From contig JAUXHN010000003.1 of assembly GCA_030621515.1 (NCBI GenBank), forward strand, positions 1-57,255: 57,255 nucleotides of DNA, in the 5' to 3' direction. Both the position numbers and the translations under genes were made by a program. Shown in pieces: positions 1-57,255 of this stretch (positions are counted from its first letter, which is position 1; each line of letters starts with the position of its first letter). Below the pieces are notes generated by a model, which was not told the DNA's origin, made no database searches, and saw only the letters and a list, made by a program, of their open reading frames with translations. The DNA comes from Deltaproteobacteria bacterium. GTDB taxonomy: Bacteria; Myxococcota_A; Polyangia; JAAYKL01.

Positions 1-1668
1 GCGGGTCCTCTTCTCTCATGGTTGGCCCTCCTGGCGATTGCAATAACGACCCTCTGGCCTCTCTTCAAGCGGGGCAGGGTATGGCTTGTTCCCGCAGCCG
101 GAGTTTGTCTTCTACTCGGCTTCCTGGGTCCCGTCTGGGCCGGTTCGGCGATCGCGCACACCCCACAAACCCTTGACAGGATCGACTCCGCAGGCGGGAT
201 GTCTCCGATGATCGGCAAGATCGTCCGCAAGCTGGGAGACGGGGACGGCGACGGCCATGCCCGCTGGATGGGCGGCCTGGATTGCAACGACGAGGATCCG
301 TCCATCCACCCGGGCGCACGGGAGATCCCGAACAACGATGTGGACGAGGACTGTTCCGGCGCGGACCTGGATCTCGATGAGCTTCGCGCCGCCGCCTCGG
401 GCGGTTCCGCCAGGGCCACGGGGGAGGGGATAACCTCCTATAAACGCCCGGATCTACCGGAGGATGTCTCCCTCTTCTTCATCACAGTAGACGCGCTGCG
501 CTGGAACGAGCCGGGGTTCATGGGCTACGAACGCCCGGTGACGCCGAACCTGGACAGGCTCGTGAAAAACGGAACCATCTACGATCGCGCCTACGCGCTG
601 GGATCGTACACCGGCCAGTCCATACCCGCCATGTTGACGGGCAAGTACACCTCGGAGCTATTGAGGAACGACAGGCACGAGTTGCGCGTGTCGGGCAAGG
701 AGAAATTTGCCGCCGAGTACATTTGCGGCGACAACGTTCGCTGCAACGCCATCCTCTCGCACTTCCTGTTCAAGCCACACTACGGCTGGAGCCAGGGATT
801 TCAGGAATGGCTAGTGTCGGGCGCGGCCCCGGAAGGCCCCGGGCATATTGACTCCAAGTACAACTCTCACATGGTGGCGAACAAGGCCGTCAATTGGTTG
901 AAGGACCCAGAGAACACGGCGGGCAGATTTTGGATATGGACCCACTTCATGGATCCTCACAAGGAGTACCTGGACCACGAGGGGTTCAGGCGGTTCGGAA
1001 AAGATCGACGATCTCGCTACGACCAGGAGGTACTCTTCACCGACCACCATGTGGGGCGGATGCTCGACTTCTTCATGACCCTCCCCTCGGCGAAGCGCAC
1101 CATCTTCATTGTGACCTCGGACCACGGGGAGGCGTTCAACGAGCATGGGCGATGGTGTCACGGCAAGGAGCTGTGGGAAGAGATAGTACGTGTGCCCATG
1201 GCCGTGGTCGGGCCCGGAATAGCCAAAAAACGGATCGCGCGGCAGACCAGCCACATCGACCTGTTTCCCACCTTCCTGGATATCTTCAACCAGAAGATCC
1301 CCGACGGTATACACGGAAGAAGTTTGCTGCCCGACTGGGTGGAGGGCCAGGAGATCCCGGAGAAACCCATCGTGGTCGACCAGCCGAAGAACCCGTACTA
1401 CGAGACACGGCGGGTGTTCATCAGGGACGGCTGGAAGCTCCACGATCTCCCCGATACGGGCACCCAACGCCTCTATAAAGTAACCGACGACTACGAGCGA
1501 GGTGATTCCCTGGTTTCGATCGAGCCGGAGAAGTACGCCGAGATCAAGGCGGCGTACGACCTCTTCATGGCCACGGAGTTCAAGCCCGTCGCGACCGTCA
1601 GTTACGGGGCGGATGCGGACGACGTGAACGAGATGCCCCTGCCGCCGGGGGCAGGGAAGAACCGTTGA
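1..1668 (+). CDS. Membrane-anchored sulfatase / alkaline-phosphatase superfamily protein with MopE-like segment (5' partial)
   Basis: The frame is open from base 1, so the start lies outside the window; 555 residues are visible. The visible N-terminus holds at least two hydrophobic helices (about bases 1-150), so a multi-pass membrane anchor is likely. Bases 238-363 encode an Asp/Cys segment (DGDGDG, then DCNDEDPS, then DVDEDCSG), the pattern of the putative metal-binding motif of MopE-like proteins. From about base 465 comes a sulfatase-type hydrolase domain: TVDALRW with the first metal Asp, a SYTGQS segment at the nucleophile position, then SDHGEAF and HGKELWEE, the usual distal metal ligands. 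The Cys/Ser-x-Pro-x-Arg sulfatase signature is not present, so the nucleophile is probably Thr or Ser as in phospho-/sulfo-transferase branches. Substrate unknown; the catalytic domain should face the periplasm. Confidence 0.85.
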   Translation, partial: AGPLLSWLALLAIAITTLWPLFKRGRVWLVPAAGVCLLLGFLGPVWAGSAIAHTPQTLDRIDSAGGMSPMIGKIVRKLGDGDGDGHARWMGGLDCNDEDPSIHPGAREIPNNDVDEDCSGADLDLDELRAAASGGSARATGEGITSYKRPDLPEDVSLFFITVDALRWNEPGFMGYERPVTPNLDRLVKNGTIYDRAYALGSYTGQSIPAMLTGKYTSELLRNDRHELRVSGKEKFAAEYICGDNVRCNAILSHFLFKPHYGWSQGFQEWLVSGAAPEGPGHIDSKYNSHMVANKAVNWLKDPENTAGRFWIWTHFMDPHKEYLDHEGFRRFGKDRRSRYDQEVLFTDHHVGRMLDFFMTLPSAKRTIFIVTSDHGEAFNEHGRWCHGKELWEEIVRVPMAVVGPGIAKKRIARQTSHIDLFPTFLDIFNQKIPDGIHGRSLLPDWVEGQEIPEKPIVVDQPKNPYYETRRVFIRDGWKLHDLPDTGTQRLYKVTDDYERGDSLVSIEPEKYAEIKAAYDLFMATEFKPVATVSYGADADDVNEMPLPPGAGKNR

Positions 1669-1687
1669 CATAGAATCTATATGTCAA
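1665..1687. terminator. Perfect 8-bp inverted repeat over the sulfatase stop codon
   Basis: TTGACATA and TATGTCAA flank a 7-nt loop; the sulfatase stop codon TGA lies in the left arm. It sits in the 45-nt gap between two convergent genes. There is no T-run on either side, so this is at best a weak bidirectional terminator. Confidence 0.3.
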
Positions 1688-1713
1688 GTGGAGGGTTCCG
1701 ACCCCATATGTGC

Positions 1714-2481
1714 TCACGGGCAGTTGTCCGGGACCGGCGTGCAAGAGTCGTCGAGGTTGTCATAGACGTCGATCCAGCTGGGGCTACTTGCGAGCTGGTC
1801 CAGCAGCTCGCATACCTCACAGTCGGGCAGGACGTCGTTATCGTATACATGCAAGCTCCCCCCCAGCTCGGTGATGGCGCTGAGCCCGTCCAGGTTGGTC
1901 AGAGCCCCGTTGTAATCGACATACATTTCCCCCACCACCGAGGTGATCCCGTTCAGCCCGTCCAGGTTGGTCAGGATGTCGTTGGAGCTGATATACAAGC
2001 TCCCCCCCATCTCGGTGAGGGCGCTGAGCCCGTCCAGGTCGGTCAGGGCGTCGTTGGAGGCGATAGACAAGTCCCCCCCTATCTCGGTGAGGGCGCTGAG
2101 CCCGTCCAGGTTGGCCAGGGAGCCGTTGGAAAGGACATACAGGCCAGAACCGACCGAGGTGAGGCAAATCAAATCGTCCAAGTCGGTGCATAAGGGGCAC
2201 AGTACCAGCAGCTCGCCCGAGATCGAGGTGTATCCTGCCAGATCTGCGATCTGGGCCGGAGTGTTGACCTCGACATCCCCGGCATAGGCTCCCAGATCGC
2301 AGGTGTCCGAATCAGTGTCGGTATCGGTGTCTGTGTCGGTGTCTGTGTCGCTGTCGGAATCGGAATCCGAATCGGAATCCGAGTCGGAATCCGAGTCACT
2401 CGATCCACCGCCACCGCTATCGCCCCCGCACCCCCCGCAAACCAGCGCGGTGGCGAGCGCCGTCAAAAGCAAGTACCTCAT
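1714..2481 (-). CDS. Lipoprotein with Ser-Asp/Thr-Asp linker and L-domain-like leucine-rich repeats
   Basis: 255 residues, ATG at 2481 chosen over an upstream TTG because the signal sequence MRYLLLTALATALVCGGC starts there. A cysteine after the hydrophobic stretch suggests lipidation, although the lipobox is not canonical. A low-complexity linker of alternating Ser-Asp then Thr-Asp (about 16 units) follows. The rest is five to six 24-residue repeats with a consensus like LDGLSALTEIGGDLSI, similar to receptor L-domain or bacterial leucine-rich repeats, and a Cys-rich end. The expected location is the outer surface, with the acidic linker as a stalk lifting a ligand-binding domain. No enzymatic motif is seen. 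Function unknown. Confidence 0.8.
   Translation of the reverse strand: MRYLLLTALATALVCGGCGGDSGGGGSSDSDSDSDSDSDSDSDSDTDTDTDTDTDTDSDTCDLGAYAGDVEVNTPAQIADLAGYTSISGELLVLCPLCTDLDDLICLTSVGSGLYVLSNGSLANLDGLSALTEIGGDLSIASNDALTDLDGLSALTEMGGSLYISSNDILTNLDGLNGITSVVGEMYVDYNGALTNLDGLSAITELGGSLHVYDNDVLPDCEVCELLDQLASSPSWIDVYDNLDDSCTPVPDNCP
1884..2171 (-). repeat. 72-bp tandem repeats coding the leucine-rich repeats
   Basis: The string gcccgtccaggt recurs at 1884, 1956, 2028 and 2100, an exact 72-bp period (24 codons). Units have diverged at many positions, but the conserved core suggests recent tandem duplication within the gene. Confidence 0.7.
2308..2400 (-). repeat. Hexanucleotide repeat tract coding (Ser-Asp)n/(Thr-Asp)n
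   Basis: About 16 imperfect hexamers (gtgtcg, gtatcg, gaatcc and variants on the + strand) encode the acidic linker of the lipoprotein. Every change in copy number is a multiple of two codons and would keep the frame. Confidence 0.75.
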
Positions 2482-2540
2482 TTCCAAGCCTTTCGTTTTG
2501 AACGTGTGGGCATTCTAGCATTGAACGGGGACGTTTGTCC

Positions 2541-4934
2541 TTATTCCGGCACGACGTTGCCCCATTCGGGTTCGGACGACGGGTCCTTGTCCCCGTATTC
2601 CTCGTCGTCTTCAGGCAGCACCCGGATCCCGCTCCGGCTGATGGGCATCCTCGACTCCGGAAGAGGATCTCCCTCGTGGTAGAACCGGAGCTCCTGGCTC
2701 AGCCCCTCAGCAAGCTCCGTCCGGTCTATCCTCCCGCGATCGAACATGGTTTTCATCACCCGGTGCAGGGAGTTCATCTTGCGCTCGGACACCTGGTTGC
2801 GCACGTAGGTTCCGTGACGGGTTATCGGGCTGGGCAGAAGCTTGATCAGGAAGACCGACTCCACGAGGTTGAGTTCGTGGGGCTCCCGCCCGAAGTAGTG
2901 GCTTGCCGCCTCCTTGATTCCGTACAGGGTCGGGCCGAATTCGATGACGTTGAAATACAGCTCCAGGATCTCGTCCTTGGTGAACTGGGACTCCATGTAC
3001 CAGGTGAAGAAGAGCTCCTGCAGTTTTCTGGCCACGGTCCGCTCCCGGTTCATGAAGAGGTTCTTGGCCAGCTGCATGGTGATGGTGCTGGCCCCGTGGC
3101 TCAGGCTGTCCTTCTTGAGGTTGAGCTCGATGGCTCTTTTTATCTCCGGGATGGTAACGCCCCGATGATGTCTGAACTTTCCATCCTCGGTGGTGAGCGC
3201 CGCCTCTACGAGGTACGGCGAGATCATGGAGTACGGCGTCCATCTGTCCGTTCCCGGGCCGCTGATCAGTCGCATGGGTTCTGCGTCAGCGCCATAGGCG
3301 GTGTAAGAGAACGGCCTTCGGAAATCCTGCGGGTTCGGTACGGTGCTGAAGTCCGTGATCTGGCAACGGTTGTCCAGGTTCACCTCCAGCGCAGTTTTTC
3401 CCGGCGCGTTCTCGTCGATGCCCAGTCGCATGTCCAGGGCGAACAACCCCTCCAGCTGTACTCCTTCCAGACGAGGTTTCAGCTGCGAGGGCACCGCCGC
3501 GAGGATCTGTCGGCACGCCGTGGGAGGGACGTTTCCGGAGATATCGAAGGCGAAACGATCGAACATCACGTTGCCCCGCAGGGTAATCCTGGCAAGCCCT
3601 CGCACCGCCATCAACCGCTCCAGATTGAGCTGTCCCTTGTCCTGTTCGTAGCTCGCCTTGAAATCCAGATGGGCATCGAGATCCTCGATGGACTCCGCCG
3701 CCAGTCTCGGATGACTTACCGCTAACCCCGAGATCGAAGCCTGGCCTTCGAATGCCAGCTTCTCCCCGTTGTCCTGTAATTCCACAACTACGGTTCCGTC
3801 GACCGATGCACGCCCCCACTCGATGTGCTCGTTGGGCATGAACATCTCGCCGACGGTCTTCAGCGGCATGTCCGGTATCTCGATGGAGACGCTCGGATCC
3901 TCGTCCCCGGGCCAACTCGCTCCCAACACCCAGCGAGCATCGGTTCCAGGCATCTGCCCGCTCGCCCGGATCGTCAACGCCCTTTTTCGTGTCAGGGAAA
4001 TCTCCCCGGACACGCCGGAGAGCTTCATTTCCAGGTTCTTGTCGCCCGATTTCGAAAGCACGCCGGACGCATCCAAAACGTCTACCTTTACCGAGATGCC
4101 CTCATCATCAACCGCAGGGCCGGACTCCGCCTGCACGTCGCCCTCTTCGATGCTCCCATCGGCCTCGGCCAGGCCTCCTTGCGAATCAACCATGCCGAGC
4201 GCGCGTGCGCTGTCCCTGGCGTCCTTGACGAGTTTTTCCAGATCCTGAGGGTCCACAGGCAGATCGAAGCCCGGCTGGTTCAAGGAAAGAGACACATGTT
4301 CTCTCTCGCTCCTCAACTGCACCTCGCTGGATTCCCCGAAAACAAGATTCCGTCCGAGATGAACCAGGGTGAAATCGTCGGTGTTGACAACAGCTCCTCC
4401 CTCGGTCGAAAACCGTCCGGACAACCCCTCCACGGTTACCGAGAACATTCCATCATCCGCGACGAGACGACCCGAAACGAGGTGGATCTCTGGGATGGAT
4501 CGCGTCGGGCCGGCGCCCTGTGCCTCTGCGTCCATTCCCTTCGAAACTCGTTCGATCAGCTCTCTCCACTCCACGGCCTGCGCTCCGTCCAGGGACTCAC
4601 CCATCCGGATCTCGAGACCGTCCACCCGGATACCGGTGAGATCGAGATCTCCCATCAACAGCGACCCTACCCGCACCCCGACCCCGAGGCTTTCAACCAG
4701 GACGAGCGGTCGTGAACCCTCCTTCGACCGGACCTCCACATTCTCGAAGACCACTGAAGAAAGCGAGATGTCTACGTCCTCGAAGGATATGTGAACGCCG
4801 AGTCGCTCCTCGACCCTGGGAATCAAACCCTCTATGATGCGCTCGTCGGCTCCGGATTGAAGAAACAGAAGCGCCAGGAGGCCCAGAACGAGCACCAATA
4901 TGAAGAGGGCCAGGAGCCAGCGCTTGATACCCAT
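2541..4934 (-). CDS. AsmA-like protein fused to a GT51 peptidoglycan glycosyltransferase domain
   Basis: 797 residues from ATG 4934; a TTG three codons earlier is an alternative. An N-terminal signal anchor (about residues 8-27) precedes roughly 500 residues of beta-rich, AsmA/TamB-like sequence (for example repeated LDLTGIRVDGLEI-type strands). The C-terminal ~230 residues are a GT51 domain: TTEDGKFRHHRG with the catalytic Glu near residue 583, GASTITMQLAKN, then RKLQE and ILELYFNVIEFGPTLYG. GT51 enzymes polymerise lipid II into glycan strands at the outer face of the inner membrane. No transpeptidase domain follows, so it would be monofunctional. The long AsmA-like part is unusual for such an enzyme and suggests a link to envelope lipid handling. 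It diverges from the phosphoribosyltransferase gene across a 134-bp gap. Confidence 0.85.
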   Translation of the reverse strand: MGIKRWLLALFILVLVLGLLALLFLQSGADERIIEGLIPRVEERLGVHISFEDVDISLSSVVFENVEVRSKEGSRPLVLVESLGVGVRVGSLLMGDLDLTGIRVDGLEIRMGESLDGAQAVEWRELIERVSKGMDAEAQGAGPTRSIPEIHLVSGRLVADDGMFSVTVEGLSGRFSTEGGAVVNTDDFTLVHLGRNLVFGESSEVQLRSEREHVSLSLNQPGFDLPVDPQDLEKLVKDARDSARALGMVDSQGGLAEADGSIEEGDVQAESGPAVDDEGISVKVDVLDASGVLSKSGDKNLEMKLSGVSGEISLTRKRALTIRASGQMPGTDARWVLGASWPGDEDPSVSIEIPDMPLKTVGEMFMPNEHIEWGRASVDGTVVVELQDNGEKLAFEGQASISGLAVSHPRLAAESIEDLDAHLDFKASYEQDKGQLNLERLMAVRGLARITLRGNVMFDRFAFDISGNVPPTACRQILAAVPSQLKPRLEGVQLEGLFALDMRLGIDENAPGKTALEVNLDNRCQITDFSTVPNPQDFRRPFSYTAYGADAEPMRLISGPGTDRWTPYSMISPYLVEAALTTEDGKFRHHRGVTIPEIKRAIELNLKKDSLSHGASTITMQLAKNLFMNRERTVARKLQELFFTWYMESQFTKDEILELYFNVIEFGPTLYGIKEAASHYFGREPHELNLVESVFLIKLLPSPITRHGTYVRNQVSERKMNSLHRVMKTMFDRGRIDRTELAEGLSQELRFYHEGDPLPESRMPISRSGIRVLPEDDEEYGDKDPSSEPEWGNVVPE

Positions 4935-5068
4935 GATCGACAAAGTCTTTCACGAACACTGAATAACTTCAACGTCCTCGTATACGAATCACATGTGATC
5001 AATCAAGGCGCATTTGTGGCCAACCATGCGCTTGAGGAAACCGCGGCCTTTTGCGAAGATAACCGGCC

Positions 5069-5557
5069 ATGGGACGCTTGATCAGGCAAACCGAAATGGA
5101 GACAATGGCCGGAGCGCTGGTGGCGCAGCTGGCCGATTTCGATCCGCAAGCGGTGGTCTACATCCACTCCCAGGGTCATTTTTCGGGCGAGGTTCTAGCC
5201 CGCTCTTATGGCGCGGATCTTTTCAAGCTGGACCTTCGATACCCCTTCAGCCGTGTACTCGCTTCGATCCCGAGACCGTTCCTCATTCCCCTGTGGCCAC
5301 TGAAGGAGTTGATGTACAAAGTTTCGGCTCCTTCACTGAAGGGAGCCGCGCAACTGCCAAGCCCGGGTGTTCGCATCACCCTGGTGGACGACTCGGCGAG
5401 CAGTGGACGAACTATCCGAATGGCCCTGAGCATTCTCGAGGACAACGGTCACAAGCGCAAAGACATTCGCGTTGCAGTGCTTCGATGCGGCGGCAGGGCA
5501 CAGGAACTGGTGGATCATTACGTCACCGGGAATCCGGTGATATTCAGTTTGAGATAG
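5069..5557 (+). CDS. Phosphoribosyltransferase-like protein
   Basis: 162 residues. The segment ITLVDDSASSGRTI is a type I phosphoribosyltransferase PRPP-binding loop (hydrophobic strand, two acidic residues, then S/T-G-R-T). An early strand, AVVYIHSQGHFSGEVLA, matches the position of the PPi loop in this fold. The protein is short and has no recognisable hood domain, so the base substrate cannot be named; it could also be a regulatory PRTase homologue. It stands alone: divergent from the AsmA-GT51 gene and convergent with the PilZ gene 11 nt away. No strong ribosome-binding site is visible before the ATG. Confidence 0.7.
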   Translation: MGRLIRQTEMETMAGALVAQLADFDPQAVVYIHSQGHFSGEVLARSYGADLFKLDLRYPFSRVLASIPRPFLIPLWPLKELMYKVSAPSLKGAAQLPSPGVRITLVDDSASSGRTIRMALSILEDNGHKRKDIRVAVLRCGGRAQELVDHYVTGNPVIFSLR

Positions 5558-5568
5558 GCTTCAAGGTG

Positions 5569-5988
5569 TTATCTGGTCTGGGCATGCCTTACGAATCTTC
5601 TCGCCACGTAGCAACGCAGTTGCTCTCTGGCGTCGTGCCCCATATCACAGAATGCCACGCCCATCCCCGCGCTTCCCTGGCCGTCTCCCACGTCGGCCCG
5701 TACGACCTTTCCCTTGACGGAAAATGGACGGCGGCTGGAGGGCAGGGAAAGCCGAAGGAGCAGCTCCTCGCCCTCGAATAACAGGAGATCCGAGTGCAGG
5801 TAAACTCCCACGGCGCTCAGGTCGAAACAGTCGAACGCCATGGCATCCCCATGTTCGTCCACCAGTTCGATTGACACGTCCTCTATGGATCTTCGGGAAC
5901 TCTTCCTGCGATTCGTCCGACGGGAAACCCCCGCAGTATCCACTACACATTGCTTTACGGCATGTTCGACGCGTCGCGGATTACCCAT
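5569..5988 (-). CDS. PilZ domain protein
   Basis: 139 residues from ATG 5988 (preceded by GGAAT); a TTG at 6048 would add 20 residues with no domain content. The protein has the PilZ hallmarks: an arginine-rich RRKSSRR stretch where the c-di-GMP-binding RxxxR lies, followed by a DLSAVGVYL strand matching the D/NxSxxG motif, then a six-strand barrel ending in GMGVAF. PilZ domains bind cyclic di-GMP and pass the signal to motility, polysaccharide or other envelope outputs. There is no attached effector domain, so it presumably works by contact with a partner. No obvious operon partner. Confidence 0.8.
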   Translation of the reverse strand: MGNPRRVEHAVKQCVVDTAGVSRRTNRRKSSRRSIEDVSIELVDEHGDAMAFDCFDLSAVGVYLHSDLLLFEGEELLLRLSLPSSRRPFSVKGKVVRADVGDGQGSAGMGVAFCDMGHDAREQLRCYVARRFVRHAQTR

Positions 5989-6069
5989 GAAATCATTTAT
6001 TCCATAACCGGGACCCGGGGTCAAAATCTTTCTATTATACTTCGCCAATCGATACTAATGCGTCTATTA

Positions 6070-7071
6070 TCACGGAAAAACCAGGATACGTTCCTCCCCG
6101 TGCACCGCGATCAATTTGTCCACGTGGGCGATCAATGCGTCTCTTCTGGCTAGCAAGAGCGCGATCTCCGATTCTTTTAGCAGCGCTCGACCCGGGCGAG
6201 TGGGCCCCCACTTCACGGTATCCATCACCGCTCTTGCTTCAAGCCTGCGCAACTTGGAAATCAGGGCGACGGAGAATCTCTGGCAAGACGAAAGCAGATC
6301 GTCCATTCTCATGCGTTGTCGATCGGACCACGTCGAGAAAGATCCGTTATTGTCGATGAGCACAAGGGTGGATCCGGAGCTGTCGGCGAACAGGTTCCCG
6401 CCCGAGAACCGATCCCAGTTTCCGGCCACGTAATCGAGCGTTACCATTGACGACGCGGGCGCAACGAGCGGTTCTTCGCCGGGCGTGGGACCGTCAATGG
6501 AGAGAAAGAAGTCAAGCTTCACGCGACCTTTGCGACCATCGAGCCCGGACACGACGATATCGTCCATCCAGGTGATCATCGCGCCGGGAATAGCCCCGTT
6601 GTCTCCCGTGCGCGCCTCTTTCCTCAGGGACGAAGCCACATCAGGGAAGTGTTTCTCCAGGTGTCCTGTGAGCCTGGGAAGCGGGATCTCGCGCATGGTC
6701 GAGGGGGGCACCCTCTCCACCCCGAGCAATCTTGCGAGGCGAAAGTAGGCAACCTCGAAACGGGCGGTGCCGTTGCCACGGCGCATGGGCTTGAAGACCG
6801 CGACATCGCCTTGAGTCAGCTTCACCTTCAACGACAAGGAGCGCATGGAGATCGGGCGCACACCGACTATTTTGCCGCTGACGAGATTCTCCGTCATGTC
6901 TCCGGGCAAGCTCGCGGACCGGCGAGGTTCCTCCACATTGGCGCGAGGGATCACATCCTTCTTCGCCACTTGCGTCACTCGTCGATCTTCCTCGCCCGCA
7001 TGCTCTCCTGTGCCCGAGCAGCTCAACGACAGGACTCCGAACAAGAACGCCGGTATGGGTATTCTGGTCAT
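6070..7071 (-). CDS. Lipoprotein with FAM20C/HipA-like protein-kinase-fold domain
   Basis: 333 residues with a strong ribosome-binding site (GAGGGAG). Signal peptide and lipobox: LSLSC at residues 14-18. From about residue 65 the sequence shows the core signatures of the FAM20C / HipA / PI-kinase-like branch of the kinase fold: VAVFKP with Lys94 as candidate ATP-binding lysine, FEVAYFRLARLLG with Glu106 as its salt-bridge partner followed by a VP, GNWDR at 217-221 with Asp220 as candidate catalytic base, GGNLF, and LIDNNGSF with Asp240 as candidate metal-binding Asp. All expected catalytic residues are present. The lipoprotein signal puts the domain outside the cytoplasm, as FAM20C is in the secretory pathway. 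Substrate unknown. It is a single gene with a divergent neighbour (DksA family). Confidence 0.7.
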   Translation of the reverse strand: MTRIPIPAFLFGVLSLSCSGTGEHAGEEDRRVTQVAKKDVIPRANVEEPRRSASLPGDMTENLVSGKIVGVRPISMRSLSLKVKLTQGDVAVFKPMRRGNGTARFEVAYFRLARLLGVERVPPSTMREIPLPRLTGHLEKHFPDVASSLRKEARTGDNGAIPGAMITWMDDIVVSGLDGRKGRVKLDFFLSIDGPTPGEEPLVAPASSMVTLDYVAGNWDRFSGGNLFADSSGSTLVLIDNNGSFSTWSDRQRMRMDDLLSSCQRFSVALISKLRRLEARAVMDTVKWGPTRPGRALLKESEIALLLARRDALIAHVDKLIAVHGEERILVFP

Positions 7072-7135
7072 TCACTCCCTCTTGTCTGAGATATACTAAC
7101 CGAATGCAGTCTTTACAAAACTAAAACGGTGGTCC

Positions 7136-7174
7136 TTGACAGCGGGCAGGAGCACCCTTTAAGGTGCTTGCCTC
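7136..7174 (+). promoter_or_regulatory. Putative promoter and leader hairpin upstream of the DksA-family gene
   Basis: TTGACA at 7136-7141 is followed 16 nt later by TTTAAG (7158-7163), a fair -35 and a weak -10. The same stretch, 7146-7174, can fold as a hairpin: GGCAggAGCACC pairs with GGTGCTTGCC around a CTTTAA loop. The -10 lies in the loop, so hairpin and promoter may be alternative readings of one sequence. Confidence 0.35.
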
Positions 7175-7201
7175 CTTTCGACGAGGTGGAGGGATAAGAA
7201 A

Positions 7202-7567
7202 ATGAAGAAAAAAGAGAAAGACAAGTTTAAGAAGATATTGATGGGCAAGCGGGAGAAGCTCCTGATCAATGCGCGCCAGACTCTCGATGAAGACATGACT
7301 CTTGACAAGGCCGATCTCGCTGACGAGATGGATCTCGCCTCCAGTGAGTACTTGCAATCCTTCCAGTTCCGCCTGAGGGGCAGGGAGCGAACATTCCTGA
7401 GCAAGATCGACAAGGCGCTGGTAAAGTTGAAGGACGGATCTTTTGGAGTTTGCGAGTACTGCGGCGAGCCCATCCACACCAAACGTCTCGAGGCAAGGCC
7501 CGAGACCAACTTGTGCATCAAGTGCAAGGAAGAGCAAGAACGCGAAGAACAGCAGTTCGGCGATTAG
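7202..7567 (+). CDS. dksA: DksA/TraR-family transcription factor
   Basis: 121 residues. A long coiled coil in the N-terminal two-thirds carries DLADEMDLAS at its tip, fitting the DxxDxA motif that DksA inserts into the RNA polymerase secondary channel. The C-terminal zinc finger is complete: CEYC, 17 residues, CIKC. A strong ribosome-binding site (GGAGGG) precedes the ATG. DksA acts with ppGpp to retune rRNA and stress promoters. Myxobacterial genomes often have several DksA-like paralogues, so which one this is cannot be settled from sequence. Its 3' end is only 2 nt from the convergent histidine-kinase gene. Confidence 0.88.
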   Translation: MKKKEKDKFKKILMGKREKLLINARQTLDEDMTLDKADLADEMDLASSEYLQSFQFRLRGRERTFLSKIDKALVKLKDGSFGVCEYCGEPIHTKRLEARPETNLCIKCKEEQEREEQQFGD

Positions 7568-7569
7568 GT

Positions 7570-9321
7570 CTACTGGACCGGAATGCTCACCAGGAACGTC
7601 GTTCCCCCACCTCGCACAGTCGTGAAGTTGATTCTGCCTCCGTGCGCCTCCACGATCTCCCTGGCCACCGCCAGGCCCAGCCCCGTACCGTTTTCCTTTC
7701 CCAGGGTGACAAATGACTGAAACAGGGAACCCTGAATCTCATCCGGTATTCCCGGCCCCGTGTCGGTAAAGCTGAAGATCAGTTCATCGCCGAGCCTGTC
7801 CACCTCGAAGATCATCTTCCCTCCACCGACCATTGCCTCGGCGGCATTGATGGCAATGTTATTGAACGCGCGGATCATCTTCTCGGTGTCCAACCGTACG
7901 GAGCCCGCCGTGCGCAGGTGGATCTCCAGTTCCACTCCGTTCGACTTGAGGTGCTGCTCGACCTGTGCCCTGAACTCATCGATAAACTCGGGAAGAAGGC
8001 AATTGCTGGGGAGGACCCGGCGCTCTCCCCTGGAGAAGGCGATGATCTCTGCGGCCATTCTGGTGATCCGGTCGAGGGCCGCGTTCACGTGCTCGAGGTA
8101 CTGGTCGCCCTCCTGTGTGTCGACCCTGGCCGCCAGCATCTCCGCATATCCCGAGACCACGGTGATTGGCGACTTGAGATCGTGAAGGACGCCCGCCAGC
8201 AACCTGCCCACGGTTGCGAGCCGCCGTTCGCGCTCACGCACGACACGATCCGAGAGATGATCCATGGCCGACGCGAGCTGAGCGGCCACGAGCCGCAGTA
8301 ACATCAGATCGGGCTCAGTGAACCCGACACCCGAGCCCCTGTTGGCCACGAGCAGAGCCCCTCGCATGGTTCTATCCTCGGGGAACGGAAGCGGTACTGC
8401 GGCCAGGTTCTCCACGGGGATCCCGATGCGTTTCTCGATACTGTACTGAAAACGCGGGTCTCCCGCCGGCTCGTCGATCAGGAGCTCCCGACCCCTGGCG
8501 GACACCCACCCGCAGAACCCCCTCCCGGCATCCACCCGGATGACCCTGCTCGTCTTCGCGTCCGAGGTCAGTACGCGGATCTGTGCGCCGCTGTCGTCCA
8601 TGCTGTGCAGGATGGCCACTCCGGCATCGCAGATCGTAAGCACCCTTCCGAGAATTGATACGGCCAGGGAGTCCAGATCCTCGGCCCGCGCCACGAGACG
8701 CTCGAGATCGAGCAGGAGGTTCAACTCCCTGTTTCGACGCTCGACGTCGACCTTGGCATTGGTGATGGCCCGGTTCTTTTCGACGAGGTCTATCATCATG
8801 ACCGAATTCTCGACCGTGAGCGCGAGCTGCCCGCACAGCAGGCCCAGGATCTCCAGATCCTTCCGGTCGAAAGTGCCGTCGATCCTGTTGAGCACCTCGG
8901 CGACGCCGATAACCGTGCCGTGTCGTCCGAGGATCGGATGACACAGGATGTCCCGTGTGGCGAAGCCGGTTTTCTCGTCCCAGGTTGGATCGAATCGCTC
9001 GTCCAGGCTGGTGTCGGTTACGATCAACGGTCTTGCGTGCCGTGCCGCCCAGCCGGCGATTCCCTGCCCGGGCCTGAGGCGAATCTCGGTTACGTCGTCG
9101 CCCTCGATGACTCTCGACAACAGATCTCCGTCGGAATTCACCAGGAAGAGCGTGGATCGCTCCGCCCCCATGAGCCGCGTCGTTCTCTCCACTGCCATGG
9201 TGAGGATCTCGTCGAACGTCATGGTGGATTCGAGGGCCAGGCCGATCTCTCTCAACACGCTGAACTGCTGCTCGGCCTTTTCGAGCCGACGTTCCATTTC
9301 GAGTATATTGAGTTCGGTCAC
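7570..9321 (-). CDS. Cytoplasmic GAF-GAF sensor histidine kinase
   Basis: 583 residues. The start is the GTG at 9321, preceded by AGGGGGGA at good spacing; the frame is open further upstream only as a shadow of the previous gene. Domains: short helix, GAF about 30-175, linking helix, GAF about 205-355, HisKA with His380 in LAGVLHDLKSP, then HATPase with an N-box (INAAEAM), G1 (DTGPGIP) and G2 (GLGLAVAREIVEAHGG). There are no membrane segments, so it should sense a soluble small molecule or redox cue through the GAF domains. No receiver domain is attached and no response regulator is adjacent. It follows the SPFH/zinc-ribbon gene by 31 nt on the same strand and may be co-transcribed. Confidence 0.9.
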   Translation of the reverse strand: MTELNILEMERRLEKAEQQFSVLREIGLALESTMTFDEILTMAVERTTRLMGAERSTLFLVNSDGDLLSRVIEGDDVTEIRLRPGQGIAGWAARHARPLIVTDTSLDERFDPTWDEKTGFATRDILCHPILGRHGTVIGVAEVLNRIDGTFDRKDLEILGLLCGQLALTVENSVMMIDLVEKNRAITNAKVDVERRNRELNLLLDLERLVARAEDLDSLAVSILGRVLTICDAGVAILHSMDDSGAQIRVLTSDAKTSRVIRVDAGRGFCGWVSARGRELLIDEPAGDPRFQYSIEKRIGIPVENLAAVPLPFPEDRTMRGALLVANRGSGVGFTEPDLMLLRLVAAQLASAMDHLSDRVVRERERRLATVGRLLAGVLHDLKSPITVVSGYAEMLAARVDTQEGDQYLEHVNAALDRITRMAAEIIAFSRGERRVLPSNCLLPEFIDEFRAQVEQHLKSNGVELEIHLRTAGSVRLDTEKMIRAFNNIAINAAEAMVGGGKMIFEVDRLGDELIFSFTDTGPGIPDEIQGSLFQSFVTLGKENGTGLGLAVAREIVEAHGGRINFTTVRGGGTTFLVSIPVQ

Positions 9322-9352
9322 CAGCTCCCCCCTGTCATGCTTGGGGCCGATA

Positions 9353-10558
9353 TTACGACTTGGTGCCGCATTCGGGGCAGAACTTCGCGCCTTCTTCGAG
9401 CTTGGCGCCGCAGTTGCTGCAAAACTTGGGACCCTGCGCGAGGGGCTGGCCGCACTCCGCGCAGAACTTGCCCGGCGCCACTTGCTTGTTGCACCCGGGA
9501 CACGTGACGCCCGCGCCGGCTGTTGCCTGGCCGGCGGGAGTCTGCGCACCCGCAAGCGCACCCGCGCCGCCTGTGGCTCCACCCTGGGGATAACCCTGCT
9601 GTTGAGGCGGCAAGGGAGGTGCCTGCTGCTGCTGCATTCCCTGCTGCTGGAACATCCCGGCCATACCGAACCCGACGCCGAGCGCCGCGCCCCCGAGCAT
9701 GGCGTTGCCGCCGCCACCGCCGCCACCTTCTCCGCCGCCGCCGCCGCCGCCGCCCGCCGCCATACCTTCTCCGGCGCCCATCAGAGCCTTGCCCGACGCG
9801 AACTGCTGGAACCCCTGCATGCCGCCGGCCATCCGCACGTACGCGGCGTCGGTGTACAGCTTCTTGAGGGTCTTTTCGTCCTCTTCCTTGATCCCGATGA
9901 CGAAGTTGCCCATCTGGGCGATGCGCACGCCGTAGTGCTCCGTGTACTTCTTGACGCCCTCGAGCACCGTCACCTCGATCTCCTCGGTGTACGCGCCGGA
10001 GACCACGTCTAGCAGCGGCCACTTCTCCTTGACGACGAGCTCGGCGATCTGATCGCGGATGACCTTCAACACCTGCTGCTTGAACCAGTTGAAGAAAGAA
10101 TCGTTGTCCGACTGCTGCATGCCCACGAGCCCGATGATGAGCTGCTCCGGGTTGAAGACCTGCAAGGCGAAGTCACCGTGGACCAGCGTCTCGACGGGAA
10201 CTCCGGACTTGGGATCCTCTACCGAGCCGATTCGCCCGCCGAACTTGATGCCCGGAAACTGTCGCGTGGAGACGAAGAACACCTCGGCGATAAGGACGTT
10301 GCCGCCCGTGAACGAGTCGACCAGGTTGGACAGGAACGGAATGTTGGAGGAATTCAGGGTATGCCGTCCCGGCGGAAGCTTTCCCTCAACTTTACCGTCC
10401 TTGAAGAAGACGGCCACCTCGTCCGAATCGACGGTCAGCTGAGCATAGTTGGGAATGGTTTGATCCGGGTGCTTGTAGATCGCGAAGTCTTTGGCTTCGT
10501 CCGGTCGCGCGATCATCATCTCCTGGACGCCGCGCTTCAGAAAACTGCCGATACCCAT
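9353..10558 (-). CDS. SPFH/band-7-like protein with poly-Gly linker and C-terminal zinc ribbons
   Basis: 401 residues, ribosome-binding site GGAGAGA. Residues 1-240 look like the soluble SPFH/virion-core type (YdjI-like) domain, with no transmembrane anchor. A flexible region follows with runs of Gly, then Gln/Pro-rich sequence. The last ~55 residues carry three CxxC-containing units (CPGC, CAEC, CSNC, CPEC), i.e. two to three double-zinc-ribbon modules. Such proteins oligomerise on membranes and use zinc ribbons as recruitment sites; the exact role here is unknown. The upstream 260 bp to the next divergent gene show nothing firm beyond a TTGACA at 10749 lacking a good -10. Confidence 0.85.
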   Translation of the reverse strand: MGIGSFLKRGVQEMMIARPDEAKDFAIYKHPDQTIPNYAQLTVDSDEVAVFFKDGKVEGKLPPGRHTLNSSNIPFLSNLVDSFTGGNVLIAEVFFVSTRQFPGIKFGGRIGSVEDPKSGVPVETLVHGDFALQVFNPEQLIIGLVGMQQSDNDSFFNWFKQQVLKVIRDQIAELVVKEKWPLLDVVSGAYTEEIEVTVLEGVKKYTEHYGVRIAQMGNFVIGIKEEDEKTLKKLYTDAAYVRMAGGMQGFQQFASGKALMGAGEGMAAGGGGGGGGEGGGGGGGNAMLGGAALGVGFGMAGMFQQQGMQQQQAPPLPPQQQGYPQGGATGGAGALAGAQTPAGQATAGAGVTCPGCNKQVAPGKFCAECGQPLAQGPKFCSNCGAKLEEGAKFCPECGTKS

Positions 10559-10818
10559 GTCTCTCTCCTTCGCCTTGATAATAAAGGCGGATACTTTACG
10601 AATTCTCGTACTCGAAGCTTGAAAGTATAGTGTCCACCCGCAATTCGGTCAACGAGCCCGCTCGCAGATCGTTCATCCGCCATAGCGAGCCCGGTTCGGA
10701 CGCGCGACGAAGAAATGAGCCCAAAGCAGGGCCACCGCGCTCCAGATATTGACAGCCTTTTTCTGTAAGAGATCAAGCAAAAGGACGCTACAATCACGCA
10801 CCCTACTCGGAGGCTGCC

Positions 10819-11997
10819 ATGCGATTCCACTTCATGCTCCTGTTACAAGCGATACTGCTCCTGTCGCTCCTTCTCGGCTGCGGCGGGTCTGGAAAAAGAC
10901 CCGGGAGGGCGTCCGATTCCGACGCGGAGGAAACCGATACGGAAGAACGGATGACCGCGGAGGATATGATCCCCCGGGCCGTGCTCGTTCGAGCCGAGTT
11001 CACCCGCGAGGTGGACCACAAGCGCTTCAAGGCCACGGGCGACATTCTCGAGGAGTTCGATCCGACCGTTGAGGTCATCTACCTGGTGGGCAAACTCAAG
11101 CGGGTACCCACACAGGCGAGGATCGAGGTCCGCTGGTTTCGGGACTCCAAGAGGGATCCCCTTCTCATCTCGGATATCCACGGTTCGGGCCGTTTCTCCT
11201 TCGTGGCCGATTTTCGACCCGTCGAAGACGAATTCATCCCCGGATCACACACGGCTCGCATCTTTGTCGACGATGCTGAGGTGGGGGGTGCCTCGTTCAC
11301 GATCGCGGGGGAAGATCCCTTTGCCGCCGGGGTGCGCGTCAAGAAGACAACCGTCTCTACCCGGGTGACCCGGAAGATGAAGCCCCGGCAGCCGGCCAGG
11401 GCATTCAGGGAAAAAACAAAAAAGCTCCACGTCACCTTCGACATCGAAAACGCTTCGCCTGAAACCGAAGTCACCGTGCGCTGGCTTCGCAACGACGACC
11501 TGTTCAACGAACAGGAGGTCAGCGTGGCACCAAGAGGGCGGTTCGGGAGCGTGATTGAATCCCCCGCCGGGCTACCCTCGGGAAACTACGTCGTGGAGAT
11601 CGAGGCAAATGGCGAAGCGAAGGCGCAAACCCGCTTCGTCATCGGGGAGGTGTCCGACGGACCGGCGGTGGATCTCCTGGCCCTCGGTCTCGCCCTTGGC
11701 GGCGACAACCTGCCCACGGTGGAGCAGACGGCGTTCAAGGTGGGCCATCCGGCCATCAAGTGCGGATTGAGGTTTCTGGACGTGCCGCCGGAATCGATCG
11801 TCGAGGTTCAGTGGATCCAGCTAGAGGAGGACAGCGAATCCATCTGGCACACGACGCGCACCGCCGTGACCGCCGGAGGATCCGGGACATTGAGCGCTGT
11901 GTGGGAAGCGAACGGCTCTTTTGCGGAAGGACAGTACAAGGTCGTCGTGTTGATCAACGACGCGGCCGTGGCCGAAAAGGAATTCACTATCGAGTGA
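10819..11997 (+). CDS. Lipoprotein with three Ig-like beta-sandwich repeats
   Basis: 392 residues, ribosome-binding site CGGAGG. A signal peptide ends in a lipobox (SLLLGC), followed by an acidic linker (DSDAEETDTEE). The remainder holds three related ~95-residue modules with strands like ARIEVRWFR, TEVTVRWLR and SIVEVQWIQ, each ending in a G-x-Y/H-x-V/A strand then a short FTI/FVI strand. They resemble immunoglobulin-like or invasin-like folds. The 3' end overlaps the convergent M23 peptidase gene by 11 nt. A structural or adhesion role in the envelope is likely; no catalytic motif is seen. Confidence 0.75.
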   Translation: MRFHFMLLLQAILLLSLLLGCGGSGKRPGRASDSDAEETDTEERMTAEDMIPRAVLVRAEFTREVDHKRFKATGDILEEFDPTVEVIYLVGKLKRVPTQARIEVRWFRDSKRDPLLISDIHGSGRFSFVADFRPVEDEFIPGSHTARIFVDDAEVGGASFTIAGEDPFAAGVRVKKTTVSTRVTRKMKPRQPARAFREKTKKLHVTFDIENASPETEVTVRWLRNDDLFNEQEVSVAPRGRFGSVIESPAGLPSGNYVVEIEANGEAKAQTRFVIGEVSDGPAVDLLALGLALGGDNLPTVEQTAFKVGHPAIKCGLRFLDVPPESIVEVQWIQLEEDSESIWHTTRTAVTAGGSGTLSAVWEANGSFAEGQYKVVVLINDAAVAEKEFTIE

Positions 11998-12625
11998 TGT
12001 TGTTCATGGAGATAATGATCTCCTGATTCGGGGCGCCGTGCATGTGTTTCATGGGATCCACTGCCTTTCCCCTCACCAGCAGGGCGAAGTGCAGGTGCGC
12101 CCCCCTCGAGATACCCGTGTTGCCCACGTTGCCGATCACGTCGTTTCGTTCCAGTCGTTGCCCCGGCTCGACCTTGAAGCGATCGAGATGCGCGTACAGT
12201 GTGACCCATCCTCCCGAGTGCAACACCATTACCAGGTTGCCGTACCCACGTACCTCGTTGTCGGAGTAGCCGACTATTCCCGGCGCCATCACGTGAACGG
12301 GAGTTCCTATATCCGCCGTGATATCGACGGCGCGATGTCTCCCGTTGTCCGATTTGAAGCCTCTTCCGAGGCGATGATCCGGGATTGGCCATAGGAGATA
12401 GCCCGGAGGCTCAAATCCACCTGCGGCCATCTCCCAGCTTATGGGGAATTCTCCGTTCAGCAACAGAGTTGCCGCTTTGCGGGTTCCAAGACCCAGATCA
12501 TCGGCCAGTTTTTGCGCCTCGATGTGACTGAAGACCGTGCCCTGGGCCCGACTGCTCAGGGAAACGGAAAAAAAGGCGATAAAAGATGCCAGAAGCAAGG
12601 CCGTTGTCAAGAAAGGATATTTCAT
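11987..12625 (-). CDS. M23 (LytM) family metallopeptidase
   Basis: 212 residues from ATG 12625, which starts the signal peptide MKYPFLTTALLLASFIAFF; longer frames upstream lack a signal. The C-terminal domain has the LytM zinc ligands: HRAVDI (HxxxD), the strand GNLVMVLHSGGWVTLYAHL, and HLHF (HxH). An N-terminal ~60-residue helical part precedes it. M23 enzymes cut peptidoglycan cross-links or, when degenerate, activate amidases; the ligands are intact here, so activity is expected. It is followed upstream by the YbjN-like gene on the same strand with a 76-nt gap. Confidence 0.88.
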   Translation of the reverse strand: MKYPFLTTALLLASFIAFFSVSLSSRAQGTVFSHIEAQKLADDLGLGTRKAATLLLNGEFPISWEMAAGGFEPPGYLLWPIPDHRLGRGFKSDNGRHRAVDITADIGTPVHVMAPGIVGYSDNEVRGYGNLVMVLHSGGWVTLYAHLDRFKVEPGQRLERNDVIGNVGNTGISRGAHLHFALLVRGKAVDPMKHMHGAPNQEIIISMNNITR

Positions 12626-12701
12626 AATCTTCGTGTTCCTCGATGCCCGAAACGCGATGATTATCGCGGATATTCCCGTCTCTTTCAAGAAACTTGGGTT
12701 C

Positions 12702-13172
12702 CTATGCGAACTCCTCGATGAGCTTGTCGTCCCACTCGTCGGCGACAGTGGCGACCGTGTGCAACATGTCCTCGAACTCGGCATAGTCGAGCCCGTCGAC
12801 GGAGCGGAGCGCGCGCAGGCACACCGTGTCGGTTTCCTTCTCGATGGCAAACGCGCCGTCCGAAGTGGCCAGAAAGTTCAGTTCCAGCAGGTACCTGTAG
12901 AGTTCGGTACTTCGCTCTTGCGGGATCTTCATAATGCGGGACAGGAAGAGCAGTACACCCTGTTCCTCGATGACGTTGATCCCGATGGTCGCCGACCCTC
13001 TGTTCACGCTCGTGTACCCGTCATCGTCGAGGGGATCGAACGCCACCGATTCACCGGTCGCCTCCGACACCTTTTGGGAAAACCTTTTGATGAACTCGTC
13101 GATCAACGCAACCGCAGTGGAATGCTCTTCTCCCGTCTCCCGATCGATATATCGTTTGTTCACCTCGGTCAT
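12702..13172 (-). CDS. YbjN / type III chaperone-fold protein
   Basis: 156 residues with a very good ribosome-binding site (GGAGGAT). A ~125-residue alpha/beta domain has the pattern of YbjN or CesT-like chaperones: strands around GVLLFLSRIMKIP, a helix ELYRYLLELNFLATSDGAFAI, and a second core strand with DTVCLRALRSVDGL. It is small, acidic and probably soluble. These proteins are dimeric chaperones or sensory adaptors; nothing nearby names a client. The upstream end carries a dispersed palindromic repeat (13190-13246). Confidence 0.65.
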   Translation of the reverse strand: MTEVNKRYIDRETGEEHSTAVALIDEFIKRFSQKVSEATGESVAFDPLDDDGYTSVNRGSATIGINVIEEQGVLLFLSRIMKIPQERSTELYRYLLELNFLATSDGAFAIEKETDTVCLRALRSVDGLDYAEFEDMLHTVATVADEWDDKLIEEFA

Positions 13173-13189
13173 TTTGGATCCTCCTTCTT

Positions 13190-13246
13190 GAAGCCGGCCG
13201 CCATCATCTTCCCCTTCCCCTCGCAGGGGAAGGTCGGGATGGGGTT
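13190..13246 (+). repeat. Dispersed palindromic repeat, copy 1 (intergenic)
   Basis: A 57-nt element that matches 45620-45676 at 53 of 57 positions by eye. Its core is an inverted repeat, CTTCCCC TCGCA GGGGAAG, followed by a conserved tail gtcgggatggggtt. It lies between the SDR gene stop and the YbjN ribosome-binding site, and could also end transcription. Confidence 0.85.
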
Positions 13247-13253
13247 AACAAAA

Positions 13254-14276
13254 TTATCTGAATCCAACGATCTCTTCGAGCGCAATCGTAACCATTAGAT
13301 CGAGCTTCGACGGTTCCTCGACGGGTAACGACAACCCTCGGCTTCGAAGGAAGTCCTCCGTCCAGGTGGTCTCGAACTGCGCTGCGCTCATCCGGCGCTT
13401 GAAAAACGCCCCGGTTGACCAGCGGCACGTCTTGTCCATGCGAGACAGCGCACGACGGGCACCCGCCGCCAGATCGAATCCCGCCGGAACCTGTTCTCTC
13501 GCGAGCGAAGAGATCTCGTTTACGATCTCTTCGGTATCGCCTCGGAACGGAGAGATGATGTGGAGAGTCCTGCCCCCGGGGTCCGGATCTATATCCTCGA
13601 GGCCGACCACCACGTCGACCAGGTAATCCAGATCCGTGAGAAGGAGCCGCCCGTTTCCCTCCCAGGGGCTGGAGTCTGCGGCGGCCAGGCACAGGTGAAC
13701 CAGCGGGCACAAATCCTCACCCTCTCCGACGATCCAGCCCGACCGGATCACCGTAATGGGGATCTCTCCGAAGTGCCTGCGGTACACTCGCTCGGCGGCA
13801 AGACGCATCTTTGCGGATTCTCCGTCGAACCGCTGGCCCACGGCAAGATCCACTTCGCGAAAAGCTCCCCGGTGATTGCCCGCCACGTCCAGGTGGGACA
13901 GCACTACCACCTGTCCGAGGTTCTTCGCCGCCAGCGCCAGCTCCAGCACCTCCCGCCCGGTGGTCTTGGCGGATGCGAGGTCGTCTCCGTCCGTGTAGGA
14001 ACACGGTGGCACCAGGCTGTAAATCGATGAGACCTGATCGGCAAGGCGTCTGAACCGTTCCCCGGACAAGCCGAAATCGATATGGTTCCAGTCGCCTTCG
14101 ATGATCTCTATATTGGTGCCCGCTCGTCGGATTCGCTCCTTCGCGCGAGGTAAATCGGACGGGTGGACAACTACCTCTACGGACATCTCGTTGCCGGACG
14201 CCAGTTTTAAAGCCACGCGACAGGCCGGCTCCGCAGGGAAACCCAGGATCAGAGCAGTTCCGCCGCCATTACTCAT
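13254..14276 (-). CDS. Atypical extended-SDR NAD(P)-binding protein
   Basis: 340 residues. The order of elements (beta strand ALILGF at the start, EVVVHPSD, IEIIEGDWN, VVVLSHLDVAGNH, then ITVIRSGWIVGEGED with downstream YLVDVVVGLEDI) is that of extended short-chain dehydrogenases of the epimerase / fatty-acyl-CoA-reductase kind. The glycine-rich TGxxGxxG loop is replaced by GFPAEPA, so cofactor binding may be altered. A C-terminal ~100-residue extension ends the protein. Its ATG overlaps the CoaE stop codon (ATGA, 14273-14276), so the two are translationally coupled. Substrate unknown. Confidence 0.65.
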   Translation of the reverse strand: MSNGGGTALILGFPAEPACRVALKLASGNEMSVEVVVHPSDLPRAKERIRRAGTNIEIIEGDWNHIDFGLSGERFRRLADQVSSIYSLVPPCSYTDGDDLASAKTTGREVLELALAAKNLGQVVVLSHLDVAGNHRGAFREVDLAVGQRFDGESAKMRLAAERVYRRHFGEIPITVIRSGWIVGEGEDLCPLVHLCLAAADSSPWEGNGRLLLTDLDYLVDVVVGLEDIDPDPGGRTLHIISPFRGDTEEIVNEISSLAREQVPAGFDLAAGARRALSRMDKTCRWSTGAFFKRRMSAAQFETTWTEDFLRSRGLSLPVEEPSKLDLMVTIALEEIVGFR

Positions 14277-14902
14277 TTTACTTCTCCCCAGTAACGCTCT
14301 TTCAACACAGTTATCAGTTTTTTCGTTTCTCGCTCCAGCTCATCGAGAGTTCCATCATTTGGAATCACATGGTCGGCCACAGCGAGCTTCTCGTCCATGG
14401 GAAGCTGCGCCGCAATACGCACGGCGGCGGCCTGCTTTGAATACCCCTCTCTGAAGCTCAGCCTTGTCAACTGGTTTTCCACTGAACAGGAGACGACAAT
14501 CAGGGCTTCGAGGCTTTCGTGGATTCCGGTTTCCACCAGCAGCGCCGCTTCGTACACAGCCAGACGTATTCCTCTTTGCTCGATCAAGTGAAGGCCCTGT
14601 CCGGCGAGCTGTCCTATGGCTGGGTGAGTGATTGCTTCGAGGGCCGCGCGCCTCTGTGGATTGTCGAACACGATCTTGCCGAGTTTCTGCCGGTCTATGG
14701 TGCGATCGTCGTCTCCGAGAATATCTGCCCCGAATTCATCCACGACAGCCTGGTAGGCGATGCCGTCCGGCTCCAGGGACATATGCCCGAGGCCGTCCGC
14801 GTCGATTACCGGGATGCCGGCGCCTCTCATTATTTCGGCTACTGTGCTTTTACCCGAAGCGATGCCGCCGGTGAGTCCGACAACGGTGAGATCGGTGGTC
14901 AT
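14273..14902 (-). CDS. coaE: Dephospho-CoA kinase
   Basis: 209 residues, the usual length. Walker A loop GLTGGIASGKST, then VIDADGLGH with the conserved Asp-Ala-Asp of CoaE, a helix LGKIVFDNPQRRAALEAITHP typical of the family, and LxxE in EAALLVETG. It phosphorylates dephospho-CoA at the 3'-hydroxyl in the last step of coenzyme A synthesis. Met at 14902 fits the family N-terminus; nine extra upstream codons are unlikely to be translated. It is coupled to the downstream SDR gene by a 4-nt overlap. Confidence 0.95.
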   Translation of the reverse strand: MTTDLTVVGLTGGIASGKSTVAEIMRGAGIPVIDADGLGHMSLEPDGIAYQAVVDEFGADILGDDDRTIDRQKLGKIVFDNPQRRAALEAITHPAIGQLAGQGLHLIEQRGIRLAVYEAALLVETGIHESLEALIVVSCSVENQLTRLSFREGYSKQAAAVRIAAQLPMDEKLAVADHVIPNDGTLDELERETKKLITVLKERYWGEVK

Positions 14903-14935
14903 GGCGCTATCAGATTCTGCGCCCCCCAAAGGTGT

Positions 14936-15565
14936 CTAGAAGAGCCCATCAAGGGTGTCGTCCTCATCCTCGCCCTCGTCTTTCTCTGGCTCCGGCTCCG
15001 CCATGCCGCCCACCTCCTTCTCGGTCTCCGGAGTCGATCCGAAGCCGGCGGAAGCGGCGAAATCGTCGTCCATCGTTGTGGTCGGACCCTTATTTCCCTG
15101 GGGCTTGAGACGCTTCTTTGCACGCTGCAGCTTGACCGCCTCCCATTTCTTTCCGGCGTCGTCCTCGCCGTAACCCCATTCGCCCTTGACCCAGTGCACC
15201 ATGCGCTTCTTGGTGGTTCCTTCTTCATTGATGACGTACTTGAAATACCCGCCTCCCGTGGAATCGGCTATCTTGCCGCCCACCTTTGTGTTGGTGCTGG
15301 TCCATCGGAATTTATACAAATTCCCGGTGATGGTGCCCTCCATGCGTCCATACCGGCTGTCGCTCTCGAAGAGTCCGACCGCGTTTGATCCATCCACGGT
15401 GATTTCCAATCGACCCCACGCGGGGGACTGATATATGCCGTCAAAGGTTCCGTCCTGCGGCATGGTTCCCGCTCTGGCAGCGGATTTCCCGGGCTGAGGG
15501 CCGCCACAGCCGAATGCCACGGCCAGACCCAGAACGACAATTGCGCTTACAATCCAGTTTTTCAT
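14936..15565 (-). CDS. Small lipoprotein of unknown function
   Basis: 209 residues from ATG 15565, with GGGAGGA in front. The signal peptide ends in AVAFGC, a plausible lipobox. A beta-rich central domain (SPAWGRLEITVDG, GLFESDSRYGRMEGTI, YKFRWTSTN, GYFKYVINEEG) resembles small secreted lipocalin-like or domain-of-unknown-function proteins. The last 50 residues are acidic and disordered, ending in DDTLDGLF. It precedes coaE by 33 nt on the same strand, probably one operon. Function unknown. Confidence 0.7.
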   Translation of the reverse strand: MKNWIVSAIVVLGLAVAFGCGGPQPGKSAARAGTMPQDGTFDGIYQSPAWGRLEITVDGSNAVGLFESDSRYGRMEGTITGNLYKFRWTSTNTKVGGKIADSTGGGYFKYVINEEGTTKKRMVHWVKGEWGYGEDDAGKKWEAVKLQRAKKRLKPQGNKGPTTTMDDDFAASAGFGSTPETEKEVGGMAEPEPEKDEGEDEDDTLDGLF

Positions 15566-15637
15566 GGCTTCCTCCCGTTGATTGGACGCTGTGCAGTCTA
15601 GCAAGCCGTAATTCAAGCTGCAACGTTGAACTCCATT

Positions 15638-15752
15638 TACCCCATCCCGGCCCCTCCTTCGCCAAGGCTACCCTCCTTCGCCAAGGGCTACGGCGAGGCA
15701 GGCGGCGAGGAAGGCTTCCCTTTTTGTTGGGGGGAAGGGGAAGATGTTGGAG
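15638..15752. repeat. Composite of dispersed repeat fragments in the mglB upstream region
   Basis: This covers much of the 313-nt gap 15566-15878. taccccatcccgg (15638) is the reverse complement of the tail of the 57-nt palindromic repeat. Then ctccttcgccaag occurs twice in tandem (from 15654 and 15672), and ggggggaaggggaagatg (from 15729) is the reverse complement of its cttcccc arm. The rest of the gap, up to the mglB ribosome-binding site near 15864, shows no clear promoter. Confidence 0.6.
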
Positions 15753-15878
15753 GCCAGCATCATATTGAATTGATCTTGTAGGGAGCGGGAAGGTTTGGTA
15801 ATGATTGTTACTTCTCTTTGTCGAGGGAGTGGTGTGCTTTTCGACGCTGTCGGCGATAGCACCAAGGGAGAACAATAA

Positions 15879-16361
15879 ATGGTCGATCCGCAGATGGTGA
15901 TGTACGAGGAGGAGTTCAACCAGATACAGGTGGTTTGCGACAAGCTCGTACGCGATGCCAATGCTCTTGTGGTTTTCATAGTAGATAAAAACGGGCAGTT
16001 GATTTCCACGTCAGGGGAATACGAGCATCTGGACACAACGTCCCTGGCTTCCCTGACCGCAGGTAACATTGCTGCAACCGGTGGAATGGCGAAGCTCCTC
16101 AAGGAGAACGAGTTCGCCACCCAGTTTCATGAGGGTGAGCATCAGAACATTCACATTCAGATAGTCGGACAGCGCGTCATTCTGGTAGTCATTTTCGACG
16201 AACGTTCCTCTCTGGGCCTGGTAAGGTTGAGGGTTCGCAAGGCAACTGCGGAACTCGACAGGATTTTCGGAATTCTGTTGAAAAAGGTTCAGGATCCCGG
16301 CACGCCTTCACCGTTCGCCGAGATCACCGATGATGACATCGATAACTTGTTCAACGATTAG
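15879..16361 (+). CDS. mglB: MglB, Roadblock/LC7 GTPase-activating protein
   Basis: 160 residues, start at ATG 15879 with AGGGAG before it. It has a Roadblock/LC7 alpha-beta-alpha fold: helix FNQIQVVCDKLVRDANALVVFIVDKNGQL, central strand turn, then NIHIQIVGQRVILVVIFDERSSLGLVRLRV. In Myxococcus MglB is the GAP of the Ras-like MglA and sets front-rear polarity of motility. Length and the 17-nt spacing to mglA match that arrangement. The C-terminal ~20-residue acidic tail (ITDDDIDNLF) is a recognisable extension; in MglB the C-terminal helix influences nucleotide exchange. Confidence 0.9.
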   Translation: MVDPQMVMYEEEFNQIQVVCDKLVRDANALVVFIVDKNGQLISTSGEYEHLDTTSLASLTAGNIAATGGMAKLLKENEFATQFHEGEHQNIHIQIVGQRVILVVIFDERSSLGLVRLRVRKATAELDRIFGILLKKVQDPGTPSPFAEITDDDIDNLFND

Positions 16362-16378
16362 GAAAAGGGCCCCAATAG

Positions 16379-16966
16379 ATGTCGTTCATCAATTACTCAT
16401 CGCGTGAAATCAACTGCAAGATCGTTTATTACGGTCCCGGGTTGTGCGGCAAGACGACCAATCTCCAGTACATTTATAACCGTACAAACCCCGATGCCAA
16501 GGGCAAGATGATATCACTTGCCACCGAAACCGAGAGGACATTGTTTTTCGACTTTCTGCCGCTCTCTCTGGGAGAGATTCGCGGATTCAAAACAAGGTTC
16601 CATCTCTACACTGTTCCCGGGCAGGTTTTTTACGATGCTTCGAGAAAGCTCATCCTCAAAGGGGTGGACGGTGTCATTTTCGTGGCCGACTCTCAGATTG
16701 ACCGCATGGAAGCCAACATCGAGTCCATGGAAAACCTGCGGTACAACTTGCAGGAGCAGGGTTACGAGCTTGATAATCTTCCATTTGTGGTCCAGTATAA
16801 CAAGCGCGATCTTCCAAATGTGGCTTCCGTGGACGAGCTTCGCGAGTTGCTCAACATCACCATAGTCCCCGATTTCGAGGCCGTCTCTACCACCGGCCAA
16901 GGGGTCTTCGATACCCTCAAGGCGGTCGCCAAACTGGTGCTCACGGATCTCAAACGCGGCAGCTGA
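16379..16966 (+). CDS. mglA: MglA, Ras-like polarity GTPase
   Basis: 195 residues, the family length. P-loop GPGLCGKT at residues 19-26, the switch-2 motif TVPGQ at 78-82 (Thr78 instead of the usual Asp, as is typical for MglA), and the guanine motif NKRD at 141-144. MglA-GTP marks the leading cell pole and recruits gliding and pilus machinery; MglB stimulates hydrolysis. All nucleotide-binding motifs are intact. It lies 17 nt after mglB and 26 nt before an OmpA-like lipoprotein gene, on the same strand. Confidence 0.95.
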   Translation: MSFINYSSREINCKIVYYGPGLCGKTTNLQYIYNRTNPDAKGKMISLATETERTLFFDFLPLSLGEIRGFKTRFHLYTVPGQVFYDASRKLILKGVDGVIFVADSQIDRMEANIESMENLRYNLQEQGYELDNLPFVVQYNKRDLPNVASVDELRELLNITIVPDFEAVSTTGQGVFDTLKAVAKLVLTDLKRGS

Positions 16967-16992
16967 TTGAACGGCCCACAAAGGAGACAACA

Positions 16993-17814
16993 ATGAAAAT
17001 TCCGGTTTGCCTTTTCATCGGATTCTCGATGGTATTGCTCATCGCCGCCGGTTGCGGCATTCCCGAGGAGCAATACAACGCCAAGGTCAAGGAAGCAGCA
17101 AAGTTGCGAGCGGATCTGGACGAGGCCACCGCAGCGAACAAGAAGCTCGAGGAGCAGCTCTTCGAGATGCGTTCCGAGAACCAGACCCTGGCGGCTCGCT
17201 TGATGGAGCTGGGCGATGACGTGGAGAAGCTCCTGGGCGAGAAGAGCGTTCTCTCTTCCGACTTGCAACAAACACGGGATCGCGAGATGCGCCTGCGCCG
17301 CGAGCAGGAAGCCCAGCGTGCCAGGATGGCCAAGTACCGCCAGGTCATCGAGAAGTTCAAGTCCCTGATAAGCTCCGGCAAGCTCAAGATCCGCATCGTG
17401 CGCGGACAGCTGGTGGTGGAGCTGTCATCCAGCATCCTGTTCGAGTCGGGCAAGGCCGTGCTGAGCGAGGAGGGCGAGGCGGCCCTCGCGGAGCTCGCGT
17501 CCATCCTGTCCACCATCAAGGGTCGAAGCTTCCAGGTCGCCGGACACACGGACAACGTCCCCATGAAGTCCAAGAAGTTCCCATCCAACTGGGAGCTTTC
17601 CGGGGAGCGCGCGGTCAAGGTTGTCAGGTTCCTTCAGGACTCGGGCGTCAACCCGAACAACCTGTCGGCGGCAGGCTATGCGGAATATCAGCCGGCAGCG
17701 AGCAACGACACCAGAGAAGGCAAGGCCAGTAATCGCCGTATCGAGATCGTCCTCATGCCCAACCTCGACGAGCTCCCGGACCTCAGCGATCTCGAGAGCG
17801 ACATCGGCAAGTAA
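16993..17814 (+). CDS. OmpA/MotB-domain lipoprotein with coiled coil
   Basis: 273 residues, ribosome-binding site AAAGGAGA. A signal peptide ends in the lipobox LIAAGC. Residues about 25-125 form a long coiled coil rich in Glu, Lys, Arg and Ala. Residues about 130-262 are an OmpA-type peptidoglycan-binding domain: ILFESGKAVLSEEG, then VAGHTDNVPMKS, then SGERAVKVVRFLQDSGV and a closing SNRRIEIVLMP. It should anchor in the outer membrane and bind the cell wall. The tight linkage with mglBA hints at a role in the motility-envelope link, but this is inference. Confidence 0.88.
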   Translation: MKIPVCLFIGFSMVLLIAAGCGIPEEQYNAKVKEAAKLRADLDEATAANKKLEEQLFEMRSENQTLAARLMELGDDVEKLLGEKSVLSSDLQQTRDREMRLRREQEAQRARMAKYRQVIEKFKSLISSGKLKIRIVRGQLVVELSSSILFESGKAVLSEEGEAALAELASILSTIKGRSFQVAGHTDNVPMKSKKFPSNWELSGERAVKVVRFLQDSGVNPNNLSAAGYAEYQPAASNDTREGKASNRRIEIVLMPNLDELPDLSDLESDIGK

Positions 17815-17819
17815 CCACC

Positions 17820-18755
17820 GTGAGCGAAACCGGGTCACCACGCTGTGCCGTCGGCCTGGATATCGGATCCAATACATTCAGTTGCGCCGAGATCGTGATC
17901 GACCCGACGGGTGCGCCCCTCGTCGTCAAGGACACCTCGAGGACGGTCCGGCTCTCGGAAGATCTCTTACCCGGCGGACGACTCAAGCAATCCGCGATAG
18001 CCCGTGGACTCGACACTCTCCTCGATCTCGCGCGGGATTTCGACATGGCGAGCAAGCCGTTTCGGGTTGTGGCCACCGCAGTTCTGAGGATGACGTCGCA
18101 CCCCCGGGATTTCACCGATCCGGCGGAAGAGATCCTGGGCGCCGACGTGGAGATCATCGACGGTGAAGGGGAGGCGCTGCTCGTCAGCCGGGGCGCCGTT
18201 CTCGATCTCGAGCCGGCCGCGAACGGAGCCGGCTGGATAATCGTAGACATCGGAGGTCAGTCGACCGAGGTGTGCGCAAGCGGCGGCACAGATCCGGAGA
18301 GACCGGTCAGCATGCCCCTGGGGGTGGTGGGGCTCACCGATCGGTTTCTCGACGACGATCCGCCGACCGTTGAGCAGATCTCGAACCTCGAAGACTACGT
18401 GTTCGAGCAAGTTTCGAAAGTCCTGCCCCGTAGTCCGGTCGGCCGGATTGTGGGCGTCGCAGGAACCGCCACCACCCTGGGGATGCTGCAGCTTGGCCGG
18501 ATGAAATGGGACAGGGCGGCGGTCCACGGATTGGAGATCTCCCGATCGGCGAGCCTCGATTGGCAAGGGCGCATGACGAAAATCGACACACAGGCTCGTC
18601 AGGAACATTTTGGCATCACGGGCCTGCGAGCGGATGTTTTCCCTGCCGGGCTTTGCATAATCAATACGTTGTTGAAATACTTCGAGCGAGATGTATTCAC
18701 GGTCAGCGCCAACGGCCTGCGTATCGGTGCCGCGCTTTCCATCTTGAAAGGTTGA
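17820..18755 (+). CDS. Ppx/GppA-family phosphatase (short, single-unit type)
   Basis: 311 residues from GTG 17820, 5 nt after the OmpA-like gene. It has the ASKHA-fold motifs of Ppx/GppA: GLDIGSNTF near the start, VDIGGQSTE around residue 142, and GVAGTATTLGM around 218. Length matches the two-domain core without the C-terminal HD domain of E. coli Ppx. Family members hydrolyse inorganic polyphosphate or pppGpp. Which substrate is used cannot be told from sequence. Its place in the mglBA operon is uncommon. Confidence 0.88.
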   Translation: MSETGSPRCAVGLDIGSNTFSCAEIVIDPTGAPLVVKDTSRTVRLSEDLLPGGRLKQSAIARGLDTLLDLARDFDMASKPFRVVATAVLRMTSHPRDFTDPAEEILGADVEIIDGEGEALLVSRGAVLDLEPAANGAGWIIVDIGGQSTEVCASGGTDPERPVSMPLGVVGLTDRFLDDDPPTVEQISNLEDYVFEQVSKVLPRSPVGRIVGVAGTATTLGMLQLGRMKWDRAAVHGLEISRSASLDWQGRMTKIDTQARQEHFGITGLRADVFPAGLCIINTLLKYFERDVFTVSANGLRIGAALSILKG

Positions 18756-18758
18756 AAA

Positions 18759-19550
18759 ATGGATCTCGGACTGAAAGGAAAACGGGCCATCGTCGGCGGC
18801 GCCAGCAAGGGTCTCGGCTTCGCGGTCGCAAAGGCGCTTCTGGATGAAGGCGCGGCGGTTGTGATCGCTTCTCGAAAATCGGTCTCCATAGAGGCTGCCG
18901 CAACAGAGCTCGAACGAATAACGGGAAGCAGACCGATACCTGTCACTGCGGATCTGACCAGGCCGGACGATCGCGAGCGCCTCGTCGAGATCGCACGTAG
19001 CTCCATGGGAGGAATTGATATCCTGGTGTCCAACACCGGAGGGCCTCCGTCGGGGCCCTTTCTCAGCCACGGACCCGAGAACTGGAAACTTGCAATCGAT
19101 CTGGCGCTGGGAAGCGTGACCCACCTGTCGTCGCTGGTGTTGCCGGTCATGAAGGAGCAGAAGTTCGGACGCATCGCTCAGATCGTCTCCATCGCAGGCC
19201 TGGAGGTGGTCGAGGGGCTCATCCTCTCCAATGCGTCCCGCCCTGCCGTGCTCGGCTTCGCCAAGGCACTGGCGCGGGAGATTGCCGGGGACAACATCCT
19301 GGTCAACAGCATCTGCCCGGGCGTGTTCCTCACAGATCGCATAAGGCAACTCGCGCAGGAGCGCGCGCAAGTCCGGGGCATCACAAAGGAGCAGTTCCTG
19401 GAAGAGTTCCTCGCGGACATCCCGATCGGACGCCCCGGCGATCCCTCCGAGGTAGGCGATCTCGCTGCGTTCCTGTGTTCACCCCGCAACACGTACATCA
19501 CCGGGGCCGCCATCCCCATCGACGGCGGCAAGACCAGACGATTATATTAG
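18759..19550 (+). CDS. SDR family oxidoreductase lacking the canonical Tyr-Lys pair
   Basis: 263 residues, 3 nt after the ppx-like gene. Classical SDR features: GGASKGLG at residues 13-20, the NTGG strand (NAG-type) near 92, a SIA motif, and a C-terminal PIDGG close to that of FabG-like enzymes. Where YxxxK is expected, the sequence reads LSNASRPAV, so Tyr is Ser and Lys is Arg. A subset of SDR proteins is known to have this replacement, and these may be catalytically altered. Last gene of the mglB-mglA-ompA-ppx unit; the 3' end is 8 nt from the convergent ychF. Confidence 0.82.
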   Translation: MDLGLKGKRAIVGGASKGLGFAVAKALLDEGAAVVIASRKSVSIEAAATELERITGSRPIPVTADLTRPDDRERLVEIARSSMGGIDILVSNTGGPPSGPFLSHGPENWKLAIDLALGSVTHLSSLVLPVMKEQKFGRIAQIVSIAGLEVVEGLILSNASRPAVLGFAKALAREIAGDNILVNSICPGVFLTDRIRQLAQERAQVRGITKEQFLEEFLADIPIGRPGDPSEVGDLAAFLCSPRNTYITGAAIPIDGGKTRRLY

Positions 19551-19558
19551 GACGATCG

Positions 19559-20590
19559 TCAGACGTTGAACCTGACGTGGAAAATTTCGCCGTCCTTGAC
19601 GACGTAGTCCTTGCCCTCAATTCGCATCTTGCCCTCATCCCGGCACGCGGCTTCGCTGCCGAGCCTGTCGAAATCGTCGAAAGCTATGACCTCGGCGCGA
19701 ATGAACCCCCTGGAAAGATCGCTGTGGATCGTTCCAGCTGCATCCAGTGCGACGGTACCCCTCCTGATGGGCCACGCGCGGCACTCGTCCGCCCCGCGGG
19801 TGAGAAACGTGATGAGATCCAGCAACCGGAAAGACATTCGGATGAATCGCATCTTGGTGGGCTCTTCCAGTCCCAGATCCTCGAGAAACTCCGCCTGATC
19901 CTCCGGATCGAGGGCGGCGATCTCGACCTCGATGGTTCCGCTCAGAGACATCACTTCGAGGCCCTTCTCGGTGGCAAGGGCCGAGAGCTCTTTCGGAATT
20001 TGCGACGACGCCTCGTTTTCGGGTTGGTTCAGAACAATCATCATGGGCTTCAGGGTGACAAACGCAAACCCGGACAGGGAGTGTGCATCACCGCTGGACA
20101 GCTGAAGTCCCCTCAGCGGCAGCCCTTCGCCCAGCCGCTCCAGACAACGTTCCAGCAAGGCGAGCTGCCTGGGATCGGTGCGGTCCTTCGCCAGACGCTC
20201 CACCCTCTTCTCGACCACCTGCATGTCGGAGATGATCAGCTCCTCCTCGAAAGATCTGATTTCCTCGTTCGGGAAAGGTCCGGTCGAGCCGTCATGAAAC
20301 CCGCGAACGACCTGGACCAGAGCGTCCATCTCCCTGATGCGACCGAGGGTCTGCGGATCCAGATTGTTCGATCCCCTTCCTCCGGGAACATCCGCGAAAA
20401 CCATTTCCGCATATGTGATCTTTTTGGGCTGATCGATCTGGGCCAGTCGATCCACTCGTCGATCCGGAACCTTGATAGTTCCCAGGTTGACCTTTCCTCC
20501 ACCGTAGCCGGTCGGGGCGCTCTGGCCCGTCAACGCATTGAAGAGCGTCGTCTTTCCCGATCCCGCAAAACCGACGATGCCGATCTTCAT
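19559..20590 (-). CDS. ychF: YchF-family ATPase/GTPase with TGS domain
   Basis: 343 residues, slightly shorter than typical. P-loop GFAGSGKTT at residues 7-15, Walker B/switch DVPG near 68, and VLNQPE in place of the NKxD guanine motif, consistent with the NxxE motif that gives YchF its ATP preference. The C-terminal TGS-like domain ends with VVKDGEIFHVRFNV, the conserved terminus of the family. YchF binds the ribosome and modulates translation and oxidative stress responses. The helical arm between G3 and G4 (about residues 95-175) is present. Confidence 0.9.
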   Translation of the reverse strand: MKIGIVGFAGSGKTTLFNALTGQSAPTGYGGGKVNLGTIKVPDRRVDRLAQIDQPKKITYAEMVFADVPGGRGSNNLDPQTLGRIREMDALVQVVRGFHDGSTGPFPNEEIRSFEEELIISDMQVVEKRVERLAKDRTDPRQLALLERCLERLGEGLPLRGLQLSSGDAHSLSGFAFVTLKPMMIVLNQPENEASSQIPKELSALATEKGLEVMSLSGTIEVEIAALDPEDQAEFLEDLGLEEPTKMRFIRMSFRLLDLITFLTRGADECRAWPIRRGTVALDAAGTIHSDLSRGFIRAEVIAFDDFDRLGSEAACRDEGKMRIEGKDYVVKDGEIFHVRFNV

Positions 20591-20671
20591 ATTGCCTTCC
20601 TCATGCCTTCTCCCCGTAAGAGGGACATTTTGCCAATCTCACCTGCCCGAGATAACAGAATGGGAATCCTC

Positions 20672-20699
20672 TTGCATCGAAAAAAACACGTATTATAAT
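20672..20699 (+). promoter_or_regulatory. Sigma-70 promoter for the tRNA gene
   Basis: TTGCAT at 20672-20677, a 16-nt spacer, and TATAAT at 20694-20699. The expected start point, about 20706, is a few bases upstream of the tRNA 5' end at 20713. It is the best consensus promoter in the window. Confidence 0.8.
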
Positions 20700-20712
20700 G
20701 CCGCCGCTAGCC

Positions 20713-20787
20713 GGGCCTGTAGCTCAACTAGGTTAGAGCCCCCGGCTCATAACCGGGTGGTTTCCGGTTCGATTCCGGACGGGCCCA
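20713..20787 (+). tRNA. tRNA with CAT anticodon (Met, or Ile2)
   Basis: 75 nt cloverleaf: acceptor GGGCCTG pairing with CGGGCCC (one T-G wobble), D-loop AGCTCAACTAGGTTAGAGC, anticodon stem CCCGG/CCGGG around CTCATAA, T-arm with GGTTCGATTCC. Discriminator A at 20787; the 3' CCA is not encoded. CAT reads AUG as elongator Met, or AUA if the C is lysidinylated (tRNA-Ile2); the body favours elongator Met but this is not decisive. Confidence 0.9.
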
Positions 20788-20851
20788 CAAGATGTTTACT
20801 ATATCGCCGTACCGGCTGGTCGGCGCGGCTTGAGCGGACGAGGAATCAAAG

Positions 20852-21589
20852 TTGCAAGAAGAACTGGCTGCCCTCGAAGAATTACAAAAACTCGACCTTG
20901 ATATCCTGGAACTCAGCAACGAACTCGGTGCCATACCGCTTACCATCGAAGAGACCCGCGAGAACGTTTCTCATATAGGAGAGATCCTCGAGCGTGAGCG
21001 CGAACGTTTGCGGGAGTCCGAGGAATGGCGAAGGGATCGCGAGAAAGCCGTCGATCTTCAGAGCGATCTTCTCACCAAGAGCAAGGCCAAGCTGCAACTC
21101 GCCCGAAACGAAAAAGAAAACAAGGCCGCCCAGCGCGAGATCGACACCATCCGAAAGAACATCCAGGAGCGGGAGAAGGAAACCCTGGATGTCATGGAGG
21201 CCATCGAGCAATACAGGAAAGCTATCGAGGAGCATACGGTGGAGTTCTCGGAGCTCGAGAAGCACCTGAAGGCCACCGAAGAAGAAGGCAACGAGCGCAT
21301 GAGAGAGATGGAGTCGGCCATCGGCAGTACGGAGGAGCGCCGCGCGCAACTTTCAAGCCGGGTTCCCGAGAAGCTCCTGCGCCAGTACGAGCGGATCCAC
21401 AAGCGCCTGGGCCTCGCGCTCGTGCCGGTTGTCGAGGGTAGCTGCACCGGGTGCAACATCGGTCTTCAGCCTCAGATGTACAACCTCCTCCAGCGAGGAA
21501 ACAAGATCTTCACCTGTCCCAACTGCTTTCGAATCCTGGTATACAAGAAGATGGAAGATCCAGAGTCCGGTGTGGAAAAGCAGGACTGA
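20852..21589 (+). CDS. Coiled-coil protein with C4 zinc-ribbon end (CT398-like)
   Basis: 245 residues from TTG 20852 with GAGGAA before it. Residues 1-185 are predicted to be almost entirely coiled coil with many Glu-Arg-Lys heptads. Residues about 195-235 hold a zinc ribbon: CTGC, about 20 residues, CPNC, with the IGLQPQMYN sequence seen in the C4-type zinc-ribbon family. Related proteins have been linked to flagella or secretion assembly in some bacteria, but no such genes are here. It ends 11 nt before the RNase P RNA, so the two could share a transcript. Confidence 0.82.
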   Translation: MQEELAALEELQKLDLDILELSNELGAIPLTIEETRENVSHIGEILERERERLRESEEWRRDREKAVDLQSDLLTKSKAKLQLARNEKENKAAQREIDTIRKNIQEREKETLDVMEAIEQYRKAIEEHTVEFSELEKHLKATEEEGNERMREMESAIGSTEERRAQLSSRVPEKLLRQYERIHKRLGLALVPVVEGSCTGCNIGLQPQMYNLLQRGNKIFTCPNCFRILVYKKMEDPESGVEKQD

Positions 21590-21600
21590 GGTTTTTTTTA

Positions 21601-22012
21601 CTGTTGAAGCGGCTCAGGTGATCGCCGGCAAAAGCGACGTTTCGGCGTCGTTTGCGGGAGGAAAGTCCGAGCTTCGCAGGGCAAGGTGCCGGGTAACGCC
21701 CGGTGGGGGTGACCCCGAGGAAAGTGCCACAGAAAATATACCGCCTTGGGCCGCGAGGCCGAGGGTAAGGGTGAAATGGTGCGGTAAGAGCGCACCGGGG
21801 TCCCGGTAACGGGGCTCGCGAAGGCAAACCCCACCTGAAGCAAGGCCAAACAGGGAGCGGCCGTCTTTGACGGCACGGATTGCCCGTCCGAAGTCTCCCG
21901 GGTGGGCCGCATGAGGTGGTCGGTAACGGCCGTCCTAGATGAATGATCGCCGCCCCTGGTTCGGGCGACCGGTCAGGGGAACAGAACTCGGCTTACGAGC
22001 TCTTCAACAGAC
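21601..22012 (+). ncRNA. rnpB: RNase P RNA (bacterial type A)
   Basis: About 410 nt. CTGTTGAAG at the 5' end pairs with CTTCAACAG at 22002-22010 (P1). Conserved parts in order: GAGGAAAGTCCGAGC (P4 5' strand region), ACAGAAAATATACCGCC, GGTAAGGGTGAAA, GGTAAGAGCGCACC, AGATGAATGATCGCC and ACAGAACTCGGCTTA (P4 3' strand). These are all diagnostic. It is the catalytic RNA that matures the 5' ends of tRNAs. A terminator follows directly. Confidence 0.97.
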
Positions 22013-22013
22013 T

Positions 22014-22045
22014 GGGTCGCCGGCGAAAGTCGGCGGCCCTTTTTA
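22014..22045 (+). terminator. Rho-independent terminator of rnpB
   Basis: GGGTCGCCGGC and GTCGGCGGCCC pair (11 bp with two G-U pairs) around a GAAA tetraloop, followed by TTTTT at 22040-22044. Strong intrinsic terminator. Confidence 0.92.
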
Positions 22046-22135
22046 CTCTCCCCAGATGTGTTCGTTGATGGACATCTTTTTGGAGGAGTAGAATCCACTA
22101 CTATCCATGTATTCAAAGGAACAAAGGGACCATTT

Positions 22136-23464
22136 ATGCGCATGCGTCTTCCGATACTAGTTTTTTTCCAACTCATGTTCACCACGGCGGTTATCAGTGA
22201 CGCCGGCGCGAGCTGGGTGAACCAGATGGGCAACGGTGACTCCAACTCCATCTACCTGGCCGCAGGAGCGGCCCCCGGAGCGTCGGTCGCCTGCGCGGCG
22301 GGCTGGGTCAACACCGGCTCAAGTCCACAGGTACTCTTTGCCCGCACAGACAACGGAGACAACTGGACCGAAGGCGGTTTCAACGGCTATGCCGGCGCTC
22401 TGGCCATGGTCGACAACAGCATCGGGTTCATGGGCGGAATACTGGGAAAGGTGTGGAAGACTACCGACGGAGGCGTATCCTGGGTGGAAATACCGGAGGC
22501 GACGCTCGGAGGCGGTACGCTGACGGATTCCGAGTTCATTGCGGACATCGTTGTTTCCCAAAATGGCCAAACTGTGCTGATTGTAGGTTTGAGCGGGCTC
22601 ATTGCCATCTCCCTGGACCAGGGTTCCACATGGGACAAGGAAGAAGTTTCGGTTCCGAGTGGAGGTTCACTCACGGCGGGGGCCGTCATTGGAGAGAACA
22701 TCTGGTTTGTTGGTGGGACACCGAGTGAGGAGCCCACCGAGGGAGATGATTGGGAAGACCCCACCCCGGGGCACGCGGGTGGTGACGGGTTTGTGTTGTA
22801 CTCCGACGATGGAGGATCGAGTTTCGACACCATAGCCTCGAACCTGGAGTACGAACTCACCGACGTTTCGTTCGTGAATCCGCTTGAGGGCTGGGCATCT
22901 GCCTCCACGAGCACAGAGGGAGGCGCGGCCGTCGGCAAGACCTCGGACGGCGGTGAAACATGGGATTTTGTATCGGTGCCGGACTTCCCAGAAGGCGAGG
23001 TTTTCGGAGTCGCCATGGGCGCCTCGTTGGTTCCCGCCGGGTGTTCCGGAGTGGAGTTCTTCGGCAGAGAGGTCGGGGTGGCGGTGTGTACCTCGGCGAC
23101 CTTTGAAGCCGACGGGGCCACGGGTCTTTTCCTGAGCACTGACGGCGGGGCATCCTGGGAGATTCAACCGGGTTACAAGGACGCTTTCGCGTCCCAGATG
23201 GCCTCAATGGCCACGATCTTCGACATGGCGATGATCGACTGCCATCGCGGATGGCTCGTCGGGGGAGGCAAGGTCATTCAAAGATGGGACAATGACGATC
23301 AGTCTCTGGATTGCTCACAAGGAGGCGCCCCCACTGAAGACGTGCCCGACGATCTGGCGGATCCCGACGCCTCTGACGGCAGAGGGGATGACTGCGGCTG
23401 CGCTCTTGTGGGGGCAACGTCATTGAACAGCTTCATCCTCGCGATCGTTTCCGCGCTATTCTAG
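22136..23464 (+). CDS. Secreted YCF48/BNR-repeat-like protein with incomplete C-terminal sorting signal
   Basis: 442 residues from ATG 22136, the Met that begins a normal signal peptide (MRMRLPILVFFQLMFTTAV). The body has repeated motifs such as LFARTDNGDNWTEG, KTTDGGVSW, SLDQGSTW, KTSDGGETW and STDGGASW, i.e. the sugar/BNR or YCF48-type beta-propeller repeats (Asp-boxes). It should form a beta-propeller outside the cytoplasm. The C-terminus reads DDCGCALVGATS followed by a hydrophobic stretch and ends at once, like a MYXO-CTERM signal without the final Arg cluster. The stop codon overlaps that of the convergent M1 peptidase gene (shared CTAG). Confidence 0.75.
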   Translation: MRMRLPILVFFQLMFTTAVISDAGASWVNQMGNGDSNSIYLAAGAAPGASVACAAGWVNTGSSPQVLFARTDNGDNWTEGGFNGYAGALAMVDNSIGFMGGILGKVWKTTDGGVSWVEIPEATLGGGTLTDSEFIADIVVSQNGQTVLIVGLSGLIAISLDQGSTWDKEEVSVPSGGSLTAGAVIGENIWFVGGTPSEEPTEGDDWEDPTPGHAGGDGFVLYSDDGGSSFDTIASNLEYELTDVSFVNPLEGWASASTSTEGGAAVGKTSDGGETWDFVSVPDFPEGEVFGVAMGASLVPAGCSGVEFFGREVGVAVCTSATFEADGATGLFLSTDGGASWEIQPGYKDAFASQMASMATIFDMAMIDCHRGWLVGGGKVIQRWDNDDQSLDCSQGGAPTEDVPDDLADPDASDGRGDDCGCALVGATSLNSFILAIVSALF

Positions 23465-24777
23465 GCGTCCGGGTTTCCCAGGCTTCTGAGCCATCCGTCG
23501 GCGAGGGGCCCCGGGTCGAATCCGGTTTCTATCTGAATGAGATCCAGCATCTCCTGCATAGTCGCAGCTTCGCCCGCGTGCTCATCGAAAAAGGATCCGA
23601 ACACTGCGTCCAGCACGTCCGGTCCCACGGCCTGTGCCACGGCACGGTAAAAATAGGCGCCCTTGATGTACACCGCCCGAGTGAATATCCCGTCATCGAG
23701 AACATCCAGCTCGTTGCACGAGTCAGGCCACACGATGGAATCATTGCTGGAAAGAATGTAATTCAACTCCGACTGGTAATCGTCCCAGACACTCTGCTCC
23801 GCTTCGGATCCCACGGCCTGGCCGAGCGAGCGAGCGGTCAGGTATGTCACGGTGCCCTCCGAGAGAACCAGATCCTCCCAGCAGGCCAGTCGAATGCCGT
23901 CGCCATACCAGCCGTGAGCTGCTTCGTGAACATGTATGTCCCTGTCTCCCATGGCTCCGGAAGCCAGGTGCCAGAGGGGATGGTGCTCCATGCCCCCCAA
24001 CGCGCCGGCCCCCCATTCCACCTGCACTCCGCCGGCCACTTCACCAAATGGATAAGAACCGAGGGTCTGCTCCATCCAGCCGAAGGCCTCGACCAGTCCT
24101 TCACCGCCGTCCGCCGCCGCCTGCTCGTTTCCGGCAAAAACCCACATCTCTATTTCGGTTCCTTCGGTGCTTGTCCCCAGGGGAACATGGACATAGTCGC
24201 CGATGGCCCAGGCTATCTGGTACGACGGAGCATCAAAGGCAATTGCCTCCGGGTACACCGCAACTTCACCCTCCTGCACACCTGTTATCTCCAGGGTAAA
24301 CTCTGTGCCGTCCTTCGGGTGTGAGTGACAGGGAAAGAGGTTTCCGCAGTAATAGGGCCAGGTAAGAGTTGATCCCCCGCTCATGTATCCCTGGAAGACA
24401 GCCTGGACAAAGAATTCGTATTCGATGATCAGCACCGACTCTTCTTCCGAGAGGGGCAGTCCGACATCGAGCCTGCCCTCCATAACTTCAAATAACAGCG
24501 GACCATCCTCGCTCTCCACCGAATCGATCTCCAGCCCACCCACATCAAACGACGCGCCTGTCGACTCGGACGACCCCATGGTGATGGTCGCTTGCCCGGT
24601 CATGGTCTCCATGTCCACTTTCAGCCCGGTCTCTACGATGTCCCTGTCCCAGTTTTCCGACGGCTCCACCGGGTTCGTATCAGTGCCTCCGTCCGGATCT
24701 GTCCCGCCGCCCGCACCGTCTTCGTCGCATCCCGCCGCCGCAAGAATCGCGGATAAAAAAATGTAGATCGGCCTCAT
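23461..24777 (-). CDS. M1-family-like zinc metallopeptidase lipoprotein
   Basis: 438 residues, strong ribosome-binding site AAAGGAG. A signal peptide with lipobox LAAAGC, a Gly/Asp/Thr-rich linker, then an aminopeptidase N-type fold. The zinc site is HEAAH, 18 residues, E (LSEGTVTYLT), which fits HExxHx18E of gluzincins. The GxMEN substrate motif appears as GGMEHH, so the exopeptidase signature is changed; peptide specificity is uncertain. The C-terminal helical domain is short. It should be tethered to the outside of the inner membrane or at the cell surface. Confidence 0.8.
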   Translation of the reverse strand: MRPIYIFLSAILAAAGCDEDGAGGGTDPDGGTDTNPVEPSENWDRDIVETGLKVDMETMTGQATITMGSSESTGASFDVGGLEIDSVESEDGPLLFEVMEGRLDVGLPLSEEESVLIIEYEFFVQAVFQGYMSGGSTLTWPYYCGNLFPCHSHPKDGTEFTLEITGVQEGEVAVYPEAIAFDAPSYQIAWAIGDYVHVPLGTSTEGTEIEMWVFAGNEQAAADGGEGLVEAFGWMEQTLGSYPFGEVAGGVQVEWGAGALGGMEHHPLWHLASGAMGDRDIHVHEAAHGWYGDGIRLACWEDLVLSEGTVTYLTARSLGQAVGSEAEQSVWDDYQSELNYILSSNDSIVWPDSCNELDVLDDGIFTRAVYIKGAYFYRAVAQAVGPDVLDAVFGSFFDEHAGEAATMQEMLDLIQIETGFDPGPLADGWLRSLGNPDA

Positions 24778-24814
24778 CAGCGCGTATCTCCTTTTTTCGA
24801 GAGTCGGTATGGGG

Positions 24815-25552
24815 TTAGTAGAACACTTCCATGAGGGTCAGTCCATGGGCGGGAGCGGTCATGCCCGCGATCTTCCGATCGCCTGTCTCGAAGAGCCGGC
24901 CGATAGTGTCGGTCGGCAGCTTGCCGAGCCCTATCCCCACCAGGGTACCCGCGATGATCCTCACCATGTACTTGAGAAAGGCCGTGCCCTTCACGGTGAT
25001 GGTTATCACCTCGTCTTCCTCACGGTTTACGATCACCTCGGTGAGGGTACGCTCGGTAGTCTCCCGTTCACAATCCGCCGCCCGAAAGCCCGCGAAATCG
25101 TGCGTTCCGACGAGATCGCCCGCCGCCGCCCGCATTCGGTCAAGATCCAGGTCCTGCGGCACGTGCCAGGCCGTGTTGCCAATCAACGCGGAGGGTGCGC
25201 TCCGGTTGAGCACCCGGTAACGGTAGTGCTTTCCCGTCGAGTCGAATCGGGCGTTGAACCCGTCGGACATGACCTCCGCATGAACCACGGCCACGTCCGG
25301 CCTGCAAAGCGCGCACAGGCCCCGCACCAGTTGCGCAGGCTCGATATCCTTCTGTGATTCGAAGCCGGCCACCTGACCGATGGCGTGGACACCGGCGTCC
25401 GTGCGTGAGGCCCCCTGGATCTTCACATCGTGCCGCAATATCGTGGACAGGGCCTCCTCCAGGACACCCTGCACGGTACGTTGTCCCTCCTGGCGCTGCC
25501 ACCCGGAAAATCTCTTTCCGTCATATTCCACTGTGAGTTTATAGCTTGGCAA
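24815..25552 (-). CDS. truA: tRNA pseudouridine synthase A
   Basis: 245 residues from TTG 25552, with AGGGGG placed well, 10 nt after the preceding gene's stop. It has the TruA signature ASRTDAGVHA with the catalytic Asp at residue 52, FNARFDSTGKHYRYRV, and a C-terminal FLKYMVRIIAGTLVGIG. It converts uridines 38-40 of tRNAs to pseudouridine. Length and motifs are normal. The last codons run into a fragment (gtcggtatggggtta) of the dispersed repeat tail. Confidence 0.95.
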   Translation of the reverse strand: MPSYKLTVEYDGKRFSGWQRQEGQRTVQGVLEEALSTILRHDVKIQGASRTDAGVHAIGQVAGFESQKDIEPAQLVRGLCALCRPDVAVVHAEVMSDGFNARFDSTGKHYRYRVLNRSAPSALIGNTAWHVPQDLDLDRMRAAAGDLVGTHDFAGFRAADCERETTERTLTEVIVNREEDEVITITVKGTAFLKYMVRIIAGTLVGIGLGKLPTDTIGRLFETGDRKIAGMTAPAHGLTLMEVFY

Positions 25553-25562
25553 GTCCGGCCCC

Positions 25563-26273
25563 CTAGAACTCTATGCCCAGGCCGATCTGGAAGGTGCTCG
25601 AGCCCCAGTTGCTCGGGCTCAGGTACATGTAGCCGTCCCTGCCGAAACCCTCCACCCCGGCGACGAGGAGCTCGAAGAAGATATAGCTGTGGTTGACTCC
25701 CACCTCGTTGTCGAATGTCCTCGCTGACATGGGATCGAAGCTGTCCAGCCGAAAGGCTATGCCCGGATTGATCTGCCAGCCCATAGTCCCGCCCGATTCG
25801 ATGGTCTCTCCCGCCCCGAGGACCCACCACAAGTACCAGTTGAGCCCGGCCTTGAAATACGGCACCAGCGGAACCCTCAAATAGTCGGCGAAGACGTCTA
25901 CCCTGATGACGGCGAGCACCGCGAACGGCATTACGTTGAGCACTGTATAGTCGGATGACAGCTGGCCGGTATCCACGGTTCGCGCGCGGGCGTATTCCTG
26001 CATGAACCCGAAGGATCCCCCCACGCCGAAGCTGACTCCGGGCACCCTCAGGAATTGCCAGTCGAGCTCCAGGGTGGTGAGGAACATGTTCTCTTTTCCG
26101 CCGAAGGTGTCGGCGTAGGGCGTACCGGACAGGCCCGGCTCCTCGTCCACGTTGGGCCTGTACGGCCCGAACTTGATCTCGAACGCGCCGTATTGGGGAG
26201 ATGGCACATAGCCCTGCGCCGCAGCCGGAGTGAGGACAAAGAGCGCAAAAACCGCAACCGCGATCTTCCTCAT
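25563..26273 (-). CDS. Outer-membrane beta-barrel protein (MXAN_2562-like)
   Basis: 236 residues from ATG 26273, which overlaps the TGA of the upstream gene (ATGA), so it is coupled. A signal peptide (MRKIAVAVFALFVLTPAAA) is followed by YVPSPQYGAFEIKFGPYRPNVDEEPGLSG-like sequence, a start shared by a family of myxobacterial barrel proteins. The rest alternates amphipathic strands (FAVLAVIRVDVFADYL, PLVPYFKAGLNWYLWW, SYIFFELLVAGVEGF) and ends in Phe, the usual C-terminal barrel residue. Function unknown; pairing with the Thr-Asp protein suggests surface display. Confidence 0.75.
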   Translation of the reverse strand: MRKIAVAVFALFVLTPAAAQGYVPSPQYGAFEIKFGPYRPNVDEEPGLSGTPYADTFGGKENMFLTTLELDWQFLRVPGVSFGVGGSFGFMQEYARARTVDTGQLSSDYTVLNVMPFAVLAVIRVDVFADYLRVPLVPYFKAGLNWYLWWVLGAGETIESGGTMGWQINPGIAFRLDSFDPMSARTFDNEVGVNHSYIFFELLVAGVEGFGRDGYMYLSPSNWGSSTFQIGLGIEF

Positions 26274-27661
26274 CTTGCCCTCCGACGACGCGGCAACACC
26301 AGGCCTACCAGCAACCCGGTAAAGACGCCGCCTCCCAGACCGGCGCCGAGCCCCGCAGGACCGATCCACATCAACAGCATCGCAAACCCGGCGAGGATGT
26401 AAAGCAACCGGGCCAGCACCGAGCGAACGACCTCGTGCCCCTCCACAACCGCGGCCAGCACAGGACCGGCGGCATAATACCCGGCAATAAAGACGGAACC
26501 GCCGGGCAGCTCGTCGATGAACTCGTCCCTGAACTTGCTAAGAACGCGCACCACCGGAGCATCGTACGACCCGAAGGTGGCGCTGGCGATGAAGCAGAAT
26601 TTGCCGCCGCCCGACCCGCCGGCTGTCTTGTAGTCATCGAAAAAATTGGTCGTCTGCTCGGGTTGGACACACACGACCCTTGAAAAAACGGACGGGTTCG
26701 CGTGATCGTCGAGTGCTACAACAGCGATCTCGTAAGCCACACCGTTGGTCAGGCCGCTGATGGTGACGCTCTGCATGCTCGCCGCATCCTTCGCGCCGTC
26801 TTCAATTCCTGTCACGGCGTAGGGATCGTAGGGGCTTCCTTCCACGGGGCCGCCCGGGACAGAGCAGATTTCCGCATCCGTCCCGCCGTCATCGTCGCCA
26901 TTGGCGCAGGGCACCGGATCGAAATCCAGCTCTTTCACGCCGGCGTCGCCATCCGTGTCGGTATCGGTATCGGTGTCGGTATCGGTATCCGTGTCGGTGT
27001 CCGTGTCGGTGTCGGTGTCCGTGTCCGTGTCGGTGTCGGTGTCCGTGTCGGTGTCCGTGTAACTGCTGGTTCCATCCCAGTAAATCACCAGGTAACCGTG
27101 GACATCATCGGTTTCGATCGCGGTCCAGCTGACCTGCACGTTCTGCGATCCGATCGAGGCCGATACCCCCGTGGGCGCAGCGGTCGGGCCGGCCATATCG
27201 AGGGCCATATCGAGGGCGGATTCGGGCCAGATTCCGTCTATGGTGAAGCCATCAGTATTCTCGGCCTGTCCCTCGAATTCGAGCAACCCCACCCATAGGT
27301 CCACTGTCACATCCGTAGCGTCGGTCCCGAAGATCTCCTGGGCCGTCAGTGTGAAGATCAAATCTCCGGTGGATTGGTTGTCGACAAGCAGGTCGCAAGC
27401 GTCCGGATCTTCCCAGCAGGAAGTTCCTCTGTAAAGATACAGCTGCCTCCCGGTTGTGTCGTCGCTCTCCAGATCCACGGTCAGGCTGAACGAAACGTTT
27501 GATTCGTAGTCATTCTGATTTGCGTAGGTGTAGTCGCTGGACGAAAATCCCCAGCTGTTGTTCGACCGATCGGCGGCCTCCATAGTTATGGCCGCAACCT
27601 CGCAGGGAATCAGCGCCAGAAGCGCCGTCCATATGCCTATTTTTCTCGTAATAGAAATCAT
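26270..27661 (-). CDS. Surface protein: fibronectin III split by a Thr-Asp tract, CFI-box-CTERM end
   Basis: 463 residues. A signal peptide is followed by a ~130-residue beta-rich region, then the first half of a fibronectin type III domain (APTGVSASIGSQNVQVSWTA to VIYWDG, about 162-198). About 18 Thr-Asp units interrupt it at about 202-238, then a Cys/Gly/Asp-rich part, and the second half resumes with VTISGLTNGVAYEIAVVALD (about 295-315). The C-terminal region has CFIASATFGS...VLSKFRD, the CFI-box sorting region, followed by hydrophobic helices and a basic RRRRAR tail. It should be exported and anchored or processed at the surface. Coupled to the barrel gene by a 4-nt overlap. Confidence 0.78.
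   Translation of the reverse strand: MISITRKIGIWTALLALIPCEVAAITMEAADRSNNSWGFSSSDYTYANQNDYESNVSFSLTVDLESDDTTGRQLYLYRGTSCWEDPDACDLLVDNQSTGDLIFTLTAQEIFGTDATDVTVDLWVGLLEFEGQAENTDGFTIDGIWPESALDMALDMAGPTAAPTGVSASIGSQNVQVSWTAIETDDVHGYLVIYWDGTSSYTDTDTDTDTDTDTDTDTDTDTDTDTDTDTDTDTDTDGDAGVKELDFDPVPCANGDDDGGTDAEICSVPGGPVEGSPYDPYAVTGIEDGAKDAASMQSVTISGLTNGVAYEIAVVALDDHANPSVFSRVVCVQPEQTTNFFDDYKTAGGSGGGKFCFIASATFGSYDAPVVRVLSKFRDEFIDELPGGSVFIAGYYAAGPVLAAVVEGHEVVRSVLARLLYILAGFAMLLMWIGPAGLGAGLGGGVFTGLLVGLVLPRRRRAR
26954..27060 (-). repeat. Hexanucleotide tract coding (Thr-Asp)18
   Basis: About 18 near-perfect hexamers (gtgtcg, gtatcg, gtgtcc on the + strand) with only silent variation. It is the longest and cleanest of the four such tracts here. 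Confidence 0.85.
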
Positions 27662-27741
27662 GACCTATGGTTTAGCAAGAACCGAACCATAAGGCGAGCG
27701 CCCGTTCACAGCACTTTTTGGAGGTCCCTCACAGCGTTTTT

Positions 27742-27754
27742 TGACATTTTGTCA
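27742..27754. promoter_or_regulatory. Small perfect inverted repeat upstream of hicBA
   Basis: TGACA TTT TGTCA, a 5-3-5 palindrome about 190 bp upstream of the hicB start. The distance is long for a classic HicB operator, so any link is a guess. The rest of the gap 27662-27945 shows no firm promoter. Confidence 0.3.
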
Positions 27755-27945
27755 TTAAGGAGAACGATTTTGAGACGTAAAGGCGAAAAAAGAGGTTCGA
27801 AACCGTTATGAAGCCAGTCCCTACTCATCGGATCGGCTTCGCGAGTGGCAAACGTGTGCTGCAAATTTTTTACGCTCGTTTTTTCCAACTAGGGGGAATG
27901 ATGGTTTTAGTTGTAGTATCATTTATTGTTAGAGGAGGTAGCGTC

Positions 27946-28176
27946 GTGGACGAAAAGCATATCAAGATAGTGGTCGAGAAACACCAGGACGGATACGTGG
28001 CCTATCCATTGGGTCTGAAAGGCGTGGTCGTGGGACAAGGCGATTCCTACGAAGAAGCGCTGGCGGACGTCAAATCCGCGATCCGGTTTCATATGGAAAC
28101 TTTCGGCGCTGAAGCGCTCGATATTGATCCGCCCGTTCTGGAAGCCTTTGTGGTAGAGGCGGGATTCCCGAGCTGA
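27946..28176 (+). CDS. hicB: HicB-like antitoxin
   Basis: 76 residues from GTG 27946, which has AGAGGAGG seven bases upstream; an ATG at 27808 in the same frame has no such site. The sequence is the degenerate RNase H-like HicB fold: IKIVVEKHQDGYVAYPLGLKG, VVGQGDSYEEALADVKSAIRF. No C-terminal DNA-binding ribbon-helix-helix or HTH is seen, so repression would need another contact. It overlaps hicA by one base (TGATG), so the two are translationally coupled. Order antitoxin-then-toxin is the reverse of the classic hicA-hicB order. Confidence 0.85.
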   Translation: MDEKHIKIVVEKHQDGYVAYPLGLKGVVVGQGDSYEEALADVKSAIRFHMETFGAEALDIDPPVLEAFVVEAGFPS

Positions 28177-28412
28177 TGCCGAAATTTCCTGTCGATGCTC
28201 CGCGAAAAAAGGTAATCCGCACTCTGCAACTGCTCGGTTTCACAATTGTGCGAGAAGCAGAGCATATAGCGATGACTCGCGCTAATCCGGATGGAAGTCA
28301 AACACCTCTCACAATGCCGAATCATCGTCACATAAAAGGGTCTACGCTCAGAACCATTTGCACTCAGGCCGGGATATCGCGAAACGACTTCATGAAAGCC
28401 TATTTGGATTAA
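28176..28412 (+). CDS. hicA: HicA-like mRNA interferase toxin
   Basis: 78 residues. It has the double-stranded-RNA-binding-like fold of HicA: RKKVIRTLQLLGFTIVREAEHIAMTR with the catalytic His in EHIAM, then MPNHRHIKGSTLRTICTQAGISRNDFMKAYL. HicA cuts mRNA during stress when HicB is degraded. All expected residues appear present. It lies directly after hicB and 30 nt before the convergent acyl-CoA dehydrogenase gene. Confidence 0.88.
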   Translation: MPKFPVDAPRKKVIRTLQLLGFTIVREAEHIAMTRANPDGSQTPLTMPNHRHIKGSTLRTICTQAGISRNDFMKAYLD

Positions 28413-28442
28413 TAAGCTTTGAGGAAAATGTTGGAGGCCTCG

Positions 28443-29582
<1,140 letters not shown>

Positions 29583-29592
29583 GCGGCGCCTC

Positions 29593-30372
29593 CTACTTTC
29601 TGGTGAAAACCGCCTTGCGTTTTGCAACAAACGCGGCCATTCCCTCGGTCTGATCCTCGGTACCGAACAGAGCGCTGAACGCCTGTTTTTCGAGCTCCAG
29701 GGCCGAGTCCAGCGGGAGATCCACGCCCTTGTTCATCACGCGCTTGGCCGCCGCGATCGCGAGCGGGCCATTGGACATGAGCAGGTTCGCCTTTTCGCGA
29801 ACCTTGTCCATCAGCTCATCGGGCTCGAATACCTCTGCCACCAGGCCGATACGCTTGGCCTCCTGGGCGTCTATGATCTCTCCGGTGTAGATGAGCTCCC
29901 GAGCCTTGTTCATCCCCACGGTTCGTGCGAGCCGCTGGGTTCCGCCGAACCCGGGGATGATGCCCAGACTGACCTCGGGCTGGCCGAACTTGGCCTTGGT
30001 CGAGGCGTAGATGAAATCGCAACCCAGGGACACCTCGGTGCCTCCGCCGAGCGCGAAACCGTTCACTGCAGCGATGGCGGGCTTGTCCATGGTCTCCAGC
30101 GCCATCAACATCGCGTGGCCCAGATCCCCGAATCGGAGCCCGTCCTGTGTTCCGAATTCACCCATCTGGGCTATGTCGGCGCCGGCGATGAAGGACCTTC
30201 CCGCGCCGGTGATCACCACAACGTTCACCTCGGCATCCGACGCGGCTGTGACGATGGCCGAGAGCATCTCTGCCAGCACCTGCATATTCAGCGCGTTGAG
30301 CACGTCCGGACGGTTGATCGTTATGGTGCCGATGCCTTCTTTCACCTCGTATTTGATGGTTTCGTAGTTCAT
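29593..30372 (-). CDS. Enoyl-CoA hydratase / crotonase
   Basis: 259 residues from ATG 30372 with AAGGAAAGG upstream. Crotonase-fold features: NRPDVLNALN, GAGRSFIAGADIAQM (oxyanion strand and A-GAD loop), ALGGGTEVSLGCDF with one catalytic Glu, and PEVSLGIIPGFGGTQRL with the second Glu. It hydrates trans-2-enoyl-CoA to 3-hydroxyacyl-CoA. With the neighbouring dehydrogenase it makes the first two steps of a beta-oxidation cycle; thiolase and hydroxyacyl dehydrogenase genes are not in the window. Confidence 0.93.
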   Translation of the reverse strand: MNYETIKYEVKEGIGTITINRPDVLNALNMQVLAEMLSAIVTAASDAEVNVVVITGAGRSFIAGADIAQMGEFGTQDGLRFGDLGHAMLMALETMDKPAIAAVNGFALGGGTEVSLGCDFIYASTKAKFGQPEVSLGIIPGFGGTQRLARTVGMNKARELIYTGEIIDAQEAKRIGLVAEVFEPDELMDKVREKANLLMSNGPLAIAAAKRVMNKGVDLPLDSALELEKQAFSALFGTEDQTEGMAAFVAKRKAVFTRK

Positions 30373-30611
30373 TCGATCTTGCCTTTCCTTGGAAACGGTG
30401 TTTCCCCTTTGCCTCAATCAACGAGGCCGAATTTTATCACGAAAAAGGAACCACGGCTGTATGTGTAAGATCATGTGTTCATCAATTGGGCACATCAATT
30501 GGACGGGATTGTGCCGACAGGTCAAGTCAGATACATTGATGGCGTTGAGAATTGCCAACCCGTTCTAAATGGCAATCGTCGCCTCAAGAACGGGACACAC
30601 AAGGACGCTCA

Positions 30612-32144
30612 ATGACGAAAAACGATCAAATAGCCCGCGCAGCGACCATTATAGCGCTGGCCCTTCTTTCGTACACCGGCCTGTCATTTGCCCAACCACG
30701 GGACAACCCCATCGAGCGTGCCCGCCATCACATGGAGCTGGGACAGGAGTCATTTGCAAAGGGGAGCTTCGAGGATGCGCAGCAGCATTTCGTGAACGCC
30801 TACGCGGCATCGCCGTTTCCGGCGTTTCTTTACAACGCGGGGCTTGCCGCGCAGAAGGGCCGGGACTACGAGCTCGCCGCAAAGATGTACCGGCGCTATC
30901 TCGACGAGGAGCCCGATGCGCCCGACGCGGCCGAGGTGGAAATCACGATCCGGGGGCTTAAGGCCGATCAGCCGACGGAAACCCTTGAGGGCGAGACCTC
31001 CCCGGGAGTACCCGACGTCACGAGCGAGACGGAAATGAAATCACTGATCTCGGTGCGGACAAATCCACACAACGCCAATGTCAGAATACTCGACAAGGCG
31101 GGGAATGAGGTCTCGGTTTTCGATGGACCCGCCGCTCACACAGTGATCAGGGGCACCTATACAGTGGAGGCGAGCCACGCGGACTACCGGACGGTACAGA
31201 CCGACATTAACGTCACCCCGGGTCAGGTCTACATCGTGGTCGTCGAGATGAGCCAGGGAGCTTTCCTCGGTTTCCTCCATATCAAGACCGATGTGCCGGG
31301 CGCGCGGGTGTACGTGGACGACAGGGAGATGGGTTCGATGGGTACAACGCCGTGGGGCAACGTGCTCCCGAGCGGAAAACACAAGATCTGGGTGGAAAAA
31401 CCAGGCTTTCAGACCATCGAGACCGAGGTGGAGATCAATATCGGCGACAAGCAAGCGATCGTCTTGACCCTGGAGCGCCTGCAGGTGGGCGTCCTGCACG
31501 TCAAGACCAACGTTCCCGTCTCCAGTATTTACCTCGATGGGAAGCTCTTCGGAGCCGCGCCCGTCGAGGAAGTGACGACCCCAGGGCATCACAAACTCAA
31601 GGTGACTGCCGAGGGCATGAAGGACTACGAAACAGATGTGGAGATATCCTGCGGTCAGACAACCAAGGTGCTCGTGAGGCTCAATCCCAAACCTAGCCGG
31701 ACATCAGCCTGGGTATCCCTGGGGTTCGCAGTGGCTCTCTTCACCGGCGGCGGTATCGCCGGGGGGATGGCCCTCAAGATCGATGACGAACTTGATTTCG
31801 ATCGAAACAAGGGGCGCCTCGCCGACGACGATCCGAGAATCATGCACGGTTTCCTCTGGGCGCTCGGCGCGGACATCGCGTTCGGTGTGGGCGCCATCGT
31901 GACCGGAATGTGCATCTATTACTTCCTTCGGGATCCTCTGCCCCCATCGGAAGGCAAGCTGTACGATCCCAAAGATCTGACCGAAAACCCGGACCTCACG
32001 GGAAAGACAACGAAAGAGCAGGGCTCCGACGAATCCGACATCGTCGAGCCGCCGCAAGCAACGCACATGGCGGGTCCGAGGATCCTGGTAGCCCCGCTTC
32101 TTACCCCCGAGGCGGTCGGTCTGGGGCTGGCGGTGGTTTTTTAA
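30612..32144 (+). CDS. TPR and PEGA-domain envelope protein
   Basis: 510 residues from ATG 30612. A signal peptide ends near LSFAQP. Residues about 30-110 look like TPR helices (FEDAQQHFVNAYAASPFPAFLYNAGLAAQ). Three PEGA repeats follow: SVRTNPHNANVRI, LHIKTDVPGARVYVDDREMG, and LHVKTNVPVSSIYLDGKLFG. Two hydrophobic helices (about 378-400, 422-450) and an acidic tail close it. PEGA modules appear in surface and cell-wall associated proteins. The next gene starts 12 nt later, so an operon with the FG-GAP lipoprotein and the NtrC-like regulator is likely. Confidence 0.82.
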   Translation: MTKNDQIARAATIIALALLSYTGLSFAQPRDNPIERARHHMELGQESFAKGSFEDAQQHFVNAYAASPFPAFLYNAGLAAQKGRDYELAAKMYRRYLDEEPDAPDAAEVEITIRGLKADQPTETLEGETSPGVPDVTSETEMKSLISVRTNPHNANVRILDKAGNEVSVFDGPAAHTVIRGTYTVEASHADYRTVQTDINVTPGQVYIVVVEMSQGAFLGFLHIKTDVPGARVYVDDREMGSMGTTPWGNVLPSGKHKIWVEKPGFQTIETEVEINIGDKQAIVLTLERLQVGVLHVKTNVPVSSIYLDGKLFGAAPVEEVTTPGHHKLKVTAEGMKDYETDVEISCGQTTKVLVRLNPKPSRTSAWVSLGFAVALFTGGGIAGGMALKIDDELDFDRNKGRLADDDPRIMHGFLWALGADIAFGVGAIVTGMCIYYFLRDPLPPSEGKLYDPKDLTENPDLTGKTTKEQGSDESDIVEPPQATHMAGPRILVAPLLTPEAVGLGLAVVF

Positions 32145-32156
32145 AGGAGTATCAAG

Positions 32157-33593
32157 ATGCGAAACGCCATACCCCTGATCCTCACCATGTTTATTGTCGT
32201 GGGAGGTTGTTCGTTCCTGGACTTCTTCGGATATGAGGACAACTCGCCGCTGCATGTGATCCAGCGACCCGAGGGGTACCCGTCCGTTATGTTCGGCGCC
32301 GAGATAGCGCCCACCTTCTTCCACCAGGGCGAATCGAGCGCGGATCTCGTGGCCGTCTCCGCCGGCACCGGCTATCCGACCCTGATCTACAGGCTCTCCA
32401 CCGACGGAAAACTCGTCGATGTCGAGGATCCGTACAACGAGTACCTGAGCGACAGTGAGCCCGAGGCCGAGAGCATGGGTAGCGGGTCGTCACTCGTGGG
32501 ACTGTCCTCATGGGAGCATGACGGGCTCTACACGGGATGCGTCGCGATCGGCGAGCACTTGGCGGGCCAGGTCACCATCGTATGCGAACAGGACAAGGAG
32601 ATATTCCAAATAGAAAGCGGCGCCACCGGTGTCGACGACCTGAACGGCTTCGGTCTCGAGATGGCAGGGATCCGCCCCTCCCAGGGTGACGGATGGCTGC
32701 TCGCGGTGTCCTCACACACGACCGTTACTGTCTTCAGTTCCAGTCCGGGGATCGACCGATCCGAAACTGTCTCTCCTCAATACGACGGCTCACCGGCCCA
32801 GGCTCCAATCAACGAAATCGCCGCTGGACGTCTTTTTGACGGTACCTTTTTCGTAGCGGCGGCCACGGGCGATGTGCAGGAGAGCGAACCTTCCAGGATT
32901 CACCTTTTTGTGCAGGACGGACCGAACAGCACCGGGATGACCCAGGTCGCCTGCCTCAATCGCTCGGGTGTGATCGGCTTCGGCGGGATCATGATCACCG
33001 GAGATCTGGACGGAGACGGTAACGACGAGCTCATTACTTCGCTGGCCGCAGGCGCGCCCGACCGGGAAGATCTGGTGGAAATATGGCAGATCGAAGATCT
33101 CGTGGACGCTGCTCCTACCTGCAACAGCGAGGAGATTGTACCCGCGGCTACGGTTGTTCCCGGGGAGGGGCCGCTGAAGATCTCGTGCGACTTGGGCTCG
33201 GATTGTGAGTTCGGCTTTTCGCTGGCGGTCGGCGACATCGCCACGGATGACGGCGGACCGGAGCTCATCGTCGGCGCCCCCGGGGCGAAAGTGGACGGCG
33301 TAGCAGGGGCCGGTGCTGTCTATGTCTACAGAGGCGTCGATCTGATCTCCAACGGAACGGCATCGCCGGCCGGTCGCATCGCTGACTCCTCCCCGAAAAA
33401 GGACTATCGCTTCGGTGGAGGTGTCGCAGTGTCGCCCATGGCCGGTCGCAACGAACTCCTTGTGGGAGCGACGGGGAAAGGACGCCTGATTATTGCCTAT
33501 TGCACCGGTGTCGGAGAGGATCTCGAAGCCGGTGCGGACGTCACTACCAGCGCGGGAGGATCGGTCATCTCAACCAGATGTCGCCCCAGGTAA
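32157..33593 (+). CDS. FG-GAP repeat lipoprotein
   Basis: 478 residues, ribosome-binding site AAAGGAG. Lipobox VVGGC. It has integrin-type FG-GAP pieces: GDLDGDGNDELI, SLAVGDIATDDGGPELIVGAPGAK, GAGAVYVYRG, and FGGGVAVSPMAGRNELLVGATG, i.e. a beta-propeller with Ca-binding DxDxDG loops. It should be exported and lipid-anchored; ligand unknown. It lies between the PEGA gene (12 nt) and the NtrC-like gene (2 nt). Confidence 0.82.
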   Translation: MRNAIPLILTMFIVVGGCSFLDFFGYEDNSPLHVIQRPEGYPSVMFGAEIAPTFFHQGESSADLVAVSAGTGYPTLIYRLSTDGKLVDVEDPYNEYLSDSEPEAESMGSGSSLVGLSSWEHDGLYTGCVAIGEHLAGQVTIVCEQDKEIFQIESGATGVDDLNGFGLEMAGIRPSQGDGWLLAVSSHTTVTVFSSSPGIDRSETVSPQYDGSPAQAPINEIAAGRLFDGTFFVAAATGDVQESEPSRIHLFVQDGPNSTGMTQVACLNRSGVIGFGGIMITGDLDGDGNDELITSLAAGAPDREDLVEIWQIEDLVDAAPTCNSEEIVPAATVVPGEGPLKISCDLGSDCEFGFSLAVGDIATDDGGPELIVGAPGAKVDGVAGAGAVYVYRGVDLISNGTASPAGRIADSSPKKDYRFGGGVAVSPMAGRNELLVGATGKGRLIIAYCTGVGEDLEAGADVTTSAGGSVISTRCRPR

Positions 33594-33595
33594 CC

Positions 33596-35032
<1,437 letters not shown>

Positions 35033-35041
35033 TTTCAACGT

Positions 35042-35464
35042 TCACTCCCATAGACCCATAATAGGGTGGTACCGCCTGCTCCCCGGAGGAGACAACTCCA
35101 GCGGGGCGCCTGTCTCGAGCGGTTTGCAGATAAGGCAACGCCACTTGATGTTCTTGTAGCCGGTGTCCGTTTCGGAATCGGTGTCTGTTTCGGAATCGGT
35201 GTCTGTTTCGGAATCAGTGTCGATATTCGTGTCTGTATCGATATCGGAATTCGAATCGCTGTCAGAGTCACTGTCGGTGTCCGAATCGATGTCGGAGGCG
35301 GTGTCCGTGTCGGTGTCCAGATCGTAGCCCAAATGGGATGTGTCGGTTTTTCCGCAACCCTTCAGCGCCGGAGTCGCCGTTACCAGCAAAAGAACAGCGA
35401 TGCTCCACGACAATTCCGCAAACCCGCTCAACCGAGTTTTTCTTTTTTGTATACGAGTGTTCAT
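35042..35464 (-). CDS. Small lipoprotein dominated by an Asp-Thr/Ser linker
   Basis: 140 residues. An N-terminal basic stretch and signal helix end at a lipobox ALKGC. Residues about 49-102 are Asp-Thr/Asp-Ser-rich, including three repeats of SETDTD. Only ~39 residues remain after the linker ([19 protein letters not shown] ... HPIMGLWE), with a CLIC pair. That is too small for a normal domain, so it may be a remnant of a longer protein or a zinc/disulfide knob on a stalk. It converges with the NtrC-like gene at 9 nt. Confidence 0.55.
35162..35320 (-). repeat. Hexamer-based Asp-Thr/Asp-Ser tract
   Basis: Imperfect gtgtct, ttcgga, atcggt hexamers that code the acidic linker; an 18-bp higher-order unit (gtgtctgtttcggaatcg) repeats three times from about 35165. 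Confidence 0.7.
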
Positions 35465-35603
35465 GATCTTGATTCCACGGGCTCATCATACCACTTCTCT
35501 GTTCGTCAGTGGTTATTCAGCGAATTCAGCGAATGAAGCAAATGAGTCTGTTTTGTAAAATGAGGTTCAATAAAACGGGCTTTTGGACGGTCGAATCTTC
35601 GTG

Positions 35604-36167
35604 ATGCAAAGGCAGTTACTATTTCAACACCTGATAACGATCGGCGCGATGCTTGCTACCGCGTGCGGTGGGAACAGTGGAGCCCAGGCGCCCGGGGACA
35701 CGGCCGAGCCGGAATCGAAGCCCGAACCTCAGGCCCCTCTGGTGGTATTGAACTCACCCGAAACAGAGATCGACACAGACACCGGACCAAAAGTGGTTAG
35801 CGACGAGAAGCTGGCGGTTATCCCGTCGATGCCATTGAGCCAGCTGCTGGGCAAGACCCGCGCCAATATCGAGACCCTGTTCCATCCCAACGAGCCCGGT
35901 CATGCCGAGGGCTGGGTGCGCTACAACGAGCACCTCGAAGTGCGTTACGAAAAGCAGCTCTGCGTGGAGTTGATCCAACTCGTACCGGGCGGGTTGACCT
36001 GCCGCGCGGCCGCGCGCTGGGTGGGATTCGGCGAGACGATGGCCCCTATCTACCGCGCGGACAAGTGCGTCTGGCCCGCGAACAGCCTCAAGCACCTGCT
36101 TGGCCAGGGAGTATCCGGCGAGCTGGTCTTTCAAGGTGGTATGTTCCGCGCCCGTCTGGACCGCTGA
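35604..36167 (+). CDS. Lipoprotein of unknown function
   Basis: 187 residues from ATG 35604. Signal peptide with lipobox LATAC, a Pro/Glu-rich linker including EIDTDTG, then a ~110-residue globular part: LSQLLGKTRANIETLFHPNE, EVRYEKQLCVELIQLVPGGLTCRAAARWVGFG. The conserved-looking pattern (LLGK at the start, LxxLVP, then two Cys) is reminiscent of small lipoprotein families in this lineage, but I do not recognise it. It stands alone. Confidence 0.65.
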   Translation: MQRQLLFQHLITIGAMLATACGGNSGAQAPGDTAEPESKPEPQAPLVVLNSPETEIDTDTGPKVVSDEKLAVIPSMPLSQLLGKTRANIETLFHPNEPGHAEGWVRYNEHLEVRYEKQLCVELIQLVPGGLTCRAAARWVGFGETMAPIYRADKCVWPANSLKHLLGQGVSGELVFQGGMFRARLDR

Positions 36168-36264
36168 CAGGCTGGTCCTGGCGATTCGTTAAACCGTTTT
36201 CTTCTACCGGCCCCTCCGTGGTAGATTCCGATCGACGTCATGTAACTTTGTCGAGGAGGACCAG

Positions 36265-37233
36265 ATGATATTCCGTCGATTCGCAACCATCGCAATTGCT
36301 ATTCTGTTCGCTGCGTGCGGAGGCGCGCGGCCGGACAGTGAAACGACCACGGGAAAACCCGCCGGCAGTATCGCCGACGGAAAAACGCTCATCGAGCAGG
36401 GCGATTTTACGGGGGGTGCGGCGCTGTTCGAGAAGATTGTCGAGGAAAAGCCCACCAGTGCAGAAGCGCACTTCTACCTGGGTGTTTGCCTGCAGAACCT
36501 GGATGATCTCCAGAGAGCCGAACAGGAATACGTCATCGCCATCGAGCGAGATCCGGATCTCATGGAAGCCCACAATAACCTTGGATTGTTGCTCATGGAC
36601 AAGGGCGATCTGGCCGGGGCGAACAGGGCGCTCACCCTGTACCTTGAAAAAAACCAGGAGGAAGCGGACGCACATTACAATTACGGCCTTCTTCTGGCGG
36701 CCATGGATCAGACGAACGCGGCCCGCGGCTCGTTCGAGAAGGCGGCCGAGCTGGCCCCTGACGATCCGGATCCGTGGCTCGGTTTGGGCGATCTGGATCG
36801 CGCGGGAAACAGGCAAAAAGAAGCCCTGTTCAATTATCGCAAGGCAAAGGAAATCGCCCCGGACGATCCCATCTGTGTCCTGAGCGAGGGCCGGGTCTTG
36901 CTCGATATGAAAAAAATAGACGAGGCGACAGCTGTGCTGGCATCCATGCCCAATCTCGCTGGCAGCGATGCCGTCACCCTGACCACCGCCGGAATGCTTC
37001 TGGCCAGGTTCGACAAGGACACAGAGGCCATTGCGCTCTATGAAGCAGCTCTTTCAAGGGACGACTCGTTTCCCAGGGCGCATATCCTCCTGGCAAACGC
37101 CCTGGCCCGGATCGGCCGCTTCAACGACGCGGCCGGTCATTTCGAGAAATTTATCGAACTGGCTCCCGAGGCGATGGAAGCGGACGCCGCTCGCAAGGGG
37201 CTGGAGATCTGTAAATCGAAAGCTTCTCAATAA
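36265..37233 (+). CDS. TPR lipoprotein
   Basis: 322 residues, ribosome-binding site GAGGAGG. Lipobox ILFAAC, short linker, then about seven tetratricopeptide repeats covering residues 35-310 (for example AEAHFYLGVCLQNLDDLQRAEQEYVIAIERDP, AHNNLGLLLMDKGDLAGANRAL, AHILLANALARIGRFNDAAGHFEKFIEL). TPR lipoproteins scaffold envelope assemblies such as pilus or outer-membrane machines; nothing specific is nearby. Stop at 37233 is 5 nt before the next gene, so they are one unit. Confidence 0.85.
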   Translation: MIFRRFATIAIAILFAACGGARPDSETTTGKPAGSIADGKTLIEQGDFTGGAALFEKIVEEKPTSAEAHFYLGVCLQNLDDLQRAEQEYVIAIERDPDLMEAHNNLGLLLMDKGDLAGANRALTLYLEKNQEEADAHYNYGLLLAAMDQTNAARGSFEKAAELAPDDPDPWLGLGDLDRAGNRQKEALFNYRKAKEIAPDDPICVLSEGRVLLDMKKIDEATAVLASMPNLAGSDAVTLTTAGMLLARFDKDTEAIALYEAALSRDDSFPRAHILLANALARIGRFNDAAGHFEKFIELAPEAMEADAARKGLEICKSKASQ

Positions 37234-37238
37234 AGCGC

Positions 37239-38666
37239 ATGAGAGAAAACAGACATCCTTCGACTCTCCTGATCCTCCTGATAACGGGAGTAGCTCTTTT
37301 CGCCTGCGACCCGGACGGTTCCACCGGGGACGCCGGCATGGACGGGGGTTCGGATACTTCGGCGGACGGGGGAGACACGGACACGGGGACGCAACCCGAT
37401 GCGGGCCACGACGCCTCCGATGACTCCGGCCAGACGGACACCGACACGGACACCACGATCTTCGACGGAGACGGGTCGTGTCAGATGGTTGAGCCCGCGT
37501 TCGTGAATACTGTTGTGTCCGACAATACCTCTGGCGAGCCCAACGATCTCTTTGACTACAACTGCACCGCCCTGGATGAGAGCGGGTCGGATCTGGCCTA
37601 CCAGTTCGATCACACGGGTTCCGTAGCCATCAGGCTGACCGCGACATTAACGAACGCGATCTGCGATCTCGACCTGTTCCTTCTGGGTGAAGATTGTTCA
37701 AGGAATTCATGTGTTACCTACTCGGCAGGCACGGGAGACGAATCAGCCTGCGCGATCGTCCAACCGTCCTCGACTCTCTTCGTTGTCGTTGACGGGTACA
37801 TGAGCGCCGCATGCTCGTTTGATCTCTTGCTCACCGAAGAGATGGTGGAGGTGAACTGCACGGGGAACATCGACGACGACGGAGACGGCCTGACGGATTG
37901 TGAAGATGACGACTGCGTGTTCGAGGCCGATTGCATTCAGTCGTGCGCGCCCGACGAGACGATCTTCTGCGGACACATGGGCTCTCACACTACCTCGGGA
38001 TTTACCAACTCCATCGAGATTTATTCCTTGTACTCCACATCCCTCAACGGTCCGGAGAAGGCCTTCGAATTCACAGCGAGCGCAACCGGAACCACCCTCG
38101 AAGCTACACTTTCCAACGAGACTCCCGGGCAGGAGCTCCTCGTTCTTGCCGATTTCTGCTCGTCCGACGCTGTCGCCCATGCGGGCTCGTCCACGGTGGA
38201 GTTTGCGCCGGATCCGGCGATCTCCTACTTCTTTGTGGTAGATGGACCGTCCGGCTCCGCTGGACCGTTCGAATTCCAGCTCACCTGCCGTGAAACCGAC
38301 TGCGATGATGGCCTCGACAACGACGACGACGGCCTCACGGACTGCGCCGACGACGACTGCGAGATCGACCTGTCATGTGTCACCACCTGCGACCTGCTCA
38401 CCGCAGACGCCGGTTGTGCATTCTTCGACGGCGGCGTTTCTTCCTGCTATCTCCTCGATCCGTATCCCCCCATGGGCTTCTGTCATCCGGTCGGCGACGC
38501 CTCGGTGGGAGACCCGTGCGCCGTGCCCCACGACTGCATCGCGGGCGCCATATGCACACCGGCCGACATCTGCCTCATGGCCTGTGATCTGGTGGACGAT
38601 GTGCCGGGTTGCGCTTCGGGAACCTGCTCATCACTCGGAATCGATCCCCTCGGCGTCTGTTGGTAA
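37239..38666 (+). CDS. Cys-rich cell-surface lipoprotein with Asp-rich metal-binding loops
   Basis: 475 residues. Lipobox VALFAC, then a Gly/Asp/Thr linker (GGSDTSADGGDTDTGT and a short DTDTDTD). The body has repeated PPC-like beta modules (AYQFDHTGSVAIRLTATLTN; KAFEFTASATGTTLEATLSN), separated by DDDGDGLTDCEDDDC and DNDDDGLTDCADDDC segments, an Asp/Cys calcium-loop pattern common in this lineage. The C-terminus is Cys-rich. Likely a secreted surface protein; function unknown. It overlaps the convergent HMG-CoA reductase gene by 36 nt at the 3' end. Confidence 0.78.
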   Translation: MRENRHPSTLLILLITGVALFACDPDGSTGDAGMDGGSDTSADGGDTDTGTQPDAGHDASDDSGQTDTDTDTTIFDGDGSCQMVEPAFVNTVVSDNTSGEPNDLFDYNCTALDESGSDLAYQFDHTGSVAIRLTATLTNAICDLDLFLLGEDCSRNSCVTYSAGTGDESACAIVQPSSTLFVVVDGYMSAACSFDLLLTEEMVEVNCTGNIDDDGDGLTDCEDDDCVFEADCIQSCAPDETIFCGHMGSHTTSGFTNSIEIYSLYSTSLNGPEKAFEFTASATGTTLEATLSNETPGQELLVLADFCSSDAVAHAGSSTVEFAPDPAISYFFVVDGPSGSAGPFEFQLTCRETDCDDGLDNDDDGLTDCADDDCEIDLSCVTTCDLLTADAGCAFFDGGVSSCYLLDPYPPMGFCHPVGDASVGDPCAVPHDCIAGAICTPADICLMACDLVDDVPGCASGTCSSLGIDPLGVCW

Positions 38667-39806
38667 AGCCTGTTTCTTGCCATGCAACTGCATATGACCT
38701 GACTGTATTCCCTCGCTAGCCAGGGCGGCCAGCGCAGCGAGATTCGACGCCAACCCCACAGACACGGCCACTTGCGCCAGCTCGGACGCGCACTCGACAC
38801 CCACGAGATCCAGGCACGCGACCGCCCCGGGGTTTGCCGTGGATGCGCCACCTACCAGGCCGACAGTCATGGGCATCTCCACCTCTCCGACCAGATCGGA
38901 TCCCTCTATCCGCCAGGTCGCAAGCGGGGCGTAGCTTTTACCTCTCGCCGCGAAAGCGTGAGCCCCCGCCTCCACCGCGCGCCAGTCGTTTCCGCATGCG
39001 AGCAGGAATGCGTCTATTCCGTTGAAGATCCCCTTGTTGTGCGTGGCCGCCCTGTACGGATCCGAACACGCGAAATCCGAGGCGGCAGATACGCCCACGG
39101 CCACATCCTTACCACTGAACCCCTCTCGATCGAGAGCCTCGAACGGGATGGCGCACCTCGCGCGAGCGAGGCGGTGATCTGCCAGGTTCGTGAGTATCCG
39201 CAGGCCGGCGCGTCCGCCCGCGATCTCGGCCAGGCGATGAGACACGGCCTCGGTCATGGTGTTGACCATATTGGCGCCCATGGCATCACGGCAATCAATG
39301 TGCAGGTGAACGACCAGCCGCCCGGGCCCGCCAACATCGCAACGGACCGCCATTGTGCGCATCCCGCCGCCCAGTGACACAAGCTCCGGCTGGACGGCGT
39401 CGGCTATCCGTACAATTTCATCGACGGAGTCTTCCAGACGCTCTCTTGCCCCGGGCAATGGATCGAGGATCTCCACCTGGCCGGCCATGATGGGCGGGTC
39501 GGCCTGCGCCAGGAACCCCGTGCCGGCGCGTGCCATCCTTGCGCCGTTCGAGGCCGCAGCTATCACAGAAGGTTCCTCCACCGCCATGGGCACCAGTAAT
39601 TCCACCCCGTTGACCATGAAATTGGTTGCTATCCCCAGTGGCAGGCAAAACACTCCCACCGCGTTCTCGATCATCGCGTCGGCCTTCTCAATAGTGAGGT
39701 CAGCGCCAAAACCGGGATTTTTGATCCGTCGTGATATTTCTTCCAGCCTCTTTGCAGGGCTTCTCTTGTGGAACCCCGGCAGCCTTGATCTTCCCTTCGA
39801 TTTCAT
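38631..39806 (-). CDS. mvaA: Class II HMG-CoA reductase
   Basis: 391 residues from ATG 39806. Class II motifs are present: ENAVGVFCLPLGIATNF with the catalytic Glu, DCRDAMGANMVN with the Asp-x-Met-Gly-x-N cofactor site, and a TNK-like AATHNKGIFNGIDA region with the catalytic Lys. It reduces HMG-CoA to mevalonate (or runs in reverse in catabolism); the class II form usually uses NAD(H). No other mevalonate gene lies here. Its ATG overlaps the TGA of the upstream Asp-repeat protein (ATGA), an odd partnership. Confidence 0.92.
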   Translation of the reverse strand: MKSKGRSRLPGFHKRSPAKRLEEISRRIKNPGFGADLTIEKADAMIENAVGVFCLPLGIATNFMVNGVELLVPMAVEEPSVIAAASNGARMARAGTGFLAQADPPIMAGQVEILDPLPGARERLEDSVDEIVRIADAVQPELVSLGGGMRTMAVRCDVGGPGRLVVHLHIDCRDAMGANMVNTMTEAVSHRLAEIAGGRAGLRILTNLADHRLARARCAIPFEALDREGFSGKDVAVGVSAASDFACSDPYRAATHNKGIFNGIDAFLLACGNDWRAVEAGAHAFAARGKSYAPLATWRIEGSDLVGEVEMPMTVGLVGGASTANPGAVACLDLVGVECASELAQVAVSVGLASNLAALAALASEGIQSGHMQLHGKKQALPTDAEGIDSE

Positions 39807-40654
39807 GAATCGATTTCCCTCTCGAGCTTGTCGAATTTCTTTGCCACTTCGAACACACCATCGTGGTCGAGATCGAATTCCTCCCTGATTTTCACTCCGT
39901 GAATATAGAATGCCTTCTTGTCCGGCTTTCCGCTCCCATCCAGCGACCAGTGCTGCTCCACCACCTGACCGAATTTGCCAAACGACCACGAATCCGGCCG
40001 TCCGTCATAATCGAGATCGTATCTGCCGTTCGTGAAGTGACCGAGTTCGAAGAATTCCCAGGCGTCCACCGAACCATCGAAATTCAGGTCGCTCTCAACT
40101 CTCTCCGTCTGGCCGAACTCTCCACAATATATCCACTCGTCAATCCTTGTGTCGAAATTGGTGTCGTTATCAACCCTGTTCCTGTATCCGTACTTGCCGT
40201 ACTTGACCCACTCATCCACTTTCTGATCGAAGTTCTTGTCGCTCCTGGACCCTACCTGCACTCCCATAACGAAGATGGTCCACTCGTCGACCTTGTCGTC
40301 GAAATTCAGATCGTTCTTGATCTCGCTCGCCCGGCCCATCTCGTCGAACTGGACCCATTCGTCCGGCTTGCCATCGAAGTTGGTATCTTTCCTCGATCGC
40401 ACGGGGACACCGTCCTCGAACTCGGTCCAGTCGTCCCTGCGGCCGTCGAAATTGTTATCTCTCTCCCATTTGAGAAACTTACCGTCCTTGAAGATGATCC
40501 ACTCGTCCACTTCACCGTCGGCGTTCGAATCACTCTCCTGCCAACCGTCGGGCGACTCCTCTTCGTCAGAAACGACGACAAGGGTGATTGAAATACCCGC
40601 GACCGCTCCCAGCATCGTCGTGGCAAGGGCAACCGGCAAGATAGGACTACGCAT
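39803..40654 (-). CDS. Exported protein built of ~10 Asp-rich DxNxDGxxDEW repeats
   Basis: 283 residues. One N-terminal hydrophobic segment (LPVALATTMLGAVAGISITLVVV) is a signal or membrane anchor. Residues about 42-270 are nine to ten repeats of ~25 residues; each begins DxNFDGxxDEW, then a short strand, Gly-x-x, and a turn. The DxNxDGxxDE loop is like calcium-binding EF-hand/dockerin or TSP3 loops. The repeats probably form an extended Ca-stabilised rod. Translationally coupled to mvaA by a 4-nt overlap. No known function. Confidence 0.75.
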   Translation of the reverse strand: MRSPILPVALATTMLGAVAGISITLVVVSDEEESPDGWQESDSNADGEVDEWIIFKDGKFLKWERDNNFDGRRDDWTEFEDGVPVRSRKDTNFDGKPDEWVQFDEMGRASEIKNDLNFDDKVDEWTIFVMGVQVGSRSDKNFDQKVDEWVKYGKYGYRNRVDNDTNFDTRIDEWIYCGEFGQTERVESDLNFDGSVDAWEFFELGHFTNGRYDLDYDGRPDSWSFGKFGQVVEQHWSLDGSGKPDKKAFYIHGVKIREEFDLDHDGVFEVAKKFDKLEREIDS

Positions 40655-40782
40655 GTTATTAATCTATCACACAAACCCGAACGGCCTTGTCCTCTTTGTT
40701 TATCGAGGGCAAAATGCGAAGGAATCGCAATTGAGCGAGCCTGTTTTCTGGGAACAGTGAACGCGAAAGAGAATACCCGATA

Positions 40783-41826
40783 ATGATCATCAAATGCCCC
40801 AAATGCTCCACCGGATACAGTATCCCCGAGAACATGATTGGCGAGAAACCCCGGAAGATGCGATGCTCGCGATGCAAGAATTTGTTCACCATCGCCAGGC
40901 GTGCCGAGGCAGCGCCTTCCGGATATGAGGAGTTCACCGGCCAGCATCATCTTCCCGGCGAGTTTGCATTCCTGAAGGAGTCACCAAAAAAAGAACCGCC
41001 GCCACAACCCGAGGAGCCGCCGCCACAATCCGAAGAGCCGCCGCCACAATCCGAAGAGCCCCAGCCCGATCTCGTGCAACCCGCCCCCCCTGTGCCCATG
41101 CCGGCACAACCCGCGCCGGAACCTCCTCCACCGCCGATCGATGCCCCGGAGCCCGTCGGGACCGACCCATCACCCTCCGTTCCGGAGATCTACGGTGGAA
41201 CTGCCTCCGCATGGGAGATGGAAGCACCTCTCGATCTGGGTGGGTTCGCCATCGCGAACGAGGTTCCCACCAGAGGTCAGGCAATCGGCAAGGTGATTTT
41301 CGTTATGGTCGTGCTTCTGGTCGGCTTCCTGGTGTTCGTGGCTTACCGAAACGGCTGGGCCATCTCGATCCCTGCTCTTGGCGACCAGATAGCCTTTGCG
41401 TTGTCCGGAGAGAAGCTCGAGGAACTTCCCAAAGAGGCGCGGGATATCGAGACCATGATCCATCGGCGCAAGATAATCATAAACAGAGAAAAAGTTCCGT
41501 TCCTGGTGGTCCAGGGGGAGGTGACCAACAACGCTGCGGCCAAGCGTTCCAGAATCATCATGCGCGCTCAGCTGATTGACACGGTCGGCGACATACGCGC
41601 TCAGGTGAGAGCCCCGTGCGGAAAGCTCATAGACGACTCGGTCATAGAGGCCACGCCGAAGGGTGCGATGGAAGGGCACTATCGCCGTGGCGGAGCCCTT
41701 CACAATTGCTCCGTTGAAGGTAACGGCAACACAGTATTCCAGCTCATCTTCGACGAGGTGCCCGCCGATTACGAAGATTCATTCGACGTTCGGGTACAGG
41801 CTGTGGCGGCAAGATCCCTCGACTGA
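40783..41826 (+). CDS. Membrane protein with MJ0042-type zinc ribbon and DUF3426-like C-terminus
   Basis: 347 residues. The N-terminus is MJ0042-type: CPKC, 20 residues, CSRC. A Pro/Gln/Glu-rich linker (tandem PEEPPPQS units) and an acidic region follow, then one transmembrane helix near residues 167-188 (VIFVMVVLLVGFLVFVAY). The C-terminal ~150 residues (VQGEVTNNAAAKRSRIIMRAQLIDTVGDI) match the DUF3426 beta fold, exposed outside. Zinc ribbon on the cytosolic side. Role unknown; members often sit near gliding or envelope genes. Confidence 0.8.
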   Translation: MIIKCPKCSTGYSIPENMIGEKPRKMRCSRCKNLFTIARRAEAAPSGYEEFTGQHHLPGEFAFLKESPKKEPPPQPEEPPPQSEEPPPQSEEPQPDLVQPAPPVPMPAQPAPEPPPPPIDAPEPVGTDPSPSVPEIYGGTASAWEMEAPLDLGGFAIANEVPTRGQAIGKVIFVMVVLLVGFLVFVAYRNGWAISIPALGDQIAFALSGEKLEELPKEARDIETMIHRRKIIINREKVPFLVVQGEVTNNAAAKRSRIIMRAQLIDTVGDIRAQVRAPCGKLIDDSVIEATPKGAMEGHYRRGGALHNCSVEGNGNTVFQLIFDEVPADYEDSFDVRVQAVAARSLD

Positions 41827-41843
41827 CACCTCACTCTTTCATT

Positions 41844-42590
41844 ATGCCCGTTATCGACAAATCTTCCATCTGGCTCGACAAGCTGACCAGGCGGATCGAA
41901 TCTCTCGATGACTGGGCCCAGCGAACGATATTCTTCGGCAGATCTATCTTTGGCATTGCGCCGGAAGAGGCGACAACCTGTTTCTCGACCATCGTGGCAA
42001 ACGCTTTTCACCTTCGTGAAAATCGCTTCGTCATTACCTCCAATACCGCCTTTCTTTCGATCGCGAAGGACCACTGGCCGAAGGAGCACAGGACTCACAC
42101 CCGGGAAGCGGCCGCCGCGCAAGGCGACAAGCTGACTCTTTTGTTTCTCGTCCAGCCTGCTTCGGTCGGCTTCGAGGACGACGACAGTGAGGTTCCGAAC
42201 TACGGTTCAGAGCGACCTCTCACCCTGGGCGAGCGAAAGGCCCTGGCCTCGACGCCCGCTCGACGTGTCGTGGAGATGGCGATGCTCGATCCCCACCCCG
42301 CAGTTGCGATCAAACTTCTTTGGAACCCCAAGCTCACCGAGGACGATGTAGTTCGGATCGCCGCGAGGCGAATGAGCCCGTCGGCGGTGCTCGCTCATAT
42401 TGCATTCAACACCAAGTGGAGGATGAGGAGGAGGGTGGTCTTCGCCCTGGTAAACAACCCGGGCCTCCCCTCGTCTATCGGTGTGTCCCTGATTCCCGGG
42501 CTCACCGCGTCGGATGCCGTACAGGTGGCCGCTGACAATCGCCTTCCAGGGGAGATCAGAGAGTGTGCCGCCGCTTTACTGGAGGTCTGA
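41844..42590 (+). CDS. Uncharacterised alpha-helical (HEAT-like) protein
   Basis: 248 residues. The N-terminal ~140 residues have mixed helices and strands (TRRIESLDDWAQRTIFFGRSIF; LTLLFLVQPASVGF). The C-terminal ~110 residues read as stacked helices with motifs such as MLDPHPAVAIKLLWNPKLTEDDVVRIAARR and VVFALVNNPGLPSS, resembling leucine-rich repeat variant or HEAT-like helical repeats. No signal peptide; probably cytoplasmic. It follows the zinc-ribbon gene by 17 nt and may be co-transcribed. Function unknown. Confidence 0.55.
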   Translation: MPVIDKSSIWLDKLTRRIESLDDWAQRTIFFGRSIFGIAPEEATTCFSTIVANAFHLRENRFVITSNTAFLSIAKDHWPKEHRTHTREAAAAQGDKLTLLFLVQPASVGFEDDDSEVPNYGSERPLTLGERKALASTPARRVVEMAMLDPHPAVAIKLLWNPKLTEDDVVRIAARRMSPSAVLAHIAFNTKWRMRRRVVFALVNNPGLPSSIGVSLIPGLTASDAVQVAADNRLPGEIRECAAALLEV

Positions 42591-42983
42591 TACCACCTTC
42601 TCGTGCACGGGTCGCGAGAATCCGAGCAGAAACATACTCACCGTCCATACGAATATCCCTGCACCGACGGTGATGAACCCGCCAAGCCCAATGTCGCCCC
42701 AGGGATCGACCTCGATGAGCGCGATTCCGCCCAGGATGAGTCCGAACCCCGCGCCCAGAAGGCCGTGACCCCAGTTCTGGAGCCGTGCATTCTTGATTAT
42801 CTCGTCGGCGGAGAATGCCGGCTCCGGATCCTTGAGGCGGAAATGCCTTCCCGCCGGGCCCTCGTTCTCTACAAAAACACCGGCCGTCGATTCGTCCGTA
42901 TTTTCCGATGCGAACACAGGGAGAGCCGCGACGACCGTTCCGAGCAACACAATGATGCTAACCGTGGATCTCATGAGAGACAT
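42576..42983 (-). CDS. Small exported membrane protein of unknown function
   Basis: 135 residues taking ATG 42983 (another ATG at 42974). A signal-like segment (VSIIVLLGTVVAALPVFA), a soluble stretch rich in Glu and Gly, then two transmembrane helices (LLGAGFGLILGGIALIEV, GLGGFITVGAGIFVWTVSMFLLGF). It is the last gene of the leftward lipoprotein-sigma-anti-sigma unit and overlaps the convergent helical-repeat gene by 15 nt. Could be an output or sensor part of the ECF system, but this is inference. Confidence 0.6.
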   Translation of the reverse strand: MSLMRSTVSIIVLLGTVVAALPVFASENTDESTAGVFVENEGPAGRHFRLKDPEPAFSADEIIKNARLQNWGHGLLGAGFGLILGGIALIEVDPWGDIGLGGFITVGAGIFVWTVSMFLLGFSRPVHEKVVSDLQ

Positions 42984-43032
42984 TATCGCACGGGTGGATT
43001 TTGGAAGAAAATAGAAAATAGTTCGCAACTTT

Positions 43033-43584
43033 TCAGTCCGCTATTGGTTTGGAGATCATTTGAAGACCTTGCGGCGAAAGCCACGTTAGGCCTGTCGATA
43101 TTTCGGCATGTAACGCGCTATTGGGATGTTTATCGTCGTGTCGCGCCGCACTAATCCGGCTCACACCTTCGACAGACAACCAGGATAACCCGCCCAAAGA
43201 CGTATCGTGCGAAATGTCGACTGCAATGGGAGGTGGCGCCGGAGTGGAAGAGAACTGCGTCGGTGAGTGGTCCCGAACGAAAAACAGGGCCGACAAAATG
43301 ATTGCGGCGGCCGCCGCCGGGATCGCGAACAGGAAGACTCGTCGTTTAACCTGCTTCGCACGAGTCTGTTTCAGGGCGTTGGCGATTGATGCTGATGTGG
43401 ATTCGATCAGATCGTCGCTCGGCTCGGGCAGGAGATTCGAAATCTCGCCGGCGCCGGCGATGAGTCTCTCAAGTGCAATCCTGCAATCAGGGCATCTCTC
43501 CAAGTGCGCGGCGATCTCATTATCAATGGGTTCGAACGCATAGATTCCCAGCTCTTCGCTAATCTCCTCGCATTTCTTTTCCAT
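43033..43584 (-). CDS. Anti-sigma factor (zf-HC2 type)
   Basis: 183 residues, ribosome-binding site AAGGAG. The N-terminal ~50 residues carry an anti-sigma zinc site: AAHLERCPDC (H-x3-C-x2-C), preceded by an acidic helix. One membrane helix follows (VFLFAIPAAAAAIILSALFFV, about 82-102), and an ~80-residue outside domain that repeats GLSWLSVEGVSRISA and GLTWLSPQGLQMISK. It should hold the co-transcribed ECF sigma factor at the inner membrane. It starts 11 nt after the sigma gene. Confidence 0.85.
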   Translation of the reverse strand: MEKKCEEISEELGIYAFEPIDNEIAAHLERCPDCRIALERLIAGAGEISNLLPEPSDDLIESTSASIANALKQTRAKQVKRRVFLFAIPAAAAAIILSALFFVRDHSPTQFSSTPAPPPIAVDISHDTSLGGLSWLSVEGVSRISAARHDDKHPNSALHAEISTGLTWLSPQGLQMISKPIAD

Positions 43585-43595
43585 GAGCGTTCTCC

Positions 43596-44090
43596 TTAGT
43601 CTTCTTCGATTTTCCGGGCCAGCGCCTCCGTTAGTGCTGTCACTGCGCGGCTCAACTGTTTTTTTACTGTACCTACCGAGACCTTAAGTTCCTGCGCGAT
43701 CTCGGACAGGCTCATTCCGAGGCGCCAGCGAAGCAGGAACACCGAGCGCTGGCCCTCGGGGAGATCGGCGATCGCCTGATGGATCAGTTCTTTTCGTTGC
43801 TGTTCGATAAGTGATTGTTCGGGCGTTTGGGGGACCGGTGCGGTCGGTGCCCCAAATAGGTGCTTTCCTTCGTGCAGCAAGCGCTGCTTTCGGCGGTTGA
43901 TCGACAGATTGATGACGGTGCGGTTGAGCCATGCCCTTGGATTGTAGATTGGGGCGGTTTGCGACACGTAGCGAATGAATGTTTCCTGGCAGATATCTTT
44001 GGCGTCGTCGTCGTTTCGCAGTATGGCCGTGGCTAGGCGCACGAGCGCCTCCGTATGCTGCTCAACAAGTCCTTGCACATTGTTGTTCAT
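43596..44090 (-). CDS. ECF-type RNA polymerase sigma factor
   Basis: 164 residues. Region 2: LVRLATAILRNDDDAKDICQETFIRY, with the usual acidic and aromatic residues; region 4: ADLPEGQRSVFLLRWRLGMSLSEIAQELKVSVGTVKKQLSRAV, a complete sigma-70 r4 HTH. Standard ECF size. It is followed at 11 nt by its anti-sigma factor and preceded at 8 nt by a lipoprotein gene. Autoregulation is usual but I see no matching -35/-10 pair with confidence. Confidence 0.92.
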   Translation of the reverse strand: MNNNVQGLVEQHTEALVRLATAILRNDDDAKDICQETFIRYVSQTAPIYNPRAWLNRTVINLSINRRKQRLLHEGKHLFGAPTAPVPQTPEQSLIEQQRKELIHQAIADLPEGQRSVFLLRWRLGMSLSEIAQELKVSVGTVKKQLSRAVTALTEALARKIEED

Positions 44091-44098
44091 GCCCGAGG

Positions 44099-45100
44099 TT
44101 AATCTACCACGGAGACGGCGACGAGCGGCACATCCCGGTTCATCAAACCCTCGCCCTTAAACTCCCAGCGGACGCTGTTTAGTCCGGTCCTCTCACCGTT
44201 GGTAGTGATCACCTTTCCCGGCAGGTTGAGAATCACCTCGAAGTTCTCGTCGGTTAGATCCTCGGTGAATGCGAAATCCGACTTCGATGCGGTGATGAAG
44301 GGTTCGATGCGTTCGGTGGGGTATCCGGAGAAGATCGTGCCGAGGACGGTTCGTTCCGCCCTTCCGAGGCCGGTCTCAATTTCAGTGAGCTGCTGGACTT
44401 GCGCTTCCTTGTCCGAGAGAAGCAACTGTTTGACTCGCGCTATTGTGAGTGTCCTGCCGTAGGCTTCGATGAGAGCTGCGTAACTTCGCGCGATAAGATC
44501 GCCGGGGAAGTCTACCTGGGTCATGCTCTGGGCCAAGCCGTCCGTGAAGATCAGAGCCCGTTTGTGTGCCTCGAAGTCGATGAGGCCATTAATGAGCTTT
44601 TGTTTTTCATTGTCCGCGAGCTTCTCGAACCGAACCTTTGAAGCTTTATCGAGTAGCTTGGTGTCCACATATTTTTGCTTAAGACGCTCGAACTTCCACC
44701 AGTCTCGTCCCCGATAAGTCCTCTCGAAGCGGTAGAATGTTTTTCCTTTCGATTTCTTTGTGCTCAAGGAGCTTTCGAGCTTCAGGTCGCTTTTTGAAAA
44801 CCGAAGTGCCTTGTCGAGATCGGTGATGCTTGCAAAACCGGCCTTTGCTTCGTAGTGAAACTTTTGCTTTCCGTCCGATTGAGTCTCGGTCCAATGCCGA
44901 ACGGCCCAGGGCCCTCCTGTGGGTAAAGCCAAGCCCCGGAGCGCGTCATCCTCATCGCCGGCGACCGACCACACCACATCGACACTACCGTCCGGGCGAA
45001 CCGTTATTACCTCTCGCCGGTGGAGGCATCCGCCTATTATCAGTGCCGTTAACAGAACTGAGAGCAGTTTTATCGCAGAACCCGAGTGCGAATTTTTCAT
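44099..45100 (-). CDS. Lipoprotein at the head of the ECF operon
   Basis: 333 residues, ribosome-binding site AAAGGAGA. Lipobox LIIGGC (residues 20-25), then beta-rich start REVITVRPDGSVDVVWSVAGDED, typical of a periplasmic domain, a Lys/Glu-rich helical middle (DWWKFERLKQKYVDTKLLDKASKVRFEKLADNEKQKLI), and a final beta region GEGLMNRDVPLVAVSVV. I do not recognise the family. As first gene of the sigma/anti-sigma unit it may be the target or the sensor. The 12-bp palindrome TTTGCATGCAAA sits immediately before its ribosome-binding site. Confidence 0.7.
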   Translation of the reverse strand: MKNSHSGSAIKLLSVLLTALIIGGCLHRREVITVRPDGSVDVVWSVAGDEDDALRGLALPTGGPWAVRHWTETQSDGKQKFHYEAKAGFASITDLDKALRFSKSDLKLESSLSTKKSKGKTFYRFERTYRGRDWWKFERLKQKYVDTKLLDKASKVRFEKLADNEKQKLINGLIDFEAHKRALIFTDGLAQSMTQVDFPGDLIARSYAALIEAYGRTLTIARVKQLLLSDKEAQVQQLTEIETGLGRAERTVLGTIFSGYPTERIEPFITASKSDFAFTEDLTDENFEVILNLPGKVITTNGERTGLNSVRWEFKGEGLMNRDVPLVAVSVVD

Positions 45101-45112
45101 CCTTTTATCTCC

Positions 45113-45124
45113 TTTGCATGCAAA
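45113..45124. promoter_or_regulatory. Perfect 12-bp palindrome adjoining a ribosome-binding site
   Basis: TTTGCATGCAAA. On the minus strand it is followed at once by GGAGATAAAAGG and the ATG of the lipoprotein at 45100. It could be an operator or a leader element; nearby GTCTTC ATGCAA GAAGAC (45148-45165) is another small hairpin. Confidence 0.4.
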
Positions 45125-45244
45125 GCAAGAGTCCCGCCGAAATAGGCGTCTTCATGCAAGAAGACAAATGAGGATGCGGAAAGGTTGACAAAAAAGAGTG
45201 GAGCAGAAAAAAAACCGCAACTTTTCCTTCGATCGACCGATTAC

Positions 45245-46039
45245 ATGGGGACAATGGCTCCGATACGAATCCTGACTGCGCTGGCTGACCTGTTGTGGGT
45301 TCCTCGCTGCTCGGCCTGCGACAACTTTGTTGCGGCGGCTGGCGGTGATTCCATTTCAGCAGCTTTCTGCCCCGTCTGCGCCGAATCGCTGGTCCCCGCC
45401 TGCTCGCCGCGCTGTCCGATCTGCGGGCTGACCTTCGACGGAACCGGCAAGGATCACGTCTGCGGACATTGCCTGGCCGACAGACCCGCGTTTTCGAGCT
45501 CCCATGCGCCTTTCCTGTACGGCGGGGCGGTCAAGCAAGCCATTCTTCGATTCAAATACCGGCCGGCGCCCTGGCTCAGTACGCAGCTGGGAAGACTGCT
45601 CTTTTGCCGGGATGGGAGTGAAGGCGGCCTCCATCAACTTCCCCTTCCCCTCGCAGGGGAAGGCCGGGATGGGGTTCTTGCAACCCCGGATGTGGTGATG
45701 CCTGTTCCCAGCCACCCCTCCCGGCTTCGACAGCGGGGATTCAATCAGTCCGCCCTGCTTGCCCGGTACGCCGCTGCGGTTTACCGTGTGCCTCTGGACA
45801 CCAACACGCTGCGAAGAACACGTGAGACCATGCCGCAAGCGGGTTTGAATCGGGCGCAACGCCTCAAGCACCTTCGAGACGCCTTTACGGCCTGCTCAAC
45901 CCCGCGCCTGGCAGACGCAAGAGTGCTTCTCGTCGATGACGTGGTTACCACCACCGCCACCGTACGAGCCGCCGCACAGGCTCTTGTCGAGGCGGGCGCC
46001 TGCAGGGTGGATGTGCTTTCCCTGGCGAGGGCGCCCTGA
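45245..46039 (+). CDS. comF: ComF-family protein carrying an inserted palindromic repeat
   Basis: 264 residues from ATG 45245; ATG 45254 or a TTG at 45185 are possible. N-terminal zinc-binding part with Cys pairs: CSAC, CPVC, CPIC and CGHC. The rest is a phosphoribosyltransferase-like domain with FKYRPAPWLSTQLG, VMPVPSHPSRLRQRGFNQS, and VLLVDDVVTTTATVRAA as the PRPP loop. ComF proteins support natural transformation or an unknown PRPP chemistry. Between the Cys-rich part and the VMPVP strand, bases 45620-45676 code LHQLPLPLAGEGRDGV-type sequence, which is a copy of the dispersed 57-nt repeat, read in frame without a stop. Confidence 0.85.
   Translation: MGTMAPIRILTALADLLWVPRCSACDNFVAAAGGDSISAAFCPVCAESLVPACSPRCPICGLTFDGTGKDHVCGHCLADRPAFSSSHAPFLYGGAVKQAILRFKYRPAPWLSTQLGRLLFCRDGSEGGLHQLPLPLAGEGRDGVLATPDVVMPVPSHPSRLRQRGFNQSALLARYAAAVYRVPLDTNTLRRTRETMPQAGLNRAQRLKHLRDAFTACSTPRLADARVLLVDDVVTTTATVRAAAQALVEAGACRVDVLSLARAP
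45620..45676 (+). repeat. Dispersed palindromic repeat, copy 2, inside comF
   Basis: 57 nt, identical to copy 1 at 53 positions, with the same CTTCCCC TCGCA GGGGAAG hairpin and gccgggatggggtt tail. Its length is a multiple of three, so comF stays open. Another tail fragment, gaccgggatggggtt, follows the comF stop at about 46049-46063. Confidence 0.85.
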
Positions 46040-46098
46040 GTGAAAGCGACCGGGATGGGGTTGCCCTCACAATATCGTTCGAGCTAAAAGAACGCATC

Positions 46099-46572
46099 AT
46101 GGGTATGGAACGAAGCGGCGAAAAGATAGTCTGTCGCAACCGCAGGGCCAGGCGCGACTACAACATCGAGGACACCTTCGAGGCCGGTCTCGTCCTTGTT
46201 GGAACCGAGGTGAAGTCCCTGCGCCAGGGCAAGGCCGATCTCACGGACTCTTACGTCACGTACCGGCTAGGAGAACTCTTTCTCGTGGGCACACATATCA
46301 CGTCATACGAAAACGCGACCCACTTCAACCACGAGCCCAAAAGAGAGCGAAAGCTCCTGATGCAAAAACGAATCATCGAGAAACTCGGGGTTCGAATAAA
46401 AGAACGCGGATACACGCTGGTTCCGCTGGAGATCTACTTCAAGAACGGCTGGGCCAAGGTGCTCGTAGGACTGGCCAGGGGAAAGAAGCAATACGATCAC
46501 CGAGCCCAGATTCGCAAGAAGGACGAGCGCAGGGAGATGCGCGAAGCCGCATTGGATAAGAGGAGTCGATGA
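46099..46572 (+). CDS. smpB: SsrA-binding protein SmpB
   Basis: 157 residues, typical length. Conserved parts: NRRARRDYNIEDTFEAGLVLVGTEVKSLRQGKADLTDSY, HFNHEPKRERKLLM, and GYTLVPLEIYFKNGWAKV, plus a basic C-terminal tail (KKDERREMREA). With tmRNA it rescues stalled ribosomes. The ATGA at 46569-46572 joins it to the next small gene. The tmRNA gene itself is not in this window. Confidence 0.95.
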   Translation: MGMERSGEKIVCRNRRARRDYNIEDTFEAGLVLVGTEVKSLRQGKADLTDSYVTYRLGELFLVGTHITSYENATHFNHEPKRERKLLMQKRIIEKLGVRIKERGYTLVPLEIYFKNGWAKVLVGLARGKKQYDHRAQIRKKDERREMREAALDKRSR

Positions 46573-46832
46573 GTGGCAACATCACAGAGCGCCATCTCGA
46601 AACAACGATGCTCATCGATTACTACGATGGCATGGCCGTGCTCTCCTGCCCGGCAGGTTTACCTCCGGGCTCTCGGGTGCGATTCGGGTTTCCCGATGGT
46701 AACGCTGGCGATCGGACGTTCCACGGCAAGATCGTCAAGCTGAAGCGTCTTAGCGACGGCGCCTTCGCCGTATCTGTAAGGCTGCACAACCTGGACAGGA
46801 TCCACCGAGAAATCCTCGAAAAGCTAGTCTGA
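46569..46832 (+). CDS. Small PilZ-like or unknown protein coupled to smpB
   Basis: 87 residues, starting in the ATGA overlap with smpB. The sequence has a short beta-barrel pattern (MAVLSCPAGLPPGSRVRFGF, FHGKIVKLKRLSDGAFAVSVRLHNL) reminiscent of PilZ domains, but the RxxxR motif is lacking, so c-di-GMP binding is not expected. No signal peptide. Function unknown. Its 3' end overlaps the convergent Thr-Asp lipoprotein gene by 9 nt. Confidence 0.55.
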   Translation: MSGNITERHLETTMLIDYYDGMAVLSCPAGLPPGSRVRFGFPDGNAGDRTFHGKIVKLKRLSDGAFAVSVRLHNLDRIHREILEKLV

Positions 46833-47396
46833 GATCAACTGCGCCCAGGAAAAGCCGTTGCAACCTCCCGAAATATCACCGTGGTCCGCCGAGGTATTGG
46901 CGGCGGCCGTGGATTCGTCTGCGGCCGCGTATTCTACCTGACAGTAATACAGGCTCACCCCGCCGTCCGCCTGGCTGTCATGGGCCCAGTCGTACCGGGA
47001 CCACAGGTCCGGGTAGTAGCTGTCCACGCTGTCGTTCTGGGCCGTCAGGTACCCGGCTGTGTTGTCGTACGCCTCGATGTGGCACTTGCTGGTCGTGGGC
47101 CCCGCGTCGCCGTACGGCGGGAAAACCGTCGTCCAGCTGGCGGCGGTGATCTCGTGGACGGCGCCCCAACTCTCCGTATAGCTCCCAATGATTGCCAGGG
47201 CTCCGGCATCGGCATCCGTGTCGGTGTCGGTGTCCGTGTCCGTATCCGTGTCGGTATCCGTGTCCGTATCCGTGTCGGTGTCCGTGTCCGTTGCCCCACC
47301 GTCGATCCCGGCGTCCGTGTCGTCATCGTCCGAGCACCCGCACGGCAGCACGAGAGCCCCAATGATGACCAGCATCCCAATAATTGATTTTCCCAT
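46824..47396 (-). CDS. Thr-Asp-linker lipoprotein downstream of a cobalamin riboswitch
   Basis: 190 residues from ATG 47396 (AAGAGGT upstream). Signal peptide with a lipobox region ALVLPCGC, acidic stretch, then 13 Thr-Asp units. The mature domain (about 115 residues) starts at LAIIGSYTESWGAVHEIT and has WTTVF, TSKCHIEAYDNTAGYLTAQNDS, LWSRYDWAHDS, YYCQVEYAAA and GGCNGFSW; it is aromatic-rich with three cysteines. I cannot name the family. The only regulatory element upstream is a cobalamin riboswitch whose 3' end lies 154 nt before the start codon. This suggests a B12-related surface role, perhaps binding or capture of cobalamin; it is an inference from context. Confidence 0.8.
   Translation of the reverse strand: MGKSIIGMLVIIGALVLPCGCSDDDDTDAGIDGGATDTDTDTDTDTDTDTDTDTDTDTDTDADAGALAIIGSYTESWGAVHEITAASWTTVFPPYGDAGPTTSKCHIEAYDNTAGYLTAQNDSVDSYYPDLWSRYDWAHDSQADGGVSLYYCQVEYAAADESTAAANTSADHGDISGGCNGFSWAQLISD
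47216..47291 (-). repeat. Hexanucleotide tract coding (Thr-Asp)13
   Basis: About 12-13 hexamers of gtgtcc, gtatcc, gtgtcg and similar on the + strand, with silent variation only, between the lipid anchor and the mature domain. Confidence 0.85.
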
Positions 47397-47550
47397 GGTG
47401 TTTACCTCTTGGCTCCCCTTGAATAAGCCCTCGCCCCGACCCGGGCGACGAGCAATTCTCCCCTCGTCCGAGAGGCAAGCTTCGAACACGCTTCGAATAG
47501 ACCGCGTGTCAGGGAACCGTGAAGTCTTACACCCCGTAGACTGGAGGTGC

Positions 47551-47714
47551 CGCTGGACAGGTCTCCTGGCTCCCGGATCAACCTACTTGCGGCGCCTTCC
47601 CGGATCTTTTGATCTAGTGGCAGTGCCGCGTTCGTCCCCGGATACAGTGGCGGGGGCCGCGCCGGTTTCCAACCGGCTTCCCAGAGCGAAAGCATTTCGC
47701 CCTTGTCCATGCAG
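47551..47714 (-). promoter_or_regulatory. Cobalamin (B12) riboswitch
   Basis: Read on the minus strand, it runs from about 47714 to 47551. All conserved parts are there in order: GGGAAGCCGGT, CCGGCGCGGCCCCCGCCACTGTA, CCACT, GGGAAGGCGCCGC, and GAGCCAGGAGACCTG. P1 is formed by GGACA near 47708-47704 and TGTCC near 47559-47555. The 419-nt gap 47397-47815 contains only this element and its 154-nt leader, with a CTCGTCGCCC/GGGGCGAG hairpin near 47433-47455 as possible expression platform. The first gene downstream is the Thr-Asp lipoprotein at 47396. Confidence 0.95.
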
Positions 47715-47815
47715 CGAAAAAAATGAAAAAGAACGTTGGAATTACTTACCACCAAGAAGAATGTGTTCGCAACGATAATTGACCTGTCCGCACACAGAGT
47801 TCTAGAATCCAGACC

Positions 47816-48049
47816 GTGGACAATGCGCAAGAAAAAATCAAGGCCGCGAAGCGTCACTACGAAAAGGGTGATTTCAAGTCCGCTCGCGCGAATGCAAAGC
47901 AATTGATCAACGATGACACTCTGACCGAAGAGGCGAAGCGAGAAGCGCGGAGGATCCTCAAGGCTACGGGTATCGATCCGATCTCCACCGGGGTCTTTCT
48001 CATCACGTTCTGCCTGCTTGCATACCTCATCATCAAGTACATCTTTTGA
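47816..48049 (+). CDS. Small C-terminal-anchored protein
   Basis: 77 residues from GTG 47816. The first ~55 residues are charged helical, TPR-like (KAAKRHYEKGDFKSARANAKQLINDD), and the last ~20 form one transmembrane helix (GVFLITFCLLAYLIIKYIF). It overlaps the DinG-type gene by 4 nt, so they are coupled. A tail-anchored inner-membrane protein with unknown role. Confidence 0.6.
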   Translation: MDNAQEKIKAAKRHYEKGDFKSARANAKQLINDDTLTEEAKREARRILKATGIDPISTGVFLITFCLLAYLIIKYIF

Positions 48050-49989
48050 CCGACGTGACGGACATCTTCGGGCCGTCCGGGCCCATCTCCAGGAAACTGT
48101 CGAAGTTCGAACGCCGCGATTCGCAGATCGAGATGGCAGCGGCAGTCGAAAAAACAGTGATGGGAGACGGGGTGCTCCTCGCCGAAGCCGGCACCGGTAC
48201 GGGAAAGACACTTGCATACCTGGTTCCGGCGATCCTCTCTTCGAAACGCGTTGTGATCTCCACCGGTACCCGGAACCTGCAGGAACAGATTTTTTTCAAG
48301 GATCTGGCCTTTCTCGAGGAGGCGCTTAAGGTTTCCGCACAGGCAACCTATTTGAAGGGTCAGGAAAACTACCTTTGTGTTCGAAGGTTCCAGAACTTCC
48401 TTCGTTCACCTCGTGTCCTGGCTCATGATTCCCATGAGGTGAGCCGGCTCGAACAATGGTCTCGCACAACCCCGACCGGCGACCGCATGGAGGTCGAGGG
48501 GCTCAGTGACGACTCACCTCTCTGGCGAGAAGTGTGCTCTACCCGCGAGACGAGGATCGGCCAGAAGTGTCCTTTCCACTCTGATTGTCACCTGACAAGG
48601 GCGAGAGATACGGCAAGGCGTGCGCGTATCATCGTCGTCAACCATCACCTCTATTTTGCGGATCTAGCCACCCGGCTCCAGGGCGGCTCCGTTCTGCCCG
48701 AACACGATGCGGTGATCTTCGATGAGGCCCATTTGATCGAGGATATCGCCACCGAGTTCTTCAGCATCAGGATATCATCCGGTCGGGTTGACCGCCTGAT
48801 GACCGAAACGATGAACTCGGTGAAAAGCGCACGAATCAATGAGGATCCCAATGAGACGAGACGCCCCAATCTCGTGAAATACGCGCGCGCCGAAACTTCC
48901 GCTATGTTCACGGCGTTCAGAGACGAACAACAGGGGCGACATCACCTTGCAATACGCGAGATCCCGGCCGAGGTCATTCAGATCTACCACAAGCTCGATT
49001 CGGCCCTGGAAGCGGTGGAGATGTCTCTTCACTCGCTGAAAGGCCGTGATCAGGCTGTCGATCACTGCGCCCTTCGAATCACCGGGGTTCGTCGAGATCT
49101 AGCGGATGTCATCGAGGGGGACTCGCGGAGTTACGTTCACTGGATGGAAACGCGACAGCGTTCCGTGGTGCTCGGAGCTTCCCCCATCGATATTTCCGAC
49201 TTCTTTCGGCGTGGCGTGCTCTTTTCCATCCCTTCCGTCGTGCTGACCAGCGCGACGCTTTCTACCGGCGGGAACTTCGAGTTCTTGCGCTCCAGATTGG
49301 GAATCGATTTCGATGCGGACGAGCTGTCCCTCGCAGCGCCATTCGACTATGAAAAACAAGTCATGCTCTACGTTCCGTCCGAGTTTCCTGATCCGCGAGA
49401 TCCCGACTTCGCGTCTCACGTGTCGAACGAGGTAACACGTCTGGTAGCAATAACCGGTGGCGGAGCGCTGTTGCTGTGCACATCCGTCAAGAACATGCGC
49501 GCCATCCACGCAAATCTCATCGGCAGGGTGCCCGGACCGCTCCTCATTCAGGGGGACGCGCCCAAGTCGGTTCTCATGTCCCGATTCGTGCAGGAGAGAT
49601 CCTCGGTACTCGTCGCCACAACGAGCTTCTGGCAGGGGGTGGACCTTCCAGGAGATGCGCTACGGCTCGTCATCATAGATAAGCTCCCATTCGCATCACC
49701 TGGCGATCCGGTGGTTGCCGCCCGTATCGACCGCCTGAAGGAAGACGGCAAAACTCCCTTCACCGATTATCAGGTTCCGCAAGCTGCGCTGGCCTTGAAA
49801 CAGGGGTTCGGACGGCTCATAAGGACCAGGGATGATCACGGGGTGGTCGCGATAATGGATCAACGACTCTACACCATGGGTTATGGAACAACCCTCCTTG
49901 CGTCACTTCCCGACTGCCACCGCGCCTATCTGATAGATGATGTCGAGAAGTGGTGGGCCGGCCAGGAAAGCCCAATCATCGCTCGTTGA
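48046..49989 (+). CDS. DinG/XPD-like ATP-dependent DNA helicase with Fe-S cysteines
   Basis: 647 residues; start at TTG 48046 (GTG 48055 is an alternative). Walker A EAGTGTGKT, the motif Ia STGTRNLQEQ, Fe-S-type cysteines (YLC near residue 107, then CS, CPFHSDC), FDEAH box, SATLS, and later motifs TTSFWQGVDLPGD and QGFGRLIRTRDD. This is superfamily 2 helicase of the DinG/XPD/YoaA class, which unwinds 5'-to-3' at forks, R-loops and damage. It is complete. The 3' end overlaps the convergent hydrolase gene by 14 nt. Confidence 0.93.
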   Translation: MTDVTDIFGPSGPISRKLSKFERRDSQIEMAAAVEKTVMGDGVLLAEAGTGTGKTLAYLVPAILSSKRVVISTGTRNLQEQIFFKDLAFLEEALKVSAQATYLKGQENYLCVRRFQNFLRSPRVLAHDSHEVSRLEQWSRTTPTGDRMEVEGLSDDSPLWREVCSTRETRIGQKCPFHSDCHLTRARDTARRARIIVVNHHLYFADLATRLQGGSVLPEHDAVIFDEAHLIEDIATEFFSIRISSGRVDRLMTETMNSVKSARINEDPNETRRPNLVKYARAETSAMFTAFRDEQQGRHHLAIREIPAEVIQIYHKLDSALEAVEMSLHSLKGRDQAVDHCALRITGVRRDLADVIEGDSRSYVHWMETRQRSVVLGASPIDISDFFRRGVLFSIPSVVLTSATLSTGGNFEFLRSRLGIDFDADELSLAAPFDYEKQVMLYVPSEFPDPRDPDFASHVSNEVTRLVAITGGGALLLCTSVKNMRAIHANLIGRVPGPLLIQGDAPKSVLMSRFVQERSSVLVATTSFWQGVDLPGDALRLVIIDKLPFASPGDPVVAARIDRLKEDGKTPFTDYQVPQAALALKQGFGRLIRTRDDHGVVAIMDQRLYTMGYGTTLLASLPDCHRAYLIDDVEKWWAGQESPIIAR

Positions 49990-50851
49990 GAAAGCGCCTG
50001 ACCCGTAGGATGACAAGATCCGGCTGTTCGATGGGAAGGGAGTGGGTCCCTCCCGGTACCATCATCAGTTGTGCCCCCGGTATGGCCGAGGCCATCAGGC
50101 TGGATCGCCTCGAGGGTGTAAAACTGTCCTCTTCACCTGCTATGACCAGCGTGGGAACGTCCACGTCCGAAAGATAGGGGGTCGCGTCGTGGTGTCCTGC
50201 CCCTTCCAGGATGTGCAGCCCGATCCTGATATCTACCCTGTTCATTCTGGCAACATACTCGGCCAGATCCGGCGCCCGGATGAGGCGATTGTTGACCTCG
50301 TGGGATCGCAGAGTTGTTCGCAGTATCCAGTCTGATGGAAGCGAGCGCCACGCTCTGGAAGCCAGATTCGGAAGAAACCGGGTGATCACGTCGAAAAGTG
50401 GCACCAGATACCCGAGAATTGCACTTTCGTGGAAGCTCTCGATTATTCGACCCGGAGAGCCGCACAGGAGCACAAGGCCGGAAATCGATTCCCTGTGCCT
50501 GTGCCACAGCTCCAGAGCGACCTGAACACCCAGGCTGTGTCCCACAACGGTGACGCCTTTGACCCCGGCGTGATCGATTACGATAGCGGCGTCGTCCGCG
50601 AGCCTTTCAATAGACAGATCGGCCCAGTACGATGGATCCTGGGACGATCCGTGGCCCGGGTAGTTCCAGTGCAGGCAATCGTGATCGGTTTGAAGGGCGG
50701 GGATCAGGTATTTCCAAACATGGCCTTCGCAAAGCAACCCGTCACAGAACAGCAGTGGCGCCCCGGTCCCACCACGCTCGTAGAAGATCCTGGTTCCGTC
50801 CATACCGCGAACCGATCTCTCCTGCAACGACTGGTATTTGAACCCCTGCAA
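49976..50851 (-). CDS. Alpha/beta hydrolase
   Basis: 291 residues from TTG 50851; ATG 50803 would drop 16 residues and is also possible. Alpha/beta hydrolase fold: oxyanion region LLFCDGLLCEG, NYPGHGSS, nucleophile elbow GHSLG (Ser near 106), acid in GEEDSFTP, and His in GGTHSLP. The family covers esterases, thioesterases and C-C hydrolases; the substrate cannot be set. It follows the ribbon-helix-helix gene by 13 nt. Confidence 0.88.
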   Translation of the reverse strand: MQGFKYQSLQERSVRGMDGTRIFYERGGTGAPLLFCDGLLCEGHVWKYLIPALQTDHDCLHWNYPGHGSSQDPSYWADLSIERLADDAAIVIDHAGVKGVTVVGHSLGVQVALELWHRHRESISGLVLLCGSPGRIIESFHESAILGYLVPLFDVITRFLPNLASRAWRSLPSDWILRTTLRSHEVNNRLIRAPDLAEYVARMNRVDIRIGLHILEGAGHHDATPYLSDVDVPTLVIAGEEDSFTPSRRSSLMASAIPGAQLMMVPGGTHSLPIEQPDLVILRVRRFLNER

Positions 50852-50864
50852 GGTTCTTCGAACG

Positions 50865-51056
50865 TCAGGGCTTTGAGTCTATTTCATCCGGTTCGTTGAC
50901 GGACGGGTACTTCATGATGTCCTTTCGGGCGATTTTCCACGCCTTTTGCACGATCCAGGACAGGGAACGATCCTGACGATTTGCCTCAGCGGTTATCTCA
51001 TTGAGCATTTCCTCGGGGAAATACAGGCTTTGCTTTCGCTTGTCGCTCTTTGACAT
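50865..51056 (-). CDS. Small ribbon-helix-helix protein (TIGR04563-like)
   Basis: 63 residues, ribosome-binding site AAGGGAG. MSKSDKRKQSLYFPEEM begins with the RHH beta strand, then two helices (LNEITAEANRQDRSL, SWIVQKAWKIARKDIM). This matches a small CopG-like family abundant in myxobacterial genomes. It likely forms a dimer that binds DNA. It has no toxin partner; the next gene is a hydrolase. Confidence 0.75.
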   Translation of the reverse strand: MSKSDKRKQSLYFPEEMLNEITAEANRQDRSLSWIVQKAWKIARKDIMKYPSVNEPDEIDSKP

Positions 51057-51162
51057 CTGAGAACTCCCTTCATGATGGGATGAATTGTACTACTTTACCC
51101 TACAATGGATACTGTATGCTACACTATCCGCAACGTCAACACATACCCATGAAATTACCTGC

Positions 51163-51810
51163 TCAGAAGACCCGTTCGGGGACAAAGAGGATGTCACCTG
51201 GACGAAGAATGAAGTTGGACGCCTTTCCCTGTCCGATGGCCTCCACCGGCACCGTGAACTGCTTCTCTTCGCCGTTCACGATCCTGGTGACGGTGGTATC
51301 GTTGGCACGGGCCATTGACGTGAACCCGCCCGACAGGGAGATAGCCTCCACCACGCTCATACCTTCCTGGTACGGGAAGGTGCCGGGCTTTTTGACTTGC
51401 CCGAAGATCGACACTTTCTTGCTGTTGTACTCCTTGACCAGAACCGACACGTGAGGCTTTTTGAGAAAGTTTCCTTCGATGAGCAACTGCTCCAGAAGCT
51501 TCGTCACCTCGGTGGGGGTCAATCTGCCTACTACAACGGTTCCCAGGAGCGGATACTCGATGGTGCCGTCGGAAGCCACCTTGAATGTGTCGGTCAACTC
51601 CTTCTCGTCGTAAACACGGATATCGAACACGTCGCCCGGTCCGAGGGTGGTGTCCATGGAATCGCCGCTGTCAATGGGTTTGGGTGTAACGGGCTGCGTG
51701 GAGCCGCAAGCCGCCGCGAGGATCCCGGCGATGACGATGGCTATTGCAACAAGTCCAAAATTTGTCGGGAGGTAAATTGCGGGAAGATCCGAGGCCGTGC
51801 CGTTGACCAT
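51163..51810 (-). CDS. Short OPX polysaccharide-export lipoprotein
   Basis: 215 residues. A signal segment ends at the lipobox ILAAAC. The Poly_export domain has TTLGPGDVFDIRVYDEKELT and IEYPLLGTVVVGRLTPTEV; a SLBB-type region follows (VSIFGQVKKPGTFPYQEGMSVVEAISLSGGF) and ends at LRPGDILFVPERVF. No C-terminal amphipathic helix for a membrane barrel is present, as in the short OPX class. The ATG follows the TAG of the barrel gene without a gap (51811/51810), so the pair is coupled. Together they likely form the outer-membrane exit of a surface polysaccharide. Confidence 0.88.
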   Translation of the reverse strand: MVNGTASDLPAIYLPTNFGLVAIAIVIAGILAAACGSTQPVTPKPIDSGDSMDTTLGPGDVFDIRVYDEKELTDTFKVASDGTIEYPLLGTVVVGRLTPTEVTKLLEQLLIEGNFLKKPHVSVLVKEYNSKKVSIFGQVKKPGTFPYQEGMSVVEAISLSGGFTSMARANDTTVTRIVNGEEKQFTVPVEAIGQGKASNFILRPGDILFVPERVF

Positions 51811-53142
51811 CTAGTAGTGCGCCCGGACGCCACCGAACACCTCGAACTTGTTGAATCCGGCGTTGTAGGTAGTGGTCGTTCCCGATGCATCATCCATAAC
51901 GTCGTACTCGAATTCGGTGATGTCAGCCAGATAACTGCCGGATGCGTGCAGGGACAGCCAATCGTTGATGCGGAACTCCAGAAGGAGCGACGCGCTCGCC
52001 CAGACGTCGGCTCTCTCGTAATTAGCAGGAGTAACGGTGATCCCCGGGTGGAAGGGTCCGGAGTTCGTGGCGTAGTCACGATAGAACACCTCGCCCTTTA
52101 AAGTGGCGAGGAAGACGCCGCCGAACATGTGCTCGTACGATAGATATCCACCGTTCTTGACGAAATAATTGGCGTACATGGAGTCCACGAAATCTCTTTG
52201 TCCGCCGAGCCTGATGTTGGAAAAAGGAGTGATAAAGAACGCCAACTCCGCCTGGGCGAGGACGCTGTCGAAGTTGGGCCCGGCAGAGTAGAAGCTTGCT
52301 CCGTATCCAGCCAGCAGGAGCAGGGCGAAACGATAGGTGATAAGCCCCTGGATTCCAAAAAGACTTCTGATGGGCAATGAGTTGTTGTTGATCGTGGCGC
52401 TGCCGTAATAGACCGTCGGCGTGAAATTGAACCTGGAAACCAGAGCGGTCTTGGGGAACACCTTCCACGAGGTGTGGAAACGCACATCATGGGTGTGCTT
52501 GTCGTTCTGATTTCCCATGCTCGGGTCTTCCCAGATGACGAAGTTGAGGCGGTAACCGGTCTCAAAGGTCAGGGTGCCCCCGCCGGGCCTCACGCGAAAG
52601 CCGATACCCGGTCTGATGTCGTGTCGGTTGTTGGCATCGTACGCTGTTTCATAAGGTGTGAGTGTCCTCATGTAAGCCGCGTCGAGAATCAGGCCGAAGT
52701 TGCCTTCGGGAAACAGCTCGAATTTGAGGTTGGTGGCCACGCCGAAAGCGTTCTTACCGTTAACCTGATCGACGTTGGAATTATCACTCAGAGCGAAATG
52801 ATGGTCGTATGAGCTGGCCACACCGAGCCGGAACCTTATTTTCGGCGGGGTCGCATCGAGAACCCCGTCGTCCTGCACGCGCCGCTTGCCGTCTCTGGTG
52901 GCCAGATCGACATACGGAGTGATCCTCAACCGCACGGCGGGATCTTTGTCCCCGGCCTCGTAGAAAGTGTTTGTATCGTAGCCGGCCTCAGCGCCGAGGC
53001 CCAGGTGCAGGACCAGAGAATCACTAACCTTGATGCCGGCGCCCTCCTTGTCCTCGCGATCCTCAAGCCATATCTGTGCATCGGCCGCAACACAGGCGAC
53101 AAAAATGACAAGCGCGATCAAGCCGGCATAGAAACTACGCAT
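51811..53142 (-). CDS. Outer-membrane beta-barrel, probable polysaccharide porin partner
   Basis: 443 residues. Signal peptide MRSFYAGLIALVIFVACVAADA. The mature protein is almost all amphipathic strands, such as HLGLGAEAGYDTNTFYEAG, IRFRLGVASSYDHHFALSD, TGYRLNFVIWED, and GIQGLITYRFALLLLAGYGASFY, ending in EVFGGVRAHY with a C-terminal aromatic. About 18 strands can be drawn by eye, but the count is uncertain. Such barrels pair with short OPX proteins that lack their own membrane barrel; the abutting OPX gene supports this role. Confidence 0.8.
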   Translation of the reverse strand: MRSFYAGLIALVIFVACVAADAQIWLEDREDKEGAGIKVSDSLVLHLGLGAEAGYDTNTFYEAGDKDPAVRLRITPYVDLATRDGKRRVQDDGVLDATPPKIRFRLGVASSYDHHFALSDNSNVDQVNGKNAFGVATNLKFELFPEGNFGLILDAAYMRTLTPYETAYDANNRHDIRPGIGFRVRPGGGTLTFETGYRLNFVIWEDPSMGNQNDKHTHDVRFHTSWKVFPKTALVSRFNFTPTVYYGSATINNNSLPIRSLFGIQGLITYRFALLLLAGYGASFYSAGPNFDSVLAQAELAFFITPFSNIRLGGQRDFVDSMYANYFVKNGGYLSYEHMFGGVFLATLKGEVFYRDYATNSGPFHPGITVTPANYERADVWASASLLLEFRINDWLSLHASGSYLADITEFEYDVMDDASGTTTTYNAGFNKFEVFGGVRAHY

Positions 53143-53219
53143 TACATTCTTGAGTTATAATTTTCTGACAATGGTGTGTGCCGACCCGTTAGCCGACACC
53201 ACAGCGCCCACATCCTATT

Positions 53220-53807
53220 TTAAAAAAACGCACTCGCGTGTGGAGGTTGGTCCACCCCTACTTCCACATTCAACGGTTCCGTTGGGTCCTCCAGAGTAAT
53301 ATCTTCATCCACGGTTACAATGGTTTCCGATTCACCAATAACAACATCTGTGTCACCGATACAGTTTTCGGCTTCGGCCATCAATCCTTGTATTCGTGCA
53401 ACGTAGATCTTCAAAATAACAAATTGCTGTCTGGAGGATGCGGTATCACCAGCCCCCACAGAAACCTCCAACGCCGACTTTCGCTCCTCGACACCCCTCA
53501 TATTGACGTGAATCTGGGTCAACTTGTCATCAAGGCAGGTGATCTTGAGAGTGTCCTTTTCCTTGCGCGCACGATCGAGCATATTCTGCACGCGGTGGTA
53601 AATCCCACGCACCACGCCCATTTGCTGATCTATCCACGCAACCATCTGTGTTCCCGAGAGATTTGTGTCATCGGCGGCAACCGTCACGTCCAGATCTGGT
53701 TGCGTATCAGGGGCTACACTCTGGGCACTGACGTTGCCGAGCAATGCAATGCCGGCAATTAACGCGACCGCGCCCAGAAGAACACGTCCTTTCAATGCTC
53801 TACCCAT
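53220..53807 (-). CDS. Exported helical protein of unknown function
   Basis: 195 residues from ATG 53807. Signal peptide MGRALKGRVLLGAVALIAGIALLGNVSAQ. The mature part is helical with DQQMGVVRGIYHRVQNMLDRARKEKDTLKITCLDDKLTQIHVNMRG, one Cys, then a second helix VILKIYVARIQGLMAEAENC with a second Cys, which could form a disulfide. An acidic Thr/Val/Glu tail ends it. It lies before the OPX/barrel pair and probably shares their operon (77 nt gap). The 223-nt upstream gap to the TonB-like gene has one 7-bp hairpin at 53907-53926 without a T-run. Confidence 0.6.
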   Translation of the reverse strand: MGRALKGRVLLGAVALIAGIALLGNVSAQSVAPDTQPDLDVTVAADDTNLSGTQMVAWIDQQMGVVRGIYHRVQNMLDRARKEKDTLKITCLDDKLTQIHVNMRGVEERKSALEVSVGAGDTASSRQQFVILKIYVARIQGLMAEAENCIGDTDVVIGESETIVTVDEDITLEDPTEPLNVEVGVDQPPHASAFF

Positions 53808-54030
53808 CACTGTCGCCTCTCTTGAAACACACTCTTCCCCACGAGGATTCAACCTATCTACAAGACAGCTTTGTGTTACTAGCACAAGGAGTCCTTTCTG
53901 GCTATCGACGAAATGTTTTTTTCGTCTGGACCTTGAATAGGTTCCCTGAGCGTCACAAACTGTTCAAAATCTAATCCCCCGGGTCAAAACCCAACTACAA
54001 AACGAATATTCTTATCGAAAACCGATCAGC

Positions 54031-55506
54031 TCATCCAGCAGGGGTGAACATAAATGGGTATTCGAAGGTTACGGTTCCACCTTCCGGTGGCGGGAACCGG
54101 AATCGCTTGAATGCGCTCACCATGCAGTTTCCCACTGCGGGAGTCAGTTCGTTCAACGTGGTCCTCGCCGTAGTAACTTTTCCGCTCCCTGAAATTGTAA
54201 ACCGGATGGTCACTTTTCCCTGCAAAGTGGGGTCGCGTTTCAACGCTTGCTCGTAACATCCCTTGATTGCGCCGAGTCTGCGATTTACTACTTTGGCAAC
54301 ATCCGAGGCGGCCATCATTCCCGTACCACCCGACGCCATCGGCTTCTTTTTCCTCACCTTGCCCTTGATCTTCTTCTCTGCTCCGGGACCCGCCGTCTTT
54401 ACCGACTTATCGCCGCCCTTCACCTTCAACTGGGAGATGTCCGCAGCTTCACCGCTTCCTTTTCCGCCGGCGGGGCCTTTCAGAGACCCACCGGTCTCTC
54501 CGGTAGCAACACCGATTCCGTCCACCTGAGAGAGAAGATCGTCCTGGTCGGCACCAACGTCACCGCCTCTCAGAACGTCGGCGATGGCTCCTTCGGCATC
54601 TCCACCCAGCGTACCGAGAATCTTGTTGATGCCTCGCTCCGCGATCTGTTGCGCCAGCGCTGCCCGCTTTTCCGCTCTCTCGCGAGCGATCTCGGCCGCT
54701 GACCTCTTTGGCCCATCGTCCCTGGCCTTCGATTTACCGGACGATTTCTGCTCCTCTTCCTGTTCCTCTCCCTCGTCGTCTTCGGCCACCTCGTCGCCCT
54801 CTCCATCCAGAACAGCCTTCTTCTCTTTTTCGAAGGTAGCCGTTTCTGCGGCAATAAGCTCTTCGAGTTGCATGAACCTGTCCCAGTCGGAGACCACGGG
54901 CCAGTCCGTCATCTCCCACCAGACGACCACGCCGACCTCGACCAGGAGGAAAAACAGCCAGGCGATCACCACGAAAGAACCCATACCGGCAAGCATAGAT
55001 CCTCGCACAGACGACGGAAGCTGCGGTCGTGGTTGGATTGGCGGCGGCGCTACAAACTGGAACAGAATGGTGGAATCACCGATCAGCACCTTTCCACGAG
55101 CCTTGTCGTTCAGGGGGATCTGGAAGAACTTTCCTTTTTTTCGGGCACGACCGCTGGATCTCAGATCTGCGAGTTCCACCACTTGCCCATCGGTGGAGAT
55201 CCGGCCGTTCATTGCGGCGCTGAAGTTCAGTGTGTAGTGGTCGCCCTTTGTTTCGAAAATATCAAATCGGGACGACGGAAGATCCTGCGCTGGAATGACA
55301 AAAGTGTTCTTCTCGGAAGGTCCTATCGTGATCGTCTCTTGGCGGCGAATGATCCTTTCTTCTATGATCTTTCCGCCCTGAATCACTCCTATGCGAAGAA
55401 CTTTCGGGAGATTCTTCGTGGAAGCACTCCTGCGCTGCGCGGATCCCCGCGCTTGAGGCTTAACTCCCGTTTTTTGAGAAGTGGATTTTGGTGTCGAAGA
55501 AGCCAT
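54031..55506 (-). CDS. FHA-like/AgmX-PglI-type TonB energy-transducer protein
   Basis: 491 residues, ribosome-binding site AGGGGAG. Residues about 35-160 resemble a forkhead-associated-like domain (ETITIGPSEKNTFVIPAQDLPSSRFDIFE, KVLIGDSTILFQFV). One transmembrane helix follows near 175-200, then an acidic coiled region with Glu/Lys/Ala repeats, a Gly/Lys-rich linker, and the C-terminal AgmX/PglI-type domain: VAKVVNRRLGAIKGCYEQALKRDPTLQGKVTIRFTISGSG, KRFRFPPPEGGTVTFEYPFMFTP. It should bridge the inner membrane to the periplasm or outer membrane, driven by the TolQ/TolR genes beside it. Confidence 0.85.
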   Translation of the reverse strand: MASSTPKSTSQKTGVKPQARGSAQRRSASTKNLPKVLRIGVIQGGKIIEERIIRRQETITIGPSEKNTFVIPAQDLPSSRFDIFETKGDHYTLNFSAAMNGRISTDGQVVELADLRSSGRARKKGKFFQIPLNDKARGKVLIGDSTILFQFVAPPPIQPRPQLPSSVRGSMLAGMGSFVVIAWLFFLLVEVGVVVWWEMTDWPVVSDWDRFMQLEELIAAETATFEKEKKAVLDGEGDEVAEDDEGEEQEEEQKSSGKSKARDDGPKRSAAEIARERAEKRAALAQQIAERGINKILGTLGGDAEGAIADVLRGGDVGADQDDLLSQVDGIGVATGETGGSLKGPAGGKGSGEAADISQLKVKGGDKSVKTAGPGAEKKIKGKVRKKKPMASGGTGMMAASDVAKVVNRRLGAIKGCYEQALKRDPTLQGKVTIRFTISGSGKVTTARTTLNELTPAVGNCMVSAFKRFRFPPPEGGTVTFEYPFMFTPAG

Positions 55507-55604
55507 CGACGAACTCCCCTTATACTCCGGTCGATCGTCGTGGCAATTGGAACGGACCCCCTATCCCCTGACAGATCGCAGAACGGGAAAATTGACCAGT
55601 TGCC

Positions 55605-56180
55605 CTAATTCGCTTTGCCGCCTTCTGCGGCGACAAACTTAAATTTTTCGAACTCCGCCTGACCGGCCGTATATAAAACCTCTGTTACCAAACGATAACT
55701 GGTCCCCGAATGTGCCACAACAAGTGCCTTACCCTCAAACGGCTGATTTGTCCTGGCCGCAATCATTTTGAGGTGCTGCACCTTTTCCTTCAGTGAATCG
55801 AAAAGCGGGTTGATGAGCAGCCCCTCCTGTCCATCCCGCTTCATGCTTTCGTCCACGGCGCCGTTCCTGAGATCGGCGACCTTGATATCCTGGACCATGA
55901 TGGCCTTTGTGGATATTGCGATGACTATCGCGTCCTCGAGCGGCTGCACGGACGTTGATCTCGGCAGTTTCAGGTCATCGGACTCACGAATCTGCACGGG
56001 ATCGGAGCCGAAACTCTTGAGAAGGAAGCACAGGATGATCGTGAAGGCGTCCATCAGTGAGTTGATGAGCAGTTTCGGCCGCGGAGTAGACCGCATGCGT
56101 CGCTTGTCTTTTTTGGCCTGGCGTTTTGCCGCCCAAATTGCGTCTACCTGACTGGCATTTCCCGGCGTGTTAGGATCCAT
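55605..56180 (-). CDS. ExbD/TolR-type protein 1
   Basis: 191 residues, ribosome-binding site CGGAGGG. A basic cytosolic segment is followed by a single membrane helix (LLINSLMDAFTIILCFLLKSF) with the Asp of TolR/ExbD (MDAF), important for proton movement, then a periplasmic domain (AIVIAISTKAIMVQDIKVADL ... KALVVAHSGTSYRLVTEVLY). The N-terminus is longer than in E. coli TolR. Part of the TolQ-TolR-TolR-TonB unit. Confidence 0.88.
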   Translation of the reverse strand: MDPNTPGNASQVDAIWAAKRQAKKDKRRMRSTPRPKLLINSLMDAFTIILCFLLKSFGSDPVQIRESDDLKLPRSTSVQPLEDAIVIAISTKAIMVQDIKVADLRNGAVDESMKRDGQEGLLINPLFDSLKEKVQHLKMIAARTNQPFEGKALVVAHSGTSYRLVTEVLYTAGQAEFEKFKFVAAEGGKAN

Positions 56181-56238
56181 TCGATACCCTCCGTAGAAAT
56201 GATCGGTTTTCTACTCAGCCGCCATCTCGAAAAAACTG

Positions 56239-56748
56239 TTACACCACACCGCGCGTCAGCGTCACCACATCGAAGAGCGGTTCTTCCAGAGTGCCGCGCG
56301 AGTAGTCCATCGCCTTTATAAGCACTTCGAACTGAATATCGTCCTCCGCGCCCAAAATGATATTTCTCTCTTCCCTGTGATCGGCCTTCAGCTCCTTGAG
56401 CTTTCGCGCAAACTCATCGAAATCCCAATCGTCGTCCTTCTTGGGAATGTCCGGACCTGACGATGCGGTCTCGGTTGCCTGGGACATCCAGGACATCCGA
56501 TGCTTGGGGTTGACCTTGAAATGGAACCCCTGGTCGGTGATCATGACCGTCAGGTTGAGCGCCTCGTTCTGATCGGGCGGCTGTTGTGCGGGAGCGCGCG
56601 AGATCTTGGGGGCGTTCACCGTCAGGGTCATGAACCGAACGAATACCGCGCCGTACAGGAGGAGAGGAATCAGCATGCACACCAGGTTCATGATCGGGAT
56701 CAGCGGATCACCCTCATATGGTTCTTCTTTTCGCCTTTTCTTTGCCAT
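56239..56748 (-). CDS. ExbD/TolR-type protein 2
   Basis: 169 residues, ribosome-binding site TAGGAGG. Short basic N-terminus, one helix (IPIMNLVCMLIPLLLYGAVFVRFMTL) in which the usual Asp position is occupied by Asn-Leu-Val, so the proton-conducting Asp of TolR seems missing. The periplasmic domain has NLTVMITDQGFHFKVN, KADHREERNIILGAEDDIQFEVLIKAMD. It thus may be a structural subunit rather than a proton-conducting one. Located between TolR 1 and the TolQ-like gene. Confidence 0.85.
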   Translation of the reverse strand: MAKKRRKEEPYEGDPLIPIMNLVCMLIPLLLYGAVFVRFMTLTVNAPKISRAPAQQPPDQNEALNLTVMITDQGFHFKVNPKHRMSWMSQATETASSGPDIPKKDDDWDFDEFARKLKELKADHREERNIILGAEDDIQFEVLIKAMDYSRGTLEEPLFDVVTLTRGVV

Positions 56749-56838
56749 GTGGCGTCCTCCTAAAACAGAGTTGTTTCAAAACCGTCGAGCAAGCTCTTCA
56801 GTTTGATCGACAACTCGAAACCCAAGGAAGTTCCAACG

Positions 56839-57255
56839 CTACTGCGAACCACCCGCACGGTAACGAGAAACGAGCAGATTCTCTAACTTGACGGAATGCT
56901 GATCGATCTCGTTGAGAATCTTGGTGGTCACCGAGGCCAGGAACATGTGCGCCGACATACACGGGATGGCCACGATCAAACCAAAGGCAGTGGTATTCAT
57001 GGCCACCGAAATACCTTTGGCCAGAGCGGCTGCACGGGCGTCGGGTGCGGCAGACTCGAGGGCGGAGAACGCCTGAATCAGACCCACGATGGTACCGAGC
57101 AGTCCGAGCAGGGTGGCGATGTTGGCCACACCACCGAGGATCGGTGTTCGCTTCTGAACGATCGGCACAACCTCCAGGGTTGCTTCTTCAATGGCGTTCG
57201 AGACCTCCAGCTCACCCTTGTTGGCGCGGGTAAGGCCGGCCTTGATAACCTTGGG
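56839..57255 (-). CDS. MotA/TolQ/ExbB proton-channel family protein (5' partial)
   Basis: The frame runs to the window edge at 57255, so the N-terminus is missing; 138 residues are visible. Conserved C-terminal half of the family: IVQKRTPILGGVANIATLLGLLGTIVGLIQAFSAL and AVMNTTAFGLIVAIPCMSAHMFL-type segments with the Thr and Gly/Pro residues of the TolQ/ExbB proton path. It should form the stator that drives the TolR and TonB-like proteins next to it. Gap of 90 nt to the TolR 2 gene, same strand. Confidence 0.9.
   Translation of the reverse strand, partial: PKVIKAGLTRANKGELEVSNAIEEATLEVVPIVQKRTPILGGVANIATLLGLLGTIVGLIQAFSALESAAPDARAAALAKGISVAMNTTAFGLIVAIPCMSAHMFLASVTTKILNEIDQHSVKLENLLVSRYRAGGSQ

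Follow-up and report, generated by a model that had tools for sequence, protein, structure and literature searches.

The window, the 57,255-nucleotide stretch of DNA analysed here, carries a cobalamin riboswitch placed before a gene for a small predicted lipoprotein, and the protein is most simply read as a lipoprotein of the outer membrane that serves B12 scavenging and would capture corrinoids for BtuB, a reading to which we give a probability of about two in three. Riboswitch control in most of the family of this protein and the frequent proximity of a second lipoprotein gene or of B12 transporter genes make it most likely that it belongs to a B12-scavenging system not described before. To our knowledge, detailed work on surface lipoproteins that capture B12 is confined to those of gut Bacteroides (BtuG, BtuH, BtuJ and BtuK). 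If the reading is correct, the protein would represent a separate capture family, one that has a partner of its own and is widely distributed in a phylum whose members are largely environmental and apparently cannot make the corrin ring, and a riboswitch regulon could serve to assign function to proteins devoid of annotated domains.

Predicted lipoprotein gene and its surroundings

The features of the locus, in window coordinates, are as follows.

46099-46572 (+): SmpB-like gene, neighbour of the lipoprotein gene
46569-46832 (+): PilZ gene, neighbour of the lipoprotein gene
46824..47396 (-): predicted lipoprotein gene, 190 aa, from the ORF and homologues; distant relative of the LIC13354 family
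46827..47201 (-): conserved LIC13354-like domain, about 120-125 residues, from alignments A1 and A2
47202..47336 (-): flexible acidic Thr-Asp stalk, from the sequence; length and composition vary among homologues
47337..47396 (-): predicted lipoprotein signal peptide (MGKSIIGMLVIIGALVLPCG) with Cys21 as lipidation site, from the sequence and the lipobox-like sites of homologues
47397..47539 (-): leader and probable expression platform, from fold and conservation
47405-47409 (-): Shine-Dalgarno AGAGG, 8 nt before the ATG, which can be paired away
47540..47725 (-): cobalamin riboswitch aptamer, complete RF00174 model
about 47816-48050 (+): 77-codon ORF, neighbour on the riboswitch side
from 48046 (+): DinG-like helicase gene, beyond the 77-codon ORF

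The single gene that the first-pass annotation had placed at 46824-47396 is real: it starts with an ATG at 47396, ends with a stop at 46824-46826, is preceded by a Shine-Dalgarno sequence and has plus-strand neighbours on both sides. Since both flanking genes lie on the plus strand, it constitutes a single-gene unit. The hydrophobic N-terminus of the protein ends in LPCGC, where the residues before the lipobox cysteine are atypical; its relatives carry standard lipoboxes (LSAC, VAGC, LTAC). Stalks in other homologues are of Gly-Glu-Thr or Ser/Thr type or nearly missing. Matches of the full-length protein to Sdr-type adhesins result from the composition of the stalk, and an identity of this kind was rejected. 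Together, the stalk and the lipoprotein prediction suggest that the protein is exposed at the surface.

Riboswitch and leader

The window matches RF00174 with 94.2 bits (gathering threshold 31.5; E 3.4e-22) over model positions 1-189 of 189, and the complete B12 riboswitch previously read from the letters at 47551-47714 (-) lies inside this match (47540-47725, minus strand). The aptamer is one of two B12 riboswitches in the genome and is separated by 144 nt from the ATG at 47396. Past the aptamer, the leader folds with GGUUCCCU paired to AGGGGAGCC and with the Shine-Dalgarno region paired (MFE -66 kcal/mol, z -3.2). A search for an intrinsic terminator on the riboswitch strand found none. Given this result and the burial of the Shine-Dalgarno in the leader fold, translational control is the likelier mode of action. 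The GGAA of aptamer loop L5 could alternatively pair with UUCC in the stretch of leader that otherwise folds over the Shine-Dalgarno. As for its direction, the element is presumed to be an OFF switch.

Riboswitch association across class and phylum

The association of riboswitch and gene is conserved far beyond the window. In the class, 56 units with the domain were found, five of which are cut by a contig end; among the 51 testable units, 45 have a same-strand RF00174 match that lies 171-586 bp ahead of the domain. Across the phylum outside the class, a same-strand upstream riboswitch occurs in 33 of 40 loci (17/20 top matches and 16/20 further ones), two of these riboswitches being weak (34.8 and 38.4 bits) and that of locus L105 lying about 1.1 kb upstream. 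The order of riboswitch and gene is thus kept in 78 of 91 units at 21-47% protein identity, and the association spans several taxonomic families, down to about 20-30% identity. The other 13 of the 91 testable units show no riboswitch, even at a relaxed threshold. Chance is excluded as an explanation since cobalamin riboswitches number only 126 across the 52 carrier genomes, so that expected chance placements are well under 0.1, although the counts are not independent because the members of the family are related by descent.

The recurrence of homologues beside B12 riboswitches, on which the first-pass annotation had made its reading depend, was checked and found; homologues also recur beside btuB and btuCD. 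The same conservation, together with that of the leader, which is kept in two congeners, leads us to reject the idea that the riboswitch is a relic that has lost control of the lipoprotein gene.

The carrier genomes also contain other riboswitch contexts. Among the 126 riboswitches of the 52 carriers, 54 are near no LIC13354-like, LIC13355-like or btuC gene, which indicates that more targets remain. At L081, a DUF7151 protein with collagen repeats (4787-6391, plus strand) has its own cobalamin riboswitch (4467-4591, plus strand) and is divergent to the homologue of the window gene. At L083, a second cobalamin riboswitch (1183-1367, minus strand) lies downstream of the homologue.

Conserved domain

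The domain is found in 14 of 78 relatives; class-wide it occurs in 52 of 318 genomes, and in a sample drawn phylum-wide in 120 of 379. In the alignment of 63 domains, Cys152 (codon 46941-46943) and Cys179 (codon 46860-46862) are invariant (63/63), Gly11, Trp77, Ala104, Gly118 and Trp124 are almost invariant, and aromatic positions are often conserved; the histidine at domain position 21 occurs in 48/63 and is thus not invariant. In an exported protein, the invariant cysteine pair probably forms a disulphide. Proteins at the loci examined contain one to three tandem copies of the domain, and such copies, with the many conserved aromatics, would suit a ligand-binding module.

Searches for known relatives gave little. 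Neither Pfam nor PHROGs yielded a convincing match to the domain. When PDB sequences were searched with profiles, A1 retrieved only two unrelated matches at chance level and A2 none at E<=10. The lack of similarity to BtuG and BtuH noted earlier therefore holds at the sequence level, and membership of the window domain in the BtuG, BtuH or DUF4465 families was rejected. Among the plasmids and viral contigs searched there were no confirmed relatives. AlphaFold2, run on the window domain with two relatives (91-93% identical), gave an unusable model (pLDDT 36.5).

B12 regulon and gene neighbourhoods

The only other B12 riboswitch of the genome precedes an operon of btuB, a propeller-like lipoprotein gene and a gene for a lipoprotein of the LIC_13355 family, divergent from btuF, btuC and btuD.

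L020 505-1518 and 1368-2783 (-): the two genes that follow btuB in this operon of the window's genome, for the propeller-like and LIC_13355-family lipoproteins; the B12 riboswitch precedes all three genes

The LIC_13355-family protein of this operon is a full member of NF033170 (155.5 bits, cut-off 120). The propeller-like proteins are so called, rather than BtuG, from a weak repeat match and the look of their sequence. Comparable arrangements exist in other genomes. At L008 and L009, the homologue adjoins btuCD. In the B12 island of L092, a riboswitch, a LIC13355-like lipoprotein gene, btuB and the gene for another propeller-like protein (25% identity to that of the window's genome over 266 residues, E 7e-08) face a homologue that has two domains and a riboswitch of its own. 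In three further loci, L071, L084 and L085, the homologue is divergent to a LIC13355-like gene that has a riboswitch to itself. In the carrier genomes, a LIC13354-like gene adjoins 13 of 37 LIC13355-like genes, and most of these pairs share a strand and a single upstream riboswitch; proximity to a riboswitch, to btuC or to a LIC13354-like gene holds for 32 of the 37. The lipoprotein gene very probably belongs to the B12 regulon. The first-pass annotation had set it apart from the known targets, B12 transport or synthesis genes; it fits in with the transport genes instead of standing out as an odd target.

The constant company of btuB and LIC_13355-like genes would also suit an accessory of the regulon that binds no corrinoid itself, and that would serve BtuB or the LIC_13355-type lipoprotein as partner or scaffold, or act in vesicle release. 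There is a precedent in BtuL of B. thetaiotaomicron, which is co-regulated yet does not bind cobalamin and for which a role in vesicle release is proposed (PMC12751083). This role is unlikely, though the most serious competitor, for the genes of the family are usually transcribed as separate units under a riboswitch of their own, in many cases a long way from btuB, and domains duplicated in tandem are more characteristic of ligand-binding proteins. We regard direct binding of corrinoids by the window domain as probable.

Probable need for B12 in carriers

Scavenging fits what is seen of the metabolism of the carriers. Because the aerobic pathway lacks CbiD, so that the absence of CbiD alone is no proof of auxotrophy, CbiC/CobH was added as a second marker of corrin-ring synthesis. 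Both are absent in 39 of the 40 carriers tested, and B12-binding-domain proteins are present in all 40; these counts cover carriers only and no enrichment is claimed from them.

Link to Leptospira LIC13354 and LIC_13355

A distant relationship links the domain to Leptospira. NF047669 (LIC13354 family exoprotein, NCBIfam) matches 45 of the 63 members, with a best E of 1.8e-11, but its best score among the 52 carrier genomes, 43.9 bits, is under the curated cut-off of 130. The window protein itself scores 16 bits (E 0.011, cut-off 130) and is thus a relative rather than a member; its residues 35-121 align to profile positions 72-161 and span both invariant cysteines. LIC13354 was compared through the NCBIfam profile and the literature. 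The domain had been called uncharacterised in the first-pass annotation, which stands as far as Pfam and PDB are concerned and has to be amended for this distant Leptospira family. The partner family LIC_13355 is common to both systems, the window's genome having its partner in the btuB operon, although NF033170 is a different family from that of the window domain.

For 20 Leptospira species, the cob II cluster is listed as including orthologues of LIC13354 and LIC13355 along with cobTSC, with the pair at its head; in saprophytes, the cob II genes are split into two separate clusters (PMC4758666). In L. interrogans, the cobalamin riboswitches reported are those of btuB and the cob operon, and none is reported before LIC13354 (PMC3953431, PMC3493377), though one study lists three candidates (PMC7567364). 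The direct riboswitch control of the window family is therefore not known in Leptospira, and in this respect the two families differ.

The listing of the Leptospira pair with cobTSC, which are nucleotide-loop genes, and the invariant cysteine pair raise the question of a chemical action on extracellular corrinoids beyond binding, such as remodelling or release from carriers. This is very improbable: the invariant Cys, Gly, Trp and Ala make up no recognisable catalytic set, and both cysteines are most simply accounted for by a disulphide in an exported protein. Only slightly less improbable is a surface protein that merely responds to B12 and has a role unrelated to corrinoids, in adhesion or envelope change. 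The partner family is known only as a putative laminin and plasminogen binder, from in vitro binding by recombinant LIC_13355 in a study that does not mention B12 (PMC11891782), and in host chambers LIC13354 and LIC13355 are raised 3.77- and 3.72-fold, respectively (PMC3953431). However, the LIC_13355 protein in those assays came from insoluble material and had to be refolded, the carriers of the window family are mostly environmental genomes judging by their record titles, and the neighbouring genes are those of B12 uptake.

It is about an even chance that LIC13354-like and LIC13355-like proteins constitute two undescribed families of corrinoid-capture lipoproteins, shared by the window's phylum, which is probably Myxococcota, and Leptospira, and paired in B12 uptake. 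Were this so, B12 scavenging would be the role of Leptospira proteins that at present figure as putative adhesins or as exoproteins of unknown function.

Proposed role and comparison with known B12 lipoproteins

Surface capture of corrinoids and their hand-over to BtuB is the simplest role for the window protein in the light of BtuG, BtuH and BtuJ (PMC10404256, PMC8941943, PMC12751083, PMC13398666). At high cytoplasmic cobalamin, the riboswitch would bind its ligand and the leader would stop expression, probably by hiding the Shine-Dalgarno. At low cobalamin, the lipoprotein would be made along with BtuB, the propeller-type lipoprotein and the LIC_13355-family lipoprotein. The stalk would keep the compact, probably disulphide-linked and aromatic-rich domain off the membrane, where it may capture corrinoids and pass them to BtuB-BtuFCD.

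BtuH, a B12-binding surface lipoprotein of Bacteroides, is likewise under a B12 riboswitch and made with BtuB (PMC8941943, PMC10404256), but BtuH2 combines Ig-like PKD domains with a ligand domain of ~250 residues, and the PDB search with the window family gave no sequence similarity to it. BtuG, the beta-propeller lid of BtuB, belongs to the same kind of regulon, and a propeller-like lipoprotein gene follows btuB in the window's genome; the window domain, in contrast, is small, probably Cys-linked and without propeller repeats. BtuJ, with DUF4465, is an exported B12 binder of riboswitch loci, and DUF4465 also occurs in Myxococcota (PMC13398666), yet Pfam detects none in the 63 members of the window family, which also lacks the GTPAYF/MNTPSY-type tyrosine motif.

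Other features of the window

At 39803-40654 (-), the window encodes a further exported-looking protein, with about ten DxNFDxxxDEWxxF repeats. A class A RNase P RNA (21605-22010, plus strand; 283 bits) and a tRNA (20713-20787, plus strand) are both ordinary.
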